This document shows, one piece after another, positions 1-34,174 of a stretch of 34,174 bases of DNA (positions are counted from its first letter, which is position 1; each line of letters begins with the position of its first letter). The notes beneath the pieces are model-generated. The model was given only the letters and a program-made list of their open reading frames with translations. It was not told the origin of the DNA and searched no databases. This DNA is from Acidobacteriota bacterium (GTDB taxonomy: Bacteria; Acidobacteriota; UBA890; WLXD01). The stretch is from positions 1 to 34,174 of the forward strand of contig JAJCXS010000261.1 in the NCBI GenBank assembly GCA_029263335.1, read 5' to 3'. The position numbers and the translations under genes were made by a program.

Positions 1-360
1 TCATGGCGTCCAGACTGGACGGTGATCGCCCTGCGCGGTCGATTCGACGAGGCTGCCGCCCAAGAGGTCGACGAAGCGTATCAATTCGTCATTGAAGGGC
101 AGGCCTTCTGGGCCCGGGTGCACGGCGGCGAGCTGGAAGCCGAACTCGGCCATTGCGAGGATCCGGCCGTCACGGTCACCGCGACCCGGCAGGCGTTTCT
201 CGCGGTCGCTGCCGGCGAACTCTCGATCGAGGACGCCATCGCCGCAGGTGATTACCGCGTCGAAGGCGACCCCGAAGCCCTGCGACGGGCGGCCACGATC
301 TTCCCCGACTCAACTGAATCCCTGGAGAACGACGATGAAACTGCCTCACAAGCCGGGTGA
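1..360 (+). CDS. SCP2-like sterol-binding domain, C-terminal part of a probable HxlR-type regulator (5' end outside window)
   Basis: The frame is open from the first base of the window to TGA at 358-360, so only the C-terminal ~119 residues are present. The visible part runs from WRPDW-x-VIALR through an alternating beta/alpha domain and ends with a pattern of the form GELSIEDAIAAG-x-YRVEGDPEAL. That is the C-terminal half of the SCP2 sterol-carrier fold as found fused behind the winged helix of many HxlR-family transcription regulators (established family knowledge). The DNA-binding part would lie upstream and cannot be seen, so a stand-alone SCP2 protein is also possible. A GTG at 22 could be an internal start but lacks a convincing Shine-Dalgarno, and the domain begins before it. 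The stop codon lies inside the next gene (26-nt overlap), suggesting co-transcription and translational coupling. Confidence 0.7.
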   Translation, partial: SWRPDWTVIALRGRFDEAAAQEVDEAYQFVIEGQAFWARVHGGELEAELGHCEDPAVTVTATRQAFLAVAAGELSIEDAIAAGDYRVEGDPEALRRAATIFPDSTESLENDDETASQAG

Positions 361-751
361 CCCCGACTACTTGCTGCGTCGCGTCCTGCAAGCCAACGCG
401 ACGTTCTCGACCGTCTGCGGACTCGTCTGGGTCGGCGGCGGCGCATCCCTGGGTACGTGGTTCGGACGCGATGGATCCATGGCGGCCGACGGCGCCGGCC
501 TGCTCATCTTCGCAGCCCTACTCGTCTCACTGTCGCTGCGGCGCAGCATTCCGACCGTCCTCGCGGCGGTCATCGTGGCGCTGGACATCCTGTGGGTCGT
601 CGACGCCGGCGTGAAGATAGCCGACGGGGCATTCTCGACTCCGGGAGCTTGGGTGATGGGCGCCATCGCTCTCGTCGTTCTCGATTTCGCGACCTTCCAG
701 GCGCTGGGCGCGTACCGGAGCCGGAAGATGCGTCGCCCGGCTGCCGCGTAG
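335..751 (+). CDS. small four-helix integral membrane protein, function unknown
   Basis: The start is ATG 335, preceded by GGAG at 324-327 and lying inside the end of the SCP2-domain gene. The 138-aa product has about four hydrophobic segments (roughly residues 23-45, 53-70, 73-97 and 107-130) and a basic C-terminus (YRSRKMRR). It contains no catalytic motif I recognise. It resembles the small, poorly characterised four-TM proteins often co-transcribed with regulators. The overlap with the upstream regulator suggests that it is that regulator's target or partner, which is inference. An upstream in-frame extension to 92 would be read wholly inside the SCP2 coding sequence and has arginine- and serine-rich shadow composition, so it was rejected. 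Confidence 0.6.
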   Translation: MKLPHKPGDPDYLLRRVLQANATFSTVCGLVWVGGGASLGTWFGRDGSMAADGAGLLIFAALLVSLSLRRSIPTVLAAVIVALDILWVVDAGVKIADGAFSTPGAWVMGAIALVVLDFATFQALGAYRSRKMRRPAAA

Positions 752-779
752 CGTCCCTCACACGGGCCCCGGACAACAA

Positions 780-1814
780 CTAGCGACAGTTCGCCAGGTC
801 GGCATCGATCCAGACGTCCGTCCGGGTGTTGTTCTCGAAGCGATTTGCGCTGAGCTTCAGGATCGACTCCGGCGGAAAATCCGTCGTCCCGAAGTTCCAG
901 ACGAAGATCCCGAAGTAGTTGCCGGTGCTGACGTTGCCGCGCAGAAGGTAACCGGTCGGATTCTGGCAATCCTCGTCGCTGATCTCGATGCCGGGGCCGA
1001 GGTTGTCCTGGATCTTGTTGCGAACCAGCCTCACATCGCTTCCCCCGTCGACCCAGATGCCGCCGTCCCACCATTGATCGGCGGACACGTCCAGATCATT
1101 GCCGGTGATGTGGTTGCGCTTCACCAGCACATCGAACGAGTCCTCGACGAGGATTCCACCGCCGTGGTTGTCGTACGAGCGGTTGTTCCGAATCACCGCC
1201 CGCCGCATGGCGAAACCATTGATTCCGGTACCTGCCGAATTCCACGGCCGAGGGTCCGGCCCGTTGTTGAAAGCCCTGTTGCGCTCTACCAGGAGATCGC
1301 TCGACTCGTCGAGGTGAATCCCATAGCCCTCTACCCAGCCGATCTGTGGGTCGAAACCGTTGCCATGCACGCGCAGCCGGCGCAGTGTCATGTTGCTCGA
1401 CCCGACCACGAGCACACCCATGTCGGTGTAGTCGCGGAAAGCGAGTCGGTCGAGCACGATATGACGACTCCCATCCAGCCACAGCCCGTAGCGATCGACC
1501 CCACCGCCAGAGAACACCGGGCGGCCACCTGTGCCAATCACCGTAATCGGCGCGCCGAGCAGCCCGCGCACCTGCACACGCGCCGACTCGCGGTACACGC
1601 CGGGTAACACCCGTATCGTCGTTCCCGGCCCCGCGCGGCGCAGGGCGTGTCGAAGCGTGGCGAACGCGGTCTCGGGACTGCCGCCAGTGCCACTATCATC
1701 GCCGACGGTGGAGACATAGATGTCTTTCGACCGTGCTTGTTCCAGGCCCTTGGAGTCCGTGCTCCCAATCAACGCCAGGGCACAGACGAGGGCAAGCATT
1801 CCGGTCTTCTGCAT
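780..1814 (-). CDS. exported right-handed parallel beta-helix protein (PbH1/DUF1565-like)
   Basis: The 344-aa protein begins with a signal peptide (MQKTGMLALVCALALIGSTDS). It continues with IYVSTVGDDSGTGGSPETAFATL, the typical opening of the DUF1565/pectate-lyase-like fold, then many ~22-residue parallel beta-helix rungs (for example VIRNNRSYDNHGGGILVED and VRLVRNKIQDNLGPGIEIS). Such proteins act outside the cytoplasm, often as polysaccharide lyases, epimerases or binding proteins. No specific catalytic triad could be assigned. The start was set to ATG 1814 because GGAGAAGG lies 5-6 nt upstream; the GTG two codons earlier overlaps that Shine-Dalgarno. The gene follows the PagL-like gene by about 42 bp on the same strand, so both may form an envelope operon. 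It converges with the membrane protein gene to the left. Confidence 0.78.
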   Translation of the reverse strand: MQKTGMLALVCALALIGSTDSKGLEQARSKDIYVSTVGDDSGTGGSPETAFATLRHALRRAGPGTTIRVLPGVYRESARVQVRGLLGAPITVIGTGGRPVFSGGGVDRYGLWLDGSRHIVLDRLAFRDYTDMGVLVVGSSNMTLRRLRVHGNGFDPQIGWVEGYGIHLDESSDLLVERNRAFNNGPDPRPWNSAGTGINGFAMRRAVIRNNRSYDNHGGGILVEDSFDVLVKRNHITGNDLDVSADQWWDGGIWVDGGSDVRLVRNKIQDNLGPGIEISDEDCQNPTGYLLRGNVSTGNYFGIFVWNFGTTDFPPESILKLSANRFENNTRTDVWIDADLANCR

Positions 1815-1856
1815 GGCCACCTTCTCCGCACTCCTTCAGGCTGCTACTCGACCTGG

Positions 1857-2540
1857 TTACCTCCGCCAGACCAACCCGAGCATACCGGCATGGCTATTGA
1901 GGCCGGGGTTTCGCTCCGCCAGGCTCGCGTTGGAAATGTGAATGAAGCGGTACTCGACAGCAATCCCGAAGTCACTAGTGATCCGTCGCTGAAGCGCAGC
2001 TCCCACCTGTGGCGAGAAGTTGAGTCGGCTGGTTCCCTCTGGCAGTTCCGTATCCGTAATCACCGCGCCTACGCCCGCCAGGAACCCGGCCCGCCACCGC
2101 CCCTGCCTGACAAAGTTGTAACGCAACAGCGATGTCAGGCTGCCGCCCTGGGCGTCATTGCCCTCCCCGTACTCGACGCGTACGAACGGTGCCGCTTCGA
2201 ATAGCAGCGAGACTTTCCGCTCACGGCCAAGATCAACGCCGTAGCGCAGTAACCCCTGGACAACGGTGGTCGAGCCGCGAGTACCCAGAATTCGCCCCCG
2301 GGCCACTCCCGCGAACACCGCCCATTCGCCTCGGACCCGTTCCTCAGCCAGGTCGTCTTCCTGAGCACCGACCTCTGCGGGCATCACGGCAGTGACGATT
2401 GCCACCGCCACGACGAACAGCGCACGGCCTTGGCGCGGAGGTACCTGGGTCCGCCGCGGCAGCACCTCTGCGGCACGCGCCTCCCGGCGTCGCCGCTTCA
2501 TTGCTCCCCACACTGCCTGAACTCGCATCGTGCACCCCAT
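1857..2540 (-). CDS. PagL-like outer-membrane protein (acyloxyacyl hydrolase / lipid A 3-O-deacylase family)
   Basis: The 227-aa product has a basic N-terminus and a hydrophobic export segment (RALFVVAVAIVTAVMPAEVGAQ, about residues 39-60). Amphipathic beta-strands follow, and the protein ends in ...LGLVWRR. Near the C-terminus is a block with H201, S203, N204 and NPG (211-213), matching the PagL active-site region. In Pseudomonas PagL the catalytic residues are His126, Ser128 and Glu140. Here His and Ser are kept at the same spacing, but the Glu position is Asn215. Activity is therefore uncertain, although the fold assignment is good. The start is ambiguous: ATG 2540 was kept, while ATG 2528 or ATG 2501 (GGGGAG 2 nt upstream) would still retain the export signal. 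A 206-bp upstream region separates it from the aminopeptidase gene and probably holds its promoter. Confidence 0.68.
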   Translation of the reverse strand: MGCTMRVQAVWGAMKRRRREARAAEVLPRRTQVPPRQGRALFVVAVAIVTAVMPAEVGAQEDDLAEERVRGEWAVFAGVARGRILGTRGSTTVVQGLLRYGVDLGRERKVSLLFEAAPFVRVEYGEGNDAQGGSLTSLLRYNFVRQGRWRAGFLAGVGAVITDTELPEGTSRLNFSPQVGAALQRRITSDFGIAVEYRFIHISNASLAERNPGLNSHAGMLGLVWRR

Positions 2541-2746
2541 GAATCACCCACCTTGCCGCCAGTGTCGAAGGCACGCAGGTGGCGGTAAAGCCGAGCCCGA
2601 GCGCGCGTGTGGCTCGCCTGACGGTACCAGCAACAAGAAAGGATCTGCATCCATCGGGCGTATCGGCCTCCCGAGCGACGTCGATGCCACCGTGGGCCCA
2701 CTCCAGGGGCCTGCGGCGAAACCAGGCTACGACGGCCACGCTGCCG

Positions 2747-4129
2747 CTAACGCGACGGGCTCGACATCATCAACTCCCCCAGCGCCGAGGCGCCATACGG
2801 TAGTCCGGCGCTGAGCACCTCGCGCCCGGAGGCGGTGACCAGAATCATGTCTTCGAGATAGAAGACGTCCTGGCCGGCGATGAGCATCGGCTCGTAGGCG
2901 ATCACCGCGCCCGCCCTCAGAATGGGCAGCGCCTCTTCGCCACTGTCGATGCCCACGCCATGAAGATGCCACGCCGCGTCGTCGTCCAGTTGAGCCACCG
3001 CGGCGCGCCCTGCCGCGGTGCTCAGGCTCGTCGCCAGTTCGCGCACTCGAGCGCGGCTGGCCGCACGAACTTCCGTTACCGTCACGCCGTCCGCCATGGC
3101 GTCGAGGCCTGCCAGATAGCCGGCGACAAGAAGCTCCCAGAGCTCCGCCTGCGTATCGCTGAACCGCCCCGCGACGGGTAGAGTGCGTCCCACGTCGGCG
3201 CCGTAGTTTCCCCCGTGGCAGCCGATATCAACTCGCACGAGCTCGCCCGCCATCATTTCGCGATTCAGGTGCTCGTAGGAGTAGAAGGCCCGAACGAGCC
3301 CGCCGATGTGGGTGTTCGGCCCCGACATCGCCCAGGGCCAAAAGGACGGCCCCTGCGACCCTGCCTCCAGACAGGCAGCAACCACCGCGGCCTCGACCTG
3401 ACGCTGTGTGGCACCGGGCTCGATGCGTGCGGCGGCAGCCCGCAGCGCCTGCGCCGTCGTCACCGCGTTGCCGCGCAATCGTTCGATTTCGAGCGCCGAC
3501 TTCACCCAGCGAAGGTCGCGGATCAGTTGGACCGCTGATTCGATCGTGGCCGTTGGGAAGGTCTGTTCGAGCGCCGCCCGCCACAGCCCCAGCGCACCGG
3601 CGACCGGTGGCATGCCGGGCGGTGCCCCATCCATCTCCGGACGCCGCGGCGTGTCGACGTACACCTTCGCCCCTTGTGCCACGCGTCGAGCCGTCCAATC
3701 GACGAAACCGTCCCACGGCACAATTCGTGTCAGTCCGAGAAGCTCGGCGGCGCCGCCGTCCGTCGGCGGACTCAGGCCTTCGACCGGCTGACCGAAGGAG
3801 AACGGCGCAGGAGCCACGAAGAGAATCGACTCGCGGCGCTCGCCATCCAAAGCCAGGATCGCCCCGGGCGCCTCGCTGAGTCCCGTGAAGTAGAAGAAGG
3901 TCGCGTCCTGCCGAAAGGACGCCGCCTCCTCGTCCTTCGGACCTGATCGCGCATGCACCAACAAAACACCATCGGATACGTGCTCCATCGCACGAGCGCG
4001 CCGGCTCTCGTGCTCGGCGCGCCACGCCTCATCGCTGGGCGTCGCGTCTTGCTGTGCTCGCGCTGGTTGATAACCGGCTGTGAGCAGAACGGCCAGGCAG
4101 GCCCCAACGATGATGCGGTTGCCGAACAT
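2747..4129 (-). CDS. exported M24B metallopeptidase (Xaa-Pro aminopeptidase family)
   Basis: The 460-aa protein carries a Sec signal peptide (residues 1 to ~25, ending ARAQ). An aminopeptidase-P N-terminal domain follows (SFRQDATFFYFTGL, about 71-84; LALDG, 92-96). The C-terminal part has the pita-bread fold with the five dinuclear metal ligands at standard positions: D301 and D312 (VDIGCHGGNYGADVG), H390 (HGVGID), E413 (YEPM) and E426 (LEDM). Family members remove an N-terminal residue preceding proline; the signal peptide places this one in the periplasm or outside. The start ATG 4129 has AAGGAGAG 4-5 nt upstream. The gene is divergent from the presenilin-like gene, with 126 bp between the two starts. 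Confidence 0.88.
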   Translation of the reverse strand: MFGNRIIVGACLAVLLTAGYQPARAQQDATPSDEAWRAEHESRRARAMEHVSDGVLLVHARSGPKDEEAASFRQDATFFYFTGLSEAPGAILALDGERRESILFVAPAPFSFGQPVEGLSPPTDGGAAELLGLTRIVPWDGFVDWTARRVAQGAKVYVDTPRRPEMDGAPPGMPPVAGALGLWRAALEQTFPTATIESAVQLIRDLRWVKSALEIERLRGNAVTTAQALRAAAARIEPGATQRQVEAAVVAACLEAGSQGPSFWPWAMSGPNTHIGGLVRAFYSYEHLNREMMAGELVRVDIGCHGGNYGADVGRTLPVAGRFSDTQAELWELLVAGYLAGLDAMADGVTVTEVRAASRARVRELATSLSTAAGRAAVAQLDDDAAWHLHGVGIDSGEEALPILRAGAVIAYEPMLIAGQDVFYLEDMILVTASGREVLSAGLPYGASALGELMMSSPSR

Positions 4130-4255
4130 TCACTCTCCTTCTCGGTTGCGCAGGTCGCTCGCTCCCACTGTACCGAATCAGTGGCATCTGCCCCGCAAAC
4201 CTGCGATAACACGATCATCGAACTGGTCGACCAACGGGAGGCGCCGCGTCGCGCC

Positions 4256-4873
4256 ATGCAAATGCTACTCGTTACTCTGGCTTCTGGCGCCGCCACCCTA
4301 GCGGCAACCGCAGCCGCCGCGAGACTCGGACGTAGCCAGCGCACGCGCCTGGCCGTGGCCGTGCTGGCCCTCTACGGCCTGGTACTGATCGTACGCCCGC
4401 CGAGTCCGCTGGCCTCGAACGTCGCCGTGTTGCTGGCAGCCGTCGGTGTCGGAGTCCTCGTCGGTCGGACGCTGTCGAGTCGGGGCGCCATCATCGCTTT
4501 TTGCATCACCATTGCCCTGGTAGACCTGCTCTCGTTCGGAGGCGGTCTCACCCGCATGATCATCGACAACTACAGGGAAGGCAGCAGTAACCTACTCGTG
4601 TACCTGGCCGTCACAGTGAGATCACAGGGTCAGACCGTTCCAGTGGTGGGGGTCGGAGACATGGCCGTGCTCGCCGCCCTGTACCAGGGCTTGCGCGGCG
4701 TTGGCCAGCCGACGAGCCGCGTGGTTGTTGTCCTCCTGGGGGCGCTCGGCTCGGCGCTGATGATCGGCCTTGCCGTGGGCGGCGCACCAGCATTGCCGAT
4801 TCTCGCCGTCAGTGTGATCGCCGCACTCGCGCTGACATCGGGTCGCGATGCGCAACCAGCACCTTCCGCCTAG
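4256..4873 (+). CDS. compact presenilin/SPP-like GxGD intramembrane aspartyl protease candidate
   Basis: The 205-aa product is almost entirely hydrophobic, with about seven to eight segments. Three landmarks of the presenilin / signal-peptide-peptidase family (MEROPS A22) occur in order. The first is a membrane aspartate, D90, in ALVDLLSFGG, corresponding to the YD motif of TM6. The second is GVGD at 132-135 at the start of the next helix (GxGD of TM7). After one further helix (about 156-176) comes PALP at 178-181, opening the last helix (PAL of TM9). The spacings (45 and 43 residues) are close to those of characterised members. The region before D90 has only about three helices, shorter than the usual nine-TM architecture. 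Start ATG 4256 has GGGAGG at 4236-4241, rather far upstream; ATG 4262 is an alternative. Prepilin peptidases also use GxGD but lack PAL. Protease function is inferred from motifs only. Confidence 0.6.
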   Translation: MQMLLVTLASGAATLAATAAAARLGRSQRTRLAVAVLALYGLVLIVRPPSPLASNVAVLLAAVGVGVLVGRTLSSRGAIIAFCITIALVDLLSFGGGLTRMIIDNYREGSSNLLVYLAVTVRSQGQTVPVVGVGDMAVLAALYQGLRGVGQPTSRVVVVLLGALGSALMIGLAVGGAPALPILAVSVIAALALTSGRDAQPAPSA

Positions 4874-4896
4874 AAGCCGAGACTCTGCCCAGCAAG

Positions 4897-4918
4897 GCAA
4901 CGGCGTCGGCGACGTTGC
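4897..4918. terminator. hairpin between convergent genes
   Basis: GCAACG (4897-4902) and CGTTGC (4913-4918) form a perfect inverted repeat around a 10-nt GC-rich loop. It sits in the 71-bp gap between the 3' ends of the presenilin-like gene and the AlkC-like gene. Such a position fits a bidirectional transcription stop, but there is no T-run on either side, so the call is weak. Confidence 0.3.
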
Positions 4919-4944
4919 GGGTTCGCGCCCTGCCTCGACGCCGG

Positions 4945-6054
4945 TCAGAAGACCTCGAACTCTGCCCCTGGACACGACTTGCCGTTGAGCAAGACGTCGA
5001 CCCTGTGTACTCCGAGATAGTGCTTGCGCGTCGTGTGCTGGGCGATCGAGACGGTCTTGCGAATTGTCACCGTCTGATCGGGGCCGACTGTTCTCTCGCC
5101 ACCCTTGAAGACTCGCGCGCTCGTGGAACCATTCGCCTTCACGAAGTGGACGCGAAGGTCGACCAGGACGCCTATCTCCTCGTCCGACGGGTTGTGGATC
5201 TCGACCTCGATGCGGACCTTGCTACCGACCTGTACCCGGGCGGGATCGCATCCGACCCGACCTATCGTTGCTGGCGAGTTCGCCGCATAGCCGAGAACTT
5301 CCAGCGCGCCCGGATGCCCCTGTTTGACGAGCGTCCGAAGAGCGTGGCGCACCAGGCGCCTCGTGTCCTCGCTCGCGCCTTTCCACCAGCGACCCGCGAT
5401 CTCGACAACCACCTCGGGATGGTCCTTGGATATGTCGTTGAGATTGTTCGCGACCGACCGCCGGACGTATTCCTCCGAGTCTTCCTTCAGGAGTTCCAGG
5501 AGTTCGAGAACCGGCGCGGGGTCCTCTTGAAATCGCCGCAGCCGTGACGCCCAGGGGAGCCGAGGCCTGGTGCCTTCCGAGACGAGCCGTCGGACATGCG
5601 TGTTCGGATCGCCCGCCCACTCCCTCAGCCGCGCCAAGGTCTCGGTGGGGTAACGGTCGAGAAAGGCGCGGATGCTGAACTCTGCGGTGAAGCGTCGCGT
5701 GAGTTCGTACTGTGCCCGCATCGAGGGCTCGAAACAGTCGAGCCCGTAGTCGGCGACGAAGAAGACATGCGGCAGATAGAGGAACGACTCCATCCCGGTC
5801 AATTCAGCGCCGCCGATCTCCGGACCCAACGAGTCGACGAGGATCTCCATGGCGCGCTCGCGATTCGAGGGCAGTTCCGCGGCGAGCGCCACCGCTATCT
5901 GCCGGGCGCGCGGCGTCAGCTCCAGCTGCTCGTATCCGGCGAGAGCTACGGACAAGAAGGCGGCTTGATCAAAGTCGGGATAGACCCCGGCAATCATGCT
6001 CCCGATACGCGCCGGGATATCCGCTCCAAAGGAGTTCTTGAGTGGCTCGGCCAT
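4945..6054 (-). CDS. alkC: AlkC-like DNA alkylation repair protein (HEAT-like repeats plus C-terminal beta domain)
   Basis: The 369-aa protein starts MAEPLKNSFG, the usual beginning of AlkC/AlkD-superfamily DNA glycosylases. It continues with alpha-helical HEAT-like repeats, including HVRRLVSEGTRPRLPWA (153-169), YVRRSVANNLNDISKDHP (196-213) and RRLVRHALRTLVKQGHP (232-248). Residues ~270-369 switch to beta-rich sequence (IEVEIHNPSDEEIGVLVDL), consistent with the Ig-like domain reported for AlkC. Such enzymes excise cationic N3/N7-alkyl purines without base flipping and act on chromosomal DNA. The start ATG 6054 gives the family N-terminus but has only a weak ribosome site. A much longer open frame upstream overlaps the phosphate transporter and is not credible. 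It lies 101 bp downstream of the phosphate transporter gene. Confidence 0.82.
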   Translation of the reverse strand: MAEPLKNSFGADIPARIGSMIAGVYPDFDQAAFLSVALAGYEQLELTPRARQIAVALAAELPSNRERAMEILVDSLGPEIGGAELTGMESFLYLPHVFFVADYGLDCFEPSMRAQYELTRRFTAEFSIRAFLDRYPTETLARLREWAGDPNTHVRRLVSEGTRPRLPWASRLRRFQEDPAPVLELLELLKEDSEEYVRRSVANNLNDISKDHPEVVVEIAGRWWKGASEDTRRLVRHALRTLVKQGHPGALEVLGYAANSPATIGRVGCDPARVQVGSKVRIEVEIHNPSDEEIGVLVDLRVHFVKANGSTSARVFKGGERTVGPDQTVTIRKTVSIAQHTTRKHYLGVHRVDVLLNGKSCPGAEFEVF

Positions 6055-6090
6055 GGACTTGGTCCCGACTCTATCGCGGATGTCCGCTGA

Positions 6091-6112
6091 GCAGCCGTGG
6101 ACGCAGCCGTGG
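6091..6112. repeat. short tandem direct repeat GCAGCCGTGG, 12-bp period
   Basis: GCAGCCGTGG occurs at 6091-6100 and again at 6103-6112 in the 101-bp gap between the phosphate transporter and the AlkC-like gene. It may be chance or a small slippage duplication. Confidence 0.35.
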
Positions 6113-6155
6113 GCGCGGCCGCGACCCGGCAGAGCCCATCCCGGCGGCCTGGCTG

Positions 6156-7274
6156 CTACAGGAACGAAACCAGCGCGTAGGTCCCCGCGGCAATCGCGGC
6201 GGCACACGGCAGGGTCAGCACCCAGGAGAGCACCACGTTCCGCATGACGTCGAAGTTGCCCTGCCCGGTGGTTGCGCCGATACCGAACAGAGCGCCCACC
6301 GACACATGCGTTGTCGACACTGGCATGCCGAATCGGCTCGCCCAGATCACCAGGATGCCTGTCGCTATGTTCGCGGCAAACCCCTGCCCGTGGTTCATCG
6401 ACGTGATGCCGCGTCCCATCGTCATCCCCACCCGCCGGGCGCTGAGGAGGCCTCCTATCGCCATCGCTACACCTACCAGAATCAGGCCGCCCTGCACGTC
6501 CACCACCTGCACTACCAGCAACAGTGCAGCGATCTTCGGCGTGTCGTTGAGCCCGCGCGCAAAAGACACCACCCCGGCGCTCAGAAAGTGCGCCGTATCC
6601 ATGACACGTTGCCAGGGCACACCAACGAATCGGCCGGTGTAGAGCTGTTCGCAGCGATGCTCGGTATCGACCGCCACATGGGCTGCTGGCATGGCCTGCT
6701 GCATTGCTACGGCCGTGCCACCCGCCAGTTCGAGCGCTGCCGCGGGCTCTCCGACGCACACGCACATCTGTTTGGTGATTCCAAAGCCGAGCCGGGCACG
6801 GTGCAGCGACCAGTACAACGCACCCGCTAGTACGACGGCCACGAGCGGGCTGGCGATCAGCGGGGCCAGAAACGTCTTGGCAAGAACTGCCACCTCCAGA
6901 TGCCCCCCGGTACCCAAGAGGCCGGCGCCGACGATCGCTCCCACGAGGCTATGTGTGGTGGAGATGGGGAAGCCGAACTTCGTTGCCACGATGACCGTTC
7001 CGCCGGCCCCCGCGGCCACGCTCAACAGGAACAACTCTCCACCCGCGAGCGAGGCCGGAACGAGACCCTTCCCGGAAAAGGCGTTCAGGAGCCCCTGCGC
7101 TAGAAACACCGACACGATGGAGCCGAGGAGCGTGCTGAACGTGCCCCAAGCGATCGCCACCCGATAGTTCGTCGTGCCGCTGCCAAAGAGCGACGCGACG
7201 CCCTTGAAGTTGTCGTTCGCCCCGTTTGAATAGGCCAGGAGGCACGTCGCTCCCAGCAATAGCAGACTCAGCAC
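6156..7274 (-). CDS. inorganic phosphate transporter, PiT/PHO4 family
   Basis: The 372-aa polytopic membrane protein shows the internal two-fold repeat of the PiT family. The first half has SNGANDNFKG (16-25) and FPISTTHSLVGAIVGAGL (102-119); the second half has RGLNDTPKIAALL (240-252) and MPVSTTHVSVGALFGIG (317-333). Members import phosphate, usually as a metal-phosphate complex with protons or Na+, across the inner membrane. A central hydrophilic stretch (~200-225) separates the halves. The start is GTG 7274 with GAGG about 10 nt upstream. No regulator (PhoU-like or DUF47) is adjacent, although these often accompany PiT. The 150-bp upstream region contains the end hairpin of the preceding ABC operon and presumably this gene's promoter. 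Confidence 0.9.
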   Translation of the reverse strand: MLSLLLLGATCLLAYSNGANDNFKGVASLFGSGTTNYRVAIAWGTFSTLLGSIVSVFLAQGLLNAFSGKGLVPASLAGGELFLLSVAAGAGGTVIVATKFGFPISTTHSLVGAIVGAGLLGTGGHLEVAVLAKTFLAPLIASPLVAVVLAGALYWSLHRARLGFGITKQMCVCVGEPAAALELAGGTAVAMQQAMPAAHVAVDTEHRCEQLYTGRFVGVPWQRVMDTAHFLSAGVVSFARGLNDTPKIAALLLVVQVVDVQGGLILVGVAMAIGGLLSARRVGMTMGRGITSMNHGQGFAANIATGILVIWASRFGMPVSTTHVSVGALFGIGATTGQGNFDVMRNVVLSWVLTLPCAAAIAAGTYALVSFL

Positions 7275-7389
7275 CAGACAGCTACCTCGCAGCGCTTGCC
7301 GCCTACGGCATTCGCGGAATCAGACCTCAAGATCGAGCCTAGCAGCCACGGTAGTCCGATCTCTGGTCCTCCGCGCCTCACAACGCCAT

Positions 7390-7415
7390 CCCGGATGAGC
7401 CAGCTAACATCCGGG
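7390..7415 (-). terminator. hairpin downstream of the ABC-2 exporter operon
   Basis: CCCGGATG (7390-7397) and CATCCGGG (7408-7415) form a perfect 8-bp inverted repeat with a 10-nt loop, 9 bp beyond the stop codon of the last permease gene (minus strand). There is no clear U-run after it, so it may act as a transcript-end stabiliser or a weak terminator. Confidence 0.5.
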
Positions 7416-7424
7416 CGCGATGGG

Positions 7425-8582
7425 CTACTGGTAGCGGAAGGTCCTGGCCGCCATCCAACCGAGCAGCAGTCCGCCGACCAGCAGTGCCGCGATGTGAGGG
7501 AGAACCGCCGTGGGTGCCTGGCCGAAACTCACTAGCCGATGCATGGCATCCATCACCCAACCGGTCGGCAGCGTGCGCGCCAGACTTTGCATCCAGTCGG
7601 GCGTGATCTCGATTGGCCACATGCAGCCTCCCAGACCGGCCAGCGTCATGGTCGCCAGCACACCGATTCCGCTTGCCTGAGCTTCGGTACGAGCAACGTT
7701 CGCCAACACGATGCAGAGCGACGCGACAAAGCCCGCCCAGAACAACAGCACCATCGCTACCATGGGCAGCCACGGTCCCCAATCCAGGCCGAACAGCAGT
7801 GCCCCGGCGACCATGCCCCAGGCGATCTGAATGGCGGACAGTCCCATGCGCGCCAACCATTTCCCGCCAACGACGGCGCGGCGGCTCACGGGGCTGGAGG
7901 CGAGTCGTCGCAGCACCCCGTCGCGCCGCTCGATCAACAAGGTCACCGAGCCACTCGTGAGCAAGACCAGCAGCGTGAACAGGACCAGATTGCCGGGTAC
8001 AGCCTGCTCAAACCCCGACGGCACACTCATGCGCTCGCCCGCTGGCGCCACTTCCAGCTGTAGTGCTCGCGGCATCGCCGCGAGTTCCTCGAACCGCACC
8101 GCAGCCGTGTCGCCGTTCGACTGCAGGACCGCCAGGTCGGCGAGAACACCATAGACCGCTCGTGTGACCTGCATCTCATCGAGTTGGACGGCCGGGCCGT
8201 CACCTCGCCGATCGAACCTCAACTCCTGCTGTTGTCCGTCGAGAACGGCCTCGGTAAAACTCGCATAACCGTCGGGCGGGGCGGGCAACGTCAGCCGGCG
8301 AGACCACTCTGAGGAGTCTTCTCCTGTTTCAAAACGGCGCACCGCGTAGTTCTCATCTTCAAGCCGACGCACGAGCTGTTCGACCAGGTGACCGGCATTC
8401 TCGGAACCGAGCAGCGCCAGGCCGACAGGCGCCGCGCCCGGGGCGGGCGCTCCCATGCCGCCGGTCACCGTACCGATGAAGTAGAAGAACACCAGCGGCA
8501 TGACGAAAGCCCAGACGATGGTCTCGCGCTGTCGCAGCATGTGGCGCAGGTCGAAACGGGCGATTCGCAGGGCGTCCTTCAC
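7425..8582 (-). CDS. ABC-2 type exporter permease (second subunit)
   Basis: The 385-aa protein has an N-terminal anchor helix (ETIVWAFVMPLVFFYFIG), a ~170-residue extracytoplasmic domain, and five or more C-terminal helices beginning NLVLFTLLVLLTSGSVTLL. It contains the ABC-2 cytoplasmic loop signature IERRDGVLRRLASSPVSR and, near the end, LPTGWVMDAMHRLV. It would pair with the permease encoded just upstream and the ATPase further upstream, forming a YhhJ/YbhS-type efflux unit of unknown substrate. Start GTG 8582 lies 1 nt after the TGA of the preceding gene, implying translational coupling. A longer frame beginning at 8651 overlaps the upstream gene by 68 nt and has no family character. Confidence 0.82.
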   Translation of the reverse strand: MKDALRIARFDLRHMLRQRETIVWAFVMPLVFFYFIGTVTGGMGAPAPGAAPVGLALLGSENAGHLVEQLVRRLEDENYAVRRFETGEDSSEWSRRLTLPAPPDGYASFTEAVLDGQQQELRFDRRGDGPAVQLDEMQVTRAVYGVLADLAVLQSNGDTAAVRFEELAAMPRALQLEVAPAGERMSVPSGFEQAVPGNLVLFTLLVLLTSGSVTLLIERRDGVLRRLASSPVSRRAVVGGKWLARMGLSAIQIAWGMVAGALLFGLDWGPWLPMVAMVLLFWAGFVASLCIVLANVARTEAQASGIGVLATMTLAGLGGCMWPIEITPDWMQSLARTLPTGWVMDAMHRLVSFGQAPTAVLPHIAALLVGGLLLGWMAARTFRYQ

Positions 8583-8583
8583 C

Positions 8584-9822
8584 TCACTGCACCGCGAAGG
8601 TTCGCAGGCGCCACCAGACAAGGGACACCAGCGCCGCCGCGCCGACCGCAAGCGCGGCCGCCGATCGACCCAGCTCGCCCCACTGGTAGTCGAAAGCCAT
8701 CACCATCTTGAGCTGCTCTACCGTGAGTCCGTTCGGCGTCCAGCCGCCGATCATTGCCATCCAGCCGGGCATGGCTTCACTGGGAAAAAACGACCCGCCG
8801 ATCATGAGCAACGGGAACATCACCACGCTCACCAAAAGACCGCCCCCGCGTTGGCTCGTTGCCAGCAACTGCAACAACATGAACATGCACAGCATCGAGA
8901 GTCCGCCGAGGGTGCTCCAGGCGACCGCGAGCGGCAGGCGCGACAGCTCAACATCGATCAGCACCACGGCCAGGAGCATGCCGACGAGCGAGGCGCCCGC
9001 CATCAACACCGCGGCCGTCAAGACCTTGCCGCCAAGAAACACGGCCAGCGGGGCTGGGGACACTGCGACGCGACGCAGCGTCCCTTGTTTGCGCTCGTTC
9101 CAGAGATCCTCGCTCAGCCCCTGGGCAACGAAGATCAACGACATGAACATCATGCCGGGAAAGAACAAGAGAGCAAAATTGAAGGCCTCGGTCTCGGGTC
9201 GGTCGACCACGGTTTCGAGCAGGATCACCGGCGGGAACAGCGTGCCCTCGAGACCACTCATGGCTCGATTGATCTGCGTCGCGATGTCCGCAACAGCGGC
9301 ATCGCCCGGCATGGACTCTCCCTGCGGCAGCTCTTCGGTCATCATGCGCAGCTGTTCACCAAAAAGCCGTTGAAGGTAGAAGGTCCCCTCCACCAACACC
9401 TCGAGCACCTGCTCCACGATGCCGGGCAGGATCCTCTGAGCCGGGTTGGTGACGAGCCTCAGCACGGCAGGCTCCTCGCTCAACACCGCGGTTGCCAGGT
9501 CTGCTGGAATCACCAGCATCGCCGACGCATCACCGTTGTCCATGCGGATCTCGCCGCTCGCGAGATCGACCTCCTCGACGTCGAACATCTCGGCGAGTTG
9601 CCCCTGGCTGAAAGCACCCATCAGCAACTGGGCCGCGAGGGTCTCATCCTGGTCCACGACCAGCAGCTTGGCCTTCAACGTGCCACTTCCACCGCCGCCG
9701 CCAGTGGCGAGCCCCACCAGGGTACCGATGATCAGAGGGATGCCCACCCACAACGCCAGCGCCATCGGGTCGGCGAGCCGCCATTTGAGGTCCTTGACCA
9801 CTGAGGCAATCAGGAAGCGCAC
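8584..9822 (-). CDS. ABC-2 type exporter permease (first subunit)
   Basis: The 412-aa protein has an N-terminal helix (ALALWVGIPLIIGTLVGLA), a large extracytoplasmic domain (about 50-230), then a C-terminal bundle starting FALLFFPGMMFMSLIFVAQGL. The loop signature LWNERKQGTLRRVAVSPAPL and the late motif WTPNGLTVEQLK are typical of ABC-2 membrane proteins. Start GTG 9822 is 1 nt after the stop of the ATPase gene, with GAGGGAG just upstream. With its neighbours it makes a complete exporter: one ATPase and two different permeases. The substrate cannot be read from the sequence; relatives move drugs, lipids or polymers. Confidence 0.84.
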   Translation of the reverse strand: MRFLIASVVKDLKWRLADPMALALWVGIPLIIGTLVGLATGGGGGSGTLKAKLLVVDQDETLAAQLLMGAFSQGQLAEMFDVEEVDLASGEIRMDNGDASAMLVIPADLATAVLSEEPAVLRLVTNPAQRILPGIVEQVLEVLVEGTFYLQRLFGEQLRMMTEELPQGESMPGDAAVADIATQINRAMSGLEGTLFPPVILLETVVDRPETEAFNFALLFFPGMMFMSLIFVAQGLSEDLWNERKQGTLRRVAVSPAPLAVFLGGKVLTAAVLMAGASLVGMLLAVVLIDVELSRLPLAVAWSTLGGLSMLCMFMLLQLLATSQRGGGLLVSVVMFPLLMIGGSFFPSEAMPGWMAMIGGWTPNGLTVEQLKMVMAFDYQWGELGRSAAALAVGAAALVSLVWWRLRTFAVQ

Positions 9823-9823
9823 G

Positions 9824-10753
9824 TCACTCCCTCAATTCACGGCCGGTGAGCTTCATGAACAGCGTCTCGAGACTTGGCTCGGTAAACGTCGTCTCCCGCA
9901 GGTGACCACCGGCGGCAGCGAGAGCCTGCAGGACCGCGGGCAGCTGCAACGCCGCCCCCTTCACAGCGAGCATCACGCTGTCTTGGTCGGCCGTGAGCAC
10001 TTCGCTGTCGGGCAACTCGGCCAGGGCCGGGCGAATCCGCTCCGGGTCGAAGTGCCCGACGACGCGCACCAGGTCGCGTTCTCCAACCATCGCGCGCAGC
10101 TCCGCCAACGTTCCCATGGCGATCAGCTTGCCGTGATCGATAATCGCCAAGCTGTCACAGAGCTCCTGCGCCTCCTCCATGTAGTGCGTGGTGTACAGAA
10201 CGCTGGTGCCCTTGGCGGCCTGCGCGCGAACCAGGTCGAGCAGTCGCGCGCGACTCTGCGGATCAACGCCAGCGGTCGGTTCGTCCAGCAAGAGCACCTT
10301 GGGCTCGTGGACCACGCCGCAGGCGAAGTTGAGGCGGCGTTTCATGCCGCCGCTGTATGCCTTGGGAGGGTCGCTGGCGCGGTCGAGCAGACCGACGTAT
10401 TCGAGCACCGAATCGACTCGATCGCGTAGCCCCGTGCCCGACAAGCCATAGGCCGCAGCCCAGTAGGTGAGGTTGTCGCGCGCCGAAAGGTCCTCGTACA
10501 GCGCCAGCTCCTGCGGCACCACGCCAAGTTGCTGCTTGGCCGCACGCGGCTCGTGCACGATGTCGTGGCCCATGATCCGCACGCGGCCGTCGGTGGGCGT
10601 CAACAGACCCGACATGCACGAGATCGTCGTCGACTTGCCCGCTCCGTTGGGCCCGAGCAATCCGAAGATCTTGCCCTCGCCGGCACTGAAACCAACGCCG
10701 TCGACGGCAACCAGATCACCGTACTGCTTGCGTAATCCGTCAACCTCGATCAC
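9824..10753 (-). CDS. ABC transporter ATP-binding protein (DrrA/CcmA-like)
   Basis: The 309-aa ATPase has all nucleotide-binding motifs: Walker A GPNGAGKST (34-42), Q-loop around Q81, signature YSGGMKRR (133-140, the SGGM variant typical of drug exporters), Walker B VLLLDE (153-158), D-loop GVDP, and H190 in TTHYMEEAQ. A ~75-residue C-terminal extension, typical of the DrrA branch, follows. It energises the two ABC-2 permeases encoded downstream at 1-nt spacings. Start GTG 10753 has a perfect AGGAGG (10758-10763) 4 nt upstream. An 18-bp tandem repeat lies directly upstream in the leader. Confidence 0.9.
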   Translation of the reverse strand: MIEVDGLRKQYGDLVAVDGVGFSAGEGKIFGLLGPNGAGKSTTISCMSGLLTPTDGRVRIMGHDIVHEPRAAKQQLGVVPQELALYEDLSARDNLTYWAAAYGLSGTGLRDRVDSVLEYVGLLDRASDPPKAYSGGMKRRLNFACGVVHEPKVLLLDEPTAGVDPQSRARLLDLVRAQAAKGTSVLYTTHYMEEAQELCDSLAIIDHGKLIAMGTLAELRAMVGERDLVRVVGHFDPERIRPALAELPDSEVLTADQDSVMLAVKGAALQLPAVLQALAAAGGHLRETTFTEPSLETLFMKLTGRELRE

Positions 10754-10762
10754 GGCGCCTCC

Positions 10763-10798
10763 TGCATGGTGCGCGGCAGTTGCATGATGCGCGGCAGT
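10763..10798. repeat. 18-bp tandem duplication in the leader of the ABC exporter operon
   Basis: TGCATGGTGCGCGGCAGT (10763-10780) is followed directly by the same 18 bp with one change (10781-10798). It abuts the Shine-Dalgarno of the ATPase gene. On the minus strand each copy holds an ATG, and one opens an 11-codon reading frame that ends in the GTGA overlapping the ATPase start. Confidence 0.7.
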
Positions 10799-10870
10799 CT
10801 AGGCTGGCCGGCTCTGGGCCGCCATGGGGGGCCGGCCGAGCGGTTGAGTCGGCCTCCGAGTGGCGCCAGG

Positions 10871-10891
10871 CGACCGCCCACCGGGCGGTCG
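10871..10891 (-). terminator. hairpin after the NatAB-like operon
   Basis: CGACCGCCC (10871-10879) and GGGCGGTCG (10883-10891) are a perfect 9-bp inverted repeat with a 3-nt loop, starting 1 nt after the stop codon of the NatB-like permease on the minus strand. The strong GC stem suggests a transcript end, although no U-run follows. Confidence 0.55.
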
Positions 10892-12223
10892 CTACTTGGC
10901 GAGGCGCGCCTGCCTCCAGATCTCCCGCAGTTTGGGACGGCTACCCATCGCCAGCAGACCGATCCGGAACAATCGCGCACCGAACCTGAGCGCCAACCAT
11001 GTGGAGAGCGTCAGGGCGGCCAGCGACAGGGACAGATCCCACCACGCCATGCCCTCCGGGTCGAGCGCAACGCGCCCGAGAACCGCAAGCGGCGCGGTAA
11101 ACGGCACCAGACTGAGCACTCGAGCGACGGTACCGTGCGGCGCGTTCATGATCACTGGCAGGAACATCATCGGCACCGCCGCCAGGATCGTCCAGAAGCC
11201 GGCGAGCTTCTGCACCTCGAGCTGTGAACTTCCGAATGAGGCACACCCGAGCATGATGGCGCCGTAGAAGAAATAGGCGGCAAGGAAGAACACGGCACCA
11301 ACCACCAATGCCTTCACCGGCAAGGCCACGCCGGCCGCCATCGCAACACCCGCCGCGAGCACGGCGGCCGCTATCACCATCGAGAACCACACCAAGACCT
11401 GCAGCAAGCCCGCAGCGCCGAGCCCGACGAGCTTGCCAGCGAGGATTTCCTCGGGAGCTGTGGCTGACAGAAGAACCTCGACGACACGGTTCTCCTTCTC
11501 GGTGGCGGTCCCCTGCACCAGGTATCCGGTGGTGGTCAGCAGCGAGATGAGGAAGACCAGAATGAACGCACCCGGCACGCCGAACCTCAGGATTCGGGCC
11601 GCCACATCGTCCGGGCTGACGACGCCTGCGGCGTCGACCACCCACTCACGCGTCGTGCTCACAGGGTCGCGGATCCGATCGCGAACCTCCGCCGGCACCT
11701 GCTGTAGGAACTGTTCCTGCAGCATCTTCGCCATGTTCTCGCGCGCGGTACGACGGGGCAGGCTGAACCCATCGATCGAATACACATCGATGGCACCCGC
11801 CGCCACGAAGTCGTCGGGGACCACCGCGAACGCCACGACCTCCTCCGATAGCAGCGCCGCTTTGGCTTCGTCGAGGTCATCAAATCCTCGGAAGACCGTG
11901 TCGGTAAAGTAGGCAACCGGCCCAAACGCTTCGACTCCCACCCCACTGCTCTCGATCGCCCCGCGAACCTCCGCGGGCAAGTCCAGCAGCGTGCCCTGCT
12001 GGTCTTGTCTCAGGTCCACGACGCCAGCCCGGTCGACGACGCCAAATACCTTCGCGCCGCCCTCGATCTGCGACTTGAGCGATTCCCCCAGCCAACCGGC
12101 GAACAGACCGTACAGCAGTAGCATCGCGGGCAGCCCAAGAGTAGAAAAGACATAACCCTTCGTGCGCACGATAGAGAGGAACTCGAATTCGGCCACGGTG
12201 AAGATCTGCCGGCGCCGGATCAT
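10892..12223 (-). CDS. NatB-like ABC-2 exporter permease
   Basis: The 443-aa membrane protein has an N-terminal helix (GYVFSTLGLPAMLLLYGLFAGWL), a ~190-residue external domain and a C-terminal bundle of about five helices. Its loop TATEKENRVVEVLLSATAPEEILAGKLVGLG is the hallmark of the NatB/YhaP group of sodium or drug exporters. Start ATG 12223 overlaps the stop of the ATPase gene in a 4-bp ATGA, so translation is coupled. Bacillus NatAB exports Na+; other relatives have different or unknown substrates, so only the family is claimed. A strong hairpin follows the stop codon. Confidence 0.86.
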   Translation of the reverse strand: MIRRRQIFTVAEFEFLSIVRTKGYVFSTLGLPAMLLLYGLFAGWLGESLKSQIEGGAKVFGVVDRAGVVDLRQDQQGTLLDLPAEVRGAIESSGVGVEAFGPVAYFTDTVFRGFDDLDEAKAALLSEEVVAFAVVPDDFVAAGAIDVYSIDGFSLPRRTARENMAKMLQEQFLQQVPAEVRDRIRDPVSTTREWVVDAAGVVSPDDVAARILRFGVPGAFILVFLISLLTTTGYLVQGTATEKENRVVEVLLSATAPEEILAGKLVGLGAAGLLQVLVWFSMVIAAAVLAAGVAMAAGVALPVKALVVGAVFFLAAYFFYGAIMLGCASFGSSQLEVQKLAGFWTILAAVPMMFLPVIMNAPHGTVARVLSLVPFTAPLAVLGRVALDPEGMAWWDLSLSLAALTLSTWLALRFGARLFRIGLLAMGSRPKLREIWRQARLAK

Positions 12224-13158
12224 GACAGCGACTCCCTGCCCTGACTCTGGTCCCGCTGCCGCTCCTGGACAACACGCACGAACACCTCCTGCATCGAGGC
12301 GAGGAGCGGCTCCACATGGCTGACCTCGGCGCCCGCCCGAACCAGCGCCGACACCAGTCCGGCAACTGTCGTCTCCGGAGTGGTGCGAAGGCGCCAGACT
12401 CCTTCCCCCTCGAGCACGCTGTCGGTGACCTCGGGCACGGGAGGCAGGTCGTTGCCCAGCGCCACACGCACCTCGGCGCCGGAGTGCTCTGCTCTCACTG
12501 CATCGGTGTCGCCGTACAGCATCAGGCGTCCGTCATGAATCAGGGCAACTCGATCGCAAAGCTCCTCGACGGCGTTCATGCGATGGGTCGAGAGAATCGT
12601 CGTCAGGCCAGCATCCCTACGCTCCTCGATCAGATCCTGAACCAAGCGAACGTTGAGGGGGTCAAGACCCGTGAACGGCTCGTCAAGAACACACAGCTCC
12701 GGGTCGAAAAGTAACGTTCCGGCCACTTGCACCTTCTGGCCCATGCCTTTACTCAGGCGATCGACCTTCCATCCAGCGACCTCGGGTAAGCCGACGCGAT
12801 CGAGCCAGTGCAGCGCGCGGACGCGCGCATCGGCCCGCGACAGGCCATGAAGACGTCCGAAGTAGATCAGCACCTCGACAATCTTCTGCTTCTTGTACAG
12901 GCCTCGCTCTTCGGGCAGATAACCGATCTGGTCGAGGTGCTCGCGGGTAAGCGCCTCGCCAAACAGGCGCACGGAACCACGGTCGGCACGAATGATGTCG
13001 AGCAGAATGCGGATCAGGGTCGTCTTGCCTGCGCCGTTGGGCCCGAGCAGGCCGAAGACCTCGCCGACACGAATCTCGAGCGACACGCCCTGCAACGCAT
13101 GGGTCTCGCCGTACGACTTGTGTATGTCGTCGAATGCCACTGCGGCACGGTCCGGCAT
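12220..13158 (-). CDS. NatA-like ABC transporter ATP-binding protein
   Basis: The 312-aa ATPase has Walker A GPNGAGKTT (39-47), the group-specific LPEERGLY (81-88) where the Q-loop lies, signature LSKGM (135-139), Walker B CVLDE (156-160), GLDP, and the switch His in STHRM. LPEERGLY and LSKGM are characteristic of the NatA/YhaQ branch. A C-terminal ~90-residue domain follows. ATG 13158 was preferred because GGGAGG lies 7 nt upstream; the GTG one codon earlier is too close. The gene forms a two-gene exporter with the NatB-like permease and starts 51 bp after the selenoprotein gene, with a hairpin at that junction. Confidence 0.88.
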   Translation of the reverse strand: MPDRAAVAFDDIHKSYGETHALQGVSLEIRVGEVFGLLGPNGAGKTTLIRILLDIIRADRGSVRLFGEALTREHLDQIGYLPEERGLYKKQKIVEVLIYFGRLHGLSRADARVRALHWLDRVGLPEVAGWKVDRLSKGMGQKVQVAGTLLFDPELCVLDEPFTGLDPLNVRLVQDLIEERRDAGLTTILSTHRMNAVEELCDRVALIHDGRLMLYGDTDAVRAEHSGAEVRVALGNDLPPVPEVTDSVLEGEGVWRLRTTPETTVAGLVSALVRAGAEVSHVEPLLASMQEVFVRVVQERQRDQSQGRESLS

Positions 13159-13201
13159 CACTTGCCTCCCTGAGCTCGCTCTCTTTGTCAGCAGTTACCG
13201 A

Positions 13202-13216
13202 CCCCTGTTTCAGGGG
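13202..13216 (-). terminator. small hairpin overlapping the selenoprotein stop codon
   Basis: CCCCTG (13202-13207) and CAGGGG (13211-13216) are a perfect 6-bp inverted repeat with a 3-nt loop; the final TGA of the selenoprotein frame (13210-13212) lies inside it. No U-run follows. It may weakly separate the selenoprotein gene from the NatAB-like genes. Confidence 0.35.
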
Positions 13217-13959
13217 CTGGCCGGGTCGAAGTCTACTAGGAGTGGTCCCGCGATCGTTGGAAGCTCGAAGAGGCGCAAGGCTGCTTCCAAGACCGCGTGC
13301 TGGCGGGCACTCTCGCCGGGGGCATCGAGGGGATAACCGTGGCGAAACGGTACGAAGAGGGCACGCGGCGGCTGGACACGCTGAGCGACACTCCGCAACA
13401 GCTGGATCGACACCGTGGCGATGCCATTACGCTCGAGCTCGGCGGCTACCAGACTCACGGTCTGATTACAGAGCGGTCAGACCGGCACCAGCAACGCGAT
13501 GTCGGTGCCGGCGTCCTTCAGGAGCCTCGCCGCCTCGGGCGCCGTGTCCCGAACGAGTCGTCCCGGCGCAGGAATCGACCCCATGAACGAGATGTGAGTG
13601 TGTGTCAGTGAACCCACGCGGCCCGACTCCGCCAGTTCTCGTACGCGATCCAGCGGGAAGGCCAGATTCGGATCGTGAAGCAGGCCCGCGTGGTCGAACG
13701 AATCGCTTCGGTGAAAATCGCGAAGCTCCGATACGTCGGTGTCGTTCGGAATCTCCCGGAAACTAAAGTCCCCTCCGCGCAACGACTCGTCGAAGGGTGT
13801 CTGCCCGTTACGAACGAATCCCGCACTGGAAACCAGCGCCAGGCGGCATTCCGCCAACGGCTTGCTCAGGGACGTCCACGGCACCGGATCGATCTGCCGC
13901 CAGCGATACATGCGCAGCAACGCACGGGTCCCGAGCGAGAACTCGCTGAACTCACCCAC
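13210..13959 (-). CDS. selenoprotein of the GrdB/PrdB-related family (glycine/sarcosine/betaine/D-proline reductase selenoprotein B-like), internal UGA = Sec161
   Basis: Two frame-matched segments (13480-13959 and 13210-13476) are joined by a single in-frame TGA at 13477-13479. Read through, they give 249 aa. The first part ([72 protein letters not shown]) and the second part ([18 protein letters not shown]) both look like one conserved family. The TGA falls in LLVPV-U-PLCNQT, where relatives carry a redox Cys, giving a UxxC motif (U161, C164). A SECIS-like hairpin follows at the right distance. The start is GTG 13959 with GGAGGTGA about 6 nt upstream. Clostridial relatives reduce glycine or proline derivatives; stand-alone aerobic homologues have no assigned substrate. 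A nonsense mutation is the alternative, but intact flanking conservation and the hairpin argue against it. No sel genes lie in this window. Confidence 0.85.
13448..13466 (-). promoter_or_regulatory. bacterial SECIS-like stem-loop downstream of the UGA codon
   Basis: Ten nucleotides after the UGA, the transcript can fold AUCAGAC (13466-13460) with GUCUGGU (13454-13448): seven pairs including one G-U wobble. They close a 5-nt loop CGUGA (13459-13455). The apical loop starts 17 nt after the UGA and has G in its second position followed by U. This agrees with the bacterial SECIS consensus recognised by SelB (loop ~16-37 nt from the UGA, G among the first two loop bases). SelB binding is inferred. 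Confidence 0.7.
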
Positions 13960-14032
13960 TACTCACCTCCAGCGGCGGCGGACGTTGGGTCCCTGCCCCT
14001 GGGGGGAACTCGCGGAACGCCTCAGGCCACCC

Positions 14033-14185
14033 TCAGTCGGGCTTGCGCTCCCCGGGCTGTCGCGGCTGCGGTTCCTGCGGCCTCTTGGGTGCCACGCCGG
14101 TCTTGCGTTGCAGCTTGGCCTCCTTCTTCTTCTTCTTGGCCATCTCGCGCTTGCGCTTGTCGAACGAATAGTTGGGTCGTGCCAT
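14033..14185 (-). CDS. small highly basic conserved protein (MARPNYSF type)
   Basis: The 50-aa product begins MARPNYSFDKRKREMAKKKK, continues with a Lys/Arg-rich helix, and ends in a Pro/Gln/Arg-rich tail (RPQEPQPRQPGERKPD). Short proteins with the same start followed by a poly-lysine helix occur in many Proteobacteria as uncharacterised proteins; I recognise the pattern but know no function. The charge suggests RNA or DNA binding, which is inference. ATG 14185 has AGGAG 12 nt upstream. It stands alone between the TolB-like gene (133-bp gap) and the selenoprotein gene (73-bp gap), all on the minus strand. Confidence 0.68.
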   Translation of the reverse strand: MARPNYSFDKRKREMAKKKKKEAKLQRKTGVAPKRPQEPQPRQPGERKPD

Positions 14186-14318
14186 GCGGCGTTTCTTCTC
14201 CTGAGCGGGTTACTGATTCCTACAGAGTAGGGACTTTCGCCTCCCGCTGCTTCCCGCGGCCGGGCCGAAGACGCACAACCCTGTTGCGAGAGACTCCCTA
14301 GAGGATCACCCTACGCGC

Positions 14319-15245
14319 CTAGAACGCCGCCGTGAGCGCGATCGGTGGGCCGCCTCGAGGGTCGATGAGGAATAGGCCCAGTGCACCATCGCGCCGACCG
14401 GTGAACAGGATCTCACTGCTGTCGATGGTCCAGCTGGGCAGCCCGTTGAATGAGTGCTCGCGCGTCAGCTGGCGGGAAACACCACTGGCCAACTCGTACA
14501 CCCACAATTGAACGACTTCGTCGTCGACCACCTGATAGGCAAGCATCGAACCATCCGGTGACATCGACGGAGCCGCGGCCCACATGGACGCAAAGAGCCG
14601 GTCGCCAGTTCCGTCCGGTCGCACCGCACGAACGGCCCATGCCTCATCCGCGTCCTGTGCTTCGTACAGAATCCAGGCTCCATCCGTCGACCATGTGGCC
14701 CAGTCGTCGTGGCGCTCGTTGTGGGTGAGTTGGACGGGCCTGGAACCGTCGGCACCCATCACGAAGATCTCGCGATCACCGTCGCGGTCGGAGTGGAAGG
14801 CGATGCTGGCACCGTCGGGCGACCAGGCCGGGCGACCGTCCTCGGCGTCATTGTCCGTGAGCTGCCGAACATTCGCCCCGTCGTGATCCATCACATATAT
14901 CTCGCCATCGGCCGGCTCACCGCCATCCGAAGTGCGCTGTGACGCGAAGGCAATCTGTTGGCCGCCTGGGCTGAATACCGGTGTCGTATCGCGGCCGGGA
15001 GCGAAGGTGAGCCGGCGAAGAGCAGTGCCATCAGCGTTCATCCGGTAGATCTCCGCATCGCCGTCCGGCCGGGACTCGAAAACGATGGCGCTGCCATCGT
15101 CGGAGTAGCTGCCGTAGAGTGCGCCGCCGGGCAGCTCCATCGTAGGCCGCGGACGGTCGAGCGTTGCGCCCTGCTGCGCGCGGATGGGAGTCCGTCCCGG
15201 CAGGACGGCAAGAAAGGTCACGATGAGGAGGTTCAAATACTTCAT
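14319..15245 (-). CDS. exported TolB-like beta-propeller (PD40 repeats)
   Basis: The 308-aa protein has a signal peptide (MKYLNLLIVTFLAVLPGRTPIRAQ). Repeated PD40 blades follow, of the type FSPGGQQIAFASQR...GEIYVMDHDGANVRQLT, WSPDGASIAFHSDRDGDREIFVMGADGSRPVQLT and MSPDGSMLAYQ; about six can be counted. The fold matches the TolB C-terminal propeller, but the TolB N-terminal domain and the tol/pal neighbours are absent, so it is not TolB itself. Such proteins are periplasmic or surface binding propellers. The start ATG 15245 is the only one giving the signal peptide; its ribosome site is weak. It is divergent from rapA with a 151-bp intergenic region. Confidence 0.8.
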   Translation of the reverse strand: MKYLNLLIVTFLAVLPGRTPIRAQQGATLDRPRPTMELPGGALYGSYSDDGSAIVFESRPDGDAEIYRMNADGTALRRLTFAPGRDTTPVFSPGGQQIAFASQRTSDGGEPADGEIYVMDHDGANVRQLTDNDAEDGRPAWSPDGASIAFHSDRDGDREIFVMGADGSRPVQLTHNERHDDWATWSTDGAWILYEAQDADEAWAVRAVRPDGTGDRLFASMWAAAPSMSPDGSMLAYQVVDDEVVQLWVYELASGVSRQLTREHSFNGLPSWTIDSSEILFTGRRDGALGLFLIDPRGGPPIALTAAF

Positions 15246-15396
15246 GGGTTCAACCTACGACGTTTCCCCTTGCCTCGCAAGGGAACTGCGCGCGCGGCCG
15301 ACGAAGCGTCTCCACTGCCGCCCGACAGGCCAGCGAGAACGTCTCCGCCTCCTGGCGCGCAGCGGGCGAGACGATAGCGAGTAGCATCCGGGAATC

Positions 15397-18207
15397 ATGA
15401 CTCGACGGACAGAGATGGTTCCGGGCATTCGCTTGGTCAGTGATTCCGAACCCGAACTCGGCCTGGGCACGCTCGTGTCCGCGGATCGGCGCAGTGTGAT
15501 CGTGCGTTTCGAGGCCGCCGACGAGGAGCGGAGATACGCGGCAGCGTCAGCTCCGCTGCATCGTGTGATATTCGGCGCTGGCGATGAAATCACCGACCTC
15601 GACGGCACGCGCATGCTTGTCGAGACCGTGCAGTACCGCGATGGACTCGCTATCTACCACTGCGGCGCACGCGGGCTATTGGAGACGGATCTGTCCCCGC
15701 TGATGGCTCTGGGTGGCCCGCGGGAAAGGCTGTTCTCCGGCCGATTCGACCCGCCAAAGCTGTTTGACCTGCGCCAGGAAGCCCTCGCGCGACTACAGCT
15801 GGCACGACAGTCGGCCGTGCGTGGGTTGGTTGGCCCCCGACTCGAACTGCTACCGCACCAGTTCTATATCGCCTCGGAGATCACCTCGCGGCGCCGGCCG
15901 CGCGTTCTCCTGGCGGATCAGACGGGGCTGGGCAAGACCATCGAAGCCTGTCTCATCCTGCATCGGCTGCTGCTGACCGGCCGCGCCAGCCGCGCCCTGA
16001 TCCTGGTGCCCGATGCTCTCGTGCACCAATGGCTCGTGGAACTCTCACGACGCTTCAACCTTCGTGTGGCCCTGTTCGACGAGGAGCGCTGCGTCGCCAT
16101 GGAGGAGGGCGATCCCAGCTCGAGTCCCTTCGAGAGTGAACAGCTCGTGCTCGCCGGCTGGTCCCTGCTGGTAGACAACGCGAACCGAACCGAGCAGGCG
16201 TCTGCTGCCGGGTGGGATGTTGTGGTTGTCGACGAGGCCCACCATCTGAGTTGGCACGACGAACAAGCAAGCCCCGAGTACGCGGCAGTAGAGCGTGTCT
16301 CTGCTGCAGCCGACGGGTTGTTGCTGCTCACCGCCACGCCGACCCAGCTCGGCGCCGAGGGGCACTTCGCGCGCCTGCGGCTCCTCGACCCCGAACGGCA
16401 CGCGGATTTCGACACCTGGCAACGGGAAGATGAGGGGCATCAAGAAACAGCTCGGCTAGGAACCGCACTCGCCTCTGCCGAGCGTCTGCCGGCTGAACAG
16501 ATCGCGCGACTCGCGGCGATCATGGACCGCGGGATCGACGAGATCACCGGGCACACCACCGATCCAGAACTTCGCGCCAGGCTCCTCGCCGACCTGATCG
16601 ATCGGCATGGTCCAGGCCGCGTCATCTTTCACAACACGCGCTCTGTGCTGACCGACCTTCCCGTCCGGCACGTCGTCCTTTCGCCGCTCGAGCCGACGGG
16701 CAGCGGCGCGCGGAGCGGCGGCCGTCTGTGCCCGGATGATCCACGCATCGACCACCTACAAAGCCTGCTGCGATCGTCGCCCGCCGAGAAGGTCCTCGTA
16801 ACCTGCCGCACCGCGGCGACGGCCCGCGCCATCAAGGATGAACTCGACCGCCGGACGCGGGCGAACATCGCGCTGTTCCACGAGGAGATCGAGCTGGTGC
16901 AACGCGACCGTAACGCCGCCTGGTTCGTCGAGCCGGAGGGTGCGCGCATGCTGATCTGCTCGGAGATCGGCAGTGAGGGTCGCAACTTCCAGCATGCGCG
17001 CCATCTCGTCATGTTCGATCTGCCGACCGATCCGGATCTGGTCGAACAGCGGATCGGACGAGTGGACCGGATCGGCCAGCACCATGATGTGTTGATCGAC
17101 GTGCCCTACGTAAAGGGCACCGGCCAGGAGATCCTCGCGCGCTGGCACCACGAGGGTGTCGGCACCTTCGCGCGACCAATCGCGACCGCCCACCCGCTGT
17201 TGGAACGTTTCGGCGCTCGCGTCCGTAACCTCGTGGCCCGATGGGACACGGGCGGGGACGAACGACCACGTTCAAGCGAACTAGAACGCCTCATCGAGGA
17301 AACCGATCGGGAGACGCAGCGGCTCGAACAGCGGGTCGAGCAGGGGCGTGACCGACTGCTGGAGATGTCCTCGCTTCGACGCGACGTCGCCGACGTGCTG
17401 CTGTCGGAGGTTCGCGAACATGATGCAGATGTCGCTAGCGACGGTTTCTTCATTCGCATGCTGGAGCAGTTTCAGGTAATCGCCGACGAGATCGGCTCGC
17501 GGACCTATCGCTTCGACCAGGAGGGGCTGGCCTCGGTGCGCTTCGCCGCACTGACCCGTGGTGACGTCACCTTCACGTTCGACCGACGGACGGCCTTGCT
17601 GCGCGAGGACTTCGAGTTCGCGAGCATCGATCACCCCTTGATGCGCGACGCGATGGGCTTCCTGCTCGATTCGGAGTCCGGCAACGCGAGCTTCGCTATC
17701 GACGAGACGGAGGCAGCTCCTACCCTGCTGCTCGAATCAACCTTCGTGCTCGAGGCGATCGCCCCCGCGCGACTGCACATCGACCGGTTCCTACCGCCCA
17801 CGTGTCTGCAGATAGTGGTCGATCAGACGGGCAACGACAGAACGATCGAGAGCGCCCAGCTGTCCGGCCTCGCGGCTGGCGACGCCAGTTGGTTCCGTGA
17901 GCGGCTACCGGACCTCCGGGTTGCCCTGAAGCAGATGTTGCGCCGCGCCGAAGAGCTGGCTGACGCCCGCGGCAAAGAGGCGAAGACGGCCGCCGCGACC
18001 GAACTCACCTCAAGGATGAAGGTGGAGATCGAGCGCCTGCGCGCTTTGGCGCGCACCAACGACAGCGTGCGTCCGGAGGAAATCAGTCTGGTGGAGAACG
18101 AGTTGGAGGAGATCTCCCTCCATCTCGACGCCGCGCGCTTACGCCTGGAGACCCTGCGAGTTGTCTGGCGTGGCCCGGCAGACGACGGAGTCCCTCGGCT
18201 TTCGTGA
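15397..18207 (+). CDS. rapA: RapA-like RNA polymerase-associated SNF2 ATPase
   Basis: The 936-aa protein is close to E. coli RapA (968 aa) in length and order. An N-terminal Tudor-like/KOW-type region (GIRLVSDSEPELGLGTLVSADRR) precedes the Swi2/Snf2 ATPase. That has motif I LLADQTGLGKTIEA (Walker A lysine 180), DEAH at 279-282 (VVVDEAHHL), motif III LLLTATP, then the helicase C lobe with SEIGSEGRNFQ and IGRVDRIGQ. A long C-terminal domain with a coiled segment around LEQRVEQGRDRLLEM follows. RapA binds RNA polymerase and helps recycle it after termination. Motif I reads DQTGLGKT where DEVGLGKT is usual. Start ATG 15397 has GGGA just upstream; ATG 15415 is an alternative. It is monocistronic and converges with the methyltransferase gene, 13 bp away. 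Confidence 0.9.
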   Translation: MTRRTEMVPGIRLVSDSEPELGLGTLVSADRRSVIVRFEAADEERRYAAASAPLHRVIFGAGDEITDLDGTRMLVETVQYRDGLAIYHCGARGLLETDLSPLMALGGPRERLFSGRFDPPKLFDLRQEALARLQLARQSAVRGLVGPRLELLPHQFYIASEITSRRRPRVLLADQTGLGKTIEACLILHRLLLTGRASRALILVPDALVHQWLVELSRRFNLRVALFDEERCVAMEEGDPSSSPFESEQLVLAGWSLLVDNANRTEQASAAGWDVVVVDEAHHLSWHDEQASPEYAAVERVSAAADGLLLLTATPTQLGAEGHFARLRLLDPERHADFDTWQREDEGHQETARLGTALASAERLPAEQIARLAAIMDRGIDEITGHTTDPELRARLLADLIDRHGPGRVIFHNTRSVLTDLPVRHVVLSPLEPTGSGARSGGRLCPDDPRIDHLQSLLRSSPAEKVLVTCRTAATARAIKDELDRRTRANIALFHEEIELVQRDRNAAWFVEPEGARMLICSEIGSEGRNFQHARHLVMFDLPTDPDLVEQRIGRVDRIGQHHDVLIDVPYVKGTGQEILARWHHEGVGTFARPIATAHPLLERFGARVRNLVARWDTGGDERPRSSELERLIEETDRETQRLEQRVEQGRDRLLEMSSLRRDVADVLLSEVREHDADVASDGFFIRMLEQFQVIADEIGSRTYRFDQEGLASVRFAALTRGDVTFTFDRRTALLREDFEFASIDHPLMRDAMGFLLDSESGNASFAIDETEAAPTLLLESTFVLEAIAPARLHIDRFLPPTCLQIVVDQTGNDRTIESAQLSGLAAGDASWFRERLPDLRVALKQMLRRAEELADARGKEAKTAAATELTSRMKVEIERLRALARTNDSVRPEEISLVENELEEISLHLDAARLRLETLRVVWRGPADDGVPRLS

Positions 18208-18220
18208 TCTGACGGTACGT

Positions 18221-19066
18221 CTACGCCGTTTGGCCCTCCGCGGATTCGGCCGGCTTGGCGGTCGTCAGCATGTCCGAGACCATGCTCCCCATCGTCGTTT
18301 CGCCGCCACTCAGGCCGTCGAGTCGTCGCGTAAGCGCTGCGCCGAAAGCGTCCTGCAATTCTTCGGAAAAGTCGCGCAGACTGGGGCCGATAGGCGTTGC
18401 GTAGGCCGCCCCCAGAGCCTCGCGGTTGCCCCCTTCCATGACCAGGTCCTGCGCCAGCTGCTCGACTCGCACGGCCGCGAATCCAGCGGCCCGGAACGAC
18501 GCTGCGAGCTCCTCGGCTGGCATGAAGTCGAATGGGACTCTCATTGCCTCTGTCACCTCGGCCTTTCCGATCTCCACAAGTGCTCCACAGATCGCGCCGA
18601 AGAACTCACATTCCGACACGGGCCGCCAGGTAGCCACAATGGCCCGCCCGCCCGGCTTCAGAACACGGTAGATCTCGCGAGCCGCGGCGGGCTTGTCCGG
18701 AAAGAACTGGAACCCCTGTTGGCACACAACCGTGTCGGCGCATCCGTCTGGCAGATCGAGGGGATACGCGGGCCCCTCCATGAACTCTACGGTTCCTTCG
18801 AGCCCCTCGCAGCGCTTCCTGGCTCGCGCCAACATCGCACCATTGAGGTCAACGCCCGTGACCCTTCCCTGCTGGCCGACCTCGTCAACGAGAGCGCGCG
18901 CCACAATGCCGGTTCCGGTCGCCAAGTCGACGACATGTTGCCCCTCCCAGGGCTGGTTGTCCTCGACCAGGCGCGCGGCCCATGGCTCGAACAACATGGG
19001 GACCAGTACATCGTCGTAGCTGCCGGCGACCGAATCATCGCCGAAATCGAATTCCACATCGCTCAT
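18221..19066 (-). CDS. class I SAM-dependent methyltransferase (UbiE-like)
   Basis: The 281-aa protein has methyltransferase motif I VVDLATGTGIV (45-55), motif II with the acidic residue in VTGVDLNGAML, then DTVVCQQGFQFFPD and RVLKPGGRAIVATW (motif post-III). The FQFF-x-D and LKPGG pattern is that of UbiE/type-11 methyltransferases, which modify small molecules; the substrate is unknown. Start ATG 19066 has GGAGGG 4-5 nt upstream and overlaps the amidohydrolase stop in ATGA, so it is the last gene of a tightly packed operon. Confidence 0.85.
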   Translation of the reverse strand: MSDVEFDFGDDSVAGSYDDVLVPMLFEPWAARLVEDNQPWEGQHVVDLATGTGIVARALVDEVGQQGRVTGVDLNGAMLARARKRCEGLEGTVEFMEGPAYPLDLPDGCADTVVCQQGFQFFPDKPAAAREIYRVLKPGGRAIVATWRPVSECEFFGAICGALVEIGKAEVTEAMRVPFDFMPAEELAASFRAAGFAAVRVEQLAQDLVMEGGNREALGAAYATPIGPSLRDFSEELQDAFGAALTRRLDGLSGGETTMGSMVSDMLTTAKPAESAEGQTA

Positions 19067-20376
19067 CGTTCCCTCCGTTGGTCGCGAACGACCTTGCCAT
19101 CTTTCATCACCAAGACGATCGACCGCAGTGCGCTGATGTCATGGGTCGGATCGTCCTCGACGAGGACCATGTCGGCGAGCTTCCCCGGATCGATGCTGCC
19201 GAGTTCATGTGCGACGCCGAGCATCGTTGCCGGCTCGATGGTCGCCGCACGCAGTGCCTGCAGCGGCGTCATGCCGGCCTCGACGTAGTACTCAGCTTCG
19301 CGAACTGTGGCGATCGCGCCGTCGTTGGGTTCCTGCGGTAATTGGTCGGTACCGAGCGCAATGCGCACTCCCGCGGCGATGGCGTCGCGGAGCGCCTGGA
19401 AGTGCCGCACGCCGACCATCTCCACGCGATCCAGGTACCACTGTGGCGAACCGATTCGCTCGAAGAAGGGCAGCGTGCCCGGCTGCGAGACCACGATCGT
19501 CGGCACGAGCCAGGTGCCGTGCTCGCGCATCAGTTCGAACACCTCGGGCGTGAGGAAATAGCCGTGCTCGATACCGTCGACGCCGGCCTTCACCGCGTCT
19601 CGTGTGGCACTCGGCGATCCGGAATGGGCGGTGACCTTGGCTCCAAGCCGATGCGCGATGTCGGTGACCGCGAGCAACTCGTCGTCGGTCAGAAATGACC
19701 CGGCGATGTCGCCACCCGGCGTGGCAATACCGCCGGAAATCGATACCTTGAGCCAGCTGGCCCCAGCGCGGATCTGCATCCTGGCCGCTTCGCGGAACTC
19801 GTACGACCCGTCATTGGCCGGTGCGCCCACCTCCGAGCCGTGGCCCCCGGTAACCTGGAGCTCCTCACCGGCCGAGAAGATGCGCGGCCCCTCGATGGCG
19901 CCACGGTCGATCGCCCTCTTGAGCGCCAGGTCCGCGTTCGCGCGCTCCCCCGTCGTGCGAATCGTCGTCACCCCGGCGAGCAGCGAGCCGCGCGCCGCCT
20001 CGGCCATGCGTAGCGCCAACTCGGCCTCGGTTTCGTTGACCAGTGCCGCGCCCTCCACCCCGGGAAGGACCAGGCCAAGGTGGACGTGCATGTTCATCAG
20101 GCCGGGGATCAGCCAGAGACCGTCGGCATCGATGACCTCTACCCCCACCGCAGCCGGGACCGCCTCATTGGAGGGTTCGATCGCCGCGATACGGTTACCC
20201 CGGATCACGACGTTCGCGCCCACCATCGGCGGCCCGCCATCGAGATCGACGACGTTGACGCCGGCGAGCACCGTCGCGTGCTGCGCATCCTCCTGCGCCA
20301 CCAGCGGCACAGGCGACGCCAACGCCAAGACGGCCGCGAATCCGCCGCATGCAACCGACAATTTCCGCAGACCCAT
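19063..20376 (-). CDS. exported metal-dependent amidohydrolase (imidazolonepropionase / Xaa-Arg dipeptidase-like)
   Basis: The 437-aa protein carries a signal peptide (MGLRKLSVACGGFAAVLALASPVPLVAQ). An amidohydrolase barrel follows with the ligand set H97 and H99 (MHVHLG), K210 (SWLKVS, the candidate carboxylated lysine), H251 (TAHSGS), H271 (GIEHGY) and D344 (LGTDQLP). C-terminal AATIEPATMLG and GSIDPGKLADMVLV complete the composite beta-sandwich. Close groups include secreted dipeptidases that cleave Xaa-Arg/Lys or Xaa-Pro dipeptides; the exact substrate cannot be told. ATG 20376 was chosen because it yields the signal peptide and lies 8 nt after the S51 peptidase stop; a 49-codon upstream extension overlaps that gene. 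The 3' end overlaps the methyltransferase start by 4 bp. Confidence 0.85.
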   Translation of the reverse strand: MGLRKLSVACGGFAAVLALASPVPLVAQEDAQHATVLAGVNVVDLDGGPPMVGANVVIRGNRIAAIEPSNEAVPAAVGVEVIDADGLWLIPGLMNMHVHLGLVLPGVEGAALVNETEAELALRMAEAARGSLLAGVTTIRTTGERANADLALKRAIDRGAIEGPRIFSAGEELQVTGGHGSEVGAPANDGSYEFREAARMQIRAGASWLKVSISGGIATPGGDIAGSFLTDDELLAVTDIAHRLGAKVTAHSGSPSATRDAVKAGVDGIEHGYFLTPEVFELMREHGTWLVPTIVVSQPGTLPFFERIGSPQWYLDRVEMVGVRHFQALRDAIAAGVRIALGTDQLPQEPNDGAIATVREAEYYVEAGMTPLQALRAATIEPATMLGVAHELGSIDPGKLADMVLVEDDPTHDISALRSIVLVMKDGKVVRDQRRER

Positions 20377-20384
20377 CCTCAGCC

Positions 20385-21278
20385 CTACCTGTCCTGAGCC
20401 AACGTGGCGGGGTGTACGATCCGCCGCCCCTGCATGTCGTACTGGTCGCCCGGCGAGAGCACGAAATAGGGCTTCTCCCACGGCTGATACGCGCGCGTGT
20501 TGTCGTGCACCGCGACCATCCACTTGCCGATGACCTCGAATGTGTCACCGGTCACAACGATGGCCGTGCTCTCGGACAGCCCGATGCCGAGTAGGTCGGG
20601 TTGCTGCTGGATGACCGGAATGATGTCGTCCCAGCGGTTACGCGTGTCGACGTGCTGATCGATCGCTGATCTACGCAGGAACTCGAAGCCCAGCTGGTGG
20701 CTTTCCTCGGCCGTCATGATGATCTGCGGGCCGGAGGTATCGCCCCTTACCAAGTACTCACCCTGGATGGTCGCGCCCGCCGAACTGCCGCCGATGACAC
20801 CACCTCGTGCGAGCAGTCTGTGAAACTCGTCATACGTACGCGTTCCCGCATACGAGTCGACGATGTTCCACTGCCGTCCGCCTGGAAACCACACGGCTGT
20901 GGCGTGCTGCAGTGCCGCGACGAACTCCTCGGTATCTGCGATTGCCGGGTCGTGGGTGTGCAGCATCGAGACGTTCACGACCCCGAGGCTTCGCCAGCCG
21001 GCCAGCACACGGTCCTCGTCGAACACGCGGATGTTCCCCTGGCGATCACGATTACCGGCCGCCGTCGGCACGATGACAAAGCGCCCCGCCTCTGCCCCGC
21101 CCCCGAGGTCAATGAAACGCTCGAGGATTCCGCTATCCGTCAACGGCCCGCCGCCCGCGATGACCAACGTCCCGCTTGCGGGTCCGTACTCGGTAGCGTC
21201 CTGGGCGCGGCCCGGCGTCGCCCAACTGACAACTAGGACGAGGGCGAGGATCACCCGGCAGGAGGACTGTTTCTTCAT
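20385..21278 (-). CDS. exported cyanophycinase-like peptidase, family S51
   Basis: The 297-aa protein has a signal peptide (residues 1-25, ending GRAQ). The S51 fold follows: GTLVIAGGG (36-44), FVIVPTAAG (67-75), VWFPGGRQW (129-137), the nucleophile elbow GGSSAGA (163-169; catalytic Ser166), then IDQHVDTRNRW and GIGLSESTAIVV. Cyanophycinases cut beta-Asp-Arg polymers and dipeptidase E cuts N-terminal Asp; secreted members are known in heterotrophs. Start ATG 21278 has TAGGAG 7 nt upstream. Together with the exported amidohydrolase 8 bp downstream it suggests extracellular or periplasmic peptide scavenging, which is inference. Confidence 0.85.
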   Translation of the reverse strand: MKKQSSCRVILALVLVVSWATPGRAQDATEYGPASGTLVIAGGGPLTDSGILERFIDLGGGAEAGRFVIVPTAAGNRDRQGNIRVFDEDRVLAGWRSLGVVNVSMLHTHDPAIADTEEFVAALQHATAVWFPGGRQWNIVDSYAGTRTYDEFHRLLARGGVIGGSSAGATIQGEYLVRGDTSGPQIIMTAEESHQLGFEFLRRSAIDQHVDTRNRWDDIIPVIQQQPDLLGIGLSESTAIVVTGDTFEVIGKWMVAVHDNTRAYQPWEKPYFVLSPGDQYDMQGRRIVHPATLAQDR

Positions 21279-21307
21279 CGCGGCGCTCCTAGCTACTGGA
21301 AACTCGA

Positions 21308-21775
21308 CTACTTCTTCGACTCGGGCGTCAGGTGCTCGCGCACCAGCTTGTTGACCGTGGCGCCGTCGAGTCCGGGATGGTGCTTCATGATGTGCCCCAT
21401 CACCTGCCCCATCGCGGTGACGTCAGCGACTCCAAGCTCCTGCACAACCGCGGCGACGATGGCCGCCGTTTCGTCTTCGGTGGGCACCTGCGGTAACCAT
21501 CGCGCCAGGTAATCGACCTCGAATCGCAGCTTCGCGGCCGCCTCGGCACCACGATCGCCGTAGCCTTCGTACTCGGCCAATGCCTTGCTCATCTTCTTGG
21601 CGTAGGCAGCGATCGTCTTCCGATACAGCTGGTCGTCGGCGTCGCCGTCGAAGCCGGGCGCGGTCACGGCGCGCTCGATCTCGCTGCTAATCTGCCGGAT
21701 GACGTCGACGCGATTACGGTCGCGTGCCCGCATCGCGGCCTTCAGGTCGGCCTGCAGCTCTTCCTTGATGCTCAC
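21308..21775 (-). CDS. yqeY: GatB/YqeY domain protein
   Basis: The 155-aa protein matches the YqeY family along its whole length: SIKEELQADLKAAMRARDRNRVDVIRQI at the N-terminus, KTIAAYAKKMSKALAEYEGYGR-type helices with E and Y residues, YLARWLPQV, and the C-terminal MGQVMGHIMKHHPGLDGATVNKLV. The fold is related to the tail domain of the GatB amidotransferase subunit; the cellular role is unknown, possibly tRNA-linked. GTG 21775 gives the family N-terminus, with AGGAC upstream; a longer frame to 21919 adds unrelated sequence. It precedes the S51 peptidase by 29 bp on the same strand. Confidence 0.85.
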   Translation of the reverse strand: MSIKEELQADLKAAMRARDRNRVDVIRQISSEIERAVTAPGFDGDADDQLYRKTIAAYAKKMSKALAEYEGYGDRGAEAAAKLRFEVDYLARWLPQVPTEDETAAIVAAVVQELGVADVTAMGQVMGHIMKHHPGLDGATVNKLVREHLTPESKK

Positions 21776-21860
21776 GTGGTTGGTCCTGGTGTCGAGGGAA
21801 TCGGCCTGCATGATACCCGGCGGTCCGAAATCACGGGCCCTGGACGCCCCTTGGCGGTGG

Positions 21861-22352
21861 CTACCGGCGGATTTTACGCGGCCCGAAACCGTTGAACAGG
21901 CAGTAGACGAAAAGGCCAAACCAGCTCGGCAGCCCGTCCGGAATCACCACGCGGGCCTTCAGCATGCCCGCGCTGACTTCGCCCACTGCGGCCGCCCCTT
22001 CGGAGAGCACCATGCGTTCGAAGATCGCCAGCTCGCCCGAACTCTCCAGTATGAACTCTTGACCACACGCGCTGATCATGACGCGCCGCGCCGCGAATCT
22101 TGGCGGCGCCGACGCCTCGGCCAAGAGCTCGTCTCCGCGGTGAAGCTTGGCCCAGCTCGTCGGCAGTGATTTACCGGTCCGACGCGCCCCGGAGGTCACG
22201 ACGAGTTCTTCCGGACCCATCGAGATCTCGTATCGCCCCCCCTCCGACTGCGGGGATCGAGCTCGGTAGAGCACATCGGCAAGAACCACGCCATGGCTAT
22301 CGAACACCTCGCGGTGGTCGCTCAGCAGGCGCTCTTTCACGAGCAGTTCCAC
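21861..22352 (-). CDS. hypothetical protein, 163 aa, beta-rich
   Basis: I do not recognise this protein. It begins VELLVKERLLSDHREVFDSHG, has alternating short hydrophobic strands (YEISMGPEELVVTSG, VMISACGQEFILESSG, MLKARVVIPD) and ends in a hydrophobic, aromatic tail (PSWFGLFVYCLFNGFGPRKIRR). The pattern is faintly like LURP-one/tubby-type beta-barrels with a C-terminal helix, but this is a guess. GTG 22352 was chosen for the GAGGGGG about 7 nt upstream; the frame beyond it runs through the AT-rich promoter and operator region. It is divergent from the first PadR gene and may be read from the same control region. YqeY follows 85 bp downstream. Confidence 0.55.
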   Translation of the reverse strand: MELLVKERLLSDHREVFDSHGVVLADVLYRARSPQSEGGRYEISMGPEELVVTSGARRTGKSLPTSWAKLHRGDELLAEASAPPRFAARRVMISACGQEFILESSGELAIFERMVLSEGAAAVGEVSAGMLKARVVIPDGLPSWFGLFVYCLFNGFGPRKIRR

Positions 22353-22427
22353 TCTGTTCCCCCTCGCCCTGTGGCCACTGCTCGTTCGCGGATCCGGCGG
22401 ACTTGACAAGGCCGCCCGCCTAACATC

Positions 22428-22463
22428 ATTGTTGACAATATCAACGTTGCTATTGTCAACAAT
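22428..22463. promoter_or_regulatory. perfect inverted repeat, probable PadR operator in a divergent promoter
   Basis: ATTGTTGACAATA (22428-22440) is mirrored exactly by TATTGTCAACAAT (22451-22463) around a 10-bp spacer that itself holds CAACGTTG. GTTGA/TCAAC half-sites therefore occur several times. The site is in an AT-rich patch between the first PadR gene and the divergent 163-aa gene and contains TTGACA on both strands. PadR dimers bind such palindromes and usually repress themselves. Confidence 0.65.
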
Positions 22464-22489
22464 CGCCCCTCCCCGATGAGACGCCACCC

Positions 22490-22822
22490 ATGCCAAAGGA
22501 CTCGCTCGGCGACCTCGAGTTTCTCATTCTGCTCGCGATACTGAGACTCGGTGAACACGCCTACGGCGTATCGATCGCCGAAGAACTCGACCACCGTGCC
22601 GGTCGCGGCCTTTCCCGCGCCACGATACACGTTACGTTACGACGTCTCGAACAGCATCGGCTTGTGCTCTCGGAGCTCGGCGCGCCGCGCGACGACCGAG
22701 CCGGCAAGCCGCGTCGGTATTACCAGCTCTTGCCAGCTGGCATCGAGCTGGTGCGACGCTCCAAGGCGACCTACTCACGCATGTGGCACGGGCTAGGCGC
22801 CGTGCTGGAGAGCTCCCGATGA
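22490..22822 (+). CDS. PadR-family transcriptional regulator 1
   Basis: The 110-aa protein is a PadR winged helix: DLEFLILLAILRLGEHAYGVSIAEEL (helices 1-2 with the YG motif), a recognition helix in SRATIHVTLRRLEQHRLV, the wing GKPRRYYQLLPAGIELV, and a C-terminal helix for dimerisation. Family members are repressors released by small ligands such as phenolics or drugs. The last codons overlap the downstream permease start (ATGA), so the pair is one unit. Start ATG 22490 has only a weak ribosome site; the perfect inverted repeat 26 bp upstream is the likely autoregulatory operator. Confidence 0.85.
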   Translation: MPKDSLGDLEFLILLAILRLGEHAYGVSIAEELDHRAGRGLSRATIHVTLRRLEQHRLVLSELGAPRDDRAGKPRRYYQLLPAGIELVRRSKATYSRMWHGLGAVLESSR

Positions 22823-25497
22823 GGCCGCCCCGGTTCTGGCGAGCAATTCTACGATGCGCCCTCTGGGCTGATCGACGCCGCGACATCGACGCCGACTTGA
22901 CCGAGGAACTAGCGGTTCGCGCGGCGCAGCAGTCGCCGGCGGCCGCCCGACGCTGGTACCGGCAACAGACCCTAGGCTTCGTGGCAGCACGGCTCCGTGG
23001 CTCATCGCTACCGCTCCCAGGCCGCGGACTCGGACGCGTCTTGACGATTGCTGATGTGAGAGTCGCGCTGAGGCAGGCGCGGCGGCAGCCTGTCGCCACC
23101 ATCACGACCATCGGGGCCCTCGCGGCCGTGATCGGCCTGTCGGTCATCGGCTTCACGTTGGGGCAAGGGTTCTTTTTCGTAAGCTCGACCTTCCCCAGCG
23201 GCGACCTGGTTCACGCCGCGGTCGTGCACCGCAACGTGGCCGGCGCCACGAGCAACGTCTACCCCGAGGAGGTTGTTGCCTGGGCACAGGGCGCGCGCTC
23301 GATCCAGGCGATCGGCGCGGCCCAGATCATCTTTCCGGCGATCGAGAGTGGAGAACTCCCACCCTTGCCACTCGAATCAGCCCGCGTAACGCCGTCACCG
23401 TTCGCACGAATCTCCCCGCCGCCGCACCTCGGCAGACACCTGGTGGACGACGACGCATTGCCCGGAGCCGAGCGTGTCGTGGTGATCAGCTACTTCGTCT
23501 GGAATCGTCTGTTCGGCGCCGATCCCGACATCATCAGCAAAGTCGTGTCCTTCGGCGGCAAGCCTCACACGATTGTCGGGGTGATGCCGCGGGGATGGCT
23601 CTTTCCTGCTGCCCAGGAAGCTTGGCTGCCGCTCTCGCTGGAGACCACTGCCGACGCAGCCACGGCGCGCGTGGCGGGCGGCGCAACGGAGCGTCGCGAC
23701 GAGTATTCGGGAACCTGGCTCGTACTGGCCGATGGAGCGAGTCCAGAGACGGCGTCGGAGGAGCTCACCGCAATCGCTCGCCAGCTGTCGGTCGCCAACG
23801 CGGGATCGGAGATCACCGTAGAGGTCATGCCCTACGCCGACTTCATCACGCCGGCGGTGTTCAAAACAGTCGCCGCCCTGATCTTGGGACTTCTGCTGAT
23901 CTTCCTGTGCGGTGTCAGCCTCAACGTGGCGACACTCGTTCTGGCTCGTTGCGCGATGCGCACCGAGGAGCTCGCGATCCGCAGTGCGATGGGCGCGCAG
24001 CGGATGCGCATCGTCGCTCAGTTGTTCATGGAGTCGCTGATACCGAGCCTGCTCGCCGCGGGCCTCGCAACCTTTGGACTGCGATGGGCGATGGCCTGGA
24101 TCGACGGCCGAATCGACGGCGCCCTGCCGATGTTCATCAACTTGAAGGTCTCACCGATAGTCTTTGCGTACGCGGTGCTTCTGGCCATGATCGCCAGCGG
24201 GTTGGCTGGAGCCGTCCCGGCCCTGCGCGTGACTCGGACCGATGCCTCGGCACGGTTACTCAGCGCCGGTGGAACACGCTCCACACCAGCATCTCTCGGA
24301 CGACTAGCTTCGGTCATGCTCGAGTTGCAGCTGGTCGCCGCCCTGACCTTGCTCGGCCTCGCCGGCCTGGCCGCCAACGCCTTTGCGACCTACACCGACG
24401 TCGCTGTCGGCCCTGTGAACGAGGAGCAGATCCTCACCGCCATGTTGTTCCGCGATCCGCGCATAGCCGAACAGACCGGCGCGACAGGCAGCGACGCGGA
24501 GCTGCTGTACCGCTTGCGCGATGAGTGGGTCGAAGCACTGGCGACAATCCCTGGGGCGGAGGCCGTAGCGGTAACCGAGTACCTGCCAAAGCAGAGCCGT
24601 GGGGAGGAGCGCGTTGAGGTCGACGACGTGGGTGATCCACAGAGTGCCCGGCGGGTTCGCAGCACGCGCGTCGGCCCCGGACTGTTCCGGTCCCTCGGGG
24701 TGGCCCCGACGCTAGGCCGCACGATCACGCCAGTGGACGCGACTCCTGATGCCGTGCCGGTCGTGGTGGTCAGTGAGAGTTTCGTGGCCGATGTCCTCGG
24801 CGGATCCGTGCCCCTCGGACGGCGCCTGCGGGCAGTTGACGAGACGGGCGAGGCCGGCCCGTGGGCCGAGATCATCGGAGTCGTGCCCGACTTGGCACCG
24901 CCCACGCGCGGGGACGCCGCGCGCGGCGAGATCTACCGTCCGCTCATCGCCGCGAACCCGGTCTATGCGACCGTCCTATTCGGCGACGGCGATGTGCGCG
25001 GCATGGCAACCGGACTTCGCAACGCCATTCAGGAGATGGACCCGACGGTTCGTGTGACAGACGCGATGGCGTACTCGAGGGCCGGATGGGAGGTCCGGAC
25101 GGGTTTCGCAATCGTCGGCTCCGCGCTTGCCGGCCTCGGCGGAGTCGCCATGTTGCTGTCGCTGGCTGGCGTTTACTCGCTTGCTTCGCTCGCGGTCAGC
25201 ACGCGAACGCGCGAGATTGGCACACGGGTCGCGCTCGGAGCTCCGCCGCGCGCAGTGCTGCGAACCATCCTGGGGCGAACCACAAGACAGCTCGGACTCG
25301 GCCTCGCCGCCGCCATCGCGCTGGCCGCGCTCGCTGCAAGACTGACCATGATTCTGCCGTTCGAGGTGCCCGTGTCGTTCGGATTAGTGGTGCCCGCGCT
25401 CGCGCTCATCCTCCTGGCGGGTGGACTGGTGGCGTCCTGGATTCCGGCCCGACGCGCTCTTCGCATCGAGCCCATGGCCGCGCTGCGGTCTGAATGA
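22819..25497 (+). CDS. ADOP-type MacB/FtsX-like permease 1 (divergent)
   Basis: The 892-aa membrane protein has the duplicated MacB/FtsX layout: TM1 (~93-115), a large periplasmic domain, three TMs, a linker, a second periplasmic domain (ITPVDATPDAVPVVVVSESF) and three final TMs with FtsX signatures RTREIGTRVALGAPPRAVL and IPARRALRIEPMAALRSE. Residues 1-60 form a cytoplasmic prefix (RRRDIDADLTEELAVRAAQ). Unlike the other three it lacks the usual TLxLGIGAxxAIFSVVDAVLL motif in TM1. ATG 22819 overlaps the PadR stop by 4 bp and follows GGAGAG; a start 12 codons earlier would lie inside PadR. No ATPase is adjacent, hence 'orphan'. The transported or sensed substrate is unknown. Confidence 0.82.
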   Translation: MRPPRFWRAILRCALWADRRRDIDADLTEELAVRAAQQSPAAARRWYRQQTLGFVAARLRGSSLPLPGRGLGRVLTIADVRVALRQARRQPVATITTIGALAAVIGLSVIGFTLGQGFFFVSSTFPSGDLVHAAVVHRNVAGATSNVYPEEVVAWAQGARSIQAIGAAQIIFPAIESGELPPLPLESARVTPSPFARISPPPHLGRHLVDDDALPGAERVVVISYFVWNRLFGADPDIISKVVSFGGKPHTIVGVMPRGWLFPAAQEAWLPLSLETTADAATARVAGGATERRDEYSGTWLVLADGASPETASEELTAIARQLSVANAGSEITVEVMPYADFITPAVFKTVAALILGLLLIFLCGVSLNVATLVLARCAMRTEELAIRSAMGAQRMRIVAQLFMESLIPSLLAAGLATFGLRWAMAWIDGRIDGALPMFINLKVSPIVFAYAVLLAMIASGLAGAVPALRVTRTDASARLLSAGGTRSTPASLGRLASVMLELQLVAALTLLGLAGLAANAFATYTDVAVGPVNEEQILTAMLFRDPRIAEQTGATGSDAELLYRLRDEWVEALATIPGAEAVAVTEYLPKQSRGEERVEVDDVGDPQSARRVRSTRVGPGLFRSLGVAPTLGRTITPVDATPDAVPVVVVSESFVADVLGGSVPLGRRLRAVDETGEAGPWAEIIGVVPDLAPPTRGDAARGEIYRPLIAANPVYATVLFGDGDVRGMATGLRNAIQEMDPTVRVTDAMAYSRAGWEVRTGFAIVGSALAGLGGVAMLLSLAGVYSLASLAVSTRTREIGTRVALGAPPRAVLRTILGRTTRQLGLGLAAAIALAALAARLTMILPFEVPVSFGLVVPALALILLAGGLVASWIPARRALRIEPMAALRSE

Positions 25498-25527
25498 CAT
25501 CGCGCTGATGGTCTTTTTAGGTTGTTC

Positions 25528-25555
25528 TTGTAATTACTCTTTGGACGTATATACT
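25528..25555 (+). promoter_or_regulatory. probable promoter of PadR 2 (TTGTAA-N16-TATACT)
   Basis: TTGTAA (25528-25533) and TATACT (25550-25555), spaced by 16 bp, lie in an AT-rich patch between permease 1 and PadR 2. TATACTCACG (25550-25559) is repeated exactly in the promoter of PadR 3, and ATAC/GTAT arms flank it, so it may also be an operator. Confidence 0.5.
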
Positions 25556-25592
25556 CACGGGGTATTTATTCTCTCAACCGAAGGCCCGCGCA

Positions 25593-25946
25593 ATGTCCGA
25601 GTCGACGCCTGGTCACGTCAGTAACCTCGAGTACCACGTCCTGCTGGCCATGGCCGACGGGCCTTTGTACGGGTATGGGATCAAGAGCGCCGTCGAGACC
25701 GAATCCTCGGGAGCCCTGATGCCACGAGCCGGGTCGCTGTATCGCGTGCTGGCGCGGCTGATAACCAGCGGGCTCGTCGTGGAAGCTGAGGCACCGGAAC
25801 CCGAATCGCCGCACCCGGGCCGCGCGCGCAAGTACTACGGCCTGACCGAGCCGGGCCGTAGCGCACTCGCGGCGGAGGCAAGGCGAATGAGAGAGACCGC
25901 CGCCCTGGCCGAAGAGCGGCTCGGAACAGTGCGGAGTGCCCGGTGA
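25593..25946 (+). CDS. PadR-family transcriptional regulator 2
   Basis: The 117-aa winged-helix protein has LEYHVLLAMADGPLYGYGIKSAVE (N-terminal helices with YGYGI), PRAGSLYRVLARLITSGLV (recognition helix with the SLYR variant of the PadR 'tLY' motif), wing GRARKYYGLTEPGRSAL, and a C-terminal helix rich in Arg and Ala. Start ATG 25593 is preceded by AAGG and an AT-rich promoter. The stop overlaps the GTG of permease 2 (GTGA), as in the other pairs. It resembles the regulators typically paired with ADOP permeases in Acidobacteria. Confidence 0.85.
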   Translation: MSESTPGHVSNLEYHVLLAMADGPLYGYGIKSAVETESSGALMPRAGSLYRVLARLITSGLVVEAEAPEPESPHPGRARKYYGLTEPGRSALAAEARRMRETAALAEERLGTVRSAR

Positions 25947-28609
25947 GCGACTTCCCCGCCCTCTTCGTGCGCCTGTTCCCACCGGCGTTTCGTACGCAGT
26001 TCGGTGGCGACATGCGCGATCAAATCCTGCGAGACGCGGCGCTGGCCTCGCGGCGCGGAGTCGGAGCGGCCCTCGCGTTCCGCGTCTCCACCGCGATCGA
26101 TTTGATACGCGCGGCACTAGCCGAACGCCGCAACCCGACCTGGAAGAACCTGCGACTGCCTTCCCCGGACGATCAGGAACGAGCGACCATGTCGAGTGCC
26201 TGGATAAACGACCTACGCCACGCGGCGTATGCCCTCCGGCGCGCGCCGGGATTCACCGCCATCACCGTGATTACGCTGAGTCTGGCGATCGGTGCCAACG
26301 TCGGGATCTTCAGCGTCGTCGACGCCGTACTCCTCAATCCGCTGCCATTCGCCAATGCGGATCAGCTCGTGTACGTCGCTGCCTCCGCGCCCGGGTCCGA
26401 CTTTCCGGCCGAGTTCGGCGTGTCGTCTGAGTTCTATGTTCAGTACGCCGAGCGGTCCGAGTTGATCGAAAACATCTCGACGTTCAACTCGTTCACCAGC
26501 ACGCTGCGCTTGGACGACCGTATCGAGCGGGTCCGGATGTCCTGGCCAACCTGGACGCTCTTCGACACGCTGCAAGCGGTCCCGGTGATGGGACGTTTGC
26601 CGGTGCCTGAAGACGAGGATCGTGTCATGGTGCTCAGCCACACGGCCTGGCGTACGTGGTTCGGATCCGACCCTGACGTCATCGGCCGCACGGCGCACGC
26701 GTCCGGCGAGGATCGCACCGTGATCGGTGTCATGGGACCCGACTTCTGGTTCCCGAACGAGGGCACGCTGCTCTGGTTGTCGAGCGTGATCCGTGCCGAA
26801 GACCTGCAAATCGGCCGCTTCGGCCAGCGGCTCGTTGCGCGCGTCGCTCCAGGGACAGACCACGACGCGCTGGTGGACGAACTCGACGCCCTGGCCAGCC
26901 AGCTGCCGGAGAGGTTCGGAGGCTCGGCGAACTACGCCAGCTTCATCGAACAACACCGCGCCATAGTACGCCCGCTACGCGAACGGTTGCTGGGAGACGT
27001 TACCGGGCCACTCTGGATTCTGTTGGGCTCGGTGGTCATCGTGTTGCTGATCGCGTGTGCCAACGTAGCGAACCTGTTCACGGTGCGCGCCGACCACCGC
27101 CAGCGCGACCTGGCGGTCCGGCGAGCACTCGGTGCAGGCCGTGGCGCGCTGGTGCGGTCGCAGATGGCGGAAGCACTGATCATCGCTGGACTAGCCGGCG
27201 TCCTTGCCCTCCTGCTCGCATGGCTCGGCGTGCCCAGCTTCCTCCGCGCCGCGCCGGACGGAGTGCCGCGAATCAGCCAGGCTGGGCTGAGTGCGTCGAC
27301 TCTGGTCTTTGCGGCGGTGGCCGCCGCCTTCGCAGCCGTGGCCTGCGGCTTGATTCCGGCCCTGCGCGCGTCCGCTCCGCGACTAACGCGGCTACACGAA
27401 TCGGGCCGTGGATCGACCGGCGAGCGGCACTGGGGACGCGACGCACTGGTCGTCGGCCAGACGGCGCTGGCGCTCGTACTGCTGATCGGATCGGGACTCC
27501 TGATCAGGAGCTTCTGGCAGCTGCGTCAGGTCGACCCGGGCTACGACACACAGGACATCTTCACCTTTCAGATCGCCCCCACCGACGAGCATTTGGTGGA
27601 TGCCGCGACGTTCGCGCGCTTCCATGCCGACTTCGCCGCGCGCATCGCCACGATGCCGGGCGTCGTGTCGGTCGGGCTGGTCGAGAACGTTCCGCTCAAC
27701 GAGAACGTGAGCAGCGCGAGATTCCTCACAGAGGATGCCCAGAGCGACGACGACGACGGCCCGCACCTGAGCTATACGTGGACGGCGGGCGACTACTTCG
27801 ACACCATGGGAATCGAGCTGCTGCGAGGTCGCGTCTTCACGGCCGACGAGTCGATCTCCCCTAACGCCAATCTCGTCATCAGCGAAACTGCCGCGAATGC
27901 GCTGTGGCCTGGCGAGGATCCCCTCGGCCGACAGCTGCGTGCCCCGGGCTCGGAAATCTGGAGAACCGTGGTGGGCGTGGTCGAAGACACCATGCAGAAC
28001 GGTTTTCGCGACGATCCTCTGGGCCTTCTCTACCTGCCCTTCGTGGGCACGGCGGAGGGAACACGGGCCCTCACCTCCCCCGCCTACGTGGTGAAGACGG
28101 CGCGAACCGACACCATCGGTGCGGAGATCCGCGCGGCGGCTCGCGAGGTGTCGCCCACGGCACCGGTGTACCGCATGTTCACGATGGAGGGGCTGGCTGC
28201 GGCCTCCATGGTGGATCTGTCGTTCACCATGGTCACGCTCGCGATCGCCTCGTCGCTCGCGCTTATTCTCGGGGCCATCGGGCTCTTCGGCGTGTTGTCC
28301 TACGTCGTCGCCCAGCGCACGCGAGAAATCGGCGTACGCATGGCGCTGGGCGCAGAAGCCACCCGGGTACGGCGCATGGTCGTCGTCCAGGGAGCGAGGC
28401 TACTGGCCCTCGGCGTGGTGCTCGGCGTAGCGGCGGCGGCAGCTGCCACCCGCGTGCTCGGCAGTCTCCTGTTCGAGGTCCGACCGGCCGACGTTCCGAC
28501 CTTCGTCGGCATGTCAGCCACCATGCTCCTCATCGGACTCCTGGCGAGCTACCTCCCCGCACGACGCGCCTCCAGCGTCGACCCGATCGAGTCGCTTCGC
28601 AACGAGTGA
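25943..28609 (+). CDS. ADOP-type MacB/FtsX-like permease 2
   Basis: The 888-aa protein has a prefix domain of the RLFPPAFRTQFGGDM type (residues 10-24). TM1 (~104-131) carries the family motif TLSLAIGANVGIFSVVDAVL and is followed by LNPLPF. A MacB-like periplasmic domain comes next (RTVIGVMGPDFWFPNE), then FtsX TMs with DLAVRRALGAGRGALVRSQ. The second half repeats this layout and ends REIGVRMALGAEATRVRRM and YLPARRASSVDPIESLRNE. GTG 25943 overlaps PadR 2 by 4 bp. Homology is to MacB-class permeases that act as mechanotransmitters with an ATPase; no ATPase is encoded here. The 3' end converges with the ABM-type gene. Confidence 0.87.
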   Translation: MSDFPALFVRLFPPAFRTQFGGDMRDQILRDAALASRRGVGAALAFRVSTAIDLIRAALAERRNPTWKNLRLPSPDDQERATMSSAWINDLRHAAYALRRAPGFTAITVITLSLAIGANVGIFSVVDAVLLNPLPFANADQLVYVAASAPGSDFPAEFGVSSEFYVQYAERSELIENISTFNSFTSTLRLDDRIERVRMSWPTWTLFDTLQAVPVMGRLPVPEDEDRVMVLSHTAWRTWFGSDPDVIGRTAHASGEDRTVIGVMGPDFWFPNEGTLLWLSSVIRAEDLQIGRFGQRLVARVAPGTDHDALVDELDALASQLPERFGGSANYASFIEQHRAIVRPLRERLLGDVTGPLWILLGSVVIVLLIACANVANLFTVRADHRQRDLAVRRALGAGRGALVRSQMAEALIIAGLAGVLALLLAWLGVPSFLRAAPDGVPRISQAGLSASTLVFAAVAAAFAAVACGLIPALRASAPRLTRLHESGRGSTGERHWGRDALVVGQTALALVLLIGSGLLIRSFWQLRQVDPGYDTQDIFTFQIAPTDEHLVDAATFARFHADFAARIATMPGVVSVGLVENVPLNENVSSARFLTEDAQSDDDDGPHLSYTWTAGDYFDTMGIELLRGRVFTADESISPNANLVISETAANALWPGEDPLGRQLRAPGSEIWRTVVGVVEDTMQNGFRDDPLGLLYLPFVGTAEGTRALTSPAYVVKTARTDTIGAEIRAAAREVSPTAPVYRMFTMEGLAAASMVDLSFTMVTLAIASSLALILGAIGLFGVLSYVVAQRTREIGVRMALGAEATRVRRMVVVQGARLLALGVVLGVAAAAAATRVLGSLLFEVRPADVPTFVGMSATMLLIGLLASYLPARRASSVDPIESLRNE

Positions 28610-28691
28610 CGTTCAGGTGCCGGACGCTCTCCTTATTGGTGAACGGCGACATCCGGCGTGCGACAACACCCCGAGGCGGCGCCACGAGCAC

Positions 28692-29015
28692 TCAGCTGTA
28701 CGAGCGGGACTCCAGAACTTCGTAGTGCTGTGAAACCGGATCCCAGCGCTTCAGGACCTTCTGTGCGGCCTCCGGAACATAGGCCCGCGCGTAGTCCTCG
28801 CCCTGGAAGTCGATGACGTTCTGGATCGAGTCGAAGGTCATGATGGTGATGAACTCGACTTCCTCGTCGTGGTCGCGGCGCAACAGCTCGAAGCCGCGAT
28901 AGCCGGGGATTCCTTTCGCCTCGATGCCGGGAATCACCTCAGCCCGCAGTACGTCGCGGTAGGCATCGGCGTTGTCAAGAGTTGTCCAGCCGTGCCAAAT
29001 CCGCCGGATGGTCAT
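28692..29015 (-). CDS. antibiotic biosynthesis monooxygenase (ABM)-like dimeric alpha+beta barrel protein
   Basis: The 107-aa protein begins MTIRRIWHGWTTLDNADAYRDVL, followed by GIPGYRGFELLRRD, VEFITIMTFDSIQNVIDFQGED and YVPEAAQKVLKRWDPVSQHYEVL. This is the strand-helix-strand pattern of ABM/EthD-like ferredoxin-fold enzymes or binding proteins. The family includes quinone-forming monooxygenases and heme-degrading enzymes, but no specific catalytic residue can be assigned. Start ATG 29015 has GGAGGT 5-6 nt upstream. It sits alone between permease 2 (convergent, 82 bp) and permease 3 (same strand, 73 bp downstream of that gene's stop). Confidence 0.75.
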   Translation of the reverse strand: MTIRRIWHGWTTLDNADAYRDVLRAEVIPGIEAKGIPGYRGFELLRRDHDEEVEFITIMTFDSIQNVIDFQGEDYARAYVPEAAQKVLKRWDPVSQHYEVLESRSYS

Positions 29016-29088
29016 CGACTACCTCCAGGTAGAGTGCGAAACAGCAAGCGGTCGGCAGTCTACCGAACGAGGGCGCGATCCACACAGC

Positions 29089-31830
29089 TCACTCTTCTCG
29101 GAGAGCCGTCACCGGCTCGACCCTCGTGGCTCGCGTGGCCGGAATCAGGCAGGCCACCGCCGCCACCGCGAACAACAGCGCACCCACCGACACAAAGGTG
29201 GCGGGGTCGGTAGCTGAGACGCCGTAGAGCATGCTCTCGATCACACGCGTAAGCCCCAATGCCAGGACCAGCCCGATGCCGAGGCCAATCGCCACGACCG
29301 CGAGGCCCTGACGCATCATCATCGAACGGACCGAGCGGCGCGAAGCGCCGAGCGCCATGCGCACCCCGATCTCGTGCCGGCGCTGGCCCACCAGGTGCGA
29401 CAGGACGCCATACACCCCCAATCCCGCCAGCAGCACGGCCAAGGCCGAGAATACGCCCGTCAGGATGAGGATGAAACGTGTGTCCGCGGTGGCGTCCTGG
29501 ATGTTGCGTCGGACCGTGCGCGTGTTGTCCAGCGGCCGACGGACGCCGAGATCCTTGACCAGCGCGCGAACGAGCGGCAGTAGCTCCATGGGCTCTCCGG
29601 CCGTTCGCACAACCGCACGGTTGACTGCGCGCGTGGACCAAGCAGGAAGATATGCCAGCGGTGGCTCGTCACCGTGCAATGTCACCTCACGGGACGAGGG
29701 GGCGACCCCGATCACTTCAGTCTCGCGCAGTTCGGTCATGCCGGAAGCCGTGCGGAAGTCGATCGTGACGCGTTTGCCGATCGGACTCTCTCCCGGCCAC
29801 GCCATCTCCGCCATGCGCTCGCTGACGATCAGCACATAGCGATCATTGTCGACATCGTCGTCGTTGAAGTCGCGTCCCATGAGTAGTGGCATGCCAAGAG
29901 TCTGGAAATACCCCGGCATGGCGCGGCGGAAGTAGGCGGTCAACTCCCCAAAGCGCTCCACGGTCTCTTCATCGTAGGCCCAGCTTGCCGAGTTGAACCC
30001 GCCCGACAACGGCACCAGGTTGGTCCAGCTCGCCGACTCGACTCCTGGGAGTGCCTCGAGGCGCGCCGTCGCTTCGCGATAGAACTGCAGCCGGGTCGCT
30101 GGTTCTTCAAACATCGACACGGACGGCAGCACCTGGAAGGTCAACAGCCCGTCGGCATCGAAGCCAACATCCACGCTGTTCAGGTTCACGATGGTGCGCA
30201 GCATCAGGCCGGCGCCCACGACCAGAACCAGTGCCAGCGCGAACTGCACCGTGATCAGGGCACGACTGACGCGGCCCGCACCCGAGACGATTCTGGTGCC
30301 CTCGATGAGCGAATCGCGCAGGTCGATCTTCGACGCGTTCCAGGCTGGCACCAGACCGAACATCAGGGAGGTGGCCAGCGAGATTGCCGCGGCGAATGCC
30401 AGCACGGTGACGTTGATGCCGATCTCCGCGCCGCGTGGGAGCGTGTCCGGCGTCACCAGCGGCAGCAGGCGCAGGCACCCAGCGGCGACAGCTATACCCA
30501 GTACGCCGCCGAGTGCGGCGAGCACGAGGCTCTCGGTGAGCCCCAGGCGGACGATGCGCGAGCGCGATGCACCAAGTGCAGCCCGAAGCGCCCATTCCTG
30601 GCGGCGGCGAAGCGACCTGACGAGCATGAGATTCGCGACATTCACGCATACCAGCAACAGCACGAATCCCACCGCGCCGAGCAGCAGGTAGAGGTTCGGG
30701 CGAACAGCCTTCACGAGCCGGTCGCGCAGAGGGACCACTGCGAGGACGCCACGCCCGTCCTCGTTCTCGAAGTCCCGGGCGCGGTTACGCTCCGCGATGC
30801 TGTTGAGCTCGGCGGAGGCCGCTTCAAAAGTGAACCCCTCCGCAAGCTGAGCCATTGCCCGCTGGCTGAAGACGTTGCCCCTGCGGGTCACGGCAGCCCG
30901 AGACAGCCATACGTCGATACGCTCGCGCTCGCCTTGCGGGTGCACCAGGAAGCGAGTCCCCCTCGGAACGATGCCAACGATCACCGCGGGGCCGGACCCG
31001 CCAGCCACGTCAATTTCACGCCCGAGAATGTCGGGATGAGCGGCAAAATGACGCTCCCACAGCTCTTCGCTGATCATCGCCTCAGATGTCGACCCATCCG
31101 TCTCGCCGGCGATGACCGGCTCCAGCAGGCGACCTCGCGACGGGCTGATGCCGAGCAGGCGCTGGATCTGTGGCTCGATGATGGCGATGGGGACGAAGAC
31201 CACCGAGCCGTCGTCGAGTTCCAAGGTGTTGGTGAAGCTGCGGTACGTGCCCAGGGTCGACAAACTCCGCGCCTGTTCGGCGAAATCGATCGTCTGCGAC
31301 GGCGTGATCGAGATCGAATCGTTCATGCCCTGACCGGTGAACGTGATCAGTCCCAGGCGATCCGCCTCCGGGTAAGGCAACGGGCGCAGGACGACTGCCT
31401 CCACGACCGAGTAGATGGCCGTGGTGGCCCCGATGCCCAGCGCCAGCGTCAGGATCATGACCAGGCTGGATGCCGGGCTGCGACGCAGTGCGCGCCCGGC
31501 CATGTGAACGTCCTTGAGCGTGTTGCTGAAACTCGCCCAGTGTTCTCCCTTGCCCAGCGACTTGGCTTCGACACCCTCTACAATCCGCTTCCCCGCGGTC
31601 TTGCGACGGGATCGTCGGGCACGGGCCACGTCGGCGCGCAGGTCCTCCCAATTATCGATGTGCTCACGGGCGGCGGCTTCGGCCTCGGCGGCGTTGGCGC
31701 CCGAGTTGATCAGGTGCGTGTAGTGATCCTCGAGCAACTGCCCGATCTCCTCGACGACATCGGCAGCGTGCGTGTCGGTCAGGTCACCGAGATCAAGGCG
31801 CTCGCGGACCCAGCTGTTCCAATCCGTCAT
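29089..31830 (-). CDS. ADOP-type MacB/FtsX-like permease 3
   Basis: The 913-aa protein has a third kind of prefix: MTDWNSWVRERLDLGDL, VVEEIGQLLEDHY and AEAAAREHIDNWEDLRAD (residues 1-70), matching 'permease prefix domain 1'. TM1 (~122-148) has TLALGIGATTAIYSVVEAVVLRPLPY. Two MacB-like periplasmic domains and FtsX blocks follow (EWALRAALGASRSRIVRLG; RRHEIGVRMALGASRRSVRSM), ending IPATRATRVEPVTALREE. ATG 31830 was chosen because GGAGG lies 8 nt upstream; ATG 31836 and TTG 31863 are alternatives, the last overlapping PadR 3. It follows PadR 3 by 13 bp. Confidence 0.86.
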   Translation of the reverse strand: MTDWNSWVRERLDLGDLTDTHAADVVEEIGQLLEDHYTHLINSGANAAEAEAAAREHIDNWEDLRADVARARRSRRKTAGKRIVEGVEAKSLGKGEHWASFSNTLKDVHMAGRALRRSPASSLVMILTLALGIGATTAIYSVVEAVVLRPLPYPEADRLGLITFTGQGMNDSISITPSQTIDFAEQARSLSTLGTYRSFTNTLELDDGSVVFVPIAIIEPQIQRLLGISPSRGRLLEPVIAGETDGSTSEAMISEELWERHFAAHPDILGREIDVAGGSGPAVIVGIVPRGTRFLVHPQGERERIDVWLSRAAVTRRGNVFSQRAMAQLAEGFTFEAASAELNSIAERNRARDFENEDGRGVLAVVPLRDRLVKAVRPNLYLLLGAVGFVLLLVCVNVANLMLVRSLRRRQEWALRAALGASRSRIVRLGLTESLVLAALGGVLGIAVAAGCLRLLPLVTPDTLPRGAEIGINVTVLAFAAAISLATSLMFGLVPAWNASKIDLRDSLIEGTRIVSGAGRVSRALITVQFALALVLVVGAGLMLRTIVNLNSVDVGFDADGLLTFQVLPSVSMFEEPATRLQFYREATARLEALPGVESASWTNLVPLSGGFNSASWAYDEETVERFGELTAYFRRAMPGYFQTLGMPLLMGRDFNDDDVDNDRYVLIVSERMAEMAWPGESPIGKRVTIDFRTASGMTELRETEVIGVAPSSREVTLHGDEPPLAYLPAWSTRAVNRAVVRTAGEPMELLPLVRALVKDLGVRRPLDNTRTVRRNIQDATADTRFILILTGVFSALAVLLAGLGVYGVLSHLVGQRRHEIGVRMALGASRRSVRSMMMRQGLAVVAIGLGIGLVLALGLTRVIESMLYGVSATDPATFVSVGALLFAVAAVACLIPATRATRVEPVTALREE

Positions 31831-31843
31831 CGACATACCCTCC

Positions 31844-32176
31844 CTACGCCCCTTCCGGCTCAATGACGAGATTCACGGTCGCTACGTACTCGTGCCACGT
31901 AGCTCGTTTCTCGCCGAGGGCGGCGCTCCCCTGCTTGGTCAGGCGATAGAAGCGGCGTCGACGTTGCCCCGGCTCCTCAACCCATCGGCCAGAGATCAGT
32001 CCGCGCTCCTCCAGCCGACTCAACGTCGGGTACAACGAGGGGATCTTGAACTGGAGTTTGCCACCCGACCGCGCCTCGATCAGTTTGCCGATCTCGTAGC
32101 CGTGGCGAGGTCGAGCCTCGAGCAGAGACAGCAGCAGCAACTCCGTACTTCCTTTCTTCAGCTCGGAACTGAACAC
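31844..32176 (-). CDS. PadR-family transcriptional regulator 3
   Basis: The 110-aa protein starts VFSSELKKGSTELLLLSLLEARPRHGYEIGKLIE and continues with LQFKIPSLYPTLSRLEERGLI (recognition helix with the SLYPTL motif). Its wing is RRRFYRLTKQGSAAL, and a C-terminal helix includes WHEYVATVNLVI. This is the most canonical ADOP-associated PadR of the four. GTG 32176 has AAGGAG 8 nt upstream; the frame continues upstream to 32284 but through the promoter and operator region. It is divergent from PadR 4 across a 179-bp intergenic region with two distinct palindromes. Confidence 0.87.
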   Translation of the reverse strand: MFSSELKKGSTELLLLSLLEARPRHGYEIGKLIEARSGGKLQFKIPSLYPTLSRLEERGLISGRWVEEPGQRRRRFYRLTKQGSAALGEKRATWHEYVATVNLVIEPEGA

Positions 32177-32227
32177 GGTGGGCACTCCTTGGAAACGAAC
32201 CGTCAGACACTCTTCAAGGCTACATGT

Positions 32228-32255
32228 CGTGAGTATACATATCGTGACGCGATAT
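32228..32255 (-). promoter_or_regulatory. promoter/operator region of PadR 3
   Basis: On the minus strand TATACTCACG (32237-32228) repeats the -10-like element of the PadR 2 promoter. Just upstream lies the inverted repeat ATATCG (32239-32244) / CGATAT (32250-32255) with a 5-bp spacer, between the -10 and a TTGGAT -35-like element. This is a good place for a repressor site. Confidence 0.55.
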
Positions 32256-32284
32256 ATCCAAAACATCACGAAAACGGCGCGCAC

Positions 32285-32323
32285 TTGACGGTCCAGTCCC
32301 CTATGCGTCTATGATAGACGCAT
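32285..32323 (+). promoter_or_regulatory. promoter and palindromic operator of PadR 4
   Basis: TTGACG (32285-32290) and TATGAT (32310-32315) form a promoter-like pair with a long 19-bp spacer. The -10 lies in the centre of a perfect palindrome, ATGCGTCTA (32303-32311) - TGA - TAGACGCAT (32315-32323). Binding there would block RNA polymerase, fitting PadR autorepression. Confidence 0.62.
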
Positions 32324-32355
32324 CGTTAATTGACCTATCTACTGCGGGAGCACCG

Positions 32356-32730
32356 ATGCAGACCCTGTCCGAGCGGGAGGCCGTGGACCGCATGCTGCCT
32401 CTCACCCCTGGGGTGTTCCACATTCTGCTGTCCCTGGCCCAGGGCGAGAGGCACGGCTACGGAGTCATCGTCGATGTCCGCGAGCGGACGGAAGGCCGCA
32501 TCCGACTGGGTACGGGAACGCTCTACACGGCGCTCAAGCGCCTGCTCGACCAGGGAGCGATCCGCGAAACAGCGCCGCCCGACGACCCTGAGGATGCCCG
32601 GCGCCAGACGCACTACTCGATCACGCCGCTCGGCTCCGGGTTACTGCGCGCCGAGACCGCCCGGCTGCGCGAGATGGTTGCGATGGCGACGGAGGTCGTG
32701 GCCGAGACCGAGCAGGACAGCACGTCGTGA
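32356..32730 (+). CDS. PadR-family transcriptional regulator 4
   Basis: The 124-aa protein has a short N-terminal tail (MQTLSEREAVDRMLP). The winged helix follows: GVFHILLSLAQGERHGYGVIVDV, recognition helix GTGTLYTALKRLLDQGAI, and wing RRQTHYSITPLGSGLLRAE. A long C-terminal dimerisation helix (ARLREMVAMATEVVAETEQD) completes it. ATG 32356 is preceded by GGGAG at about 6-7 nt; the ATG at 32311 lies inside the palindrome and -10 and was rejected. The stop overlaps the GTG of permease 4 (GTGA). Confidence 0.86.
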   Translation: MQTLSEREAVDRMLPLTPGVFHILLSLAQGERHGYGVIVDVRERTEGRIRLGTGTLYTALKRLLDQGAIRETAPPDDPEDARRQTHYSITPLGSGLLRAETARLREMVAMATEVVAETEQDSTS

Positions 32731-34174
32731 CCGAACCCCGGAACCCGCTCGCTCGCCCCTATCGCTGGCTGTTCGACGCCTTCCTACTCCTGTATCCGCG
32801 CAGCTTCCGGCAGCGTTTCGGCGCCGCGATGGCCGCGGACTACGAGCGCGTCGTCGAGTCGCGCCGCGGCGCTCTGGCACGAACCTGGGCCGCAACCCTC
32901 GAGGTCATGGATCTGGCCCGGGCCCGCGCCCGGCACCGCAAGGACCGTTTGCTTCCCGTTGTCGCATCCCCCCTGGACGAACCGATGTCGCTTCGCGATC
33001 GAATCTCAGACCTGGCGGCGGACCTGCGCCGCACCCTGCGTGGACTCCTGAAAAGGCCTGGTTATAGCGCGGTGATCGTGCTCACCCTGGCTCTCGGCAT
33101 CGGCGCCAGCGCCGCGATCTACGCGGTGATCGACGCGGTGCTGTGGGCCCCGATGCCATTCCCCGACGCTAGCCGGATCACAGTTCTATTCCGCGCCGAC
33201 CCGGAACGGGGCAACGCCAACCGCTTCCTGCTCACCACGACCGCATATCGGCAGTGGACCGCACGCAGCCGCACCCTGGAATCGACCGCTGCCTACGCGA
33301 TGACCAACATGGTCGTCTTCGACGGCGGCGACTGGCCCGAGCGCATCTCCAGCGTGCGGGTCGACGACGGATTCTTCGACCTCGTCGGCGTGGGCCCCGC
33401 GATTGGAGCGCTGCCACGCAGCACCGACGGAACCGACAGCGCCGTGCTGTCACACGCCTTCTGGCAGCGAGCGCTCGGCGGAGCTCCCGACATCTTGGGC
33501 TCGACCATTCGTCTCGATGGCGTGCCCCACGCGGTAGTGGCGGTCATGCCGCCCGGCTTCACCTTTCCGCACTACGCCCGCGTCGATGTCTGGCGTCCGC
33601 TACAGATCGAACAGCCGGTGCCGGGGCCCGATGAACCTTCCTGGCTCGTCGGGATCGGCAAGCTGGCGCCGGGCACGACCATCGGAGACGCTCATCGCGA
33701 ACTCAACGAGATCGCCCCGCAGGTTGCTGCCGAGGTGGGCGACGATCGCTGGACCCACGCCAACGTGATCGATTTGCGCGCGATGGACACCGCGTTCATC
33801 CGCCCCGTCCTGCTGCTCCTTGCCCTGGCCGCGGGCCTGCTGCTGGCGATCGCCTGCGTTAACCTGGCCGGCCTCACCGTGGCCCGCGGTCTGGCTCGCC
33901 GGAGCGAGATGGCCGTGCGTGCCGCGATCGGGGCGTCGCGCCCGGCCCTGATCCGGGTCGTCTTTCTGGAGACCTTGCTTCTCGCGATGATCAGCGGCGT
34001 GCTGGGCGCCATGGTCGCGGCCGCGGGGCTCGACGTGCTTGTCCAGACCGCGCCAACCTGGCCGCGGACACTGGCCACCGCCACGTTCACCACGCCCCAC
34101 ACGATCTTCGCGCTGATCCTCGCGCTCACCCTCACCATCGGGTTCGGGCTGCTACCGGCGCTGCGTCTGTCGCG
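32727..34174 (+). CDS. ADOP-type MacB/FtsX-like permease 4 (3' end outside window)
   Basis: The frame starts at GTG 32727 (4-bp GTGA overlap with PadR 4) and remains open to the last base, giving at least 482 residues. The prefix LLYPRSFRQRFGAAMAADYERV (about 21-42) is the same class as in permease 2. TM1 (~113-140) carries TLALGIGASAAIYAVIDAVL and APMPF. A MacB-like periplasmic domain follows (GVPHAVVAVMPPGFTFPH), then the first FtsX block with LTVARGLARRSEMAVRAAIGASRPALIR and two to three TMs. Only about half of the expected ~850-900 aa is visible, so integrity of the second half is unknown. Confidence 0.85.
   Translation, partial: MTEPRNPLARPYRWLFDAFLLLYPRSFRQRFGAAMAADYERVVESRRGALARTWAATLEVMDLARARARHRKDRLLPVVASPLDEPMSLRDRISDLAADLRRTLRGLLKRPGYSAVIVLTLALGIGASAAIYAVIDAVLWAPMPFPDASRITVLFRADPERGNANRFLLTTTAYRQWTARSRTLESTAAYAMTNMVVFDGGDWPERISSVRVDDGFFDLVGVGPAIGALPRSTDGTDSAVLSHAFWQRALGGAPDILGSTIRLDGVPHAVVAVMPPGFTFPHYARVDVWRPLQIEQPVPGPDEPSWLVGIGKLAPGTTIGDAHRELNEIAPQVAAEVGDDRWTHANVIDLRAMDTAFIRPVLLLLALAAGLLLAIACVNLAGLTVARGLARRSEMAVRAAIGASRPALIRVVFLETLLLAMISGVLGAMVAAAGLDVLVQTAPTWPRTLATATFTTPHTIFALILALTLTIGFGLLPALRLS

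Follow-up and report, generated by a model that had tools for sequence, protein, structure and literature searches.

Gene Layout and Reading Frame

The window, that is, the whole 34,174-nt stretch of acidobacterial DNA analyzed here, belongs to a draft genome of 4.07 Mb in 310 contigs that is 92.7% complete and 1.9% contaminated. On its minus strand it carries a predicted prdB-like selenoprotein gene (13210 to 13959) of 249 codons and a TGA stop, recognized by its matches to PF07355 and TIGR04483 and by 18 orthologs. A single frame runs from 13959 to 13213, with its stop at 13212-13210; 160 sense codons, beginning with a GTG start, precede its sole interruption, a TGA at 13479-13477, and 88 codons follow. 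This TGA is codon 161 and supplies the first residue of a U-P-L-C motif whose last residue, Cys164 (13468 to 13470, minus strand), is presumed to be the resolving cysteine. A Shine-Dalgarno-like sequence, GGAGGTGA, lies upstream of the GTG codon at 13963 to 13970 (minus strand), and the start region lines up with those of the orthologs in the alignment. The initial annotation of this DNA had given the strand, the coordinates, the length of 249 aa, the position of the TGA at codon 161, and the motif LLVPV-U-PLCNQT, all of which were exact.

Upstream of the gene, also on the minus strand (14037 to 14186), is a lysine-rich 50-aa frame with no Pfam match. Elsewhere in the window, between 22490 and 32730, are three MacB/FtsX-type permease genes of ~900 aa, near short frames that appear by eye to encode PadR-like regulators.

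Relationship to the GrdB/PrdB Superfamily

With Cys written in place of Sec, the protein matches PF07355 at 33.4 bits against a gathering cut-off of 22, and the match covers the C-terminal part of the model. The best NCBIfam model is TIGR04483 (PrdB, E 4.5e-36), but the score of 124.5 bits does not reach the equivalog cut-off of 300; all 19 members of the family alignment match this model at E ≤ 0.001. Pfam matches to Thioredoxin_3 (E 0.2) and zf-C2H2_ZFAND2 (below cut-off) were rejected as chance. No match to the protein was found in the PDB by sequence or by profile, and a Foldseek search of the PDB with its AlphaFold2 model returned nothing at E ≤ 0.001, the top matches (TM ≤ 0.35) being taken as noise.

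In a quick tree of 58 rows, the window's protein clusters with L011 and L012, and all three fall within a 42-row branch (support 82, drawn open). Sec is present in every row of this branch, as UxxC in 41 and UxxS in one, and the motifs found at the Sec site in other clades are UxxxC, CPxxC, UxxU, SRLC, and EVLS. A census of 297 genomes of the phylum, with subfamily membership defined as a match with E below 1e-70, gave 28 subfamily members, all 28 of which have exactly one internal TGA.

Several PrdB-like relatives show peculiarities of their own. L105 (genome G218) has two in-frame TGAs giving UPIU, so that UxxU replaces UxxC, and in L007, L110, L111, and L112 the Sec site is occupied by Ser (SRLC) or Glu (EVLS), neither Sec nor Cys. 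The PrdB-like frame of L006 (genome G003) continues without a stop into what appears by eye to be an HlyD-type membrane-fusion protein, which may be a fusion or an assembly join.

Partner Genes and Genomic Neighborhood

The GrdB, GrdF, and GrdH proteins of glycine, sarcosine, and betaine reductases (PF07355, TIGR01917/01918, NF040794/5) are homologous to the window's protein in their C-terminal half and carry Sec in the same region. The protein could act as the GrdB-type subunit in a reductase complex for glycine, sarcosine, or betaine, or in one of the fluoroacetate type, with GrdA and the remaining partners encoded elsewhere in the genome; PF07355 is matched above its cut-off, and monofluoroacetate has been put forward as one example of further small substrates for GrdB-like selenoproteins (PMC10838667). 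We consider this unlikely. The match is confined to the C-terminal half of GrdB, the N-terminal half is missing here, and the motif is UxxC, whereas that of GrdB is UxxCxxC. Moreover, a GrdA search that picked up the protein in G131 (1.5e-58) returned nothing from the window's genome (92.7% complete) or from any of the 27 remaining subfamily genomes. G131 itself, a genome of the same phylum, has a TGA-containing GrdA gene beside a GrdB-like TGA gene (L114, L115, L116), a probable glycine-reductase-type locus.

The PrdB protein of D-proline reductase (TIGR04483) is of the same size, belongs to the same superfamily, has a UxxC motif, and is the best profile match, all of which would fit a role as the PrdB subunit in a functional D-proline reductase. 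Against this stand the score well under the equivalog cut-off noted above and the searches for PrdA. These drew a blank in the window's genome and yielded nothing that cleared the cut-off among the phylum's 297 genomes, although the control genomes also gave no signal and G131 gave weak matches only. Neither a prd operon nor any prd neighbor was seen in the window or in ~50 related loci, and the host is not a Stickland clostridium, making such a role very improbable.

Clustering of the neighborhoods of ~50 loci revealed no gene common to the whole subfamily and nothing pointing to a substrate; the recurring neighbor clusters were ABC ATPases, judged to be generic, or were limited to close kin. 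A role as operon partner was weighed for the window's downstream ABC transporter and then set aside, because L022 is the only subfamily locus with a comparable gene a short way downstream. The earlier description of the protein as a stand-alone family member with no known substrate holds. Our best reading places the protein in a GrdB/PrdB branch, Sec-containing for the most part or entirely, that acts without PrdA, GrdA, or any constant set of partner genes.

Conservation of the In-Frame UGA

All 18 orthologs have TGA at the codon that aligns with codon 161. They are 56-74% identical to the window's protein, and those with named records come from Acidobacteria, Gemmatimonadetes, Desulfobacterales/Deltaproteobacteria, Verrucomicrobia, and Nitrospirae. 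Pairwise comparison of the window's gene with four orthologs showed third-position-dominated, coding-type substitution alike 5' and 3' of the TGA. Coding-type substitution on both sides, together with a TGA kept at one aligned position across several phyla, indicates that the TGA-containing frame is more than chance. Cys164 is kept in 18 of the 19 aligned sequences; L020 has Ser in its place (UxxS), and a resolving Cys at +3 is therefore not universal. Residues that are invariant include D64, R68, D89, H90, D96, N98, R105, E108, H207, G208, and Y209.

According to the initial annotation, the TGA falls at the position of the motif's first Cys in relatives. This is inaccurate for the protein's own branch, in which every read-through neighbor inspected has Sec, and the alignment that the annotation proposed for position 161 likewise places TGA (Sec) there in close relatives. 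Cys at the Sec site was seen only in L008 and L009, which belong to a more remote clade and have a CPxxC motif with one extra residue.

Hairpin Downstream of the UGA

A SECIS-like hairpin is located shortly after the UGA, within the coding region at 13445 to 13469 (minus strand), and in the window's gene consists of 7 + 2 bp with a 5-nt CGUGA loop. A 7-bp stem, extended by 2 bp below a mismatch and closed by a 5-nt loop that is usually CGUGN, is possible in almost every one of the 19 sequences, and 96.5% of the cells in the hairpin alignment are paired. The covariation score and the number of paired cells exceeded those of all 500 shuffles and of slid controls, and double (compensatory) changes were found at two pairs; support from covariation is nonetheless moderate, because counts of hairpin pairs and of pair types were not in excess over shuffles. 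The hairpins are on average more stable than synonymous recodings (mean z -2.1). That of the window, which contains a U-G pair, is weaker than most of its relatives' (z -0.6 against synonymous recodings), and an Rfam scan of the window gave no match at gathering scores.

Selenocysteine Machinery and Predicted Decoding of the UGA

The window's genome encodes selA (538 bits), a full-length selB (360 bits), and a tRNA-Sec with anticodon UCA on which Infernal and ARAGORN agree. Two selD matches over cut-off were found, at C289:51321-52250 (minus strand, L042) and C257:1001-1921 (minus strand), the second of which lies inside a 780-aa open frame without a stop. The first has an in-frame TGA within SGGUAAKIG, which we take to be the canonical Sec site of SelD, and the genome thus seems to have one or more further selenoprotein genes. 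The initial annotation had named selA, selB, selC, and selD as the genes to look for, with a lack of selA, selB, or selC counting against its proposal; all were present. Across the census, selA was detected in 26 of the 28 subfamily genomes and in 164 of 269 others (Fisher p = 6e-4, a value that is only indicative because the genomes are related); the two subfamily genomes in which it was not detected are G225, which is 77% complete, and G103, which is in 750 contigs.

UGA does end genes elsewhere in this genome, including this gene at its own terminus, and codon 161 might in principle be a true stop yielding a 160-aa protein, with the remainder read separately or not at all. However, the two halves are conserved as a pair, AlphaFold2 models the entire read-through protein as one confident unit (pLDDT 89.7, pTM 0.90), and there is no conserved internal start after the UGA, as the Met found at +2 in many orthologs is Leu in the window; true termination at codon 161 is accordingly very unlikely. 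A sequencing error or a disabling mutation in a pseudogene, conceivable in a single draft genome of 310 contigs, is effectively refuted for the family and least probable for the window's gene, given that every ortholog, drawn from independent assemblies, has TGA at this codon, that coding-type substitution persists beyond it, and that the Sec machinery is present.

We conclude that the UGA codon is almost certainly read as selenocysteine, and that the gene very probably encodes a 249-aa selenoprotein, judged from its sequence, in which position 161 is Sec. Decoding would be carried out by SelB and tRNA-Sec, steered by the hairpin directly downstream. The family match, the conserved TGA, the hairpin, and the complete Sec machinery all support the original proposal of a GrdB/PrdB-like selenoprotein with a UxxC motif.

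Proposed Function

The mode of action that we tentatively favor, without holding it to be probable, is that of a soluble single-protein oxidoreductase. In this scheme, Sec161 in its selenolate form would attack a small substrate at an electrophilic bond (C-heteroatom, S-S, or O-O). Cys164 would then provide resolution by forming a selenenylsulfide, from which the active protein would be restored by thioredoxin or some other thiol. A distant clade of PrdB-like proteins (L008, L009, L010, L108, L109), whose motif is UPxVC or CPxxC, has its gene beside a peroxiredoxin-like gene in five of five loci, which hints at, but does not prove, thiol or peroxide chemistry in at least that other clade.

For the branch as a whole, the balance is about even on whether it constitutes an unnamed family of single-subunit, Sec-dependent reductases distributed over several phyla. 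Such enzymes may perform reductive bond cleavage or detoxification, and neither proline nor glycine reduction, in a reaction not readily served by Cys, as suggested by the absence of Cys forms among the branch members seen.

Conclusions

PrdB-like UxxC selenoproteins have figured in genome surveys since 2005, and the gene described here adds a member. A Sargasso Sea survey reported 42 UxxC "proline reductase PrdB" selenoproteins (PMC1088965), the Global Ocean Sampling data contained 235 such "PrdB" UxxC selenoproteins (PMC2398784), and "proline reductase" selenoproteins have been listed for Anaeromyxobacter dehalogenans and a Geobacter (PMC1794560). The novelty implied by the initial annotation was thus overstated, as these three reports had already placed PrdB-type UxxC selenoproteins outside the Stickland clostridia. 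Like the window's protein, the survey proteins belong to pfam07355, carry UxxC with a predicted Sec, and, going by the survey descriptions, are probably of the same broad group.

The standard reading of this frame ends at the UGA and gives a truncated protein. The survey papers retained the proline reductase name for their PrdB-type selenoproteins, and it is under proline reductase that such genes are filed. With Sec in every member of the branch seen, and without partner genes, the chemistry of this enzyme seems to need selenium.
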